DNA from: Alloascoidea africana | Lineage: Eukaryota > Ascomycota > Alloascoideomycetes > Alloascoideales > Alloascoideaceae | DNA length: 64,000 nt | Assembly (NCBI GenBank): GCA_030581615.1 | Contig: JAKTTT010000032.1 | Span: forward strand, 180,196 to 244,195 | Direction: 5' to 3' | Shown here: piece after piece, positions 1 through 64,000 of the stretch | How the letters are laid out: every line of letters begins with the position of its first letter | How positions within the stretch are numbered: position 1 is the first letter of the stretch | Position numbers and translations under genes: made by a program | The notes under the pieces: generated by a model | The model's database searches: none | The model's input: the letters and a program-made list of their open reading frames with translations, nothing else | What the model was told of the DNA's origin: nothing

Positions 1-2510
1 GGTAACAGCGAGTCATCATCCTGCGAAACGTAAGAACATATTGACTTTAAAGTTGTTGATGAAACCGCCTTGCCATTCAACATAATTTCCCCTGAGGTAT
101 GGTATTTTGTAATGACATTTGATTTTAGCCTGTCTGCAATCAGATTCAAAAGCGAACTTTTACCACTACCGGAGGGTCCCATGATGACATTCAACTTGAA
201 CGGTTCAAAAGAGGCATTGATATCTTTTAGAATGTGTTTGGGATCTGGCGGTGACAAACCCGGGATGATGTAATTTTTAGAAATGTCCAGATTCACGTCA
301 ACGAGGTTTACTGTAACATTTGTCTGTGATTTTTGCGCAGTCAATTCCTTGGCCTTTATAGCGGCATTCGATTCCTGACTCGGTGAAATTGTTTCCGTAG
401 TTGGTTTTTGCTGTTGTGCTAATGAAACGTCCACTTTTTTAACCGCCAGAATGATGCCCGCTACAAGGTAGAAGCCAATTGCCCAGGCCAGGACCACGCA
501 CAGGGGCACTTTGATCCAGTTGACAGGGAATGCAAAGCTTTTTATTATGAATGTGCCGGTGTATTGAGCACAATCCGGATTTGTTTCGTCTCCATAAGGA
601 CAGTCGCCAAAGTAGCCGTAAAACTGGTTGGAAAAAGCTGCTCCCAAGCCATAGTAGACATAAGCGATATATTTGGTCCAACGAACGTAAACGGGCATGT
701 GTTCAGCATTCACAAAAAAGCCACAGGCCATGCTCTGTAAGGTAAAAGCCAGGTTTGCAACCAGTGAAGCCTGTGCAAACTTGGTAGAGATTGCAACAGA
801 CATCATCCCAAGGCACATCGACGTCAAATGAAGCAAGAAAATATTTGTAAAGTAAAGGAAAAAATGCTTTGGTGAATCCGTTCTCATTCCAAACATAAAG
901 TAAGTGACTGCTGAAAAAAGCAACGGTACAATGACATCTTCAGTCAACAACTTGGAAATACGGCGTGATATCAAGTATCCCGCTATCGAAATACAATTTT
1001 CGTTTTTCTCCCGGTGGTAAACTTTTATATCTACTGCTGTCAATCTATAGATTTCAAAAAGCAGTAACAGATAGCTCTGCATTGCACAAGAAATGTAGAT
1101 TGCTCCTGCCATGGAACGAATTCCTGTAAGTGAGCCTCCAGGCTTGTAAAAAACCCATCCACAAAGTGCACCAAGGACCAGGGCTTCCAAGTACAGTCCT
1201 AACAATCCAACATAATCTCGTACCGAGAGAAGGGTTTGCCGTTTTGAAAGAATCAGAATTTCCCGGTGTAATGGAGCCTTTGAGGTTTTGTCTCTTGAAA
1301 ACCTGGTTCGGCGAGAAGCTTTGGGAGAAGCGCTGTTTTTGTCTAAATTAGGCTGTTCGAAATGTGATTCAGACCGGGATTTCCATTCCTGAACCAATCT
1401 TTTAACTCGATCTTGGCTCTCGTACTCCTTCTCGAGATCTCTTGTGTCAATGGAGGATATGTCGATAAAATAATCTGCTGGATTAACTTTGCTCGGTACA
1501 GGATACCCAATTTCTGTAAAGTATGGTATAGAATTTTTGACTGGACCAGAGTACACCATCTGACCCTTTGACAAGATGCAAAGTGAATCGAACAAGAAGA
1601 AGATGTCTGAGCGGGGTTGATGAATACTGAGAATAATGGTTCTTCCTTTGCGCGCCAGATTCTTAAGGGTTTTTATCAACAAATAGGCAGAACTAGCATC
1701 TAAACCTGTTGTGGGTTCATCCAAAAACAAAAGCGATGGGTTCGAAAGCATTTGAATTCCAATGCTGAGTCGTCTCTTCTCACCCCCAGAAAGACCCTTG
1801 TGTCTCGAGTCACCGACTCTAGTATCAGCGCAATCTTTCAAGCCCAATTCCAGAATGATCTCTTCAACAAGGCTCAATCGATTTGCTTTGGAGACAGTTG
1901 AAGGAAGTCTCAATTCCGCCGCGTAGAAAAGGGTTTCTCTGCACGTTAGATCGGGTAGCAATATGTCCTGTTGGATAACGTATGAATGCGAGATGCCGTG
2001 GATGCCATTATTGCCATTGTACAAAATGTCGCCTGTAATGTCTAGTCCTGACGAAGAGGAACGATTTGCGATTTGGTTCAGTAAAGACGTCTTGCCGGAA
2101 CCACTCCCACCAATAATTGCTGTTACAGAACCTGCGTTCACACCAAAAGACACATCCTGTAGAATCTCCTTTGACTTGAAAGAGCCTGTATGTGCGGGTT
2201 GACTCTCTGGATCTGCTTCTGTCTCTCCTTTTGCTGCTTTTCGTTTTCCCCAGTTCCATACCGGCCAGTGCTGTTTTAGGCTAGTTCTCACCGTCAAATG
2301 CCGGACCTGGACATTTACAGGCTCGATATCAGAGAATGAAAGATCTTTAGTACTTTGACCGTCGATTCCTCCTATTCTATAAGATTGGTACCGGGACTCC
2401 GAGATCTCCTTCTCCAACTGGAATGCCTTTTCATCGTCATTCTCTTGCTCCACAAGCGACCCTTGCGATGAAAGTGAGGGAGAAAGCGAAGGCGATTTCG
2501 TCTCCGTCAT
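1..2510 (-). CDS. ABCG-family transporter with two NBDs, YOL075C type (partial, 3' end off window)
   Basis: The frame is open from an ATG at 2510 down to the left edge, about 836 codons, with no stop in the window. Order: a short polar N-terminus; a first ATP-binding domain with Walker A GGSGSGKTS (residues ~138-146), signature LSGGEKRR and Walker B LLFLDEPTTGLD; a membrane domain of about six hydrophobic segments; then a second ATP-binding domain starting with Walker A GPSGSGKSS just before the edge. NBD-TMD-NBD(-TMD) order with NBD first is the ABCG layout. A duplicated form of white/ABCG half-transporters is known as S. cerevisiae YOL075C (about 1,300 aa), so roughly the last third is missing here. 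The substrate is unknown. The CTG in KTSLLN sits at a conserved Leu. It is divergent from CHS7 across about 1.06 kb. Confidence 0.88.
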   Translation of the reverse strand, partial: MTETKSPSLSPSLSSQGSLVEQENDDEKAFQLEKEISESRYQSYRIGGIDGQSTKDLSFSDIEPVNVQVRHLTVRTSLKQHWPVWNWGKRKAAKGETEADPESQPAHTGSFKSKEILQDVSFGVNAGSVTAIIGGSGSGKTSLLNQIANRSSSSGLDITGDILYNGNNGIHGISHSYVIQQDILLPDLTCRETLFYAAELRLPSTVSKANRLSLVEEIILELGLKDCADTRVGDSRHKGLSGGEKRRLSIGIQMLSNPSLLFLDEPTTGLDASSAYLLIKTLKNLARKGRTIILSIHQPRSDIFFLFDSLCILSKGQMVYSGPVKNSIPYFTEIGYPVPSKVNPADYFIDISSIDTRDLEKEYESQDRVKRLVQEWKSRSESHFEQPNLDKNSASPKASRRTRFSRDKTSKAPLHREILILSKRQTLLSVRDYVGLLGLYLEALVLGALCGWVFYKPGGSLTGIRSMAGAIYISCAMQSYLLLLFEIYRLTAVDIKVYHREKNENCISIAGYLISRRISKLLTEDVIVPLLFSAVTYFMFGMRTDSPKHFFLYFTNIFLLHLTSMCLGMMSVAISTKFAQASLVANLAFTLQSMACGFFVNAEHMPVYVRWTKYIAYVYYGLGAAFSNQFYGYFGDCPYGDETNPDCAQYTGTFIIKSFAFPVNWIKVPLCVVLAWAIGFYLVAGIILAVKKVDVSLAQQQKPTTETISPSQESNAAIKAKELTAQKSQTNVTVNLVDVNLDISKNYIIPGLSPPDPKHILKDINASFEPFKLNVIMGPSGSGKSSLLNLIADRLKSNVITKYHTSGEIMLNGKAVSSTTLKSICSYVSQDDDSLL

Positions 2511-3574
2511 CTATCTGTTGTGAGAGGGAGTTGAGAAACAGACCACAAAAGACGTTATTTTTTGTTTGTTCTGTTTAAAGAAAGGGTGTGGAGATCTGGT
2601 AGCAAGGAGCAAATTTGGGCGTGCAATTCTCAAGTGCGCAGGTACTACACACGGCATGGGTTCACCACCACCCCCATATACTGTAATGCACATACACTAA
2701 AAATCAAAGAAGGGGTTTTACTTTTCATATCCAATCGATGGAGATTGATTTTAGACAGAGTAAATATACGGATCGGAAAAAGAGATCTATAGTATCTGTA
2801 CTGCATAGAAAACTGTTGTTTCAAGGGAGGAACAAATATGGCAAGTACAATCTTCCAGGAATCGTGGAGAGAGAAAGTTAGTGCCAATGCTAATTGTCTA
2901 GTCTCGATAGTTTGTTTTCCACAAGAACTGGGGAAATCAAAGATAAATTGAATAGACCCCTGTTACTAAACAGAAATTTTGGAGAACTTGAAATGAAGCA
3001 AAAGAGAGTTGACAGAATTCAAGGATTCTTTGCTCTACTCCATGGCCATCGAGCAACTGTCTTCGATATAAAGATCCTCCATTTACTAATAATGTTTTAG
3101 TTTCGTTCCTCGCTAGCTACCGAAACTCGAGGGAACTCATGTTCCCATGTACTGTGGTCCTTTGGAAGTCAACATTCTAAACATACATTGTTCGATTCGA
3201 ACAGATCCACACAAAATTGACAGTACGAATCGGCGCTTAAGTATTCGTTCGGCCCAAGCGCCCAATCTCCAAAATCGAACCGAACCGTACCGCAATTCGA
3301 ACACAAACACAAACCGACACTTAAATAGATTACCCGGCCTGTCATCATCGGCCATCGGCTGCTCAGCCACACGTGACTGTGATCGCAGGGGCTATTTTTG
3401 GAAGGTGCCTGGGCAGCTGCGAGTTCGAGCGTGAAACATGAAAATGAAAATATTGTGGAATAATCCTCCTTCTCTCCTTCCTCCCTCTCACTGTCTCTTT
3501 CTTCTGGTTTCTACAGGTCTTTAGGATATAAATCTCGCTTTGGTTCACCCCCACGTCCAGGTCTATCACACACC
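2511..3574. other. Intergenic, divergent promoter region of the ABC transporter and CHS7
   Basis: No convincing gene. The short ORFs here look random in composition and overlap each other on both strands. A cluster of CGAAT/CGAAC-type words lies at about 3187-3300, and a CACGTG E-box followed by AC lies at 3370-3375, about 200 bp upstream of CHS7. A pyrimidine-rich tract at about 3468-3515 precedes the CHS7 start, as is common in yeast promoters. Confidence 0.6.
3370..3375. promoter_or_regulatory. CACGTG E-box upstream of CHS7
   Basis: A palindromic CACGTG within CACACGTGAC, the core recognised by Cbf1/Pho4-type bHLH factors in yeasts. It lies about 200 bp upstream of the CHS7 ATG. Function is inferred from the motif and position only. 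Confidence 0.35.
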
Positions 3575-4513
3575 ATGAAGTTTGGAGAGTTTACATTTTT
3601 CTGCGAAAGATCTCCACTGCCCCTCTGTCCACTTGTAGGGGGAGCAGGAGACTCCCCTATTCTACGCCATGGGACGCTCACCAAGTGCTATGCTCGTAGT
3701 ATCGAGGTTGCAAATACGACTATATTCCAGTGTGCATCAAGTTTGATCAATATTCTGGCGATAGGAATTATTCTCATCATCTTGATGAGCATCAAATCTA
3801 AATACACAGCAATCGGGAGGAAAGAAATCATGTCGTTTTTCTACATCTATATTGCCCTCACTGCCATGTCCCTCGTTATAGATTCAGGAGTCGTGCCTGT
3901 TGAGTCAGAAGTTTACAACTATTTTGTGGCTGCTCAAAATGGTTTAACGTCCGCGGTCTGCTGGTGCTTGGTTATGAACGGGCTCATAATGTACCAAGTG
4001 CTTGAGGACGGCACAAACATGTCTTTATGGATAATCCGAATATCCTGTTTTTTCTTCTTTGCGGCAACATTTGTGATCAACCTAGTGACAACCAAGAACT
4101 GGGGTGGTAATGCACTGAACTCAACAGAAACCCTGGGGCTTTTTGTCATCCTATACATTGTCAACGGAATACTACTAATAACATACGTGTTCTCTCAACT
4201 CTACCTCGCCATATGGCGATTGCACGATTATTGGGCAGTAGGCTGTATTGGCCTAGGTGTGTTTTTCTTTGTTGCGGGCCAAGTGTTCCTCTACGTCTTT
4301 TCCGATGTGATTTGTGAAGAGGCGAATCATTATATTGACGGCTTGTTCCTGGCAACTCTGTGCAACTTTTTCACAACCATGATGATATACAAATACTGGG
4401 ACATGATCACGAAAGAAGATCTGGAATTCAGCGTTAGCAATAACGATAACTATGCGTGGGAAGCCAAGAATTTACTGGATGACGACCCCAGATACTACGA
4501 TGATGGTGTATGA
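3575..4513 (+). CDS. CHS7: Chitin synthase export chaperone Chs7
   Basis: Single-exon 312-aa protein; S. cerevisiae Chs7 is 316 aa. It starts MKFGEFTFFCERSPLPLC, the typical Chs7 N-terminus (F-G-x-F ... C-x-R-x-P-L-P-L-C), and then has about seven hydrophobic segments (roughly residues 55-75, 85-105, 115-140, 150-170, 185-210, 220-240, 250-270) and an acidic C-terminal tail. Chs7 is an ER membrane protein needed for folding and ER exit of the chitin synthase Chs3, so it acts in cell-wall chitin deposition. The ATG at 3575 follows a CT-rich leader and gives the conserved N-terminus, which settles the start. Nothing looks broken. Confidence 0.93.
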   Translation: MKFGEFTFFCERSPLPLCPLVGGAGDSPILRHGTLTKCYARSIEVANTTIFQCASSLINILAIGIILIILMSIKSKYTAIGRKEIMSFFYIYIALTAMSLVIDSGVVPVESEVYNYFVAAQNGLTSAVCWCLVMNGLIMYQVLEDGTNMSLWIIRISCFFFFAATFVINLVTTKNWGGNALNSTETLGLFVILYIVNGILLITYVFSQLYLAIWRLHDYWAVGCIGLGVFFFVAGQVFLYVFSDVICEEANHYIDGLFLATLCNFFTTMMIYKYWDMITKEDLEFSVSNNDNYAWEAKNLLDDDPRYYDDGV

Positions 4514-5158
4514 TTGGAACTGCCTTGAAGCATACGGTTTTTTTTTCTGGTTTAGCATGTGCATTTTGTTTCTCCTTATCCCTTCGGTAGCGGATGTGGT
4601 TCTTTTGGGATTGCGTAATGATCTTTTTGAATCGCATATTTATCATAGTTTGACAGTTGGCGCCAGACAACGCCTTTTATCCTGTTCAGAGAACGCACAT
4701 TATCATTATCTGAGTTTGAAATACATTCAAACCAGGCTAATTCAATTCAAATAGATGAAAATGCCAGCTATTGTTCTAATAAAAGTCATGTTTTGGGGAT
4801 GATTGTGTTTGTAGGAAAAATGATGGTTCAATTCAAATTAGTACCACATTGTGTAGCCAAGCACGCTATTTTCCAGCACTTCAGTATTTATTCAAGTAAA
4901 TAAATCTCATGAAACAAGTTGAGACGAAATTAGGGCGAAGGCACTGCTATTTATCGAGCATGGTATTATTTGAAATGAAACCTTCCACTATGCGCCCTTG
5001 ACCAGGGAACAAAACAAGGCAACAGGACAGCGCGGTTGCAATATTTTACTCCTTCTTTATCCCAATATCGGGGCAAGTTCCAACCCTGGGCACATATTCA
5101 TTCTCTTCCCTATATACTTTCCCGCCTTCCTCCAACGCTCATCCGATTTCAGTAGGCA
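4514..5158. other. Intergenic between CHS7 and the Yip-family gene
   Basis: No gene seen. AT-rich sequence that should hold the CHS7 3' end and the promoter of the next gene. A short open frame at about 4452-4754 overlaps the end of CHS7 in another frame and shows no protein-like features. Confidence 0.6.
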
Positions 5159-6323
5159 ATGCCAAAGGCCAGTTTTCAACCACTTTCAGAAGGTCGAGGA
5201 ACCGATTCAAATGAAAATGAAAACCCGTTCCTCATAATCGATGACGATGAATCTGATGATGATTTTGAAGTAAGCTCAAGTCCAAACAGCAAAGACACAA
5301 CCAATCCTTTCCAGTCAAAATACGACTATGATAATCCTAGCATCCACAGAAACGATTCTACAAGCAAAACTATAGAGAATGACTCCAAGGTTTCAGACAC
5401 ACTAAAGCATAGCTCTGAAAGGAATCTACACCATGAAACGCAATACAACTACACACCAGATCGACCAATAGATTCCGATTTCGCTCTAAACACCACCGAT
5501 ATCAGTCTGGAAGATCAAACAGATCAACCCAAGGAGACAAAAGATAACCGGCCAAAGCTAGTCGAAAGACAATTCAAGGGGAGCAGTACACTGGATGAAC
5601 CTATATTACAAACGCTCTGGAGAGATTTGAAAAGGATAGGAATTCGTCTCTTGATTGTAATCTGGCCATTAGCATTAAGCCGTTTACTTAAAAAACACAA
5701 TGATGAAGAAGAGACAGCAGAAACAACCCAAGCACAAGAACTAGAAGAGCAAAAACGGCTACTTGGAGAATGGGACTTGTGGTAAGCATAATCACGTCCT
5801 TTATTAGAGAAAAACGTTTAACCAACCGTGGCTAGGGGCCCTCTGTTCTTTTCACTGCTAATGTCGCTAATACTTGCATTTATGGCGGCGGATGACGAAA
5901 AATCAATTGTTTTCTCTGGAACGTTTTTTTTGATTTGGCTTGGTCTGGCTTTAATCTCGATCAATGTGCAGCTGCTTGGATCCACAATGTAAGTGATCGT
6001 GAAACCATCTCCTGGATGTTTTAATGTTCCATTCCGGATTATATTTAACACGTTTCATAACGCAATTTTATAGTACTTTTTTCACTGCTCTATCGACAAT
6101 TGGCTACTCTTTGTTCCCACTCCTGGCAGCTGGGCTGGTCAGCCTCTTCTTCTCTTGGAGAATAATACGTCTCGCGGTGGTCAGCCCAATGATGGCATGG
6201 GGCCTGTTTGCAGCCACGTATTCCATGAAGAGCACGAGCTGCTTGGACAACAGATTGTTTGTTTCGGTATACCCAGTTGCCCTACTATTTTTCTGCTTGG
6301 GGTGGTTATGCGTGGCATCATAG
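5159..6323 (+). CDS. YIP1-family Golgi membrane protein (Yip4/YIPF6-like), 3 exons
   Basis: Exons 5159-5781, 5836-5988 and 6074-6323 join in frame to 341 aa. Introns are 54 nt (GTAAGC...CTAG) and 85 nt (GTAAGT...ATAG), both with TTTAAC near the 3' end. The first ~150 residues are polar and acidic. The C-terminal half begins at the family motif GEWDLWGPLFFSLLMSL, which spans the first junction, and contains about five hydrophobic segments, as in Yip1/YIPF proteins. These act at Golgi membranes with Rab/Ypt GTPases in vesicle traffic. The D-L-W-G-P motif fits the Yip4/YIPF6 branch best, but Yip5 is possible. Each exon alone ends at a stop, so the splice model is what restores the domain. Confidence 0.78.
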
Positions 6324-6491
6324 GAACGTGTAGATAGTATGCCAGATTTTACTGTTAACAACCTTAGTTTGAGTTCATATTGGGAATAGACCTAGAAGAA
6401 AGATTTTCAGACGGCATTTCTATATTTTTCTTTTGCACTCTCTCGACTTATTCCGATTCCTGAAGAAACCCTGTGGGGAAAAGGTCTTACA

Positions 6492-7791
6492 ATGAGCACT
6501 GAGGCTGCAAGGTAAATCTATCGCTTTTTGTTTATCCCTCCAATCAACCAGGCCTGGAGCATCTGCTGATAGCGAAGCAGGCCCTTTCTCTCTGGAAACA
6601 TTAGCACCAGCCAGGGGTTTCCCGACAATGAGAACCTCCCTGCGGTCTACTAGAAAGCGGCTGAAGCTGACTATCTATGGAGATAGAGAAAAAGCGGCCC
6701 AGTTTCCTCATTCACCATACCTTGAACCCTCATCATCAAAGACAGACATAAACAACCCGCCATTTTCTCAAGGTTTTCCCTCTCCCAGTCACACAAATGT
6801 TTTGAAGCCATTCGGGAACAGAATAAACACAAATTCGCCTTCAATACAAAAGACTAGTCCCAAGTCTCGGACGCAGCCAGCTTCCAAAGCCATGGAAGCT
6901 TCTAAACCTGATTCGAGCCAGAAACGAAGGGCTATAAGGCTGAGGCTTAAGAATAAGCGCAGGGTCCCTTCAAAACTGGATATGATGGATAACCAGCACC
7001 TTACGTCTTTTGATTTAATACCTCCTCCTTCTGAACAGGAGCAAAGCCCTATAGTATTCATTGAAGACTACTTTGTAGGGGATCGGATCCAGGGTTCCTC
7101 GTTACAGGGGACAAAAACCAATTGTACTATGCAGCCGGGCCAGATGAATTCAATTATACCAAAGCTGAGAGAATTCAAAAAACGGCAGAGAATAGAGGAC
7201 ACAGAAGACAACATGGTTTCCTATTGCGAGGATAATGGCGATATCCGAATGGCCACTTTTAGCAAAACTGAAACAAGTAGACCAATGGAGTATGATACTC
7301 TAAATTTCACCCACGCTGAGGATAACAATACTAGGACGTCCTCATTCTCACAATCATCATCATCAGCAACAACAATAGCGGCAGCACCTCGGGCCATTAA
7401 GATCAGAAACAGCAGTAGGCCCAGTTCATCCAAACAGCAACCGAAAAGCGCCAGTCCATTCCCCTGCGGTCTTAAACACTGCAACTTCTGTGATGCGCCG
7501 CTATATGAAATCAGCCGCAGGCTGCCCTCAGACTCAAAGTTTGAAAGCTTTTTATGTCTCGATTGCGCGGTAAAAGATAAACAGAACATTGAGCACGATG
7601 TCTCAGACACCCAGACCCTGTCCGAAAGCATTCTCCACGACGATGCTGTAAAGATGAGACTTGTAAGAAGGACAAATAGAGCTAATTACGCCAGACGGGG
7701 ACGCCCGGCGGGATGGCCCAACGACCTCAGACGCAAGCTGCGCTGGAGATGGAGACTACGCGGCCTGCTGCCCGCAATCAGTGCACGATAG
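6492..7791 (+). CDS. Unrecognised basic protein with a CxxC-x20-CxxC motif
   Basis: The open frame from the ATG at 6628 gives 387 aa. A short upstream exon (6492-6511, MSTEAA) can be spliced across a 40-nt GTAAAT...CCAG intron (6512-6551) and keeps the frame, giving about 419 aa; this first exon is tentative. The protein is Ser/Pro/Arg-rich with repeated basic patches (KRRAIRLRLKNKRR). Near residues 315-345 it has CNFC ... CLDC with 20 residues between, possibly a zinc ribbon. The tail RRGRPAGWP contains an AT-hook-like RGRP core followed by an Arg/Trp-rich end. This suggests a nuclear DNA- or RNA-binding protein. I do not recognise the family; the spacing differs from GATA fingers (usually 17-18). 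It lies head-to-tail before ROM2. Confidence 0.6.
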
Positions 7792-7871
7792 ATATCCATC
7801 TTTTTCACGAAGTTGACTTTTGGTCTCACGTATTTCCACTTTGTAGAAGACCAGTAGCATTGGACATATGA

Positions 7872-7877
7872 CACGTG
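7872..7877. promoter_or_regulatory. CACGTG E-box upstream of ROM2
   Basis: A CACGTG palindrome within ACACGTGATC, about 125 bp upstream of the preferred ROM2 ATG (8003). If translation instead began at the in-frame ATG 7868, this site would be coding. Assignment as a regulatory site rests on motif alone. Confidence 0.3.
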
Positions 7878-8002
7878 ATCCGCCACAAACACCCACGCAC
7901 CCGCGGCGTCCACCTTCAACAGGCGCAAGGTTTGAGACTCTCAACACCACTCGAGAGACCCCAAGAAGCCAGAAGCGGTCTGACTTGAGGATAGATGCCA
8001 AG

Positions 8003-11000
8003 ATGCCTGCAGATTCCAGCGACTACTCTGGCCAGAATAGAGTTGCCCAACGACAGGCAGTCTTTTCGGACATTTTTGGCGCCCGGCGGCCCCAGACTGC
8101 TGAGACTTGCTCCCCATCTCTCAACGTAAACGGTAAGATCCAGAATCTCTTTCAAGAGGGCGGTGCTGATGGCTGAGATTTGGCCCTGGTGCTGACTTTT
8201 TCGTCCGTTGTCTTTTAGACCCTTTAAAAGAATTCGCCCGTGTTGGGTTTGGCCCAGGTCCTTTCGCTAGAGACCAAAACCCCCCTGGCGCTGATCGGTG
8301 AGTCCCCCTTATCGTTGGCATTACATACACAAGTCGAGTCTTGTGTATGACCTGGTACGGACTAACAATGAAGCTTTAGAAAGCAGAGGTTCACCTCTCG
8401 ACTTTCGCTAGATCCCGGAAAGAACAAACCAACGGGCTCTGTGCCTATATCTCCGGGAGAGTCCAAAAACGACTCGGTAGCTCCCCTGCGGACATATCAA
8501 CAGCCTGGAAGACCCATTTCTTCCCAAAACTTGCTCAGTACTAATGGATACAACAACGCAGAACGCACTTACTCCTTGAGGAGCGATGTAGATTTTTATT
8601 CAAATGAGCCTTCTTCTCCTGGACACTCGCAAAGACTTCGGGATGCTCCACAACACCGCAGTCTATCCTCACAGCCTTCTTACTACCAGAATAGCCATAA
8701 TTCCTCGCCAATCGCTGTAAACCGTGCGAATGGAGCCCCCGGTCCCTATGAAGGCCGCAGTATGTCGTTGACCATGGCTTCGATGCGTTCCCAGCCAACA
8801 ACTCTGAGTGGGCGTGTTATTCCTCAAAAGTCCAACACCGATGAGTTTGTCATGCATAAACAACAAACATCCCATCTCTCTCATGTTTCATCGTCCTCTT
8901 CGATGGCCTCTAACTCTAATAGTCCAGGCAGCATAGGCAGCCCAAGTTCCCAAAAGTCCAAAAGTCTGACGGCCATATCCAAGGCTGGCTCAATGCACCG
9001 TGGCAAAATTAACACGAATAGACGAACAACGTCAGGCGCTAGCCTCCCTTCTATCGATCGCTCAAGAAGCAACTATAGCTCACACACCATCGTTACAACC
9101 ACAAGCAGAAGGCCAACGGTGTACCCAGCCTTGTTATCCCGTGTTGCAGCGACCTTCAAAAGCCGAATGGTTCTTGGAGAGAGAGCCAAGAATGGCTTGG
9201 AGTACAGAGACGCTTTCACGGGAGCAGAGGCTGTAGATCTAATATCCTACATCATTCGCACAACAGATAGGAACTTGGCTCTACTTTTGGCCCGGGCCCT
9301 GGATGCCCAGAAATTCTTTCATGACGTTGCGTACGAGCATCGTCTCAGAGATTCAAACAATGAGGTGTATCAGTTTACGGATAGTGGGTTTGAAGACTAT
9401 AGCCAACAGGACTACCGAACAGGCTCTGTGTCCAGTGCGATAACTGCAACCTCGGACAATACAAACAACAGCAAGAACAGCAATGCAAGCCCAGTGAACG
9501 GCGTTTTCACTTTGCTAACCGAGTGCTACTCGCCAACCTGCACCCGAGACCATTTGTGCTATTCGATTGCGTGTCCCAGGAGATTAGAACAACAGGCCAG
9601 GCTGAATCTCAAGCCCGGCGGCGGTTTGAAAAGAGCCGATAGCCGGGCCTCGTTGCAAGGCGAAGAAGAAAAGAAACATTTATGGTCCTACAGCGTTCCG
9701 AAAGAGGTTGTGGATAGCGTTGACAAAAAAGAACTCAAGAGACAGGAATGCATTTTTGAGACAATTTACACTGAACGTGATTTTGTCAAGGATTTGGAGT
9801 ACATTCGTGACTTTTGGATCATACCGCTTAGAGATAACAACATTATTCCGGAAAGAGAGCGCGAGAAGTTTGTCCGTACAGTGTTTGCAGGAGTACTTGA
9901 GATATTGGCGGTAAACTCCCGCCTTGCCGAGGATTTGACTAGACGACAGAAGAAAGCCCATATTGTTGACCAGATTGGCGACATCTTTTTAGAACATATT
10001 TGCTATTTTGAACCGTTTGTTCGGTATGGCGCTGGACAAATCTTTGGAAAGTATGAATTTGAAAGACAAAAAAGTGCAAATCCCTTGTTTGCAAGGTTTG
10101 TTGAGGAAATCGAACGACTGAAAGAGTCTAGGAAACTGGACTTGTCTTCATTTTTATCAAAGCCCACTACACGACCGGCTAGGTATCCACTGCTTCTCAA
10201 GGCCATTAAGGAAAAGACGCCACCTGAACATCCTGATTATGAAAATCTACAAAAGGCTATTAACATGCTACAGGATTTGCTTGGTAGAATCAATGTCGAA
10301 ACGGGCAAGGCATCAGATAGATTAAGTTTGCTTCTTTTGCAACGACGACTGCTGTTTAGACCAGGGGAAGTTGTTGATTTGAAGCTTTCTGCAGAAAATA
10401 GGCGTATTCTGTTCCATGGTGTCTTGAAGAAACGAAACCAAGACGACATACAGGTCTATCTATTTGACCATGCCTTGCTTCTCGTTCGTGTCAAGCAGGT
10501 TAACAAAATAGAACAGTATAAAGTCTATCAACGGCCAATACCTTTAGAATTGTTGTATTTCAGTCAGTCCGAAGAAGCTCCCTCGAAATTTTTGACAAGA
10601 AGAACCGGCACTGGTGGAATGCTAACTGGATCACTGCCATCACGAAATGACTCTTCCTCTTCTGGAAAATTCCCAATCTCGTTCTTGTACATTGGCAGGA
10701 GTGAGTACGAAATTACTCTTTATGCACCTAAATTGCAAACGCAGAAAACCCTTATTGAAAGACTTGAAGAACAACAACGAGCATTACGTAAAAAGTACGA
10801 TATCTTCACACTATACCCTCTCTGTGAACGGTTTTTCAATGGTACAAATCGTATCTCCTGTGTTGTTCCTTGCGACGGTGGTAGGAAACTGATTTATGGC
10901 ACGGACTCTGGAATTTATATCTCTACAGTTCGCCTCAAACACGCAAACAGCCCTGAGCGAATCGTTTCGAATCCAATCAAAATCATTGCAAGAATCAACG

Positions 11001-11830
11001 TTACGCAGTTGGAGGTGTTGGACACATACTCCACTCTCGTTGCTCTTGCAGACAAGAAGCTATGCACCTGGCCCCTGAGTCTTCTCGATACTTATGATCC
11101 TATAGCGATCAGTAAGAAGGCCAAAGAACTCATGTCTCATGTAAGTTTCTTTCGTGTTGGAGTCTGTGCTGGGAAAATGCTCATTTGCGCAGCCAAAAAC
11201 AATTCCGGCCATACGGTTCGTGCTTTTGAGCCAGCAGATCCAATAAGTAAGAAATTGAACAAGAAAAAATTCAAGAGTGAGGTTCAGGAGTTTTCTTTCA
11301 GCTCCGAACCCGTATCAATCTCATTTCTCAAGACGAAACTTTGTGTTGGATGTACAAAAGGCTTTGAAATTGTTAGTGTTGAGACTGGTGCCATGGAGTC
11401 GTTGCTAGATCCCGCAGATACGTCTTTGGATTTTGTTACTCGGAAAGAAGGTCTAAAGCCAATTGCAATCTATCGCGTGAATAATGATTTCTTATTGAGT
11501 TATAGTGATTTCTCCTTCTTTGTGAATAAGAATGGATGGAGATCACGGCCCGACTGGATGATCAGATGGGAAGGCGTACCTCAAGCTTTTGCTTTGTGGT
11601 ATCCATACTTATTGGGATTTGAGCCAAATTTCATTGAAATTCGAGATGTTGAGACAGGCGATTTAATTCGTGTTATTACAGGAGACAGCATACGGCTTTT
11701 GCACTCCAATTCACAGGAGATTTTGTACGCGTATGAAGATGAAAATGGTTACGATGTTATTGCATCTTTGGACTTTTGGGGTAAGAGCAAGACTAGAAAA
11801 GTGGATGGCGTAAAAGATGTTAGCGTTTGA
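8003..11830 (+). CDS. ROM2: Rho1 guanine-nucleotide exchange factor Rom1/Rom2, 3 exons
   Basis: Exons 8003-8132, 8219-8297 and 8380-11830 join in frame to 1,219 aa; S. cerevisiae Rom2 is about 1,356 aa. Introns are 86 nt (GTAAGA, GCTGAC branch) and 82 nt (GTGAGT, ACTAACA branch at 8361). The long third exon opens without an ATG, which shows that upstream exons exist. Domains: a Ser-rich N-terminus, DEP domain (~318-400, FTGAEAVDLI), RhoGEF/DH domain (~527-715, ETIYTERDFVKDLEYI), PH domain (~740-880) and CNH domain (~905-1200). This order is diagnostic of the Rom2/Tus1 exchange factors that load Rho1 with GTP in the cell-wall-integrity pathway. An in-frame ATG at 7868 would add 45 residues; I prefer 8003 because 7868 leaves only 76 bp after the preceding stop. 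Confidence 0.9.
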
Positions 11831-12374
11831 TGCCAAGTACCCTTTTTTTTTTGTCTGTCTGGACTATTACGATTACTTTTTCTTTTTGGATCTTGCAAAA
11901 TTGAAGAAAAACAGAAGCATAAACTTTTTTATAAATGAATTAGCAGGCCGGGTGGACAAGAATAAAAAAGAAAATGATCTGCATTTTTTTGTATCTCTCT
12001 TTCTTTATCTTTATAAAAACTCTCTTTTTAAACTTCTCGGCTAAACAAACAGCAGAAAAAGTCAATGGTTTTTCATTCTAATATTTGACGGATATGGTCA
12101 CTTGTATCCGTCCCCATATATATATGCCTTTCATTGTTCATTATTATTATTACTTTTTTAGCTTCTGGATAATGTTCATACTATTAATTTTGTGATTTCT
12201 TATGTGTGTTAAAACCTTTCCATGTAACATGACCGTAGGATTCTCTCTTTAGAAACTGAAAGACAAATACTTTTACGTTGGGCTGAAATTGTCAGATTTA
12301 TTAAAAACTGAACTTTTTTCTCTTAGTATATTGTTTCTAGCAAGAGTCAAAACCACCATTGAACTCATGGGTAT
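11831..12374. other. Intergenic between convergent ROM2 and dynein LIC genes
   Basis: No gene seen. AT-rich sequence with T-runs at about 11841 and 11876 and TATATATA-like stretches near 12115, fitting 3' ends and polyadenylation signals for the two convergent genes. A small open frame at 12289-12573 is antisense to the last dynein exon and is rejected. Confidence 0.6.
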
Positions 12375-14374
12375 TTATTGTTGGCTACCTCTAGGTGACT
12401 GGAGACCAAGTGCACTTGCCGAGCCTCGCTTCTTTTCAAGAAGCGCTTGGAAGAAATTGGATAATACCTCCTGCTGTGATGGAGAATTTGAGACTGAGGG
12501 AGATCCAGGCGATTGCGTCTTGGCTGTAGACGACTTAGGTGTTGAAGGAGTTGCAAACTCCGAAGTTTCCTAAAACAGCTTGTTAGTGTTTCTGAGAGAG
12601 AAATACGTTTTGGACGTGTCAACTTACCCTAATTCTTCTGAAAATGCTTTTAGGATCTGTAACGTGTCCCCGAACATTGATCAAAGGAGAGTTTCCGGGA
12701 CTAGAAGACGCAGACGGTAACTGAGAAGGTTCACTTTCTTCTACTTTGGATTTGCTCAATTCATCCTGTATAGCATCGTATTTGTCAGCCAGGAATTTTT
12801 GAAAATCGAGAACCGAGAGCTCTGGATCTTGACGAGTGTTGTTCGACTTTGGAGAAACTCTGGGTACTTCCGATTCGTATTCAGCAACCAGACGAGATCC
12901 TTCAGTCTCTGTATCTTTGCTCTTAGAATCAAAGCCACTTGTACTGGTAGGTGTTGAAGGATCTGAAGATTCGGCAACGGGTACACCATTAGAAGTATGA
13001 GAATGCTCTTCTTTAATACTTCTGCCTGCCAACGTTAGTGATTCCCAGAGAGCGCCCGTCTTCTTTGGGTCAAATTCGGGATCAAATGCCAATATTTTGT
13101 CCCATGAATCCCACCCGAAAGGTACAACAAGGTCTGTTCGGCTTACGCCATTAGGCTTCAGTTTGGCCAATCCTTGAATTGATGGGACCACTGGCATCGA
13201 AAGAATGTTTGAAAACAGTTGGCTAACTATCCCACTTTCTGTATCAATAAACCTAGGAATATATATTACAGAGCCGCCATCTAAAAATCCGTTAGTCAAA
13301 GAGGCTCCTTTTGAGGTCAGGAATCATTCGCATACGTTTTAAAGTGATGGTCCGAAGCACCTGTTGGATATAATCAAACACTTTATCCTTCCATCCTTTT
13401 TCTCTCTCCAATTCCGCAAGATGATCGGACTACAAGAGTTAGTTACGCATATGACTTAAAAAGAAAAGAGAATTCTCACCCCCATGACTGCAACCACTAG
13501 ATTGAACCCTAGTGGGTCATCACATTGTCCTGGATCCAAAGGGACATCAATCTCGATGGCTTTTGATTCAATGTATTCAGCTGATGCGTGTTTGACCTTT
13601 TTGATCACTATAATCTAAAGTCAGAATTCAAGCCAACAACAATAAACCAAGATCAGCATACTTACAGTTTTCATTAGACTGTGCCACGGCAAGAGTATCA
13701 AGTTGTGATAAAACAAGTCGAAGAAACACGATCCAACCCGATATGGTTCTCAGCCATTCATTTGGCTCATCTGTCCAATCCAAAAGAATTGTCACCGCCA
13801 GTTGATTACTCAAAAGTTCATTTTTCCTTAAAACGTGCCGTTTCATCATCGAGGTGACCAACGGTAGATTGTAATCTTCCGCTTCACCAGGAAGCGTGTA
13901 TACATCTAAATGTGATAATATTTCTTGATCCACAACAATTCTCCATTAGCTTTTGACCTACCTTGTGATCTTTACATAGCATGCAATTCTCATACCATTG
14001 TTTTCAACATCTTTGAACTTGTGATATGTGTAACCGAGAGAGAAAGAATTCGCAACATCTGGTGCAGGAATGGGCACTGATTCCGAAAAGTGATAAGACC
14101 CGGCCTTACGACCTGTATAGAATGTAGAATTATGATCGGCGTGAGGATTCGTGTAGGTCGGAGAGGTTCGTATAGAGTCTATAAAATCTGTTTGTGATCT
14201 TGGCGAGCTTCCTATACCATTCCACATGAATGTTAGTGTTCTGGGTTCCCCAACTGAAATCAACAGGAAAAAGTGTAGGAACTAGATCGTACCGAGTACC
14301 AGAAGCGTCTTTAGTGGTGGCTGTTTCGCCGACTGGACAGTATCCAGGAGCTTTGACCATATGCCAGTCTCCAT
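12375..14374 (-). CDS. Cytoplasmic dynein light intermediate chain, 7 exons
   Basis: Exons (minus strand): 14374-14293, 14253-13996, 13905-13666, 13607-13480, 13429-13336, 13307-12628, 12569-12375; total 558 aa, all phases compatible. Recognisable fungal LIC features in order: the Ras-like N-terminus (IWSKLLDTV ... KTLLVL), VTILLDWTDEPNEWLRTI, LVVPFGWDSWDKI, and the C-terminal helix EVLSNFFQALLEKK that binds cargo adaptors. LIC links the dynein motor to adaptors on vesicles and spindle/nuclear cargo. The P-loop position (VGEPRTLTF) lacks GK[ST], as in other fungal LICs. Introns are 39, 90, 58, 50, 28 and 58 nt. The 28-nt one (13335-13308) is needed to avoid a stop and keep LKR-ASL aligned with the family's LKHGASL; it may instead mark a frameshift. 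Intron 2 borders are less certain than the others. Confidence 0.82.
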
Positions 14375-14529
14375 GTTGAGGGCCAGTGAGGATGAATCAA
14401 ATTTCGTGATCGTGTCAGAGGGAGGAGAGCCAACAGGTCATCAGCCACAAATTCCATTTCACTTACAAAATGTATTCCTTTTTTTCTTTTCTCATAAGTA
14501 ACTAAACAAAATGGTTACAACTCTACTAG

Positions 14530-16122
14530 TTAATGTGGATAGTCGCCGCTATTATACAATCCTATGTCTACCTCTGCCTTGGGAGTTTCAGAGAAAGACG
14601 AAATATGGCCATTTCCATTGGGCCTTTTCTGTTCATCTATTCTTTGATTAGTTGCTCTTACGCGTTCCAACTCCTCCAAATACTTGATTTCATCTCCCGT
14701 AACATAATCTCCCGTGAATACGCCCACTTCGAATTTGAAAATATTTGCACCGGAACAACTTGCTATCAGATCTTCCAATTTCTGGTAAATCACCTTGTCG
14801 GCTCCGATTTCTGCTGCGATTTCTTCATCTGTCCTGTCATGAGCAACAAGAGCTCTTGAATCGGCCAAATCTATACCATATATGTGGTTGTATCTAATGG
14901 GAGGAGCACACGATGCAAAATAGACTTTTTTCGCGCCAGCTTCCTTGGCCATTTGGATGATTTCTTTGGACGTGGTGCCTCTCACAATACTGTCATCAAC
15001 AAGGAGCACGTTTCTTCCGTTAAACTCCATCTCCATTGCATTCAACTTTCTCCTGACACTTGACCTACGCTGTTCTTGGTCAGGCATGATGAAAGTTCTC
15101 CCGACATATCGGTTCTTGACAAAGCCTTCACGGTACGGTAGCCCCAACCTAACAGCAGCCTCAAGAGCAGAGTGTCGTGCCGTATCAGGAACAGGTATGA
15201 CAACGTCGATAGAGTTTTTTAGGTTCTCTTTACCTCCAAACGACTCGATGATAGTGTCTGCAAGAGTATCACCCATAGCGATTCGAGATCGGTAGACGCT
15301 TATTCCATCCTGAACAGAGTCCGGACGAGCGAAATAAACGTACTCAAAGATATCCGGCGTGTAAGCTTTTGGAGGAACAATCTGCTTGAAAATCGGAGTC
15401 ACCGAGTTTTTGGGAATTATAACAGCCTCACCGGGCTTTATGTCTCTAATATTCTTAAAGTTGTGGGCATCCAGAACAACAGACTCACTGGCCAACATGT
15501 AGTCCACGCCGCCATCCTTCAGCTTTCTTTCGCCAATGAGTAAGGGCCTGATTCCATGGGGGTCTCTAAAACCAATGATGGCATAGCCAGCGATCATCGC
15601 GGTGCATGCATAGGCACCACGGCACTCTCTGTAGACCCCACTCAGCGCATGGAAGATATCTTGTGCGTTGACTCGCGATTTGTCATACTTTTCGAGCTCA
15701 CTGGCAAAAATGTTGAGTAAAAGCTCGGAGTCAGAGTCGGTATTAATGTGTCTGTGAACGGTCTCATCAAGGTATTTTCTCAGCTGCAAGGCATTTACCA
15801 GGTTTCCATTATGGGAAAGAGAAATGCCGTAGGGCGAGTTCACGTAAAAAGGTTGTGCTTCCGAGTTGGCAGATGATCCAGCGGTTGGATAACGAAGATG
15901 GACCAGGCCCATATTCCCAGCAAGACCGGACATTCGCGACTGGGTGAAGACATCGCGGGCCATGCCATTTCCCTTACACTGATAGAGTCGTCCATGGGGG
16001 CCGCATGTAATTATGCCGGCAGCATCCTGGCCCCGGTGCTGCAAAAACATTGCTCCATCAAAAAGCTCCGGAGCCGCCAATCCATTTGGATTTGATAGGC
16101 AAAGGCCTAGAATGCCACACAT
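14530..16122 (-). CDS. ADE4: Amidophosphoribosyltransferase (PRPP amidotransferase)
   Basis: Single-exon 530-aa protein; yeast Ade4 is 510 aa. It catalyses the first committed step of purine synthesis, making 5-phosphoribosylamine from PRPP and glutamine in the cytosol. It starts MCGILGL, with Cys2 as the N-terminal nucleophile of the glutaminase domain after Met removal. Further motifs: FLQHRGQDAAG, LSHNGNLVN, and the C-terminal phosphoribosyltransferase domain with the PRPP loop NVLLVDDSIVRGTTSKE (~377-393). The extended C-terminus after VGVFTGDYVTGDE is low-complexity. All key motifs are intact. The start of the dynein LIC gene lies 155 bp beyond its stop, on the same strand. Confidence 0.97.
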   Translation of the reverse strand: MCGILGLCLSNPNGLAAPELFDGAMFLQHRGQDAAGIITCGPHGRLYQCKGNGMARDVFTQSRMSGLAGNMGLVHLRYPTAGSSANSEAQPFYVNSPYGISLSHNGNLVNALQLRKYLDETVHRHINTDSDSELLLNIFASELEKYDKSRVNAQDIFHALSGVYRECRGAYACTAMIAGYAIIGFRDPHGIRPLLIGERKLKDGGVDYMLASESVVLDAHNFKNIRDIKPGEAVIIPKNSVTPIFKQIVPPKAYTPDIFEYVYFARPDSVQDGISVYRSRIAMGDTLADTIIESFGGKENLKNSIDVVIPVPDTARHSALEAAVRLGLPYREGFVKNRYVGRTFIMPDQEQRRSSVRRKLNAMEMEFNGRNVLLVDDSIVRGTTSKEIIQMAKEAGAKKVYFASCAPPIRYNHIYGIDLADSRALVAHDRTDEEIAAEIGADKVIYQKLEDLIASCSGANIFKFEVGVFTGDYVTGDEIKYLEELERVRATNQRIDEQKRPNGNGHISSFSETPKAEVDIGLYNSGDYPH

Positions 16123-16514
16123 CTAGAGTCGTCTCGTTAGAACCTGCAAATCGCGATATGGAGGAGTTGATAAACAGCAGAAACCCGCTTCCAAAGGAAT
16201 CAGAACAAAGATACATCCTCAACGTAAGTTTAGGAAGTCTAACGCCTAAATATCTTTAAACTCATCATCGTAGTGCGGTGCCAGAGTGCCAGACCGGGGG
16301 CCGGGGCCGCTCAGTACTTACTACTTACCGTAAGCTTGGGTACTTGTCGTAGACGGGTATTGTGGAGAAGAAAGGTGGATCGCCCAACGCAAATTTAAAC
16401 GGAGCGAAAAAAAAAGGATCTCGAAAAACGGGAAAACCCGGAAGCGCGCGCCGGGACTTCCGGGAAATCGCACTGGAGCCGAAGCGAAGCGAGCTGGCAG
16501 TCACCTGACAGAGG
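16123..16514. other. Intergenic between ADE4 and ECO1
   Basis: No gene seen. It must hold the ADE4 promoter and the ECO1 3' end, both on the minus strand. A locally GC-rich patch lies at 16280-16310 and another at 16438-16500. I found no clear TGACTC (Gcn4/Bas1) site. Confidence 0.55.
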
Positions 16515-17369
16515 TCACCTGACGTAGACAGGAACGACCCGCCGCGGGCTGTTTTTCACAGACACGGAGCTCCAGACACGGGCCACTTTGCTGCCGAGCG
16601 CGCTGGGCTGGCTCCAGCCCATGTGGAGCCGGGGGATCTGGAGCCCGTAGATGAAGAACTGCTGCGCGGCCGCGAGCAGGTTCAGTGCGACCTGTCGCCG
16701 GCGGAAGTTGCGGGACGTGTACAGCCGCGAGATCCCCATCAGCAGTGTGCACTCGCGATCTGGCACCAACTGGCCGGTTTCAAGACACATCCAGCGGCCC
16801 TCGGTCTTCTTCTCGGCTGTGAGGATGCCAATGGCTCGTTTGTTGTGCACAAACACGAAGGCCTTTCCCTCCGAGGACATCCACTTGCACCCGTCGTCAG
16901 GGGCATTCAGCTCCAAGTTCACCAGCGAAAGGAGGTCCTGCACAGCTTTTTTCTCGCTAGCCTTGAGATTCGTGCCTCCCACCGAAACAATGTAGGATGC
17001 TGGTGAGAGCAGTGACTCGGACGTGCCTTGTAGAAAGTCTGAAAAGTCCACCACTTTTTCACCCCACGAAACGCTCCACTCCCTGCCATTGAGGGCCCGC
17101 GAATGGAACCTGTCGTGTAGCTTCGAGTCCACCGGGGAGTGTGCCAGATAGGCCATTCCACAGAGATCGCAGGTCGTTTTCGGAGCTGTGCCAAATAGGC
17201 CAAATGCCAGACGCGACTGGATCAGCTCCTTTGGTTTTGCGCCCGCAGTCGCTGGCACGGGCGATTTCAGCCGCTTTGGAGACGGCGAGAGACACACGTT
17301 CTCCTTGTTGGCCTCCCCCACGCTCCGGATCTTCCCCGGCCTGTGCTGCCTGTGCTTGCTGGGAGCCAT
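16515..17369 (-). CDS. ECO1: Cohesion acetyltransferase Eco1/Ctf7
   Basis: A 284-aa protein from the ATG at 17369 (MAPSKHRQHRPGK). The open frame extends upstream to an alternative ATG at 17414. Features: a basic N-terminus; LIQSRLAFGLF, a PIP-box-like motif at the place where yeast Eco1 binds PCNA; a C2H2 finger CDLCGMAYLAHSPVDSKLHDRFH (CxxC...HxxxxH); and the Eco1 acetyltransferase domain ending in RRQVALNLLAAAQ ... GWSQPSALGSKVARVWSS. Eco1 acetylates cohesin Smc3 during S phase to establish sister-chromatid cohesion. S. cerevisiae Eco1 is 281 aa, which supports the shorter start. It is divergent from NEM1 with 137 bp between. Confidence 0.92.
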   Translation of the reverse strand: MAPSKHRQHRPGKIRSVGEANKENVCLSPSPKRLKSPVPATAGAKPKELIQSRLAFGLFGTAPKTTCDLCGMAYLAHSPVDSKLHDRFHSRALNGREWSVSWGEKVVDFSDFLQGTSESLLSPASYIVSVGGTNLKASEKKAVQDLLSLVNLELNAPDDGCKWMSSEGKAFVFVHNKRAIGILTAEKKTEGRWMCLETGQLVPDRECTLLMGISRLYTSRNFRRRQVALNLLAAAQQFFIYGLQIPRLHMGWSQPSALGSKVARVWSSVSVKNSPRRVVPVYVR

Positions 17370-17506
17370 TGTACAAGGAACAGAGCTGAAGTGAAAGAGA
17401 GCCGCGTTCAACATGTTGGGGACCAACACCCGGACACCCGCCTCAACCGTTCAGGCTTAGCAGCAGAGCTCTCGTCCCAGTAAACACACCCGGTTGAGCC
17501 CAACAC

Positions 17507-18604
17507 ATGAACTCGCTTCAGTTCATCGCTAAGAAAGTGAAAAGTTCAGATGCAGAGTGGTACGCTCCAGACCACGTAGACCGGAATGATCGGCAGCAGA
17601 AAGACTCCAACATGGCGCTGCTGTCCACTATCCTCGAGAGCTCTGCCCCAACGGTATCTTCACAACCACCAACACCTCAGAGACCAGCCGAGCAGCCGCA
17701 GCCGCAGCCGTCCACAAAGCCCTCGTCGTCCTGGGCGGCCTCCGTGTTCAGCTGGGCGATTTTCCGGCCGCTGACCGTACCGTTTCTGGCCTCCTACCGG
17801 CTGGTAATGTTCATGCTGTGGTGTGCGCTGTGGCCCTTCAAATGCATTATATCTCTGGGATCCCGGACGCTATATTCTCCCCATTCTGCCTCCCGGTCTC
17901 GGGAATCTGCTACAAAGACGAGCTACGCTGCTTCTTCTTCTTCTTCAATATACTCAATCTCGTCGTCATCTGCTGTGTCTGTCGATTCCGATTCCCAATT
18001 TCACAAGCATAGATTTCTGTCCCCTCCAAAACACCTGTATCCCAAATCGTTGCCGAAAAAAACCCTCGTTTTGGATTTGGATGAAACTCTGATACACTCT
18101 TGGGTCCGCAGTACACGGTCCATGCCATCTGCTCCCCACATGATTGAAGTCAAGTTTGGAAACAGAATTGCCACTTTGTACTATGTCCATAAGCGGCCGT
18201 TTTGCGATGAGTTTTTAAAACAGGTCTCGAAATGGTACAGACTGGTGGTCTACACAGCTTCGGCTAAAGAGTATGCGGATCCAATTATCGACTGGTTGGA
18301 GCAGGAAAGAAAATATTTTAGCAGAAGGTTATACAGAGATGCCTGTGTTTATGACCCTAAACATGGTTACATGAAAGACATTAGTACTATTGAGCCGAAT
18401 CTTGCTCGGGTGGTCATCATTGACAATTCTCCAGGAAGCTATTCAAACCATATTGACAATGCAATCCGTATAGAGGGTTGGTTGAACGATCCCACAGATT
18501 CAGATCTTTTGCATTTGATACCCTTGCTAAATGGCCTTTACTACGCTACTGATGTTCGAGCTACGCTATCACTCAAGCTGGGTGATTCGGCTTTTGAAAG
18601 ATGA
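17507..18604 (+). CDS. NEM1: Nem1 phosphatase catalytic subunit (Nem1-Spo7 complex)
   Basis: Single-exon 365-aa protein; S. cerevisiae Nem1 is 446 aa. A polar N-terminus is followed by one or two hydrophobic segments (about residues 80-125, WAASVFSWAIFRPLTV and LVMFMLWCALWPFKC), a Ser-rich linker, and a C-terminal HAD/FCP1-type phosphatase domain with the catalytic DLDETLIHS motif (~residue 190), the VYTAS motif II and VVIIDNSPGSYSNHIDNAI. Nem1 with Spo7 dephosphorylates the lipin Pah1 at the nuclear/ER membrane and so controls phospholipid versus triacylglycerol synthesis. The DxDxT catalytic residues are intact. Dullard-type sister families share the domain, but the N-terminal membrane segments favour Nem1. 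Confidence 0.9.
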   Translation: MNSLQFIAKKVKSSDAEWYAPDHVDRNDRQQKDSNMALLSTILESSAPTVSSQPPTPQRPAEQPQPQPSTKPSSSWAASVFSWAIFRPLTVPFLASYRLVMFMLWCALWPFKCIISLGSRTLYSPHSASRSRESATKTSYAASSSSSIYSISSSSAVSVDSDSQFHKHRFLSPPKHLYPKSLPKKTLVLDLDETLIHSWVRSTRSMPSAPHMIEVKFGNRIATLYYVHKRPFCDEFLKQVSKWYRLVVYTASAKEYADPIIDWLEQERKYFSRRLYRDACVYDPKHGYMKDISTIEPNLARVVIIDNSPGSYSNHIDNAIRIEGWLNDPTDSDLLHLIPLLNGLYYATDVRATLSLKLGDSAFER

Positions 18605-19232
18605 TTAATGAATGTTCTATGATGTTGCCTTTTCTAATTTATATTAACAGCATTGGTTATTTGATTGATTCTTTACAAAATGTGAAACACAACAAAAGAA
18701 AAAAAATATATAAGAATCAAAAAATAACAACAAAAAATCACCAAAAATTGAAAATAAAAAAACCACAAAAAAAACAAGCAAAAAAAAAAATAATTGCAAA
18801 CACAAATACAAAAATATTCATAGAGAGCTAAAGAAAGATATGGACAGTCCAAAAGAAAAATCTTGTTACTAATGTTTTATTATTTCCTCCATGCACTTTC
18901 TATACTCATGACAGCTATACAACACCACCTGCTTTTGTATTTTTAGCACTGATTTTTACACTTTATTCTATACCATGACTAGATCTTTCTAATATACAAG
19001 TTCTTTTTTCTCTTTTGTATTTTTCCTGTTCTTTTTTTTTTTACGTTTTGTTATTCTCTCAGTGTGAAATAAAAAATCATGGTCTTTCTTATATGCTGTA
19101 AACTCGTGTATCGACTTCTACATATATATAGACAAAAGAGACATAAGAAGAAAAGAAAATGGAAAGCAAGCCAAGATAAATCAATGTATATACCAAATGA
19201 AATGCCTCTTTGTAAGTTTGTTTTTCCTAGCC
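18605..19232. other. AT-rich intergenic between convergent NEM1 and kinesin genes
   Basis: No gene seen. Strongly A-rich at 18690-18830 on the plus strand, where a spurious Lys/Asn open frame arises, and T-rich around 19010-19050. Consistent with 3' UTR and polyadenylation sequence for both genes. Confidence 0.6.
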
Positions 19233-22200
19233 TTAATTATTCATAAGCTTTGCAATGCCCCGTCCTATAAAACCCAAAGATGACGATTCAGATGCCGCTG
19301 ACCCTTCTGAATCAACAGAAGTGATACTGTTGCGATTTCCATTCCGCGCACTAAGAGAACTTCCAGGACGACTTCGAGTAGGGCTTCTGGGACTTGGACT
19401 CCTCGTTGCGCCGGGACTAGGAGGGTTTAGTTCCCTTGCTGTAAGAGGGGACATTTCAGGTAACTGGCCCAGGTTACCAGTATTCGATAGATATGTTTTA
19501 GGCGACATTGAAAGATGAACTTTAGAAGAAACCGGGGATAGTAGCTCATTATCGGTTAAAGGCATTCCTAGTGGACCTCCAGGCAATGAAAAGTTCTTGT
19601 GATGGGCAAACCGGTTAAGCGAATTGTTATTTGCTCCACTTCCACTTCCACTATTGCCACCACCGCCACCACCTCCTCGAAGTGGCTTAACTATCCTTAG
19701 ATTCAAACCAATTCGATTATCCGGATCCTGGAAACTGTGTACGCTACTGGAATCATCACTTCCCATAGACTGCATCTCATAAAAGCTTCCATTATTGCCT
19801 GTTTCTCCACGACCATAGGTAATTGCATTCTTAACTTGCTCAAACTTGGATCGCAAAAAGTCGTATTTTTGCTCGTAATTCTGACTCTCTTTATATAAAT
19901 GCCTCTGGCTTTCAACAAGCATGGCTTCCAAGTTTTTGATTCTATCGTTTCGTTTGTTCAAGATCCTCTGTGACAAGGCAATATCTTTTTGAAGTGCATT
20001 GTTTTGATCCACAAGTTGCTGTTGAACTATTGTTAACTGCTCGAGATTCTTCTCCAACACAATCATCCGCTTCCTCTGATATCTGTTGTTTTTATCATTC
20101 GTGGCGTATTCCAAATCATCCCGAGTTTGTTCCAACTCGATTTGAAGCGCCACGTACTTGTTGCACTGTTCATTAAGATCTTTAAGAACCAAATCCTTGG
20201 TTTCTATTGCCTCTTTCAAGCTCTCTTGTAGTTCAATAATCTCTTCATCTTTGTTCTGCTGTTCTTCAGCAATTTGCTGTTTAGCACTTGAGGAGCGACT
20301 ACTGACAATGTCCTTAAGTCCATCAACCAACTGCCTGAACTTTGCAAGATCTTCTTGGGGCAAAGATCCCTCCTTGGCGGCTCTGTTGCATAGCCTGGTT
20401 AACTCGTCTATGTTATCTGGCTGAACCTTGGCAATAGAAGATACAGAAAATGATCGAGATAATGCCCTGTGGAGATTTCCAGTGGCAGGGTATACACCAT
20501 CGTTCTTATTATTGAGTCTCTGGTATATAGCTTGAAGAACGGCTCTCGACTCCTCACTCTTATCCTTCGTTGCAATCAGTTTGTCGATTGTAGTCCACAT
20601 GCCCGAAATGGTGCTTGGTCCATCTGTACCACTCGTGCCAGCCGCGGGTTTACCAACTGAATTTGTCAAGTTGGCCTGTTCCTCTTGAATTTTTACAATT
20701 AGTGCTTTACTGCTCTCTGAATCCTTGGTTAAGTGCTTATTTCTCTCTTCAAGTCTCACAAGACTCAGATTCAGCTCTTCGATATCGTATAATGCTTTGT
20801 CGAGTTGTGTCTTTGTCGTTTCATACTTTGCGGATATGGCCTAAAAACTGGTTAGGAGTGTAACGAACCCTGGAAAGAATATAAACACTTACACTAGCGG
20901 ATTCATGAGTCTTGTTGAGATCTTTGAGCTCATTTTCGAGTCCATAAACACGACCCTGTAATTGAGATATGGATTGATCTCGCTCCGTTATTTGGTCTTC
21001 TAACTCATTTTCTCGTTTCAAAAGCTCTTCATCAAGTTTATAAGGGCTCAGCTGGCTTCCAATCCTTGTGGAAACCGGGGTCTGGACTCTTGATGGATTA
21101 CGAGGCGTGCTCACGCTAGGACTATTTGATTTGCCATCGGCTTTGAGCCCCCCACCAAGCTCCATCCATGAATCTGTATCTGGAGGTTCACCTTTCCTCC
21201 ACGATCGCAATTCTTCCTCCAACCTGGCGATGTAGGTGAGATTCGCTTCATTCTGTGACTTTGCAACTTTTATTAATCTGCGAAGCTCAGCAGGAGATAG
21301 CTCGGCGTTAATCTTAGCCTTGTTCTGGATCTTCTTGGCACGAGCTCCAAATCTCAGCGTTGAAAGGGTTTCTTGGTCGTTGAACTTTGATTCGGAACAG
21401 TTGATAATTAAAGAAGTTCTTGAATTCCCACCTAAAGACTCTTGTAAAATTCGAGTCAGCTTGGAATCTCTATATGGAACATGCGTAGATTTTCCATCGG
21501 TAAGCGCATTAATCACCATTCCCAAAGCCGATAATGATTTGTTGATCTTCTTTGCCTCTTCCAGAGTTTGTCCTGAAGCCTTTGTCTTGCCAACTTTCTC
21601 CGAACCTGCCAAATCGACGAGGAAAAGCCTGCCTGACTTTGCATTGCCAGTCTCTACATTTTTCTGTGCCACGTCCACTTGGAAGATTGAGTGGGATCGG
21701 GACGATTCTTGGTTCATATTAGTGGCTGCAACAGCTCTGGCTTTGCCTCCTTGTTTCATAACTTGATAAACCTCTGCTTTGCTCGCAACGTAGACTTCAG
21801 ACAGACCTTTGACGTAAACCCCATGTGTTTTATCCTCATGAATGGGGAGATTCGAATTTGAAGGCTTGAGCAAATCGCGGATCTGTTCCATGTATATTTC
21901 CATATAGCTCACAGAAACAATGTATTCAATATCTTGTGGACTCTCCTGGATAGAGTCGAAAATCTGGTTCACGATGCGCGGAATGATACCTCGAGTGTCT
22001 CGATCGTCAATGTCTGGACCCATCATCGTAAACGATTTACCAGAGCCTGTTTGGCCATAAGCAAAAACGGTTCCATTGTAGCCCTGCAACAAGTCATCGA
22101 CAGTTTGCTTGATTGAAAAATCAAATATTTCCGTCTGCTTACATTTTGGTCCAAATACTCGGTCAAAAGTAAAGACTCCAGAAAAATCCTGGCTTTCAAA

Positions 22201-22506
22201 CTTGCAAGTGTCGTCAGTTACGTACTCAATCACGGTTTCGCCCCCTGAGGCGGTTTCCATCGCATTCTGGGGCCTGAATCTCGCGATTACTTTAATATGG
22301 TTCGCCGAAGACGGCACGGCCGAGAGGGAACTGGATCGTTGATGCGTTGAGCCGAATGATCTCGCTGGAGAGTTCAGTCTGGGGGTGCTTGTCCCTGGAC
22401 CTAAAGATGGCGTTGGCGACGGACACGGGGACGACCGGCTAAGCAGGTCGTGCCGTCGCAAAGAAGGAGTGCCAGCCACCGAGTGAGGTCTCCTTCTGGC
22501 GGACAT
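19233..22506 (-). CDS. Kinesin-1 heavy chain (conventional kinesin), 2 exons
   Basis: Exons 22506-20893 and 20840-19233, joined across a 52-nt intron (GTAAGT ... CTAAC ... TTTAG, 20892-20841), give 1,073 aa from the ATG MSARRRPHS. The frame stays open upstream to 22623, but the extra residues look non-conserved. The motor domain (~60-400) follows a Ser/Pro-rich head: IKVIARFRPQN, P-loop AYGQTGSGKSFTMMG, switch I NMNQESSRSHSIF, switch II LVDLAGSEKVGKT, and HVPYRDSKLTRILQESLGGN. Then come a neck and long coiled coils, and a Gly/Ser-rich tail. An N-terminal motor of this type with neck and stalk fits KHC/KIF5, the plus-end motor for vesicles and organelles. Baker's yeast has only the divergent Smy1, so a canonical copy is a lineage marker. 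Confidence 0.87.
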
Positions 22507-22689
22507 GTCTGGTGAAGCAAAAGGTCTCTCGTAGGGCTTAAAAGGGGTTGGTGGAGCAGACGGAAAGACTACAAGAGAAACGAACAAACTACCACAAGCA
22601 CCCGTCAGATGCACCCAACACACACATGAATTAGTCCACTAGCTACAGACACGATAAACAACAGGAGCAAAACATTCATCGATCCTCGT

Positions 22690-25215
22690 CTACAACGGCG
22701 GAAGCGAGCTTCGGCAAACCGGACACTGCAGCTTGTACTTCATCCAGCCCTCCAGGCACTCCGTGTGGAAGATGTGGCCGCAGGGCGTGACCATGTACTT
22801 TCTTCTCTCCAGAACGTGCTGGGGCGAGTTTTTGTGGGGAGAGTCCTTGGAGGACAGAACCACCAGCTCCACCGCGTTCATACACACCGCGCAGTCGACC
22901 ACAAAGTGCCCGCTCGAGCTGTCGTGCCGGATCTGGTGCTCGGCCGTCCCGTCGGTCTCGACGGTTGTGATTTCGCCGTTGTTGTCCGCATATTCGATGC
23001 CAAACCCATGCTCCAGGTCCGACTTGGTCAAGATTTGGTGGTAGTCATACGATTGCGGCAGCAGCGATCTCGGAAGCAAAAAGCGAGGTCCAAAGATCTC
23101 TTGCGTTGCCAGCACCAGAATTTGCACCCAGACCCATCCCACGACCACCCAGAACAAGATGGGGTCGTGGCGGTGCGAAAAGACATTGGACTCGTAGAGC
23201 GAGATGTAGGCAATTGGTGCGAGTCTGATGATGGACGTGGCTGCAATGAACTCCCATCGGAAGGATCGCCGCGAGCCTCGCTTGACGTTTCGGTACACCT
23301 GAGGCACCCAGTAGGAGTTGATGAACACCATTGTAATATACTCGAATGGAATTCTTATGTACGTCGACCATTGGAGAGCGTTCAGGATGAGAAATGAAAA
23401 GGCCAGCAGCGTAAAATAGAACCGAATGTAGATCATGCTGGCCGTGTTCTGTTCGGACTGTGGCGGCAATGGCAAAGTCTGGTTAGTGGTTGGTAAAGTC
23501 ACCTCTCCAGGCTGGGCCGTGCCAATATTGTTGTTATTCACTCCTTCGTCGTTGTTCACATTTGTGGGAGTCACACTCAAAGGCGCTTCGTTCAATTGAG
23601 CGTTGTATACTAGTATCATGTATCTCATTTCAAACACCGTTGCCAGTGTAAATGCAAGAAATGCTGCCGAAACCAGAGAGAGATAGGCATATTCATAAAA
23701 GATTGAAGAGAGCAAAAAGCCCATGCATAGGGAACCGTCTATCAGGTTCACCAAGGAAAGCGACCAAAAGCTGATTTTTGACATTGACGATGGAGTGTTT
23801 GAAACATTCATCTGTCTGATGAAAAAGATGATCTGTAGGAGCATCAGACCCATGATTCCAAACACAACCAACTCGACTCGTTTCCAATAAACCTGGTCCC
23901 TTAATCCCTCGGCTTTGTTGAGACTGAGCGCGATGCCACAGTCAGGCGAATACAAAAGACCTGTTACTTCCAGCTTTGGAATACTCTTATGAGGACGACC
24001 CACCGGATGGCTTAATTCTTCGTCAATATCTTCAAGCTCCTCTTTGGAAAGGTGTGTTGAATAGTAGTGCAGATACGCGATATACTCGCATTTTTCCGCG
24101 TTTGCGAGAGAATCCAGTAATATCTCTTTGTCATCCAGTGATTTTTGTGCTTTCTCAAGCGACCGGTTAAGCTTATTAAGAACCAGATCTTTTGACAATT
24201 CGTAATGATAAGGATCAAAGGTAAGATGTGGTAAACCATAGAACCCACTAAACTTTAGAGAGTTTGTTGTCGCAATCACGTTTCCGCTTTTATGGAAATG
24301 GACACCTTGTAAGTCCAAAGTATGAGTTTCAGTCTCTTTGAAATCTTGGAGAAGCAAAGATATCCCCACAAAGGATGTCTCTGGGTTGCCTGAATCCTCT
24401 ACCAAGATGACTTGATCTTCTGTGGGGGATTTGATGTCATAAACCTGCAGCCGTACTTGGCCTCTTTTGTCTGTAATGTTCCCAGTTTCCGTAAGCTCGT
24501 GTAAACGGGTATTGGTGTCGTCAACGCCCATATCAAAGTTGTCGTCTTTGAACCTATGCACTGCAGCTTCATCTTCAGTATCGCTTTCCTCTGGCAAGTT
24601 AAAACGATCGGTGTTGTAAATGTCATTCTTGAATTGAAGATACTCTGGAGCTATCGCCATGGGTATTGGCACAAACTTTTTGTCCTTTGCTTTCATTTGT
24701 TTCCAGTGTCCCTTCACAGTTCCAGTCACATTGAGAAATGGATAACCTTTCCGCTTCTTCCTCTTGTGTTTCTTGTCATCATCATCGTCATCATCATCGT
24801 CATCGTCGTCGTCTTCATCTTCATGGTCATCGTCGTCTTCGTGATAGAATTTTCTCTTTTTTCTTAAACGTTTTGCTATATCTTTATTCTCTTTATTCCA
24901 GACATGTATAGCCTCTTCCTCTATTTCAGATGGTAAAATGGTATCACCGATGCCTTCCAAATGGCTTGAATCTGTAGAGTCGTTCCGACCATTTAGAACA
25001 TCCCTATAACTCAGTCTAAAGCCTGTTACATTTCCATACCCAGACTCGAAAGTTGAGTTATAGAGAATGTCTCGTTCATAAGTTTTTCTCTGATAGTACC
25101 GTTTGATCAATCTCCGTTCGCCTGCTGTGGTAGCTTTGTTTCCAGAATATGGGTTCGGCAGAATGAACGTGATAATGAAGATGATCAGAATAAGCGTCCC
25201 CCTGTTTACCTCCAT
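22690..25215 (-). CDS. TUL1: Golgi/endosomal transmembrane RING E3 ligase Tul1 (Dsc complex)
   Basis: Single-exon 841-aa protein; S. cerevisiae Tul1 is 758 aa. It has an N-terminal signal/anchor (GTLILIIFIITFILPNP), a large lumenal domain, about seven membrane segments between residues ~455 and 720, and a C-terminal RING-H2 domain: CAVC ... CGHIFHTECLEGWMKYKLQCPVCRSSLPPL. Ending a few residues after the last RING cysteines is typical of Tul1/Dsc1. It is the catalytic subunit of the Dsc ubiquitin ligase, which ubiquitinates membrane proteins for vacuolar sorting. An unusual run of 15 or more Asp residues, coded at about 24778-24830, lies in the lumenal part between Lys/Arg-rich patches. The kinesin gene lies downstream on the same strand after 183 bp. 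Confidence 0.92.
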   Translation of the reverse strand: MEVNRGTLILIIFIITFILPNPYSGNKATTAGERRLIKRYYQRKTYERDILYNSTFESGYGNVTGFRLSYRDVLNGRNDSTDSSHLEGIGDTILPSEIEEEAIHVWNKENKDIAKRLRKKRKFYHEDDDDHEDEDDDDDDDDDDDDDKKHKRKKRKGYPFLNVTGTVKGHWKQMKAKDKKFVPIPMAIAPEYLQFKNDIYNTDRFNLPEESDTEDEAAVHRFKDDNFDMGVDDTNTRLHELTETGNITDKRGQVRLQVYDIKSPTEDQVILVEDSGNPETSFVGISLLLQDFKETETHTLDLQGVHFHKSGNVIATTNSLKFSGFYGLPHLTFDPYHYELSKDLVLNKLNRSLEKAQKSLDDKEILLDSLANAEKCEYIAYLHYYSTHLSKEELEDIDEELSHPVGRPHKSIPKLEVTGLLYSPDCGIALSLNKAEGLRDQVYWKRVELVVFGIMGLMLLQIIFFIRQMNVSNTPSSMSKISFWSLSLVNLIDGSLCMGFLLSSIFYEYAYLSLVSAAFLAFTLATVFEMRYMILVYNAQLNEAPLSVTPTNVNNDEGVNNNNIGTAQPGEVTLPTTNQTLPLPPQSEQNTASMIYIRFYFTLLAFSFLILNALQWSTYIRIPFEYITMVFINSYWVPQVYRNVKRGSRRSFRWEFIAATSIIRLAPIAYISLYESNVFSHRHDPILFWVVVGWVWVQILVLATQEIFGPRFLLPRSLLPQSYDYHQILTKSDLEHGFGIEYADNNGEITTVETDGTAEHQIRHDSSSGHFVVDCAVCMNAVELVVLSSKDSPHKNSPQHVLERRKYMVTPCGHIFHTECLEGWMKYKLQCPVCRSSLPPL
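24778..24830 (-). repeat. GAT/GAC/GAA codon repeat (poly-Asp tract) inside TUL1
   Basis: A trinucleotide repeat reading as ATC/GTC on the plus strand encodes an almost pure acidic tract, flanked by KKHKRKKRK-type basic residues. It is likely length-variable between strains. It is in frame and does not disrupt the gene. Confidence 0.75.
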
Positions 25216-25857
25216 TATAAGTTGGAAGAAGCCTTGGGTGAATGTGTGCAGTTATCTGTGATAATGGTGGGTGTAGTTGGCTGTGGAAGGATCTAGGGAG
25301 GATGGATGGGAAGATTATGATTATCACGATCGCATCGGTCATCTTTGCCACAAGCCCGAAAACAAACAGCTGTGCCGTTTCATCCAATATGTTGAGCCAG
25401 ATATGATATACAACTACGATAATGATCATGAAGAATGCTCTGAGCACAGGGAAAAGCTCATTTTATAGAAACTGTCCGATGAATCATCACAGGGGCCAAA
25501 AGTTGCTAGTTGGGCAAGCCAATAACGCAAATTCAAGCCCGATTCACAAAGGAAACAGTTATTGCTTCTACTGTAGACATGTAAATCTTCAAGGTTTCTT
25601 GATAGTAACTACAGCTTAGTCTATACTTGTATTATATGCCCGAAAATAAAACTGGAGAAGTGACAAAAAAACTTAAGGTCTATATACTACATTCATCATT
25701 TGGCATGGTAAAACCAAAATAAAAAACATATTAATAGTAGTCGCAACAATAGCAGTGCCAAATGATGATACCCACAAAAGGCAAATTAACAGGTAAATTC
25801 TAACAGTCTGCACAAAAAATCGCTTTTCCTCTCTCCCCTTTCTCTCGATCTCTAAAT
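25216..25857. other. Intergenic between ERG25 3' end and TUL1 promoter
   Basis: No gene seen. Both flanking genes are on the minus strand, so this holds the TUL1 promoter and the ERG25 3' region. Several 60-120 codon open frames overlap here on both strands and none has protein-like features. Confidence 0.55.
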
Positions 25858-26796
25858 TTATTCAGCCGTATTGTTCGCTTGCTTCAGCTTTCGAGCTTTA
25901 GCCCTCTCCAATGCCAATTTCCTTCGTTCTGACATCTCTGATTTATCAACAGGAGACGACTCGGTATCTAAGGTGTAGTCCCACCATCTGAAGCTGGAAG
26001 CGTAGTTCCCGATAAAATACTTGTGGTGAAGATCGTGATGCTCGGCTCCTGCCCAGAACGGCAAGAAATTGTGAAGAGACCAAGGGAAATCATAACCAGA
26101 GTGGGCATCAATAGCCTGGAAAAGTCTCAGTCCGACCCACACCATCACTGTAAATAGATGCAACTTCCTAGTAATTGCTGCATAGACGATTGGCATTCCA
26201 ACTGTTCCAAAGCCGAGGGTTGCTACCTCAATTGGGTGAGCATATTCAGCGGTCAACCCAAAAGGAGCAGCATATCTATGATGCTGCTTATGGATATGCT
26301 TATAGAAAGGTCCGTAATGGAGAAGCCTGTGGGACCAGTAGTGCCACATGTCTTCTAAACAGAAAAATATGAAAATTTGTGTAGTGATGGTATGCCAAGG
26401 AGGAAAAGGAACAGAAACAGAGATGTCCAAGAGATTGCAAAGTGGATGGAAAGTCCAAATTGGGATAGCTTCGATAAATAAATGCTGTGTCATTACCGCT
26501 TTGAAGCATGCCCATTGCTCCGTGTCCGAAGGTATTTTATCGGGTTGTAGCTTCCATTTTTTGAAGTAGGGAATGTGATCAATAATGTACCATGGTAAAG
26601 AACGTCCAAAATACAAAATTTCATGATACGCAAAAAACAATAACCCAGTTGCAAATATATCATTACCGATATAAGTATAGTAAGCTGCCCACCATTTTTC
26701 AATAATGTTCAGGTGGCTATGGTTGATGATAATCGAGTTGAGAACCTCACTGAAGGTTGTTGTCGAAACAGATGTGGCGTTTATAACGGATGTCAT
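25858..26796 (-). CDS. ERG25: C-4 methylsterol oxidase
   Basis: Single-exon 312-aa protein from the ATG at 26796 (MTSVINATS); S. cerevisiae Erg25 is 309 aa. It removes C-4 methyl groups from sterol intermediates in the ER, with Erg26 and Erg27, in ergosterol synthesis. The three histidine boxes of the fatty-acid hydroxylase/sterol desaturase superfamily are present: HRLLH (~165), HKQHH (~178), and HHDLHHKYF near residue 265, which together bind the di-iron centre. Hydrophobic segments lie at about 45-65, 100-125 and 195-220. A TATATAAAT box about 65 bp upstream fits a regulated promoter. Confidence 0.96.
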
Positions 26797-26861
26797 TTGG
26801 AAACCAAACAAAACAAATCAGATTCTGGCAAAAAGAGTAAAACGAAATGGGAACGACCAGG

Positions 26862-26869
26862 TATATAAA
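26862..26869 (-). promoter_or_regulatory. TATA box of ERG25
   Basis: TATATAAA on the plus strand (TTTATATA on the coding strand) about 65 bp upstream of the ERG25 ATG, the usual place for a yeast TATA element. Confidence 0.45.
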
Positions 26870-27120
26870 TACTGTGCTTGGACTACGACCTCAGGAGGGA
26901 GATGTCCAAACCCGGAAATGTTCTTGTAATCGGAATTGGGAATGTGGCCGAGGGGAGAAATCTGAAGTGATTTTTCTAAACGATAAGAACGACTCAAACG
27001 ACACAAAAGGCGGTCCGGGTTACAGAATAGCAAAGAGTCATCGAGAAAAATACCCAGTGCCCTTTCCTTATTTTTGCCGGTTTTACTTCTTCAGGTCCAA
27101 ATGGAGGTGAAGAAAAGGCG

Positions 27121-27300
27121 ATGACAGTACAGAAAGCGACCTGGAGCGCATCCTTGGATTTCTTTTGGTGGTCGTATATGCAAGGGCACGACATTTCTGC
27201 GCTTCCCAGCTTGTTTGGTGAAATCCACCCTATAACATCCCTGCCACTTTTAAGGAAGTTTGATATGGATGAGACTCTGAAGGCAAAAGCTGAAAGGTAA
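27121..27300 (+). CDS. Small 59-aa ORF, unrecognised (tentative)
   Basis: An ATG-initiated frame of 59 codons plus stop in an otherwise gene-poor 2-kb stretch between ERG25 and the splicing-factor gene. The peptide is Trp/Phe-rich at the N-terminus (SLDFFWWSYM) and amphipathic later (LPLLRKFDMDETLKAKAER), looking more protein-like than nearby random frames. The final codons read AAAGG then TAA in GTAACAG, so a splice donor there is possible, but I found no convincing downstream exon. No family recognised. It could be a small real protein or a relic. Confidence 0.28.
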   Translation: MTVQKATWSASLDFFWWSYMQGHDISALPSLFGEIHPITSLPLLRKFDMDETLKAKAER

Positions 27301-27832
27301 CAGTCTGAGAACATACGACTGAGGGCAAGGAGTTGGTTAAATTTGTTTAATGAATGTATTATTTGTTGTAGGTAGACTATAGGGGCAACTGTAGCATTCC
27401 AATGGCTCCCTATGATTAAAACCATCAGTTCCAAACAATATTCCTTTATTAAGCAACGACATCAGATCTATCATCTACATGTAGATATGACGTGAGCGGT
27501 AATAGAGCGACCAACATCTCAAAGCTAACAGGAAACTGGTCGCTGATCTTGGGCTTGTATCTAATTTCCTATGCGATTTAATTCAATTTTACAAATAAGT
27601 CTATCAGCTTGCTGATCCTTACAAGCTGAAAGGACCCTTCAAGTAAACTATTTTTGTTACGCTCACCATTAGTGCTATAGCTATTGTCAAATTAATACCT
27701 TTTGTTCGTACTCAGGCATTTTTGACATTTTCTCAACTCAATCAATACTGATCGAATCGGTAAGGTATTTAACCTTTTGTTTGGACTTTTAAGAAGATAA
27801 TAATTATATGGAAAAGACGAGATTCTAATCAG

Positions 27833-27994
27833 TATCACGGGTAATCGTTGCTTCAACTGTTAAAGTAAGTTCTTCTAAGCTAACCTCTGATCCTGGTTTA
27901 TATTTCTTTCTCTTCATAGTCATAGGATCTTGATGGCCCTCTCTCCAAGAAAAGTCAGAGCAACAAACAGTTGAAACAACGATTACTCGTGATA
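27833..27994. repeat. Imperfect inverted repeat, 29-bp arms, 104-bp spacer
   Basis: The left arm 27833-27861 and right arm 27966-27994 are reverse complements with 27 of 29 matches; both differences are G/A-type. The arms start and end in TATCACG(A/G)GTAA. The spacer shows no gene. It could be the ends of a small foldback/MITE-like element or a hairpin transcript. No clear target-site duplication was seen. Confidence 0.7.
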
Positions 27995-28031
27995 TCGATT
28001 AGATACTATTTGCTTTGCATTTCGGATGAAT

Positions 28032-28055
28032 ATCTGATCAGTGCAATGATCAGAT
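28032..28055. repeat. Perfect 9-bp hairpin with 6-nt loop
   Basis: ATCTGATCA, loop GTGCAA, then TGATCAGAT. It lies 37 bp right of the 29-bp inverted repeat. No T-run follows, so a terminator role is not supported. Confidence 0.55.
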
Positions 28056-28469
28056 TCAATCACTTGACTAGAGCTCAGAATTGGAAAGAAACTTTGAGTA
28101 GAACATTTTGATATAACCTTCCACCATATCTTATGAACTCTTAGTTGTCACGATTCACAACAAAATAAGAATACTATTATCTTGCTGGAGGAACCAAATA
28201 TGAATAGAGTATAATCATTACATTATGTTCTTTTTATGATTAAGTTGTAGATCCATTGATTACCCCAAACATAGCTTCAAATAATTAGACCATGTATTTA
28301 CTAGATATCAAAAGAACAAGTTTGAATCCTCCTATATCGACAACAACGACCTTTATCTCTCGGTTCTCCCTCGCTTGCACATGCTACAATGCCCCCTAAA
28401 ATCCTTTAGTAATTGAAGAGATAATCCACGGAGATGTGCAAGCTCTAGACGGTCTTTCAAAGCCACTAA

Positions 28470-28691
28470 AAGTCTGCAACCAAGGAACTGGATTCTATCG
28501 AGCAAGAGGAAGCGCACTTTAGGAAGGTGATTGAGAACTTTGAGACAGTCAAGGGATTCGCTGATGAGATTGATGGGATCACCACAAACATGGAAACTTT
28601 TCCAGTAGGGAACTTCAACTTATCAAAAGCAATCTCTCAGAATATTAGTCTATTCGTGATTTTAATCTCTTTTCAGAAAGGAAAATTATGA
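28470..28691 (+). pseudogene. Coding-like fragment, possible N2227/carnosine methyltransferase relic
   Basis: A 73-codon open frame without an ATG near its start. It reads like protein: KELDSIEQEEAHFRKVIENF followed by an acidic helix. The E-E-x-H-F-R-K-V-I-x-x-F pattern resembles the conserved N-terminal region of N2227 family proteins (yeast YNL092W type), from memory of that pattern only. Homology fades after about 45 residues, and the flanking sequence has stops, so if the resemblance is real this is a truncated remnant. Chance is not excluded. Confidence 0.25.
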
Positions 28692-29059
28692 CCATTGTCA
28701 TGATCTTCAACAAGACTATTATGCAGCTCTTGTTCTCAACTTTTTGGTTCTTCCGATGGAAAAAAAAACAACCATCATCCTCATGTAAATGTGCTTTTCA
28801 CAATTCAAAATTAAAGGAAATACATGCTTCTGTAGTTTATCTTCCAAATATTTATGCTATAAATTGAGGCCTCTATTCTGAGAGCTGGTTGATAAAGTTC
28901 CCACTTTCGGATTCTTGGTCATCTAAGGTTACCCTGCCTTATTTAGGATTTTTAACATCGCAGCCACTTTGTTACACTCTTTACGAATCATCGCCCAGTC
29001 TTGCTGAACGCTTTGGATTTGTTCACAGCCATCATTTTCTACTACATAGGTATTTACAA

Positions 29060-30642
29060 ATGACTGATATTGCATCGCAGAGATCTCCAATACGAGATTC
29101 TTCTTCAAGGAGTCGTAGACGCAGAGAAAGGAGACCGAGAGACTACTCATACGAAAGGTCTAGGTCAAGGTCTAGTCGACGTTACCGCGATGATTATGAC
29201 TACTACAGTAGTAGGTCCACCCGAGATTATGATAGATACGACGGTTATAGGTCACGTCGCCATCGAGATAGGAGTCGAGATCGTTCAAGTCGACGACGTG
29301 ATGATTACTATACTGACCATAGAAATAGGTCGAGGGAGCGTTCCCTCAACAGGAAAAGAACACCTTCTCCTGGTCCAGATGATACAGACAGAGATTCGCG
29401 GACTGTTTTTGTTCAACAATTAGCTGCTAGACTTCGTTCGAAAGAGTTAAAGAAGTTTTTTGAGCAAGCGGGACCTGTCATCGATGCGTCAATAGTAAAG
29501 GACAAAGTGACAAGGCGCTCAAAGGGTGTTGCCTACGTTGAGTTTGCTGATCAAGAATCGGTTGCCAAAGCCGTGAATCTAACAGGCCATAAACTCTTAG
29601 GGATTCCTGTTATTGTTCAGTATGCGGAAGCGGACAAGAACAAAATTGCCACCAAGCCTTCTGCAAAACCTGTGAAACCCAACTTCAAAACCATTTCACC
29701 TAATCGTATATATGTTGGGAACATTCATTTTGGTGTTACTGATGATGAATTGAGACAGATTTTCCAATCTTTTGGTACTATCGAAGCTGTTCACTTACAA
29801 CGTGACGAGACTGGGAAATCAAAAGGCTATGCCTTCATAATGTGAGTGCTTCATCTTTTCCACCAGCGGGTGTATTCTTTGATTTACTAATAACTTTGCA
29901 TAGCTATCAGAGACAAGAGGATGCGCAAGAAGCCCTCAACAAAATGAGCGGGTTTGAAATTGCAGGCCGGCAAATCAAGGTAGGACTTGGCGTAGATAAA
30001 AACACACTTAATAACGATCCCAATTTGTTTCAAAAGTCACAAACTGAAAAAGCTGTCTCAGGCGCTGATCATAGTCAAGGCCTAGCTCTTAACGATCCCG
30101 ATGCAGGCAATTACCAAGTTAATTCAAGGGAATCTCTGATGAGAAAGTTAATGCGAGACGAAGACAACTTATTGCCGAAGGAGGAGAGAAGCCAGTCTCC
30201 AGCGAAAAGTACAGAGCCGACAAAAATAGTTTCTAGATGCATTGTTTTGAAGAATATGTTTGATCCAGCTGAGTAAGTCTATATTATCGAGCTGAGGAGA
30301 GCAGCACTAACACATTTTTATTAGGGAATCTGGCTCCAACTGGATCAAAGAACTGGAGGAAGACACCAAGATGGAGTGTGAGGACAAGTATGGCCGAGTT
30401 GTACACATTGCTGTTGAGCCTTCTTCTCAAGGGGAGATCTTTGTGAAGTTTGGCGATCAGGATGGAAGTGACAAAGCAATTTTAGGGTTGAACGGCCGTT
30501 ACTTTGGTGGCCGCCAGATATCTGCTACGTCAGTCGTAGAAATGATGTATTCAGTGAGGTATGTTCGAGTGGACTTGAGCGTTGTTTTATCTTGTTACTG
30601 ACTTTTTTATTCTCTAGATTTCCCAAATCAAAATCTCTGTGA
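29060..30642 (+). CDS. RS-rich, three-RRM splicing factor (RBM39/CAPER, S. pombe Rsd1 type), 4 exons
   Basis: Exons 29060-29841, 29904-30272, 30325-30558 and 30618-30642 join in frame to 469 aa. Introns are 62, 52 and 59 nt with GTGAGT, GTAAGT and GTATGT donors; CTAATAAC and ACTAACA branch sites are seen in the first two. The N-terminus (about residues 10-105) is Arg/Ser/Asp/Tyr-rich. RRM1 (~112-185) has RTVFVQQL and KGVAYVEF; RRM2 (~205-285) has RIYVGNIHF and KGYAFI, with the intron falling inside it. The last domain is a U2AF-homology motif with the R-x-F loop GRYFGGR. RBM39-type proteins couple U2AF to 3' splice-site choice. The final exon encodes only FPKSKSL after a split Arg codon. Baker's yeast lacks this gene. 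Confidence 0.88.
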
Positions 30643-31107
30643 GATGTAACCTCTTGTGGTGCTAACTAAGATCGCCAATTAGTGATAGATCTTTTGTTTT
30701 TCTGCCGTTTAGCTCTCGAGGTAAAATATATGGCTACATAATAAGCTAGATATGGATTAGTTATCAGTGCTTGGGTTTAGCGATCCCTTAAATAGTTTCG
30801 AATGAGTTGTACTTCTTCATGATGAAGATGGGCTATTTATACGTGTACTGGAGTTTACGCGTGCGGTACAACAGTTACTCGACTGTTGAGATCTGTCAAA
30901 ATGCTGCATAATGTTGCAGAAATTACCACAAACAGCGACAGCTGGCGTTTCTGTTTCCGTATTGAGCACCCCGCATGCGCAAGATTTGCAGCAGATGATG
31001 AGGCCGAGTTGACCCACCCACGTCCGAATCAGGAAGACTCTGTTCATCGTTTTTTTTTTTTTTTTTTTTTTTTTTCAGTTAGTTACCATCAGCTTTCCGG
31101 AATCGAG
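30643..31107. other. Intergenic/promoter of URA2
   Basis: No gene seen. An open frame from 30886 reads into URA2 but passes through the poly-T tract as a run of Phe, and its N-terminal extension is not expected in the family, so it is treated as untranslated. Confidence 0.6.
31050..31075 (+). promoter_or_regulatory. 26-bp homopolymer T tract upstream of URA2
   Basis: An uninterrupted run of 26 T ending 32 bp before the URA2 ATG and followed directly by CAG. It is either a nucleosome-depleting poly(dA:dT) element of the promoter or the polypyrimidine tract and acceptor of a 5'-UTR intron (T26-CAG). I cannot tell which. Confidence 0.6.
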
Positions 31108-34100
31108 ATGACTCTTAGTGCCTCAAAGCCAATAACCCCTCCTCTCAGCGATGCCCATAGCAGCCTTGTGACACTAGAGCTCAAGGATGGAACGGCAGTC
31201 CAAGGCTACTCCTTTGGTGCGAATGTTCCAACGGCCGGCGAGCTGGTTTTCCAAACGGGGATGGTTGGATATCCCGAGTCTATCACCGATCCTTCTTACG
31301 AGGGCCAGATTCTCGTCATTACCTATCCGCTTGTCGGAAACTATGGTGTTCCTTCGAGAGAAACCCCCGATGACATTGTTTCCCAGATCCCAAAGCATTT
31401 TGAGTCAAGCAAGATTCACGTTGCTGGTTTGGTCGTAGCTCACTACACTGAAGAGTTTTCACACTACTTGGCCACAAGTTCCTTGGGCGCTTGGTTAAAA
31501 GAACAAGGAATTCCTGCCATTTATGGAATTGACACAAGATCTCTGACAAAACACTTGCGGGAGAGAGGCAGTACTCTTGGCCGATTCATCACTGAAGAAC
31601 CACATGGTGCTGTTGTCCCCGATTGGGTTGATCCCAACTTGAAAAATTTGGTTGCTCAGGTATCTCTGAAAGAGCCAGTCTTGTATACACCGTCACCAGA
31701 GAAATCCATTAGGGGCCCTGATGGCGCTGTTATTCGAATCTTGGCGATTGATGTGGGAATGAAGTATAACCAAATTCGATGCTTCATCAAGTGTGGTGTG
31801 GAGCTGAAAGTGGTCCCATACGACTATGATTTTATTGCTGCTGGTGAAAAATATGATGGTCTTTTTGTTTCCAATGGACCCGGCGATCCTGCTACTTTGG
31901 CTTCCACTGTATCTCTGCTAAAGCATGTTATTGAGAAACCCAAAACCCCAATCTTTGGTATTTGTTTGGGCCACCAGCTGTTGGCTCGTGCTAGTGGTGC
32001 TTCTACTCTCAAGTTGAAATTTGGTAACCGAGGTCATAATATTCCGTGCACAAATTTGATCAATGGCCGTTGTTATATAACTTCACAAAACCACGGTTAT
32101 GCTGTTGATGCCAACTCGTTGAAAAACGGCTGGAAAGAACTTTTTGTTAATGCAAATGATGGCTCGAATGAGGGTATCTATCATCATGATTTGCCCTTCT
32201 TCTCTGTCCAATTCCATCCAGAATCCACTCCTGGACCCAGAGACACCGAGTTCCTGTTTGATGTGTTTATCAAATCGGTGGTTAACCACAAGCAGACCGG
32301 CTCTTTGAAGCCAGTTGAATTTCCTGGAGGCACTATTCGTGAGAACAGAAGAAAACATCCACGAGTCGAAGCAAAGAAGGTGTTGGTCTTGGGATCTGGT
32401 GGCTTGAGCATTGGTCAGGCTGGTGAATTTGACTACTCTGGTTCGCAAGCCATCAAGGCTTTGAAAGAGGAAGGAATCTATACTATTTTGATCAATCCAA
32501 ACATTGCTACTATTCAGACCTCCAAGGGCCTCGCCGACAAGGTCTACTTTTTGCCCGTTACTCCAGACTTTGTTAGAAAAGTGATCAAATATGAGCAACC
32601 CGATGCCATTTACGTTACTTTTGGTGGTCAGACTGCATTGAATGTTGGAATCCAGTTGAAGGATGAGTTTGAAAGTCTTGGCGTTAAAGTCCTCGGTACC
32701 CCAATTGACACTATTATTACCACTGAAGACCGCGAGCTGTTTGCACGCTCAATGGAGGAGATTGGAGAAAAATGTGCAAAGTCTGCTACTGCTTCCTCAC
32801 TTCAAGAAGCTTTGCAAGTTGTTGAAGATATCAAGTTTCCGGTTATCGTCCGTGCAGCTTATGCTCTTGGCGGTCTGGGATCTGGTTTTGCGGAGAATAA
32901 AGAACAGCTTATTGCTTTGTGTAACAAGGCATTTGCAACATCCCCTCAAGTTCTTATTGAACGGTCTATGAAAGGATGGAAAGAGATTGAATATGAGGTT
33001 GTCCGCGACGCATTTGACAACTGTATCACTGTTTGTAATATGGAGAACTTTGATCCCTTGGGAATCCATACTGGTGATTCTATCGTTGTTGCGCCATCTC
33101 AGACACTCTCAGACGAAGATTACAACATGTTGAGAACCACAGCTGTTAATGTTATCAGACATTTGGGAGTTGTTGGTGAATGTAACATCCAATACGCTCT
33201 GAATCCGTTTTCAAAAGAGTACTGCATCATTGAAGTCAACGCCAGACTGTCTAGATCTTCTGCTTTGGCTTCAAAAGCTACTGGATACCCATTGGCTTTT
33301 ATTGCTGCCAAACTTGGTCTCAATATCCCTCTAAATGAGGTCAAGAACACCGTGACCAAGGTTACATGTGCCTGCTTTGAACCTTCATTGGATTATGTTG
33401 TTGTCAAGATTCCAAGATGGGATTTGAAGAAGTTTACAAGAGTAAGCAAAGAACTTTCTTCGTCAATGAAATCCGTGGGCGAAGTTATGAGTATTGGTCG
33501 TACTTTTGAAGAGGCGATCCAAAAGGCTATTCGCTCTACTGATTACCACAACTTTGGGTTTAATGCTACCGATGCACTCATGTCTATTGATATTGATACT
33601 GAATTGCAAACTCCCTCGGACCAAAGACTCTTTGCAATTGCCAATGCACTGGACGCAGGTTACTCAGTGGAAAAGATCTGGAGTTTAACCAAAATTGATA
33701 AGTGGTTCTTGAACAAGTTGTCACATCTGATTGATGTATCCAAACAGCTTTCAGCTTACTCATCTCCTGAAAAGGTGCCATTACAGGTGATTAGAGAAGC
33801 TAAGCAACTTGGATTCGAAGACCGTCAAATTGCAAAGTTCACAGGCTCAAACGAGATGGCTGTTAGAAGAAGACGTGTTGAGGCAGGAATAACTCCTTTT
33901 GTGAAGCAGATTGATACAGTTGCGGCTGAATTTCCAGCTTTCACAAACTATTTGTACATGACCTATAACGCAGATAGTCATGACTTGACATTTGATGATC
34001 ACGGTGTTATGGTGCTGGGGTCTGGAGTTTATCGTATTGGTTCATCTGTTGAGTTCGATTGGTGTGCTGTTCGAGCTGTGAGGACTTTGAGAGAAGAAGG

Positions 34101-37100
34101 TACAAAGACAATTATGCTCAATTATAACCCAGAAACGGTAAGTACAGACTATGATGAAGCTGACCGTCTTTATTTCGAGGTTATCAACATGGAGCGTGTC
34201 TTGGATATCTACGAGGTTGAGAACTCTGCTGGTGTTGTCATTTCCATGGGTGGTCAAACTTCAAACAACATTGCCATTTCACTGCACAGAAATAATGTGA
34301 AGATTATGGGTACGAGCCCTGAAATGATTGATTCTGCAGAAAACAGATACAAGTTTTCTCGTCTTTTGGATAGAATCGGCGTTGATCAACCAGCATGGAA
34401 GGAATTGACCTCTATTGACGAAGCAGAGGCATTTGCTGCAAAGGTCTCTTATCCAGTTTTGGTTAGACCTTCCTACGTCTTGTCTGGTGCTGCCATGAAC
34501 ACTGTCTACTCTAGAGATGATTTGGCCAGCTACTTGGCACAGGCAGTTGAGGTTTCAAAGGACTACCCTGTTGTTATTACAAAGTACATTGAGAATGCAA
34601 AGGAAATAGAGATGGATGCAGTTGCAAAAGACGGTAAAATGATTATGCATGTTGTTTCTGAGCACGTTGAAAATGCTGGTGTCCATTCTGGAGATGCCAC
34701 TTTGGTTGTTCCTCCTCAGGATTTGGATCCAGAGACTGTGAAGCGAATTGTCATTGCCACAGCCAAAATCGGAAACGCTTTGAATGTTACTGGTCCATAC
34801 AATATCCAGTTTATTGCAAAGAACAACGAAATCAAGGTTATCGAGTGTAACGTTCGTGCTTCTCGATCTTTCCCATTTGTTTCCAAGGTTGTTGGAACCG
34901 ATCTAATTGAAATGGCTACAAAGGCGGTTATGGGTTATCCTGTTACTCCATACCCTACTCAGGAATTGCCAGCAGATTACTGTGCTATAAAGGTTCCTCA
35001 GTTTTCGTTTTCTCGCCTCTCTGGCGCGGATCCAATCTTGGGTGTTGAGATGGCATCTACAGGAGAAGTTGCAACTTTTGGTCACAACAAGTATGAGGCT
35101 TATCTCAAGTCGTTGATCGCTACTGGTTTCACGATTCCAAAGAAGAACATTTTATTGTCTATTGGTTCTTTCAAGGAGAAGATGGAATTGCTCCCCAGTG
35201 TTAGAAAATTGCATGAGCTTGGATACAAATTGTTTGCTACTGCCGGAACTGCTGACTTTATCCAGGAACATGGAATCCCTGTTCAATTTTTGGAGGTACT
35301 AAGTGAGAATTCTCAAAAGAGCGAGTTTTCCTTGACTGAGCACTTGGCAAACAACTTGATCGATTTGTACATCAATTTGCCTTCTGCAAACAGGTTCCGA
35401 CGACCAGCGTCTTACGTCTCGTCTGGTTATCTGACAAGAAGAATGGCAATCGATTATGCAATTCCTCTTGTCACCAATGTTAAATGTGCGAAACTTTTGG
35501 TAGAAGCGCTTGCCAGAAATATTCCATTTGAAGTATCTGCAATTGATGCACAGACAAGTCATGAAACTGTTGTTTTGCCTGGATTGGTGAACATTGCCGC
35601 GTTTGTTCCTAATCTGACAGGAGACAAGGGTGCCCAGGAATTTGCGAAAGTTACTGAGTTGGCTTTGGAGTCTGGATTTACCCACAATCTGATTCTCCCT
35701 GCTGGTGTCAGTGATGCCAGGTCCTTGACTCTAGCCAGGAACAACACCAATGGATTTGCTTACACAGATTATGGCCTCAGTGTTTATGCCACAAACACAA
35801 ATGCAGCTCAGTTGGCTCAGGTTGTTAACAGTGTGAATTCTCTCTTTATCCCATTAAGCAGTCTGAATGATAAGTTGAACAATGTAACTGCTGCAAGTGC
35901 CCATTTTGCTTCATGGCCTTCTTCTAAGCCAATCGTTACAGATGCAAGTGCGACAAATCTCGCTTCTGTTTTGCTTCTTGCTAGTTTGCACAGCCGATCT
36001 ATTCACATCACTGGAGTCTCTAAGAAAGAGGATTTGGACTTGATTGCTCTGTCAAAAGAAAAGGGATTGCAGGTAACCTGCGATGTTCCAATTTGTGCCT
36101 TGTTCTTGACTCGGGAGGAGACAAACATCAAGGCAAGCAGTCTCCCCACCAAAGAAGATCAGGCTGCTCTTTGGGAAAACTTGGATGCTGTTGATTGTTT
36201 CAGCATTGGTGCCTTGCCTGCAATTGTTGCTAAAGAGCTTGGTAAGACACCTTCCCCTGGAATCGGAATTACCTCTGCTTTACCATTGCTACTTTCTGCT
36301 GTTCATGAGGGTAGACTCACTATGGAAGATATTGTGAGTCGTCTATACACCAAACCTATTGAAATCTTTGGCCTCACCGAGCAACCAGAAACATCAGTGG
36401 AAATCGACTTGGATCGTTTGGCAAGTGGGCTAAAACACTTTGAAAAGGATGAATTGATCAACAAGAGTGAATTGTATGGCGCAGTTGAACGAGTCTGTGT
36501 CAATGGCAGAACCATCTGCTTGGAAGGCGATGTTGTAATTAGAGAGACAAAGGGAAAAGACTTGTCTGTGTCTGCATTTGACTCGATGATTGGAGCTGCC
36601 TTGTCTCCTACTACAACAAGATCAACAAGATTCTCTTTCACTAATCATGATCAAAGACGTGCTTCTATCACACCAAGATCGCCAATCCTCACTAGACAAA
36701 CAAGGGATGCTATATCTGTTTTTGGAGACGAAGATGATGAGGAACCTCTTGCTCGAGCTACTTCTCACCAAGTTGATGAAGAGTATATTGCAAAACAAAC
36801 AATTCCTCGTGAGCTAACACCTTCGTCTGCCCTCGAAACTGCAATCAGACACAACAACCCCTTCCTCAGGAAGAATATTTTGTCTGTTAGTCAATTTAAC
36901 AGAAACGACCTCCATGTGCTGTTTACTATCGCGCAGGAAATGAGATTGGGAGTTGAAAGATGTGGCGTTCTCAATTTGCTTAGTGGCCGTGTCCTGACTA
37001 CAATGTTCTACGAACCTTCAACAAGAACTTCTACTTCTTTCAATGCCGCTATGCAACGTCTTGGTGGACGAGTTGTACCGATTAATGAGAGCGATTCGTC

Positions 37101-37848
37101 AACTAAGAAAGGTGAGACATTGGCTGATACTGTAAGATGTTTGGCAAGCTATTCAGATGCCATTGTTTTGAGACACCCTGAAGAGTCCAGCGCTGGTATT
37201 GCAGCGAAATTTTCGCCTGTACCTATTATCAATGGCGGAAATGGCTCAAAGGAACACCCAACTCAGGCTTTCCTAGATTTGTTCACAATTCGTGAGGAAC
37301 TGGGAACTGTAAACGGACTGATTGTTACATTTATGGGTGACTTGAAATACGGCAGACCTGTTCATTCTCTTTGCAAACTTTTCCGTCATTACCAAGTTCG
37401 GGTACAACTAGTTTCACCACCAGAATTGGCATTGCCTTCTGATATCCGTGATGAATTGAAGAAATCAGGAATGCTGCTCGCTGAAAGCCACAAGCTAACA
37501 CCAGAGATACTAGCAAAAAGTGATGTTTTGTATTGCACTCGTGTGCAAAAAGAGAGATTTAGCGACCTCAGCGTTTATGAAAACGTCAAAGATGCCTTTG
37601 TTGTTGATAACAAGGTATTGAGGCATGCAAAACAGCATATGTGTGTATTGCACCCATTGCCCAGAGTTAATGAGATTAAAGAGGAGGTTGATTTTGATCA
37701 AAGAGCTGCTTATTTCAGACAGGTATGGAATACTTTTGATTGGTTGTGTTTTGAATGTCACAATTTACTAACCCCGTTTCAATAGATGAGATATGGCCTC
37801 TTTGTCAGAATGTCATTGCTTGCATTAGTCATTGGAGTTGACTTTTGA
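31108..37848 (+). CDS. URA2: Carbamoyl-phosphate synthase / aspartate transcarbamylase fusion, 2 exons
   Basis: Exons 31108-37722 and 37786-37848 give 2,225 aa; S. cerevisiae Ura2 is 2,214. The 63-nt intron (GTATGG ... TACTAAC ... AATAG) lies 20 codons from the end, and splicing restores [13 protein letters not shown]. Domains: glutaminase (~20-400, catalytic Cys in [10 protein letters not shown] ~287), CPSase with two ATP-grasp halves (~430-1480, [20 protein letters not shown] and [17 protein letters not shown]), a dihydroorotase-like linker (~1500-1830) lacking the HxH metal ligands, and ATCase (~1925-2225, [22 protein letters not shown]). It makes carbamoyl aspartate for pyrimidine synthesis and is UTP-inhibited in yeasts. 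The inactive linker is normal for fungi. CTG occurs at the conserved Leu of VLGSG. Confidence 0.97.
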
Positions 37849-40143
37849 GCGTTTGCGGCTACAAACAACATTAGAAAATTCTCAGCTCCAATTTCGAACT
37901 AGTGTTGTTTACATGGCATAGAGATCAATATCTAGTTATTATGATTAGGCTTCCAATTTCCTTCAAGATTTTCAGTCTATTATCATGACAACTTGTCTTT
38001 CGCTTTTTTTAATGCAGATAGTGCAATTTACAAGATTAGTAGATAATAGACCTAAAGACCGTGCGTGTTATTTAAATGCTTTAGAAAGGTATAGGTGAGT
38101 TATTTCATTTTTTTGACGATGTTTTGATATGTTTTTTGTTTTAAAAGTTTATACAATCATTATTAAATAGTCGATTCGTTAGTTTAGTTTGTTGATTAGA
38201 TTAGGTATCGGCACGACTATAAAGTCGTTTATTCAGGATCGTTTCATAGATTTAATTTATTGGTTTTCTGTTTAAGTGTTTTTTTGACAAGTTTATCAGG
38301 TGCTTAGAGGTTTGTCTTCAAGTGATTCTTATTTTGTTGCACAACCAATTGCAAATCTAGTGAGAGAATAAACGTTGAAGGAGCCGAAAAATTGTGCAAA
38401 ATTCAAGTCTAAGATGAAATTCGCCAAGCTGGTATGGTAGGGTATCAAACTGTCTTCTGAAAAAAAGCTACTTACGAACTGCACAGTAGGCAAGCTATAG
38501 AGGCAAATTGACATGTGCGGTTTCCAAAAAAAGAAGAAACATAAAAGCTTTAAAGGGAGAGGCAATTACAACAGATATCAGAAGAGATATGAAATTCTAG
38601 AAATACAGAACTTGGTGCTGGAAACCGTGGAAGAAAAAGGAACCTTGGATTGTGAGACTAGGAGTAAATTTCAAGCAAGCAACCCTTGAAACGACAGGGC
38701 GTGCGCAAGATCCAGAAACATTTTTATTATCTCTCATAGTTCTGCCTCCATAAGAGGAGTCTTTCGCTCATTTTCTAATAGATTAAGCTTTATACAGACC
38801 ACCTTTTTTCGGGATAGAACTCCTTACAAAACTAGACTGTTATATCGCAAGTATAACATCTGAGCTGAACAAACTTATATGTTTTTTTCCTCAGCTTTAT
38901 AAATTGTAGTAAACGTTTGTGAAAAATTCGCCTGTCACTTTGGCTGGACGGGAATAGTAACAGGAGTTGCTTATCTTTTATCTTCTAAACCAAACACAGT
39001 GTTAAATAGCCAGAATGGAATAAAACTTTTCAGTAATTCAGTGTGCAGTAAATTAACGTCTTATAGTTGAGTAATGCATAAAGAGTTAACCAAGTTCCCC
39101 ATAAACAAGCTTTTGTACAAGGCTGCCAGTACATCTATAGCGAACTACACTTTGCCCTTAATTATTTCAAATCCTGCCAAAAACCAGGCACTAAAAATAG
39201 AAGAGACAAAAAACTATTCCAACTGCTAATAGAACAAAATGCTCGCAAAAGAATAACAAAATAGAATGATGAAATTCTATTTCTAAAAATTAAAAGAATA
39301 AAAAACGCGCAAGCCGTTCCATCAAAACAGCAAAATGATCTTGTGGCATGCCTGCATTGGTGCTTCTACGGAAAGTAGTGAATAAACTCTAAACCAAAGT
39401 CTACGGAATAGAAACGACTCACAATTTGGTACGATTAAGCGTTCTTCAGAGCTCTATTCTAACTATTTCATTTCTGGGTGAACAGTAACTACTTGAGACA
39501 AACTGAACACCAGAGCAAGGGCTTCGTGAAGATGGTCTGGTTTTAGATTGCGGGCTTAGTTAAACCCCAAGTTTTGTATTGTCTAAGCTTTTAATCAGCA
39601 TCTCAAAAATCTCTATCATACTTAACACTCCCTAAGCTTTTCATATCTCCTCTTTCATTTATGGAGGAAGCTATCGGCTTTTTTCTTGGACTTCAGTTCC
39701 GCTCCCTACTCTCATTACACATTCGAGAACCACACTTCGATATCTAGATTTTTCTAAGCCCCAACGCATAACATCTACACAAGATTTGACGTGATAAACT
39801 GTTAGTAGATAGCATCTACAATCCCTGTTTAGTATGTACCAATTACTTTCAATACATTCAATGAAAGGAGGAGATCTCCCAGTGTACTCCAGACACAACA
39901 AACCTTTGTACCAGTTGGTTATTTTGCATCACTAAATTGTCGATCTTCACGCAAAAAAACCCTCTAAATTCCTACTCTAAATTCCGGTATTTAAACAAAT
40001 AATACCAGGATAAAGAAAATATAAAACATAACTAGCCTATACCCGTTCCCTATCTATACATGTAGGGTCGGACATGATTGTTGAATGCTTTCCAAGGCCG
40101 TCTCCTCCCAACTTCAGGATTTCCTGTCATAAACCATTCTTTC
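37849..40143. other. 2.3-kb gene-empty interval with a decayed LTR
   Basis: No supported gene on either strand. AT-rich sequence between the ends of URA2 and EPT1, which converge. One region (38734-38858) matches the solo LTRs at 60.6 and 62.6 kb. A small perfect hairpin ACGACT-ATAA-AGTCGT lies near 38213. The rest may be older transposon debris, but I cannot align it. Confidence 0.55.
38734..38858 (+). mobile_element. Decayed solo LTR (family 1, 5' part diverged)
   Basis: It shares with the LTRs at 60647-60823 and 62601-62824 the blocks TCATAGTTCTG, CTCATTTTCTAATAGAT, AAGCTTTATACA, ACTCCTTACAAAACTAGA and the terminal GTATAACA. The first ~60 bp of the LTR cannot be recognised, so this is an older or truncated copy. 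No target-site duplication could be set. Confidence 0.6.
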
Positions 40144-41762
40144 CTAATCTACCTTCTTATGCTTGATGCTCAAACACCAAATATCCAAATATGTCGTAAT
40201 CTCGGTAATCACCTCCATTACAAAGCCACCATAGACCCCAATAGAAATACCAAGTCCAGTCCAGACCAGGTTGTTAATAACCGTCGCGCTGTCGTACTTG
40301 GCATAATCAGGACCAGACAAGGGCAGTCTTGTAGTAATATAGTAGATCACAATCTGCAAAAATGGTACTGCCATCAACACATTACAGAAGGGAAACTCTT
40401 GAATTGTCAAATGAGCAGTTATAATTCTGCCAACAGTGAAAGCCAGGGTCGCACCAATACTGAAAACAAATGGAAGAGCGTTATTGTAGATAATATCAGG
40501 TTCGATATAGGTAAGAAGGAAAATTCCCGAGTAATAAATAAAGAAGGGAGCAATTCCTCGGAGGGCCCGGAGAGCACTCTTTCCTTGAGATTTGTAAAAC
40601 TTGACAACGTTGTTTGAGGCAGCTACAATGTTGAAGATGAGTCCTACAGCTCCAAGTGCAACATAGAGATGGGTTAGATCCAGCTGTTGCAGCCAGTCAG
40701 GCAACGCTTTTGCATTGCCAAATGCGGACTCGACGGAATTTTCGAGATGGAAAAGCGACAAGATCGGTGTTTTCCAAATCTGCGGCCCAAACACGCCGGA
40801 CACAAAGTGACAGCACATTATTGCTAGAATGCCTTCGACTGGGCCCGAAAAGATAGAAAGGTATAGGACGCCCGTGTGGTATTCCTCCCATGTGCTCAAA
40901 TAAAAGTAGCATTGTGCTACCAGAGAAATAATAAACCAATAATTAGTGCTTAGCCATCAAATAAGTAGGCAGTGTTACTCACTAGCAAACTGAGAAATCA
41001 CCAAGAGATAGGTATATCCCATTCCGGTCGTCGAGGCGAAAATGACGGCACCGAGAGTTGTGTTTACAGCATCAACACCTAGTTTATGTCCAGTAAAATG
41101 TTAGAGTCTAATTAAACATCTCTTGATTTATGATGAAATCATACTCACAATGGTCAAAAAGTTCGCCAAGTGGCCCACTCTGCCCTGTTCGTCTTCTACA
41201 AAATCATAGAGTTGTCCGCGTTAGAATAAGACATTGAATTTTGGTTTCGCTCGCTTATCGCCGCTTGGCTAAGGAGAAACTTACGCATGCGCTCCATCAC
41301 AAGCATCAAAGGTCTGGTACATGAACATGCCAATACCATAGCTGAAGTAGACCCAGGATGGTGATGGCTCCGAAAGCGTAGGGTCGAAGTATAGCACCGT
41401 GGCCAGGTTCACCAGGACAAAACCAAGACCTAGCAACGTCACCTATAACTAATTAGAATTTCATTTCTAAAACGTTTAATCGCGAAATCCTTTTCTTTGC
41501 GAATATCCGTACCATATTTGGACTTCATTTGAGCCATCGTTAGTAAATTTCCATATCGTTCACATATACATTAATGTTGGATCAGCATGTGAAAAAAGAA
41601 GCAGGAGGAGAGTCGGACTTACGCTAGCCACTTGGGGAAAATAAGAACAAACTTTTGCCAGAACGGCCTCAGCAAATACTTCTGAACCAAAGAGTGATCT
41701 TCGCTTGCATATTTGTACTTTTTCAAGTTCGGCAGGGAACTAACGGGGATATAAACGCCCAT
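40144..41762 (-). CDS. EPT1: sn-1,2-diacylglycerol ethanolamine/choline phosphotransferase, 6 exons
   Basis: Exons (minus): 41762-41623, 41522-41513 (10 nt), 41442-41285, 41195-41149, 41078-40983, 40916-40144; 407 aa in all (yeast Ept1 391). Introns are 100, 70, 89, 70 and 66 nt. It starts MGVYIPVSSLPNLKKYKY. The CDP-alcohol phosphotransferase motif DG-x2-AR-x8-G-x3-D-x3-D reads DGAHARRTGQSGPLGELFDH plus CVD, and is assembled across exons 3, 4 and 5. Then come several membrane segments. The enzyme makes phosphatidylethanolamine and/or phosphatidylcholine by the Kennedy pathway in the ER/Golgi. Whether it is Ept1 or Cpt1 by specificity cannot be told. The 10-nt microexon codes the start of PNMVTLLG; without it the frame breaks. 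Confidence 0.9.
41513..41522 (-). other. 10-nt microexon of EPT1
   Basis: TCCAAATATG lies between an AG acceptor (GAAG) and a GTACGG donor. It completes the Ala codon of LA and adds Pro-Asn-Met before Val-Thr-Leu-Leu-Gly, matching the yeast Ept1 sequence APNIITL. An ACTAAC branch site lies about 25-30 nt upstream of its acceptor. Confidence 0.8.
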
Positions 41763-41981
41763 ATTTGTTGCTTCGTCGCTTGTTAGGTCTGCTTTCGGTG
41801 GTGGTTTTGTCAAACTCTTTTTGTCCCTATTTTGTTGGGGTATTATATCACTTGAAGAGTACAGAGTTACCCGGCGTGTATCTGAAAAAAGCTGCTTACA
41901 CCCGTACACCCGCGATGCTCAGAAAATGAAAAAAAAAATCTGCTACTTCTGAAACTTATAACTGGAAATCTCGAAGCAGTC

Positions 41982-44900
41982 ATGGGCAAGGGAAAGAAAA
42001 TCGACCCCAGAATTCCCGCTTTAATACGGAATGGGCTCCAAGAGAAGCACCGGAGCTTTTTTGTTTTGGTTGGCGACAAGGGCCGGAACCAACTGCCTTT
42101 TCTGCACTATCTCATGACAAGAGATGACTTGAAAATGAACAAATCTGTTCTGTGGGCCTATAAGCATGATTTACTAGGCTTTACGTCACATAGAAAGAAA
42201 AGAGAAAAGAAGATCAAAAAGGAGATCAAAAGGGGAATCCGAGATGTGAACCAAGAGGACCCATTTGAACTATTCATCTCATTGCAAAACATTCGATATG
42301 TTTATTACAAGGAAACAGACAAGATCTTGGGAAACACCTATGGAATGTGCATTCTACAGGACTTTGAGGCCATCACTCCCAACATTTTGGCAAGGTGCAT
42401 TGAGACTGTTGAAGGTGGTGGACTTGTTGTTATATTGCTCAAGACGATGAATTCTTTGAAACAATTGTATACGATGAGCATGGATGTCCATTCCAGATAT
42501 AGGACTGAGGCTCATCAGGATCTTGTGGCAAGATTTAATGAGCGATTTATCTTGTCTTTGGGGTCATGTCGAACTTGTCTTGTTGTCGATGACGAGTTGA
42601 ATGTGCTGCCTATATCTGGAGGGAAAAACGTTGCCAGGCTTCCTCCTCCAGATCCTTCTTCGGAAGAAGAGAAGGAGCATGTAGCGAAGTTAAAGATGAT
42701 TAAAACGCAATTAAAAGATGTTCAACCAACTGGTGCACTTGTTCAACTCGCAAGAACAGCGGATCAAGCAAGTTGCTTGCTCAAGTTTTTTGACCTCATC
42801 ACGGAAAAGACGCTGAGAAGCACTGTTACACTCATGGCAAGCAGAGGTAGAGGTAAATCAGCTGCTATGGGTATAGCGATTGCAAGCGCCGTTGCCAACG
42901 GTTATTCAAACATTTTCGTAACATCGCCTAGTCCTGAAAATTTGCGAACTTTGTTTGAGTTCATTTTTAAAGGGTTTGATGCGTTAGGATACGAGGACCA
43001 CCAAGATTATGAGATTATCAAGTCTACAAACAAGGAGTTTAACAATGCAATAGTAAGAGTTGATCTGTTTAGGAGTCATAGACAGACTATTCAGTATATC
43101 CAGCCCACTGATCATCATGTTCTGGGACAGGCAGAGCTCGTTGTTATTGATGAGGCTGCTGCTATCCCATTGCCGGTTGTCAGAAAACTATTTGGCCCAT
43201 ATCTTGTTTTTATGGCTTCTACTATTCATGGCTATGAAGGAACAGGGAGATCACTTTCTCTCAAGCTTATTCGTCAATTGCGGGAGCAGGCCAATGGGAA
43301 GAGCGATGTTGCAGATGCTAAAGCCATAGGAAGTAGAACGCTTGCTGAGCTTACGCTAGAAGAGCCAATTCGATATGCTCCGGAGGACCCAGTTGAGAAA
43401 TGGCTAAATTCCCTTCTATGCCTAGATGCTACAAGCCATCCTTCTCTTCACAAAGCTACTGCTGGCGGAATGCCTCATCCATCCCAGTGCAACCTGTATT
43501 ACGTCAATCGAGATACACTGTTTTCATACCACCCTGTTTCTGAATCTTTTCTGCACAAAATGATGGGTTTATATGTTGCTTCGCATTATAAGAACAGTCC
43601 TAATGATCTCCAGTTGATGTCTGATGCGCCTGCACACCAGCTCTATGTTCTGCTTCCGCCAGTAGACAGCCGTGTAAACCGTCTTCCAGAACCCCTATGT
43701 GTTATCCAGGTCGCACTTGAAGGTGAAATATCCAAGAAAACAGTGTCGCTTGGTTTGAACCGGGGCAAGAGACCTGCGGGTGATATGATTCCTTGGACTA
43801 TTGCTACTCAATTTCAAGACTCGGAATTTGGAACGCTAAGTGGAGCAAGAGTTGTCAGGATTGCGACTAGCCCAGAATACACAAGAATGGGATATGGCCT
43901 AAAGGCACTGGAGCTATTACAAGATTACTTTGAAGGAAAGTTCACACCTCTTGATGCCAAGGATGTAACTGAAAGAGGAGAATTGGGCGAAGAGCCCTCT
44001 TTGACCAGAGTTGGCGATGACGAATTGAACAGAAAGGCATCTAATGGAGATAGTAGTTTACTTACAGATTTGCCAACCTTTAAAGATCCCACCAAGATGC
44101 CACCATTGCTTATGAAACTGAGCGAGAGACCGCCGCATTATTTGCACTACATGGGCGTTTCTTATGGATTAAACCCCAGTCTTGTTCAATTTTGGAAAAA
44201 GGCAGACTATGTTCCTGTTTACATCAAACAGACAGCTGCCGAGATAACAGGAGAAAATTCATGTATCATGCTTAAAGTCCTAGAAGGGAGGAATCCAGAT
44301 TGGCTCAAAGAGTACACCTTTGATTTCTACAGGAGATTTATGAGCATTCTTTCGTTTGAGTTTAAAAAGTATCCAGCTGTGCTTGCCCTCAGCGTGTTGG
44401 AGGCTGCTTCTTTAGGACGTGCCGACAAGGACAAGCTATTGACAAAAGAGGAGCTGGATATGGCGTTTTCTCCTCACGATTTGAAAAGACTCGACTCTTA
44501 TGTGAAAAACACTTTGGATCATCATTACGTCCTCGACATGATTCCTAAACTAGCTGAGTGGTATTTCCTGGGAAAGCTACGCAAGTGCTCTGGTGTTGAG
44601 TCTTCTGTTCTATTATCTATCGGTCTTCAGCACAAACCAATCCAGGAAATTGCCGATGAGCTCGGAATGAGTTTTTCACATACTGAGGCTATTTTTGCAA
44701 AGATGGCAAAGAAACTCAGTGATTTCTTGACTGGCGTGGTAAAGAAAGGTGTGGAACAGTCTATGCCACAATTAGAGGACCGAGCAGTTCTAGAACTTGA
44801 TGGAGTGGATGAAGAAGGGGATGAACACGGAAAGTTTAAGCCGTTGGGAGAGACACTGGATGAGGAACTCGATGCCGCATCTTCAGAAGCAATGACCAAG

Positions 44901-45161
44901 CTTCGCGAGCGCCAGGAACAACTACGACAAGCACTTACAGAGTCTTCTAGTATGCAAAAGTACGCGATTCTGGATGATGATGCAGAGTGGGAATCAAAGG
45001 GTAAAGATGCTATTAAAGCAGCTCAGAAAGGCGGTACGCTCAGTCTGAAAGACTCTGGGAAAACTAAGAAGAGGAAAGTTGAAAAAGCAGAAGACATTTA
45101 CGAGGAAGAAATGAAAGCTTTGAAGAAACAGCAGCGAAAGAAGAAGAAAAGCGGAAGGTAG
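41982..45161 (+). CDS. KRE33: RNA cytidine acetyltransferase Kre33/NAT10
   Basis: Single-exon 1,059-aa protein; yeast Kre33 is 1,056. It starts MGKGKKIDPRIPALIRNG, the family N-terminus. Domains: a DUF1726 N-terminal region, an ATP-binding helicase-like module with P-loop SRGRGKSAAMG (~290-300) and VIDEAAAIPLPVV (Walker B), a GNAT acetyltransferase region (VVRIATSPEYTRMGYG ~620), and a Lys-rich nucleolar C-terminus (KKRKVEKAED ... KKQQRKKKKSGR). It forms N4-acetylcytidine in 18S rRNA and, with Tan1, in Ser/Leu tRNAs, and is needed for small-subunit assembly. It is divergent from EPT1 with about 220 bp between. Confidence 0.97.
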   Translation: MGKGKKIDPRIPALIRNGLQEKHRSFFVLVGDKGRNQLPFLHYLMTRDDLKMNKSVLWAYKHDLLGFTSHRKKREKKIKKEIKRGIRDVNQEDPFELFISLQNIRYVYYKETDKILGNTYGMCILQDFEAITPNILARCIETVEGGGLVVILLKTMNSLKQLYTMSMDVHSRYRTEAHQDLVARFNERFILSLGSCRTCLVVDDELNVLPISGGKNVARLPPPDPSSEEEKEHVAKLKMIKTQLKDVQPTGALVQLARTADQASCLLKFFDLITEKTLRSTVTLMASRGRGKSAAMGIAIASAVANGYSNIFVTSPSPENLRTLFEFIFKGFDALGYEDHQDYEIIKSTNKEFNNAIVRVDLFRSHRQTIQYIQPTDHHVLGQAELVVIDEAAAIPLPVVRKLFGPYLVFMASTIHGYEGTGRSLSLKLIRQLREQANGKSDVADAKAIGSRTLAELTLEEPIRYAPEDPVEKWLNSLLCLDATSHPSLHKATAGGMPHPSQCNLYYVNRDTLFSYHPVSESFLHKMMGLYVASHYKNSPNDLQLMSDAPAHQLYVLLPPVDSRVNRLPEPLCVIQVALEGEISKKTVSLGLNRGKRPAGDMIPWTIATQFQDSEFGTLSGARVVRIATSPEYTRMGYGLKALELLQDYFEGKFTPLDAKDVTERGELGEEPSLTRVGDDELNRKASNGDSSLLTDLPTFKDPTKMPPLLMKLSERPPHYLHYMGVSYGLNPSLVQFWKKADYVPVYIKQTAAEITGENSCIMLKVLEGRNPDWLKEYTFDFYRRFMSILSFEFKKYPAVLALSVLEAASLGRADKDKLLTKEELDMAFSPHDLKRLDSYVKNTLDHHYVLDMIPKLAEWYFLGKLRKCSGVESSVLLSIGLQHKPIQEIADELGMSFSHTEAIFAKMAKKLSDFLTGVVKKGVEQSMPQLEDRAVLELDGVDEEGDEHGKFKPLGETLDEELDAASSEAMTKLRERQEQLRQALTESSSMQKYAILDDDAEWESKGKDAIKAAQKGGTLSLKDSGKTKKRKVEKAEDIYEEEMKALKKQQRKKKKSGR

Positions 45162-45200
45162 TAATAAGAAACCCAACGGCGGGGTAACCTCCCACAGTTG

Positions 45201-45208
45201 TATAAAAG
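45201..45208 (+). promoter_or_regulatory. TATA box of TFB3
   Basis: TATAAAAG lies 47 bp before the TFB3 ATG at 45255, in the 93-bp gap after KRE33. It argues against the upstream in-frame start at 45198, which would put the TATA box inside the coding sequence. Confidence 0.55.
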
Positions 45209-45254
45209 CACACTTTACTGGTATTATTCACTAGATAGACCAAATCTACAAAAG

Positions 45255-46286
45255 ATGAATGCGAATTTAAATGTAAATACAGAGCAGATGAGCATAAGAC
45301 AGGACATGTGTCCGATATGTAAAACCGACAGGTATCTGAATCCGCATATGGTGTTTCTTATCAACCCAGAGTGCTACCACAAGATTTGCGATTCATGTGT
45401 TGAACGAATATTTAGCAACGGACCCAATCCATGCCCATATGCTGGATGTGGCAAGATATTGAGGAAAAATCGGTTCAAGGAACAAATGTTTGAAGATATT
45501 GTGGTCGAGAAAGAGGTGGATATACGGAAGAGAGTGACGTCTATTTTCAACAAAATGGAACAGAATTTCGACACACTGGATGACTACAACAATTATCTTG
45601 AAAAGATTGAGACTATGATTTTTGATTTATTGAATGGCTCAAGAGAAGAAAAGGCAAATACTGAGGCTGAAATAAGTCGATATGAGCTTGAAAACAAGCA
45701 GGAAATTTTACAGAATAAGCAGAGGCAAAAAGATGAGGAAAACTGGATGTCTCAACAGGAACAGATACGATTAGAAATTGCGAAACAGTCAACGCTATTA
45801 AGGAGGGAAGCAGACCTGCAAGATCAAATCTCAAAGAAGGAAGCTGAGCGAGAGTTTGTGAACAGGCTGATGACTAGCGATGAGGATGCAAGCAAAATTC
45901 TCAAAAATGTGACAAAGGGTGTGCTCAAACGGTCTAGTGCTCGACATAAACACGTCCAAGAAGTAACGAGGAGTTTGATGAATCAGCATCGAAATCCACA
46001 TCAGAAGCTGCAAGGAGACGAATTGAATGGCGTTTTTTCACCGTTTAATGGAGATAGGGACAAGAAGCCAGGGTACGAGGTCATGACGGATTTGGGTTAC
46101 TTTGATCCTTTTGTTCGAGAACTAGAGGCACTACCGGAATACAAAGCATCTGGATTTCGAGTCGGGCAAGTTTTCTTACAGGCACTTAACGAGGCTTTTA
46201 CGGGCATTGGGTGTGATTTGGCAAGCGAAAGAAGCAAAATGTCAAGTAATAATAACAGTAATGCTAAGACATTAATATCCTCTTAG
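45255..46286 (+). CDS. TFB3: TFIIH/CAK assembly factor Tfb3 (MAT1)
   Basis: A 343-aa protein from ATG 45255; S. cerevisiae Tfb3 is 321 aa. The N-terminal RING finger is MCPICKTDRYLNPHMVF ... CYHKICDSCVERIF ... CPYAGCGKILRK, followed by the conserved FEDIVVEKEVDIRKRVTSIFNK stretch and a long coiled-coil arch helix (about 115-220, Glu/Gln-rich). Tfb3 tethers the Kin28-Ccl1 kinase to core TFIIH for RNA polymerase II CTD phosphorylation. Its last 15 bp overlap the end of CGI121 on the opposite strand. Confidence 0.95.
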   Translation: MNANLNVNTEQMSIRQDMCPICKTDRYLNPHMVFLINPECYHKICDSCVERIFSNGPNPCPYAGCGKILRKNRFKEQMFEDIVVEKEVDIRKRVTSIFNKMEQNFDTLDDYNNYLEKIETMIFDLLNGSREEKANTEAEISRYELENKQEILQNKQRQKDEENWMSQQEQIRLEIAKQSTLLRREADLQDQISKKEAEREFVNRLMTSDEDASKILKNVTKGVLKRSSARHKHVQEVTRSLMNQHRNPHQKLQGDELNGVFSPFNGDRDKKPGYEVMTDLGYFDPFVRELEALPEYKASGFRVGQVFLQALNEAFTGIGCDLASERSKMSSNNNSNAKTLISS

Positions 46287-46924
46287 TGCAATCAATCCAA
46301 TGATTGTTTTTTCCAACTGGGCCAGGTCAGCCTCTTGAACCAGTGATGCACTCAGTTTGTAATTCTAAATAGGTTTCATTTGATTTGTTTGTTAGCATTT
46401 AGTCAAAATTTATCATGACCATATTTTCATACCTTTCGGATAAGTTTCAAATCGCTAATATTCTGGATATTTTCGTCTGTAAAATCCTTTTCCGTCCCAT
46501 TTACTATTTCTCGAGTGGTGTTCTCAATGCTCGTGATTTCCTTTTCCAGGCTTTCTTCATCCTGAATATCATCAACTATCTTGATCAGGATAAGATCACT
46601 GGACGAGTTGGGGCCAGAAGGAATCCCAAACCGCTTCAGAGAGTCCATAATGTTGCTTTTCGGCGACAATGACAGCAGAATCTCAGAGTGTATGGTCTTC
46701 GTCCTCAGTCGCCCCTCGCTATTCTTGCGATCCAAGAGTGCTCGGTAGACTGCTGCCAGGACATGGCCTATGGACAGAATTGTGTGTGGGTTTATAATAC
46801 AATAGTTGTAGACTGGGTTTGCTTTGAGAAGTTCGGCATGGATTTCGGCTGCGTTTGAGATTTCAGTGTAAAGAGACACCAGTATTGTTGTTGAGGGAAA
46901 TTGGGGCAGGTTTACTCGCTTCAT
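46272..46924 (-). CDS. CGI121: EKC/KEOPS complex subunit Cgi121, 2 exons
   Basis: Exons 46924-46433 and 46364-46272, across a 68-nt intron (GTATGA ... GCTAACAAAC ... TTTAG), give 194 aa; yeast Cgi121 is 181 aa and its gene also has an intron. Motifs: LPQFPSTTILVSLYTEISNA, HTILSIGHVLAAVYRAL, and TIHSEILLSLSPKSNIMDSL, the core of the fold. The second exon supplies NYKLSASL and a C-terminal helix. Cgi121 binds the tRNA 3' CCA end and activates the Bud32 kinase in the complex that makes t6A in ANN-decoding tRNAs. It overlaps TFB3 by 15 bp tail-to-tail. Confidence 0.9.
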
Positions 46925-47048
46925 CTCGCGGTTCTGGTTGAGCTATTCTGTGGACGAGAAGGAGAGATGGGTGGTTGATGGGTGCATCCTGTCTCCTACT
47001 CTCCTATCAGACATTCTAGCGAACACAAGGCAGGAACGAAATCTGACA

Positions 47049-49634
47049 ATGGAGCAGGATGATGACTGGGCTCATCATTCAGTATGGGCCAGCTCAAGTC
47101 ATCCCGAAGCTCTTCCTAGTCCTGAACCTGTGATCACTGATATCTGGAGCAAAAACGAGCCCATACCATGCACAGACATACCACAAAATGATGATACCTG
47201 GAATGAAGAGGATTTGAGGAAAAGCAACGACAACGAAACACCAGTAGGAGAATTAAAGCTGAATATGAATCAGAGTGAAGAAGAAGAAAAAGATGATGAT
47301 GAGGAGGAAGAATTTGGAAGCTTTGATGAGGCCGACATGCAGTCAAATATAAGCAGCGAAAAAGATGGGAAGGAACTGGAGGAAATAGACTCTGTGGGTG
47401 AAGATGTGTCCAAACCCATACACAATGAGTCTTTGGATAAGGAGCAGCTCGCTTTATCCAAGTTAGACCTCCAGCGACTTTTATGCTCTATTTATGGACA
47501 GATCTCTCCGTCTATGCAAGCTGATACTGAGCACGATAATGAGAAGACTATGAAAGCCGTCAATCCCGAGTACTATTCCATCCTTGACATTCGTAAACCT
47601 GCAAGACGCAACCTTGATAGTCTCCAAAGGCCAACTCGACAATTTGTGAACCCCGATAGCCGACGGATTTTGAAATGGGAGACAAGCAAAGTGCGGGTGA
47701 AGTGTATCGAGATTGTTACAGAATGGCGAGATGAAAAGGAAAAGGCAAGCATTAACTTTGGAAGTCACCTAATGAGTGGTAGAAAAGGTATTGAAGCTGG
47801 AGTACGGAAGTCTGATAGATTTTCATTTGGATGGTCATCATCTGAGAATCACAAAAATGAAAACATGCCTGATTTAGGAGTTGTTAAGCAGCTAGAGGAA
47901 AAGACAGTTGAAACACCAAATCTTGCAACAAAGGTAGAACAGCAGGTACAAAAAAGACCTGCTGAACTTCAGACAGTTACAGCTTCGACTTTGGACACAT
48001 GTCTTGAGAAACGTCCAGAAGAAACAGCGCCAGAAGAGCAAAGCGATACTAATGATGAGAAGCATGTGGAAGCAAAGAAACCTAGCATAGCTGTGAATCA
48101 GGAACAGAAGCAAGTGGCAGAAAACGTTTACTTGGCAGATAAAATGGAAGTTGAAGTTAAAAGTGAGAGTGAAAAGGAGGAAGAAGAAGAGTTTGGAGAT
48201 TTCATATCGATTGAAAAGGCGTCTAAGCCGATTCTTCCCAAGAATCGGGATGATGTGATTAGAACAATTACTATACCAGCACCTTCTCCTTCTCCAGATG
48301 GGATCAAGATGCAAACTCAAAGTAGGAAAGAAGAATTAGAGCTGCCACAAAGCCGTCATGATGGGCTAGAGGATAAGTCTGATGTAATCAGAAAAGAAGT
48401 TAAAAAGGAGTCCTTCTCGAATGAAGAAGAGGCGGATAATACTGAAGACAGTGAAGACGATTGGGGAGATTTCGAATCTCCTCCTCCGTCTTTGCCGAAT
48501 CCAAAAAACATTTTGAGCCTTAATCTCATAAAAGATTCCAGCAATAAACAAATTGCAAACCAAAACCAGTTGCCAACGGCACACTCACCATTCTACTTTG
48601 ACAAATCCAGATTAACATTTTCATCGCCTCCCCTAAGTCCCATTCCCATTTCAACAAAGGGATTCCCACACCAATCAGGCCATCAGCGGTTTCCTTCTAC
48701 AAGTTCGATTGGCAGTACAGGCAGTTTTACAAATTTGAGTACTGCTATAAGCGGGAAAAGGGGGATGGATTTGAACGATAGGAACCATGTTATGTCGATT
48801 ATTGCCTCGAGAAAAGCCAACGGGAAGGATATTAATTTTGATGCAACCTCAAGTCCATATTCTGCTTCAAGTAACTTTGGATTTGACAAGGGTCATACAA
48901 AATCAGGATCTGTTTGTTCTGTTGATTTTTCCATTCTTGACACTCTATCCCCGCGAATATCAAAACCAGAAAAGGGTGTAAACCAAAATAACAAACCAGC
49001 AAATCCTGAATCAAGGCCAATCCCCAATCCCCAAAGAAAAATCGCATTACAGAAACAACTATCTATCGAGACTGCTGCCCATAGTAGAATGAATAATAAA
49101 GTAGGATTTGAAGACGAAGAAGATGGCGATTTTGGACCTTTCCAGTCCCCTTCTGATCTCAATCCCCACCCTGTCGGCACTATTAATCCCAACATCAAAA
49201 AGGGAAGGCCAATCTCGATGTCACAATTCAAGCAGGCTGACATTATGAGTTTGGAACCAAACCAAAAATCTGCATATCCCCAACAGCATGAGCATCACAA
49301 AAAAACATTATCTTTATCTCTATCGCACATCAAGTCTTCCAACGGTATGGGGAAGAGGGGGTCCAATATGACCTTAATTGACCAACCGGACAGATTTGGA
49401 CCCATGATATTGAATCATCACAGGAATAGCATAGCAAAGCAAAAGGCAAATTTTGAAGCTGAAAATCGAAAGTGCTCTGCTCATAGTGGACTTGGATTTG
49501 GAGCTGAGATCGGAGAGATCCAATTACGGGACGTATTGAATAGTACGGACGGGACTGGTAATGGCAACACGAGAAATAACAATAAGAGCAGAAAGGGCCA
49601 AACCGCTACTTGGGATCTTTCTATATTTGAATAG
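47049..49634 (+). CDS. Aftiphilin/Laa2-like AP-1 accessory protein (tentative)
   Basis: An 861-aa protein from the first ATG in frame (47049, MEQDDDWAH). The frame is open to 46938 but without an ATG. It is highly acidic and low-complexity, with repeated acidic-plus-aromatic motifs: EEEFGSFDEAD, EEEFGDFISIE, DDWGDFESPPP and GDFGPFQSPSD. These [FW]GxF-type motifs in acidic context bind the gamma-ear of AP-1/GGA adaptors, as in aftiphilin and yeast Laa2. A conserved-looking segment around residues 130-240 (LDLQRLLCSIYGQISPSMQ; YYSILDIRKPARRNLDSLQR) may be the folded part, resembling the aftiphilin clathrin-binding region. The likely role is TGN/endosome clathrin-coat traffic. Family assignment is inference from motifs, not a full domain match. 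It is divergent from CGI121 with 124 bp between. Confidence 0.55.
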   Translation: MEQDDDWAHHSVWASSSHPEALPSPEPVITDIWSKNEPIPCTDIPQNDDTWNEEDLRKSNDNETPVGELKLNMNQSEEEEKDDDEEEEFGSFDEADMQSNISSEKDGKELEEIDSVGEDVSKPIHNESLDKEQLALSKLDLQRLLCSIYGQISPSMQADTEHDNEKTMKAVNPEYYSILDIRKPARRNLDSLQRPTRQFVNPDSRRILKWETSKVRVKCIEIVTEWRDEKEKASINFGSHLMSGRKGIEAGVRKSDRFSFGWSSSENHKNENMPDLGVVKQLEEKTVETPNLATKVEQQVQKRPAELQTVTASTLDTCLEKRPEETAPEEQSDTNDEKHVEAKKPSIAVNQEQKQVAENVYLADKMEVEVKSESEKEEEEEFGDFISIEKASKPILPKNRDDVIRTITIPAPSPSPDGIKMQTQSRKEELELPQSRHDGLEDKSDVIRKEVKKESFSNEEEADNTEDSEDDWGDFESPPPSLPNPKNILSLNLIKDSSNKQIANQNQLPTAHSPFYFDKSRLTFSSPPLSPIPISTKGFPHQSGHQRFPSTSSIGSTGSFTNLSTAISGKRGMDLNDRNHVMSIIASRKANGKDINFDATSSPYSASSNFGFDKGHTKSGSVCSVDFSILDTLSPRISKPEKGVNQNNKPANPESRPIPNPQRKIALQKQLSIETAAHSRMNNKVGFEDEEDGDFGPFQSPSDLNPHPVGTINPNIKKGRPISMSQFKQADIMSLEPNQKSAYPQQHEHHKKTLSLSLSHIKSSNGMGKRGSNMTLIDQPDRFGPMILNHHRNSIAKQKANFEAENRKCSAHSGLGFGAEIGEIQLRDVLNSTDGTGNGNTRNNNKSRKGQTATWDLSIFE

Positions 49635-50222
49635 CCAGACAAAGTATACGCATATTGTGGTGTGTTTATATCAATTTTGTAGAAGGTTAAAAGGGATGGC
49701 ATTCTCTATTTCCATTCTGTTTCCCGCTAGTCTCGAGCTGTTGAGTGGGTCTCTTAGCATTGTTAATTTCGCAGCAATTTCTGGCAAAATAAGTTGCTCC
49801 AGTTTAATTTCTATCAAATATATAGAATAAGATTCCAATAACTTTCCAACAGATCAGTGGCGCTCTTGCTGTTGTGCTACAGTAGAGGTACCCACAAAAC
49901 CGAGTCAATATTGTTGTGCTTGCCGAACCATTCACCAACAATCTCAAGACCAGAATTGCTTCTTATATGAAATGCAGATGCTGACTGGCAGGCACACCAA
50001 TATAGGCGATCCTTATATGGGTAACTCTACTATGTGTAACATTATAGTGATGATGGCTATATACAATAGAATACGTCAAAAATGGGGTCGTTTTAAGTAT
50101 GTCCTTTTGAATCGTTTATTTTCCCTATTTCGCTATCGGTTTGTTCTCAAAGATAACGAACAGTACAGAACTTGCCAATAAGTTAGGACAGGCACAGTAC
50201 AGATGGAAGTATGGCATTCGCG
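49635..50222. other. Intergenic between convergent genes; possible small spliced ORF on minus strand
   Basis: On the minus strand a coding-like stretch at about 49691-49819 reads IKLEQLILPEIAAKLTMLRD ... ending in TGA, preceded by a TTTGATAG acceptor-like site. Upstream, another open stretch (about 49882-50025) reads FHIRSNSGLEIVGEWFG ... and stops at TAG. A donor GTGAAT at 49936 (after GAGATTGTTG) would join the two in frame. No family recognised and no clear start, so this is listed as a possibility only. Confidence 0.25.
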
Positions 50223-52544
50223 TTATAGTCTCAATTTAATCGCCCGTTCTTCCGTCTTTGCAAATTCTTGCTCTAGCTCCTTCTCTTCCAACTTTAACGC
50301 CTCCTCTTCCAGTCGCTTTGCCTCTTCCTCTTCTTTCTCCCTCAGTTGGGATTCCTCAAGTGTCTCTTCAGCATTGTTCAGCAGCTGCCATAATTTTGAG
50401 GAGCGATCTGAGTACAACTCCGTGAACTTGCCCATCTCAGCGACACTACCGTTTTTATCAAGAACAAGAATTAAATTTGCACGTTGAATAGTAGATAGTC
50501 GATGCGCAATGGATATTGTCGTTATGGAACGCTCGGTTAGCAGCCGCGTCAAAGTGTCATTTATGAGGTTTTCAGACTCGTTATCCAATGCAGAAGTAGC
50601 CTCATCGAGAATCAAAATGTCTGGGTTCTTAATTAGCGTCCGTGCAATTGCAATTCTTTGCTTTTGCCCACCACTCAACTGGGCCCCACGGGGTCCGACC
50701 TCTGTATTCAGCCCCTTGGGGAACGAGTCGAGGAACTTGCAATTGGCCAACTCGCAGGCTCGGACAACATCCTCTCTTGTTGTGTTTCTAACGCCATAGG
50801 CAACGTTGTCGTGAATTGTCCCGTTGATCAGAACAGGCTCTTGCTGCACAACACCAAATCTTTGGCGTAGGGAACGAAGATTAAAATTTCGTATGTCCTG
50901 TCCTGCTATTTTGATTGTTCCTTCGGTCGGGTCATAGAATCTCAGCAGCAGCGAAATTACGGTAGATTTTCCGCCTCCTGAGGGTCCCACAATACAAATG
51001 TTGCTGCCAGATGGAATTTCAAATGTCAAATTTTGGAAGATTTTGACATCTGGTCTTGTTGGGTAGCTGAAATGAACATTCTCAAAAGTTATCGTTCCCT
51101 TAGCGCTTTTCATCTTGTCACCTTTTGTGGGCAGTATCGTTGGCTCATGGTCCACAACCTCAAATAAACGAGATGCAGCACCTGCACCTTTCATCAACTC
51201 AGAATAAAAGTTGGAAAGGCCAAAAGTCGAAGAAGATGTGTATGCGGCGTACATCATGAAGGAGGTCAAATCGCCAATTGTTAAAACACCGGTATTTACA
51301 AGACTTGTGCCGTAGATGAGCAAGGAGAGGATAGTAAAGTTGCCAATTAGCCCCGCAGAACCAAAGAAAATACCAGAGGCAAGGGCTTCCTTCTTTCCAA
51401 TTTTAAACACTTCTCGGATTTGGTTATTGTACTTGTTTACTTCCTGTATCTCGCCATTAAATGACTGAACTGTCTTGATGATGCTCAACTGCTCCTCGCT
51501 CACTTTCGTCAAGGAACCAACACTCTCTTGCAAATCTTTCGAGATCTGCCTAATCTTCCTGCCATAAGTCAGTGTAAGGAGAATTAGGGGAGGTGCAACT
51601 ACAAACATGACGGCGGTCAGCTGGGCACAGACATAGCACATCATGGAAAATCCCACGACTCCGCTGACACTAGCACGCAATCCGTCGGACACATTTTGCG
51701 TAACCGACCTCGAGACAATGTTCGCATCCGCACTGAGCCTTGAAATGAGATCTCCGACTCGATTCGCATCAAAAAACTCGGCATCCTGTGTCACGGTCTT
51801 GCGAAACATGTAGGACCGCAAGCGAGCCACAAGCCGTTCTCCAACAAGCCTCAGAAGGAAGACCCGTCCGAAATTCGCGCTTGCACCTACGAGAAACAGT
51901 GCTGCGAGATAGGAGTAGAAGTGGTTAAGCGGAATCCCGAAAATGAACTTGTCGCTGGAGGTCGCCACATCAAGAAGCCGACCAATTACAAGCGGCATGG
52001 TCATTGTGACGGCTGACGAAATACAGAGGAGGAGGAAAGCCAGTAGCATAGGTCTAACTTCTCGTTTCGCTAGTTTGAAAAGTCGTATTATGTCCTCAAA
52101 ACCAGAAGCCTTGGAATCTTTCGGACTTAGTTTTGCCCGGAGCTGGGGCTCTTCAGGTTTTTCATTTTTTGTCTCTTTGCTATCCTTCGCCAAATTTGAA
52201 TTGTGTCTTTTAAAGTGAAGTCTTTTGATAGGTAAGGTCGAAGCAATGCTTAGTTCTGGAACACCGGCTCCCAATCGGAACAGATCCCACCTTGCCTGTG
52301 ATACAATACTAGCTTTCAAATCACGGAACCCCAGATTTTTCATTCTTTGCCTCGGTCCCAACTCTAACGACGCATTATGATCACGGGCAAATAGACCAGT
52401 ACTTTGAAGACGAGTATTAGATATTATGCTCGTGGGTATCGCTGGTGTGGACCTAAATAGAGACAACCCTGACTCACGCCCCGAGCCGATGAGGACCACA
52501 GAGATCCGTCGCAAGGGGCGTATCCCTATCACAAAGGAGCTCAT
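50223..52544 (-). CDS. Mitochondrial ABC half-transporter, Mdl1/Mdl2 (ABCB10) type
   Basis: Single-exon 773-aa protein; Mdl1 is 695 and Mdl2 773 aa. The basic, Ser-rich N-terminus without acidic residues fits a mitochondrial presequence. A six-segment membrane domain spans about 160-450. The nucleotide-binding domain has Walker A GPSGGGKST (~535), Q-loop GVVQQEPVL, signature LSGGQKQR, Walker B ILILDEATSALD and the H-loop SIAHRLSTI. The tail is a Glu-rich coiled coil. Mdl1 exports peptides from the mitochondrial matrix; Mdl2 has related roles. The sequence alone does not separate Mdl1 from Mdl2. It is divergent from a small secreted/membrane protein gene. Confidence 0.88.
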   Translation of the reverse strand: MSSFVIGIRPLRRISVVLIGSGRESGLSLFRSTPAIPTSIISNTRLQSTGLFARDHNASLELGPRQRMKNLGFRDLKASIVSQARWDLFRLGAGVPELSIASTLPIKRLHFKRHNSNLAKDSKETKNEKPEEPQLRAKLSPKDSKASGFEDIIRLFKLAKREVRPMLLAFLLLCISSAVTMTMPLVIGRLLDVATSSDKFIFGIPLNHFYSYLAALFLVGASANFGRVFLLRLVGERLVARLRSYMFRKTVTQDAEFFDANRVGDLISRLSADANIVSRSVTQNVSDGLRASVSGVVGFSMMCYVCAQLTAVMFVVAPPLILLTLTYGRKIRQISKDLQESVGSLTKVSEEQLSIIKTVQSFNGEIQEVNKYNNQIREVFKIGKKEALASGIFFGSAGLIGNFTILSLLIYGTSLVNTGVLTIGDLTSFMMYAAYTSSSTFGLSNFYSELMKGAGAASRLFEVVDHEPTILPTKGDKMKSAKGTITFENVHFSYPTRPDVKIFQNLTFEIPSGSNICIVGPSGGGKSTVISLLLRFYDPTEGTIKIAGQDIRNFNLRSLRQRFGVVQQEPVLINGTIHDNVAYGVRNTTREDVVRACELANCKFLDSFPKGLNTEVGPRGAQLSGGQKQRIAIARTLIKNPDILILDEATSALDNESENLINDTLTRLLTERSITTISIAHRLSTIQRANLILVLDKNGSVAEMGKFTELYSDRSSKLWQLLNNAEETLEESQLREKEEEEAKRLEEEALKLEEKELEQEFAKTEERAIKLRL

Positions 52545-52875
52545 TGTTCTTTTCTAAAAGGGGTTTTCGAGTCTAGTTCATGAAAACGAGCCGAAAAAGA
52601 AGCGCGAGAGAGGTACGGTTCGAAAGCGTGGTGCTCCAACTACGAATTTCCTAATACCGGTATTCTTGATTTGGGATTTCCAGGTATGGCGGGCGTATGG
52701 GTGCATCCTCTCCAGGTATTGCCCGGAAGGTTTCGAGGCATTGTTCCGGATCCGTACGGCGAGATTTGAGCTGATAAGAAAAGCTAGAAAGGACAGAAGT
52801 AAGACGATAGTAGCCTTCTCTTGCCACATTTGGGACACTTTGACCTTCAGAATTTGTAATTCGGATTGAAGAAGG
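52545..52875. other. Divergent promoter between the Mdl-type gene and the 167-aa ORF
   Basis: No gene seen. Short antisense frames here (for example 52578-52838) overlap the promoter and have no protein-like features. Confidence 0.55.
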
Positions 52876-53379
52876 ATGAGAATACAGATCTCTTTTGTTG
52901 GTCAGACACTTTTGGTGTTGCTTTTCCACCTCAGCTTGATGAACACTGTGCATGGTTTGGAACTAGGATTTGATATACCGCCAGCAGCCAAGGACATTCT
53001 GCTACTCAGGGGCGACAGCACTTCATCAACGATAATGGCCCGAGGTTCGGTGCTCCTTGGGTTTTTCGGCTGGTCGGGACTCCAGTTTTGCCATGACTGT
53101 TTCGAGATAGTGGAGCATCCTGAGGTTATGGCCAAGATTGTAAAGTCGGACCCACAGCTGATGCGGCAGATGGGGTTGGACTCCGAGGAGATGGAAGAGC
53201 TGGAAAAAGCAGCCGAGACAGGCAAATCAGGAATCGAAGGACGGCAACAAGAACACGAGCGCCCATTTGAGATTGTGTGGACTGGGTCGCCGCAATGCTG
53301 GCACACCGTTCGCCTATATGGGACTCTTTGGGCGATTCTGGTGGGAACGGTTGCATTTTGTAAATTTGCGTTTGCGTAA
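52876..53379 (+). CDS. Unrecognised small protein with signal peptide and C-terminal membrane segment
   Basis: A 167-aa frame from ATG 52876. Residues 1-27 form a clear signal peptide (TLLVLLFHLSLMNTVHG, likely cut after HG). A short amphipathic region (SVLLGFFGWSGLQFCHDCFE) is followed by an acidic helical middle with MEELEKAAETG and then a C-terminal hydrophobic segment LWAILVGTVAFCKFAFA. Cysteines at C-H-D-C and in PQCWH may pair in the lumen. The layout suggests a type I or tail-anchored protein of the ER or cell surface. I do not recognise the family. Codon use looks normal, and it is a credible gene because the signal peptide and TM segment occur in one frame. Confidence 0.6.
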   Translation: MRIQISFVGQTLLVLLFHLSLMNTVHGLELGFDIPPAAKDILLLRGDSTSSTIMARGSVLLGFFGWSGLQFCHDCFEIVEHPEVMAKIVKSDPQLMRQMGLDSEEMEELEKAAETGKSGIEGRQQEHERPFEIVWTGSPQCWHTVRLYGTLWAILVGTVAFCKFAFA

Positions 53380-53636
53380 ATCTGCGCAAGGGCAAGCGGT
53401 TCGATTAATTGTTCAGTGTGTACTTTATTTATAAATAGGTTTCATTTATATATGAGTGCTTTCCCTCTTTTTTCTCCCTGAACTTCCTACTTCTCCAGCT
53501 TTGCTCTTCTTGTTTTTCTGTTTCTGTTTTTGTACCGCTTTATTTTTACATTCTTTTAATAGCTTCTTGTTGATCTTTTTGTTTTTGTCTGCTACTGCCT
53601 AATCTTCTCGAATCCAGTGTCTCAGTTCTATTGGAA

Positions 53637-54416
53637 ATGGTCGTCCCCCCTCCAAACGATATCTTTTTGCTAAGAGAGCATGCTTACAAGGACACGGGCT
53701 ACATTGGTTATGTTCTCCCGAACGGAAACGGAGTCTTTGACTACCCCTTTGAAGAGCAGTCCAACTCGTTCTCACTGGGTTCCCTGAAAAAGACTTACTT
53801 GAACGGTCAATCGCTATCGCCGTTGGCCCTGATTCTTTTCGTGTTGGTCTTGTCAGCAGTGTACTACTGGTTATGCCATGGTGCCGTTATTGGGCTGGCT
53901 CGTAGACTATGGTGGAGATCTAGAATTAACGCAAAATCGGGAGCAATTGCGTCAGGTACAATTCTAAAGGAGCAACTGCCACTGTACGAAAAGAAGCACG
54001 AACTTGAAGAACGACAACACAGACCAAATTGTTCAGTCTCTTCAATCAGCTCAACTCTTGTACCGGACCTTTCGTTTTCTCCAACATCTCCAGCTTTCGA
54101 ATCGCCATTTATAGGCGCATTAGGGAAAGGCAGATCTGGAGGTGTTGCGCCAGGCGGTCGATTACCATTAGCCTCCTCGGCAACCTTTCCAAATCCTATG
54201 CTCCAGTCCAGCTCCTCTTCATCCCCTACACTAGCGAATGCAACGTTTAGATCTTTTTCAAAAGTCAATTCTAATCCCCTCGATGAGAAGGAAAATGGAG
54301 CTATTTACGGTGATTATTTAAATGCAGGAGCATCATCAGTACTGGAAAAGGGAAATCCTCTTGGCCTACTGGATGTGCAGATTATGGATGGGCATATTAC
54401 TCCAAGACGGATATAG
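53637..54416 (+). CDS. Unrecognised single-pass membrane protein with Ser-rich cytosolic tail
   Basis: A 259-aa frame from the first ATG (53637, MVVPPPNDIFLLREHAYKD). One strong hydrophobic segment (about 63-83, LALILFVLVLSAVYYWLCHG) is followed by a basic flank RRLWWRSR, so the C-terminal ~170 residues are probably cytosolic. That tail is Ser/Pro/Gly-rich with possible phosphorylation sites and ends LLDVQIMDGHITPRRI. No signal peptide precedes the segment. I do not recognise the family. It is the last supported protein gene before the repeat-rich right end. Confidence 0.58.
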   Translation: MVVPPPNDIFLLREHAYKDTGYIGYVLPNGNGVFDYPFEEQSNSFSLGSLKKTYLNGQSLSPLALILFVLVLSAVYYWLCHGAVIGLARRLWWRSRINAKSGAIASGTILKEQLPLYEKKHELEERQHRPNCSVSSISSTLVPDLSFSPTSPAFESPFIGALGKGRSGGVAPGGRLPLASSATFPNPMLQSSSSSSPTLANATFRSFSKVNSNPLDEKENGAIYGDYLNAGASSVLEKGNPLGLLDVQIMDGHITPRRI

Positions 54417-55002
54417 GGCAACCAGTCAGCTACTAGTTGTTCGACGATTGAATAATACCAACAGATAAACAATTGCATTCAAGAAAAAGTTAAAAAAAAT
54501 TGAAAAACATTATGAGCTGCTAAGCACTTTTTGAAAGGGACCAAAACGAAGTTTTTCTCTTTTGATGCAGTTTGGCACATTTCTTGCTTCTCTGTCATAT
54601 CATATTTATCATCATGAAGTCCATCCTTATGTTTGTACCACTTACTACCACCCATAATCATCACCCTACTCAAGTTCGTCATCGTCATTATCGAATAGTT
54701 GTTGATTTTGACTTGTTTTTTCTTATCTTTACATGCTTTCTTGTATTTAGATTTCTGATAAAAAAATTTGGGCATTTTCGTTTTAAGCGCTTGCTTTTTC
54801 GCGCAACGTTCAATGTGTGGCTCATTTGCCCTCAGCGACTCAGTTTTTATACTTTATCCAAATGGATATTTTTTTATTCCTATTTTAGAGTCTATTTTAA
54901 GAGGAATCAGACCTAAAATTGTTAGGCTTCTGTAGGGCGAGCTTGTGATCCTGGGATATCATCTAATGGACACAATTCTTACCTATATATCGAAATTTCT
55001 AC

Positions 55003-55040
55003 TGATGAAGATGGTAAGCTTTGATGAAGATGGCCAGCTT
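55003..55040 (+). repeat. 19-bp tandem duplication
   Basis: Two adjacent units, TGATGAAGATGGTAAGCTT then TGATGAAGATGGCCAGCTT, differing at two of 19 positions. It looks like a recent slippage or repair product in non-coding DNA. Confidence 0.75.
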
Positions 55041-56448
55041 TCAGTTCCCTCCATCTTTTAATATTCTTCTAAGCTGAGTTTAGATCTACAACTAAAAATA
55101 CTCTACATGATGTCATCGTACCATGTGTTCTGTAGCTCTACTGTGTTTCGACTGATAGCGCAAACAAACTTTGTTAAAAGCAAAACAGTTAATAGACAGC
55201 TTGAGATTCTGCGCATGAATGCAAACCCTAAATGTTTGCCTTCCTTCCCATCCTATCTGAATCTCAGTTTCTGGCTGGTATGGGTTGATGGCGATGTTAA
55301 ATCTTTAGGCCAGACGCAATTTTTCCTTCACGTATTAGCGTCAGATCTTTGAGGACACAAGCGTCTTTTGCCTTCGCTCTAGTAGTCAAAGTTTCTAGCT
55401 TTTCAACAGTTTAATTCAGTGTTCCATTTCCGACTTGATTTACAGAGAAATCTAGCATGAGGATCCAGACAGAGATGTCTGTGAGTCCACCACTACTGCT
55501 ATAAGCTGAAATAGTTTGTGCAACTTTCAAATATCCATAAAGCAAATCTGCGTGAAAGTTTTATCATGAATCTGCGCCCTGCATCTGAGGTGCCTAAAAT
55601 GACACTAACAAAAGCCGACTAGCACAGGGGAAATTCAATTCAATTCCGATCGCTTTGCAAATTTGGAAATGTGGTTGCAGTGAGAATTGCAGTAGCAAAA
55701 GAGAAATTGCTTGTTGTCTCGTCTGCCTCGCCAGTACAACCATGGAATAGGGTTCAAGGATTAATAAGAAAAATACCCAGAATGAGACACCCTTTTGCAG
55801 TGTCCAAGAAACAATGGGACACCAACTGAGTCCTGTACTATTGAGATGATTCAAAGTACATGTTTTGTAGGTATCTGACAGTTCACCGGAACAATTTGCT
55901 TCTGATTGGCTATCGATAACATCTACCGCAGACCTTTCTTTTCTTGTTTGCGCGACTACCAGCAACTAGAGCAGTGTCCATCATAAGACCGACCCAATTC
56001 GCAGAAAATGAAAACTTTTCTACACCGTTTAGCGAACTTCATGACCATGTCTTTGATGCCTTGAATGGAAGCTCAACGTGGAGCATGTAAGCTAGGAAAA
56101 GAAAACCGGCCTTATGGGACTTGACAGCATGAGCAAAAGTGTGCAGATTTTACAAATAATAACGCTAATACGCAAGACTTTTCTACCAGAACCTAGGACA
56201 AAATTATGTTGGAAATCGTTGATTGAACGATTGGGTTGCCTTCTTCACTCTATGGCCATTGAGACGCCATAAAACCTTAACATTTCTGTTTCACAATTTC
56301 TTGCCTCGAGCTTTCAACTTCTCACACTATGCTAAACTCCAAAGATCGCTCGCGAAAGATGTCGTTGCTCATATGAACCCCTTCCATTTTAATAGCTCTA
56401 TAATAGTTCCTCTTGTTTATTAATACCTTATCACAACTAGAATGCTTA

Positions 56449-56568
56449 ATGTCCGGCTATCGTCAATTACCAAGACGGCCATAATCTTGGTTCTCATATT
56501 CTAATAATGTTCAACCGGCCTAATCATGATTACAAGAGTCTCAAAATTAGTGAGAACCCTCCGGACAT
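56449..56568. repeat. 120-bp segment with short terminal inverted repeats
   Basis: It starts ATGTCCGG and ends CCGGACAT. A second inner pair, GGTTCTCA (56489-56496) and TGAGAACC (56551-56558), is also inverted. It may be a tiny foldback element; the evidence is short and could be chance. Confidence 0.35.
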
Positions 56569-58321
56569 ACCTATTTCCCAATTTTTTTTATTTTCCCTGG
56601 AATCTAATAACGCATTGTCTCCAAGTTTGTTGATACAGGAGCGAGTTGGATAAGCATTCTGAATCGACTAGCTGGCCGTTGGTTATTGGATTAACTAGCG
56701 CAGGTGGCACCATTAAGTTCTGATTTTTTTCAAAAAGTTCGATCTAGCTTTAAGGTGCCTAGATGATTAGCCGATACCGTTGACGGTTCTAAAAGAGACG
56801 TGCATGGCAAAACTTCACCTGGTTTTCTGGAACTAATTTTAATCCTAATCAGCATTGTACGGCATACAACGCCCTTCTCCTTTTCTGTGAACTACGACTG
56901 AGTATAAGGGGTATGAAATGAAAAGAGAACAGGCAGGAGAGCCACTCCAAGCAGCTGTTGGGTTTCATAGTTTGACTAATGCCTTCTTCTACTGCATATA
57001 CCAGAAAGACGCATTTGCATTGCCAAGCATAAAAGCTGTGTCTAATCTGGTTTCCTCCGGTTGCGTAGAATATCTGCCTAGTCAACAAATGAGCTTCAAG
57101 GTTCTATGCTTTCTGTAGTCGATGGTTCACTAAGGTCGCTGAATAATACAATACGAAGCAAGTAATCAATGGACCTCCTGGACTGTTTCCCAGCATCGGA
57201 TGGCTAGGAGAGGAACCAAAAATGAAGACTTAGAATCAATTCAGGAGAAATTTTATTAAAACAGCCCAACGAACGCCCCGGAACTTCTTTTGAAGTCCTT
57301 AGGGCTAGATCCTCAAATTCAAGCTTACAAGAACAAAGGTTTGCACAAGTTATAGATCTAGCAATACCGCGATGATCATTTTACAGATAGAATATTTTAC
57401 GGAACTTTCGATTTGGGAAAAGCACAAAGTTAAAACTATTCAAAGGAGCTGCCTTTCCGCTCGAAAAACAACTCACACGAAGTTGAAGAGGAGAAAGGCA
57501 GAAATGGTAGAAGTTAACAGGGTTTGAAGTACGGACGGTTCTGATTATAGCAGGAGAATATGGGTAGCTAAATAGCCTTCAGCTTTTAAACTAGTGTCTG
57601 GGGAGCATAGATCTGTTTTCACTGCGTGTTCTCACAGGAAACCCGTTGGTAATCGAGCTTTTCCAATTGGGAGGATACAGTTCCTGCGAAAAGAAATCTA
57701 AAAGATTTCTTTGTTAGTGCGATGGCAGAGTGTTAGATACAGGTGACTTTGAAGTTGTTACGCACAATGCCTTGATGAACTTTGTGCGCCTAATTATTGG
57801 CTTGCAATTATCGGCTATGAGTGATTTTCAGTAGATTGTGTAGCGAATACTTCTTGTGTGTTTTGAATCTCCGATGGCAAACTGATTTGTTAAAATACGA
57901 TGTTTTAAACACTACACTCACTAATCGCTTACTTCTGATAGAGATTGTTTCCTCGGAATTTTATTATTCACCTTTGACATTAAACGAGAAAATGTGAAAT
58001 TTGTTAGGTCCAGAAGAAGCTAGGGTCAGTGATTCACACACAAGGCTGCTGAATTGCTACATAATAGGGATCTAACTACTTAAATAGCTATAGATTGAGC
58101 TTTCTTGGAGTGGATATCACCCGAGACCTAACAATACTGTCCTTCCACTAATCAGCTATCTCTTTCTGCTAAAATTATCTTTTTAGGTTTAAATTCGTAT
58201 AGTCTGTTGACCTTTTAACGCTTCCAATATTGAGACATCTTTCTATTTGGCTTTGGGCATTACTAATCTACATTGTTGGTCAATTACTCTCAAATTACAA
58301 GCCTAGATGTAACGTTTCTCG

Positions 58322-58603
58322 TCTTGCATCACATTCTCCTGATCAGCATTCATCTTTTTATTCGTTTTTCTGCTTTTTTGACTTCTGAGACTCATTGTTT
58401 TCACTTGATTGCGTCAGAGATGGTTTATCTTCAGTCTCGTTGTATATGCGCAAGGTATCAGCTTCCATTATCCCCTGTCTTTCCCGATTGCGTCTAGGCT
58501 CGAGTGAATTGTCTTCATGGATAACCTCACAGCTGAAATATCGTCCATAATGCTCATAAAGACGGGTATGAAGCGCTTTGATGAGGATAGTCTAGTAATG
58601 TCA
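58322..58603 (-). repeat. Left arm of 282-bp inverted repeat
   Basis: The reverse complement of 58840-59121, with only about seven or eight differences seen by eye, most within 40 bp of the inner end. Read on the minus strand it carries an open frame at 58591-58358 that matches the one in the right arm (ALHTRLYEHYGRYFSCEV ...). Several differences inside that frame are silent or conservative (ATT/ATC, GTC/ATC, AAG/AAA). Confidence 0.92.
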
Positions 58604-58839
58604 GTAACGTAACTCATATAGTCGTTAATGATATGCTTGTAGTGCAAAGGCAACAGATGAATGATGTAAAGGAATAAGACACACATTCAATTATAAGATA
58701 TCATAAGATTGTACATGCTCAAAGGTAAACAGACTACACAAACACAAACTTGAATGAAGGAGATCAAGAAATCCATAAAAAAAATTGAATTGAGTTTGAG
58801 CATTAATTTTTTACACCACTACCTTTGAATTTTAGCCCT

Positions 58840-59121
58840 TGATACTACTAGACTATTCTCGTCAAGGCGCTTCATACCCGTCTTTATGAGCATTATGGAC
58901 GATATTTCAGCTGTGAGGTTATCCATGAAGACAATTCACTCGAGCCTAGACGCAATCGGGAAAGACAGGGGATAATGGAAGCTGATACCTTGCGCATATA
59001 CAACGAGACTGAAGATAAACCATCTCTGACGCAATCAAGTGAAAACAATGAGTCTCAGAAGTCAAAAAAGCAGAAAAACGAATAAAAAGATGAATGCTGA
59101 TCAGGAGAATGTGTTGCAAGA
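58840..59121 (+). repeat. Right arm of 282-bp inverted repeat
   Basis: Pairs with 58322-58603 across a 236-bp unique spacer (58604-58839). A 77-codon open frame at 58852-59085 lies almost wholly within the arm. It begins right after a TAG that sits at the inner repeat edge, and ends in a Ser/Lys/Glu-rich tail (KSKKQKNE, stop). It looks like the 3' part of a protein gene copied twice head-to-head. I do not recognise the protein. Confidence 0.92.
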
Positions 59122-59454
59122 TTACAGGAAGGTAATATTCGAATAACTGGAGGCTCGCTAAAAAAACAAGAAGGGAATCTAAAGGAGAATTAATTTGAGA
59201 TCAAAAAGAGTGAAGTCACTGGCAGTTTGCTTATGGTCAAACCAAGCTTTCGATACACTTGGTTCCATAAATACCCAACTAACTTAATACTATATAAGCG
59301 AGATAGCTTCGGGTTATTTTAAAGAGGAAAGGTAAACCAGGGAGCCCCATATGCATCAGGTTCTGATATTCGTTCCCTCTGAAACTCAGTTCTTTTTTTT
59401 TTGTTTTTCATTTCTAATCAAAGAACATGTAGTTTGTGTACTTCAAAATATTCA

Positions 59455-59564
59455 TGTAAGAGATGCTGAAGAAAAGGACAGAAAGAAGGAGATTAAAAGC
59501 CTGATTACCTTTGTAATAACATGAATCATGTTAACACTTCGGTTTGCACCTAGCAGTGAAGTAC
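59455..59564 (-). repeat. Dispersed repeat, family 2, copy X
   Basis: On the minus strand it reads TACTTC..CTAGGTGCAAACCGAAG ... TTTTCTTCAGCATCTCTTACA, matching 61361-61462 on the plus strand in several blocks with small indels between. No termini or coding content recognised. Confidence 0.65.
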
Positions 59565-59716
59565 ACAAAGCAAGAATGAAATGAGCAAAACAATCAAAAG
59601 TGATTGAGATAATTGATGTTGAATTAGTTTAGAAAATATACAAGAAGCCTATACCTCCCTGAGTTGGAGCACAAGCAATTCACCAGTTTTCAATAAAACA
59701 TTTTATCGTTACATCG

Positions 59717-59737
59717 TCTCTCTCTCTCTCTCACCAA
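59717..59737 (+). repeat. (TC)n microsatellite
   Basis: About ten TC/CT units in a row followed by further pyrimidine-rich sequence. A simple repeat. Confidence 0.7.
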
Positions 59738-60646
59738 TTTTTGTCTCCTACTCCTCACCTCGCTCTAGATGAAGTAATATTTTGCAAGATGAGTTCCTGG
59801 AGGGATTCTCTTACTCAAGGAGAACAGGGCTCAAATGAGCGGAAACCTCGAGAAAACTTAAAAGGAACAAGAAGAAAGTGTATTGAGCATCAATTGATTG
59901 GTTACTAAGACTCACGGAGAAAGCCTCTTCAAATAGAGCTTAGAAACTACTAGAAACTATATAAGCAACTAAAGGATTATTGATATAACCGCTTGTAGTT
60001 ACTGAATGTAAACTAAGACTAAATGAGAGTAACTAAGAGAGAAGGTTTAGGAGAGTCATTTCTCTTACATATTTCTGTGAAGGTTCCTTCACGAAACTTC
60101 AATGGTTCACTCTTGGAACCCTAGTGCAACTACTATGACCCTTGCCAGCCAGCTTGCACAGACTTCGTCAACTTATGATTACTATTCAGTTATACACTCG
60201 AGTCTCCCGACTTGGAGTTGTGAAAACTGATGGCGATAAACTTGATTCGTAGTATTTAGTATTGACTTAGATGATTAGGAATAGCCGCTGAAGGCAGAAA
60301 ACTATATAAAGACCTTTTGTAGCTAGTTATATAGGACAAGCAATACGAATCAGAAAAAATAATCAAAAGCTTTCCACGACCATTAACATTGTAAGCCTCT
60401 TTGCCCAAAGCTCATCCGTTCCCGACTCCTCTTTTGATCTCTTTCTCCCTTATCCCATTTTCGAAGGTGTCTTAGGATGACCTCAAAATTTCTATAAGAA
60501 CATTACCCAAGTCTAGCTTTTTTTACCTTTCTTTGATCTTCTTAATTAACTTTTTGTGTTCTTTTCTTGCCCTTTTGTCCTCTTTTCCTTTAGAGAGACC
60601 AGGCTCTTTAAATAGTGCTTCCAAAATATCTAAATTAACTATACAT

Positions 60647-60823
60647 TGTTATAATGAGATGACTCATCACACACGAAGACTGTCTTACCACATTTGGTAT
60701 ATTTGTAGTTCTGTCTATATAAGAAGAGCCTTTCTCTCATTTCTAATAAATCAAGCTTTATACATACTATTTTCACTGACCAAACTCCTAACAACTAGAT
60801 TCTGTCATCCAGCGACTATAACA
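60647..60823 (+). mobile_element. Solo LTR (family 1) with perfect 5-bp target-site duplication
   Basis: 177 bp, starting TGTTATAATGAGATG and ending GACTATAACA, that is TG...CA with short inverted ends TGTTAT/ATAACA. It is flanked on both sides by TACAT (60642-60646 and 60824-60828), a 5-bp target-site duplication. A TATATAAG motif lies inside and may be the LTR promoter. No internal element follows. The small open frames inside are not genes. Confidence 0.88.
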
Positions 60824-61008
60824 TACATTATCCTAAATATACTTAAAGCAACATCGAAACTCTTCTTACCGAATACTAATGTCTTGCTACTAAAAACGCT
60901 ACTATGGTGCAGGCTCTCTTTCTAACAAACACTTCGTGCCACATGATTGCATATTCTGAAGTAGCATCAAACCCAGAGGATTTGGTTCAGTAGGTTTTCT
61001 TGCAATTT

Positions 61009-61027
61009 TGTTACAGATCGTCTTCTG
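61009..61027 (+). mobile_element. Probable LTR 5' end, family 3 (degraded)
   Basis: TGTTACAGATCGTCTTCTG is identical over 19 bp to the sequence at 63875-63893, with looser similarity for about 40 bp beyond (GTGAGTA/GTGAATA; ACTCTA). It begins TGTTA as an LTR would. The far end could not be set. Confidence 0.5.
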
Positions 61028-61360
61028 TAGAGAAGTGAGTATATGGACTCTAGAAAGAGGTTTTTTTATTGATGTTTATACTCCATCACAGGGAGACACA
61101 AGCTTCTTATATAGTCCCTAAACTAGTTCTAAATCAATTATGACAATCCTTCTGGTTGCTTGTGAACTTCGTTGTTCCTTTGTGTGTTTAAATGATCTTG
61201 GTTCTCGTTGTCACCAGTAACCAAGGAAAAAATTGACCAGCCATTATGAGTCCTGTGCTATACACGAACGTCGCATGTTAGAATATAGGACTATAATCTA
61301 AAAGATGTTAAGAAAGAAGAAAAAGAAATGATCTTAGATGTACTTTGATTTTCCTTTATA

Positions 61361-61462
61361 TACTTCAATTCTAGGTGCAAACCGAAGCGTTAATATGACG
61401 CATCCACTAACAAGGTAACCAGCCTTTGTGTTCTTTTTACCTTTTCTTCAGCATCTCTTACA
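61361..61462 (+). repeat. Dispersed repeat, family 2, copy Y
   Basis: Shares CTAGGTGCAAACCGAAG, AAGGTAA(C/T)CAG and TTTTCTTCAGCATCTCTTACA with copy X at 59455-59564, in opposite orientation. About 2 kb separates the copies. Confidence 0.65.
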
Positions 61463-61813
61463 AATTTCATCCAAAGGAACTCCTATTTTGCCAATATTAA
61501 CTTTCATTTATTCTTTTACTTTACGAGAGTCTATTTATATTTGTCTATTTGTTTTTAAAGAACCTTGTTATGAATGATTTGTTTGATCATTCATCTTGAT
61601 CATACATGCCTTTGCTGGGATATCTCGGAATTCTTCAACAGATTCTCGATATACTGACTGATGCCCACTCTATTAATTGATTTATTTTTGTTATTTCTTT
61701 GTATAAGCTAGAAGTCTATATAAATAGGGTGGATTCCCCTATTTATAAGAAACCAACAAGATATTGGTATAAGAAAATCCCCTCATATTAGAAATTTTAC
61801 ATTTCAATAAATC

Positions 61814-61887
61814 GGTTCGATGGTCTAGTTGGTTATGGCATCTGCTTAACACGCAGAACGTCCCCAGTTCGATCCTGGGTCGAATCA
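61814..61887 (+). tRNA. tRNA-Val (anticodon AAC)
   Basis: A 74-nt cloverleaf without intron. The acceptor stem GGTTCGA pairs with TCGAATC, discriminator A. A-box TGGTCTAGTTGG; anticodon arm TCTGC-TTAACAC-GCAGA with anticodon AAC; B-box GTTCGATCC. A T5 run begins at 61890, a Pol III terminator. An antisense open frame over this locus is only a mirror of the tRNA. Confidence 0.97.
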
Positions 61888-61889
61888 TC

Positions 61890-61894
61890 TTTTT
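61890..61894 (+). terminator. Pol III T-run terminator of tRNA-Val
   Basis: TTTTT starts three bases after the tRNA discriminator base. Confidence 0.7.
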
Positions 61895-62600
61895 GGAGCG
61901 TTGTTGGTGATAATATCCTCTTTTATCAATTTTTTTAGCTACAGCCTTTTTGATAATGGTTGGTGTACTTGGTTTAATACGCAGACCAAAGAAATATTCT
62001 GGTTGCCGATGACAGAGAAAAAACATCTTTAGAGAAAAGTCTTTCTGTCAGCCAAAATATATTCTACAAGCGCTACATTACTAACTTCATTCCCAGAAAA
62101 AAAGGACACCCGCTATTCTTTTCACCTCATTGATTTACGTTGATACTTGTATTATTGTATCAAGGTGATCTTTTTTCTTCAAGCATGCTCATTTCAACCC
62201 ATTCGTCGTAGACATAGAATGAAGCTATCCTTAACCGCCAAGAAAAGTGGTCTACAAATTGGGGTCAATCTACAGTATTAAGAAATTCACAGAATTCAAG
62301 ACATGTGATGCCAAAGGCGTCAGAAGAAACCCACTAAAGCTTTTTTTGAAGATCTCTTCTTTCAAGCAAAATTGACAATGCCGAAAAGTAAATAAAATTC
62401 TTGTTCACATGGCATCAAAAATCCTTATCTGCCCAAACACAAGGAGAGAACTCAAGCATCGTGAGTTAAAGGTTTTTGCCAAACTGTAAAGGATGGTGTT
62501 GAAATCAATCCAGGGTCACCTTAGACTTCGAAAGGCGTTATAAATACCAAACCCTTTAAAGTACGGAAAAGGCTCTTCATTTGGATAAAACTAGACAAGT
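61895..62600. other. Non-coding interval between tRNA-Val and a solo LTR
   Basis: AT-rich with no supported gene, RNA or repeat. Confidence 0.5.
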
Positions 62601-62824
62601 TGTTATAATGAGATGGCTAACACACACAAGAACTGCCTTACTGTTTTTGGTATGCAAGCCAGTCAGTTTCTGAGATCAAGCCAGCCTTCTACCAACCACC
62701 TTCATAGTCCTGTCTACGTAAGAAAAGCCTTTCTCTCATTTTCTAATAGATCAAGCTTTACACTGACTACTTTTGTTCATAAAACTCCTAAAATACTAGA
62801 TTATGTCATCTAGCAAGTACAACA
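62601..62824 (+). mobile_element. Solo LTR (family 1), longer copy
   Basis: 224 bp, starting TGTTATAATGAGATGGC and ending AGTACAACA, homologous to 60647-60823. The extra length is a ~45-bp segment after the first 55 bp (GCAAGCCAGTCAGTTTC...). The flanks CAAGT and GAAGT match at four of five positions, an aged target-site duplication. No internal retrotransposon genes remain nearby. Confidence 0.85.
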
Positions 62825-63759
62825 GAAGTAGACTGGACCGATATTAAAACATGGGCTTGGTAATGGCCCAGAATAAAGTGGAACAAACATTGATGCAAAT
62901 TAAGTATGCAGTGGCTTTATTATAGTAACTGTCCCAGTTCCTGGATATTGCTGGACTTCTTTCGATGATTAATCATATGAAATGACAGTTAAGGTTTCCT
63001 TGAAAATTTTGAAGCAAATGTTTTTGGAACTATTGACAAAGAAGAAAGGGAAACAAATAGAGCGTGAATTGTTCCAGGTGAACAATCATAGTCATAAGAC
63101 AAACCTTTTGTTCTATCTTGCCCCTTATTCTTCTTTTAAACTTTAAAACGTCATTAAATCATTTTGTTTAAACCTCATGTTTTGCTTTAATTATTTTTCT
63201 TACAGTTTCTGACTGGTTTCATCATTATGTCGCTATTATGAGCACAAGTTCCCAGCCATCAAGACATCACAATGGTATGAAGTAAAGAATCAAAGTTCTG
63301 TCAATAGCCAACTCAATCTTCAGATCTTTATGCAATTTGGCAGGAGTTCTCTGAAAAAAAAAAATGAAAAAAAAAATTTAACTGGAAGAGTAGCCAACAT
63401 CTGCAGTAGCACTAGAACGCTGTCCCTCAAGATTGAAGTATTCTGGGCAAACATTCCTTCTTCTCTTTGTTAAATATTGATAATTCTCATTCCAAAGGGA
63501 TTAACGCTGTTTTATAATTAAGGAGAGCATTTTGAAAAACTGAAAGCAATAGCTTCCTCCGGACCTAACACATTGAATTTTGTATTATCAGTTTGAACAG
63601 GCAACAAATTTGAAAATATGCTGAAAAAAATTCTCTATCATGCAACAACCAACTCTTCTTACATATAGCTACTTTCTAAACTAAAATTACCAAACATTTG
63701 AGGCGGCGGTTACAAAAAATAATCTTGATCCATATAGCAAATTATGTCCAAAACGTTGG
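62825..63759. other. Non-coding interval left of tRNA-Lys
   Basis: AT-rich, with A-runs near 63354-63378. No supported gene or repeat. Confidence 0.5.
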
Positions 63760-63765
63760 AAAAAA
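63760..63765 (-). terminator. Pol III T-run terminator of tRNA-Lys
   Basis: Six T on the minus strand, two bases past the tRNA 3' end. Confidence 0.7.
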
Positions 63766-63767
63766 GA

Positions 63768-63861
63768 AGCCCTACGGGGGGCTCGAACCCCCAACCTTGT
63801 GATGACTTTTATCTCTGAAAGAATTAAGAGTCACACGCTCTACCGATTGAGCTAGCAAGGC
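63768..63861 (-). tRNA. tRNA-Lys (anticodon CTT) with 21-nt intron
   Basis: Exons 63861-63825 (37 nt) and 63803-63768 (36 nt) give a 73-nt tRNA. The acceptor stem GCCTTGC pairs with GTAGGGC (with G-T pairs), discriminator T. The D-arm is GCTC-AATCGGTA-GAGC. Anticodon stem TGTGA/TCACA with loop CTCTTAA, so CTT decodes Lys AAG. B-box GGTTCGAGCC. The intron (63824-63804) starts one base after the anticodon, the canonical 37/38 site, and contains AAAAG able to pair with the anticodon region. Confidence 0.95.
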
Positions 63862-63874
63862 CAATTTTTGGATC

Positions 63875-64000
63875 TGTTACAGATCGTCTTCTGGCGCGAG
63901 GTGAATACTGAGAGTTGTAACTCTAAGATAGAGAACGGCTTTTCAAGCGAGAAAGAGAGAGATAATCCGGTAAACGGTTTCTTATTAAAACTTCTTGATA
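63875..64000 (+). mobile_element. LTR 5' end (family 3), runs off right edge, next to tRNA-Lys
   Basis: It begins TGTTACAGATCGTCTTCTG, identical to 61009-61027, 14 bp upstream of the mature 5' end of the divergently transcribed tRNA-Lys. The remainder to the edge is purine-rich (GAGAAAGAGAGAG). The position just upstream of a Pol III gene is what Ty1/Ty3-type elements prefer. The other end is outside the window. Confidence 0.5.

Follow-up and report, generated by a model that had tools for sequence, protein, structure and literature searches.

The 64-kb window analysed here is a stretch of the Alloascoidea africana genome that ends where its contig, C32, ends, and it contains a long inverted repeat 4.9 kb from that contig end. 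The two arms, at 58322-58603 (left, minus strand) and 58840-59121 (right, plus strand), are 282 nt each, with 276 of 282 positions identical, and flank a 236-nt spacer at 58604-58839 (minus strand); they are 98% complementary and lie exactly where the initial annotation had placed them. This is the sole ungapped inverted repeat of at least 60 bp found in the window with 12-base seeds, and 9-base seeds add two nearby pairs that are weaker, 60 and 76 nt long. The scan that detected the repeat, applied identically to Markov sequence (20 x 64 kb), returned no inverted repeat at E ≤ 1e-6. Folded as one RNA strand, the repeat has a predicted energy of -566.9 kcal/mol, against a mean of -182.5 for 20 shuffles, in keeping with the earlier suggestion that a transcript would form a hairpin of about 280 bp. 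Five of the six arm mismatches are transitions in the innermost 27 bp and the sixth is a transversion 8 bp from the outer end; the 247-bp run without mismatch between the inner and outer mismatches has a probability of 1.5e-5 under random placement of six mismatches. Such a pattern is the trace that conversion between the arms, or recent partial re-copying, would be expected to leave.

Each arm carries the same 77-codon open frame, at 58852-59085 (plus strand) in the right arm and 58358-58591 (minus strand) in the left. As first described, the frames begin after a stop at the inner repeat edge. Two silent changes and one conservative change separate them. The frame does not open with a start codon, and ATG first occurs at codon 42. 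An open stretch of 77 codons was reached in 296 of 2000 shuffles, which makes it ordinary for the local composition. The apparent once-coding status of the arm rests on comparison with a relative on contig C19 and not on the length of the frame.

That relative was found by searching the genome (23,180,953 bases in 138 contigs). With very common words skipped, arm DNA had no copy outside the locus at E ≤ 0.001 in the 23.2-Mb genome, and arm plus spacer DNA had no match outside it at E ≤ 10. The arm peptide had a single other genomic match, at C19:185581-185751, with 40% identity over 58 residues (E 3.7e-6). This C19 locus (L015) holds two decayed copies arranged tail-to-tail, with arms of about 500 bp that are 58.5% identical (E 3e-30); the related sequence is inverted at both loci that hold it. 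Window positions 58388-58784, comprising left arm and spacer, align to the C19 locus with 59% identity over 423 columns, and against the C19 pair this left unit reaches scores of 64 and 45, the best of 1450 control segments scoring 29. The alignment of the right arm with the left unit ends at 282 bp, and that of the right arm with C19 is confined to the arm. Because the left unit aligns to C19 together with its spacer and the right arm aligns only within its 282 bp, the spacer, which resembles sequence lying upstream of the minus copy on C19, appears to be the upstream part of the left copy. The left arm and spacer would then be the older unit, an upstream and a coding part reading leftwards, and the right arm an inverted copy of its coding part without the upstream part. 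The head-to-head duplication of the 3' part of a gene that had been proposed here is borne out for the coding part of the gene relic.

The coding ancestry of the arm is read from four copies at two loci, whose longest gap-free block is 97 bp. In that block, which pairs the window with the C19 minus copy, 9/32, 6/32 and 23/33 of first, second and third codon positions in the frame of the initial annotation are mismatched. The first block shared with the C19 plus copy (72 bp) gives 16/24, 4/24 and 6/24, which in another frame is a third-position excess. The second (48 bp) gives 6, 5 and 8 of 16 each, with no clear bias. When the C19 copies are compared with each other, blocks with 9, 1 and 2 mismatches of 12 each and with 8, 4 and 18 of 23, 23 and 24 show the same kind of excess; their upstream blocks are unbiased (for example 12, 18 and 12 in 82 bp). 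Permutation gave 5e-5, 0.0005, 0.0013 and 0.00035 for the four biased blocks, which were chosen after the counts were known. It is the C-terminal half of the right-arm frame that matches C19 with an excess at third positions. The third-position excess in the two longest window-C19 blocks argues that the arm descends from a protein gene, and the copies seem to have diverged while they were working protein genes, or while they were renewed from such genes. The conserved frame changes partway, alike in both window arms and within a stretch over which the arms are identical; the gene was therefore most likely broken before the right arm was copied, in inverted orientation, from the left. The C19 plus copy runs into stops. 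The C19 minus copy retains an 80-aa ATG frame but was probably broken as well, to judge from the change of its frame relative to the plus copy.

An intact parent was sought with arm DNA, arm plus spacer DNA, the arm peptide and the 80-aa and 43-aa frames of C19, and these searches returned only the places on C32 and C19. A hairpin working against its parent gene would have a parent nearly identical to the arm; the sole protein relative is 40% identical, and at about 59% identity in DNA it is too different for siRNA pairing. With no close parent or silenceable target found, the suggestion that the hairpin silences its parent gene is unsupported. Pfam and PDB searches for the protein family of the relic gave nothing above noise; we would guess at a short coiled-coil product that may have belonged to a mobile element.

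Other repeated sequences lie close by. Positions 58182-58314 (plus strand) may be what is left of another, older copy of the spacer in inverted orientation, the two lying tail-to-tail with 63% identity over 133 columns; its score was equalled by 3 of 3000 control segments from a pool that included the related locus L015, and we grade this palindrome as weak because scans of control sequence yield alignments of similar score. Beside the inverted repeat, at 58002-58133, lies a dispersed repeat of about 130 bp with at least 39 other places in the genome at 79-89% identity (40 of 56 candidates were scored), whose ends look by eye like the short inverted repeats of a MITE. On the other side, an older inverted-repeat element with 23-bp perfect ends occupies 59455-61462, and its modules are scattered over many contigs in both orientations. 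Two tRNA genes were noted toward the contig end: a tRNA-Val at 61814-61887, predicted by ARAGORN and not listed by Rfam at gathering score, and a second at 63766-63862, near the contig end, found by both programs.

The window repeat is one of a recurring class of palindromes in this genome. The scan for others covered 50 of 59 loci (174,694 bases), the remaining nine overlapping the window locus or L015, and inverted repeats at E ≤ 1e-6 were found in 17 of the 50, a biased sample in which 36 loci had been fetched by dispersed repeats and two for their palindromic look. At E ≤ 1e-9 an inverted repeat was present in 7 of 29 loci fetched by the ~130-bp repeat. Among arbitrary 10-kb pieces one of six held a palindrome, at C3:303268-303625 (L061 3268-3625; 80% identity), of which no further copy was returned, and the 10 kb adjoining the window (L003) held none. 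Markov controls gave 0 matches in 20 x 64 kb and in 40 x 20 kb, and a looser scan gave two weak matches in 100 x 10 kb at E ≤ 1e-6; among reversed, non-complemented controls, two of eight loci and one of eight window pieces gave matches at E ≤ 1e-6, of up to 64 bits. Scans at strict E values missed the C19 palindrome, which a looser scan found in the 3.2-kb L015 and not in the joined 20-kb piece (E ≤ 1e-6), so that the BLAST scan recovers old palindromes unevenly and these counts are not a census. Recurring long palindromes have arms of about 180 bp to 1 kb with 75-96% identity; long palindromes lie at 109-895 of L008, 42-977 of L011, 1009-1502 of L034, 931-3077 of L046, 941-1458 of L050, 543-1456 of L058 and 369-885 of L059. 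Across the genome, arm identities range from 59 to 97%.

Some of these palindromes contain recognisable coding sequence. Ten open frames in or beside them were searched against Pfam; matches at E ≤ 0.1 were obtained for five, of which three passed a curated cut-off: a Ty3-type capsid in L046, present in both arms, a reverse-transcriptase RNase H in L007 and a PIF1-type helicase in L045. The open frames of L050, L024, L058, L034 and L033 had no Pfam match at E ≤ 0.1. When the arm differences of 17 palindromes were sorted by codon phase, L046 (8, 23, 6; 440 bp) and L007 (3, 1, 13; 76 bp) stood out besides C19, with permutation values of 0.00045 and 0.00025 for these two, the only ones put to that test; most of the others showed no clear bias. 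Identity between arms was compared with identity to relatives at six loci in three groups. Arms were clearly closer to each other on C59 (91% versus 68-87%) and C22 (95% versus 74-82%), and those of the window were 99.6% identical in this comparison, versus 53-58% to their relatives. The C19 arms were only marginally closer (59.5% versus 53-58%), and those on C103 and C87 were no closer to each other than to relatives.

RNAi in budding yeast was reportedly described by Drinnenberg in 2009. The genome analysed here contains one Argonaute, with a Piwi domain at C28:100635 (E 2.3e-76) and KpAGO as its best solved relative (E 2.9e-101); of its 1068-residue open frame 853 residues were examined, and these include PAZ and linker domains. 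There are seven RNase III domain matches. Two proteins (L051 and L052) combine a strong RNase III domain with two dsRNA-binding-motif (dsrm) stretches and RNase_3_N; L053 and L057 have the same layout with a weak RNase III match, L056 joins a Vhr1 domain to a weak RNase III match, and L054 and L055 we take, from their sequences, to be mitochondrial ribosomal relatives. The four RNase III family proteins that each have two dsRNA-binding-motif stretches, two of them matching RNase III only weakly, are encoded at C2:519556, C35:145028, C6:123890 and C97:40960. A pair of dsRNA-binding domains is characteristic of Dcr1, as opposed to Rnt1. Among solved chains, those named "RNase III" or "Ribonuclease 3" score above K. 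polysporus Dcr1 against L051. The noncanonical Dicer of budding yeasts derives from a duplicated RNase III gene, according to the available part of one source (PMC5499181). RNA-dependent RNA polymerase (PF05183) had no match in the genome, but control genomes were likewise without a match, so that its absence is not established. Judged by sequence, this yeast has an Argonaute as well as RNase III proteins laid out like the Dicer/Rnt1 proteins of budding yeasts, and the RNAi-type genes on which the initial annotation had made dicing depend are present. With such genes a hairpin transcript could be diced.

We place at roughly 0.6 the probability that a gene relic duplicated in inverted orientation makes up the locus, with arms that are homogenised or recent, in a yeast whose RNAi genes could dice it if it is transcribed. 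Under this reading the left arm and spacer would be a copy, already decayed, of a small protein-coding gene, and partial inverted duplication of it would have produced the right arm; the arms would then have been held nearly identical by gene conversion, or copied recently; we infer this direction and mechanism of copying, gene conversion included. If transcribed, the repeat would fold into a hairpin of 282 bp, and a Dicer-like RNase III could process it into siRNAs for Argonaute. The palindromic siRNA loci of budding yeasts are long inverted repeats able to form hairpins, in genomes with an Argonaute and a Dicer-type RNase III, and are further marked by transcription across both arms and by 22-23-nt siRNAs that depend on Dicer; the window repeat has the hairpin-forming structure and the genome encodes proteins of these kinds. 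It is a candidate for the type of palindromic siRNA locus described in Naumovozyma castellii, and by analogy with those loci and with the long inverted repeats of Trypanosoma brucei it may well be diced if transcribed.

Against the gene-relic reading, a relic without a target gives no reason for the likeness of the arms, and a selected hairpin would. In the foremost alternative, which we consider rather doubtful, the repeat is a selected siRNA-producing palindromic locus, its siRNAs functioning against an element that is absent, or not always present, in the genome, and selection renewing the repeat. The presence of Argonaute and Dicer-like genes, the inversion of related sequence at both its loci and the retrotransposon pieces in some other palindromes all agree with such a role, as does the prominence of palindromic loci in N. 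castellii, which in wild type account for 74.1% of those 22-23-nt reads that map to siRNA-producing loci, by the available text of that report (PMC7528652). However, no target was found for the arm, arm identities of 59-97% look like unmaintained decay at many loci, and the siRNAs of the two first-studied yeasts mostly match transposable and subtelomeric Y' elements, as far as the available part of the source goes (PMC5499181). A broader version, in which palindromes assembled from fragments of transposons and decayed genes form a genome-wide store that yields hairpin siRNAs and is selected through RNAi, repeats being renewed at the same loci (here a fresh 98% repeat over an older, decayed one), seems to us unlikely. 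That the repeat is a copy of a foldback or long-terminal-inverted-repeat transposon, as the initial annotation had allowed, is more improbable still. Such elements and MITEs share its inverted-repeat architecture, and dispersed palindromic families occur in the genome, with one, at 59455-61462, directly adjacent; but a transposon should be present in several dispersed copies and the arm DNA is confined to a single locus, no direct duplication is visible by eye at the exact repeat edges (which could be eroded), and the C19 relative is arranged oppositely, tail-to-tail. An assembly or sequencing artefact such as a chimeric inverted read, to which near-identical arms and a contig end 4.9 kb away might point, is very improbable given the 236-bp spacer, the six mismatches clustered near the arm ends and the other genomic inverted repeats whose arms are 59-92% identical, a divergence that no read artefact would produce.

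The gene relic with its inverted copy resembles the palindromic siRNA loci of N. castellii, as these are described in the available part of the report, in its long inverted repeat and predicted hairpin transcript and in the Argonaute and noncanonical Dicer-type RNase III of the genome; siRNAs were measured there, whereas those of the present locus are putative (PMC7528652). The long inverted repeats of Trypanosoma brucei likewise have near-identical long arms, and all seven identified gave small RNAs by the available text; they span 422-10,011 bp with small RNAs measured, against the predicted hairpin and 282-bp arms here (PMC3447711). Features of this genome are that the arm carries a recognisable gene relic and that some palindromes carry pieces of transposons. 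To our knowledge, the origin and purpose of the palindromic loci of N. castellii are unsettled. With palindromes of differing age, some of which contain recognisable coding pieces of transposons, and with an Argonaute and several Dicer-like genes, a genome of this kind would allow the study of how such loci arise, of whether conversion or selection maintains the likeness of their arms, and of what palindromic loci target.
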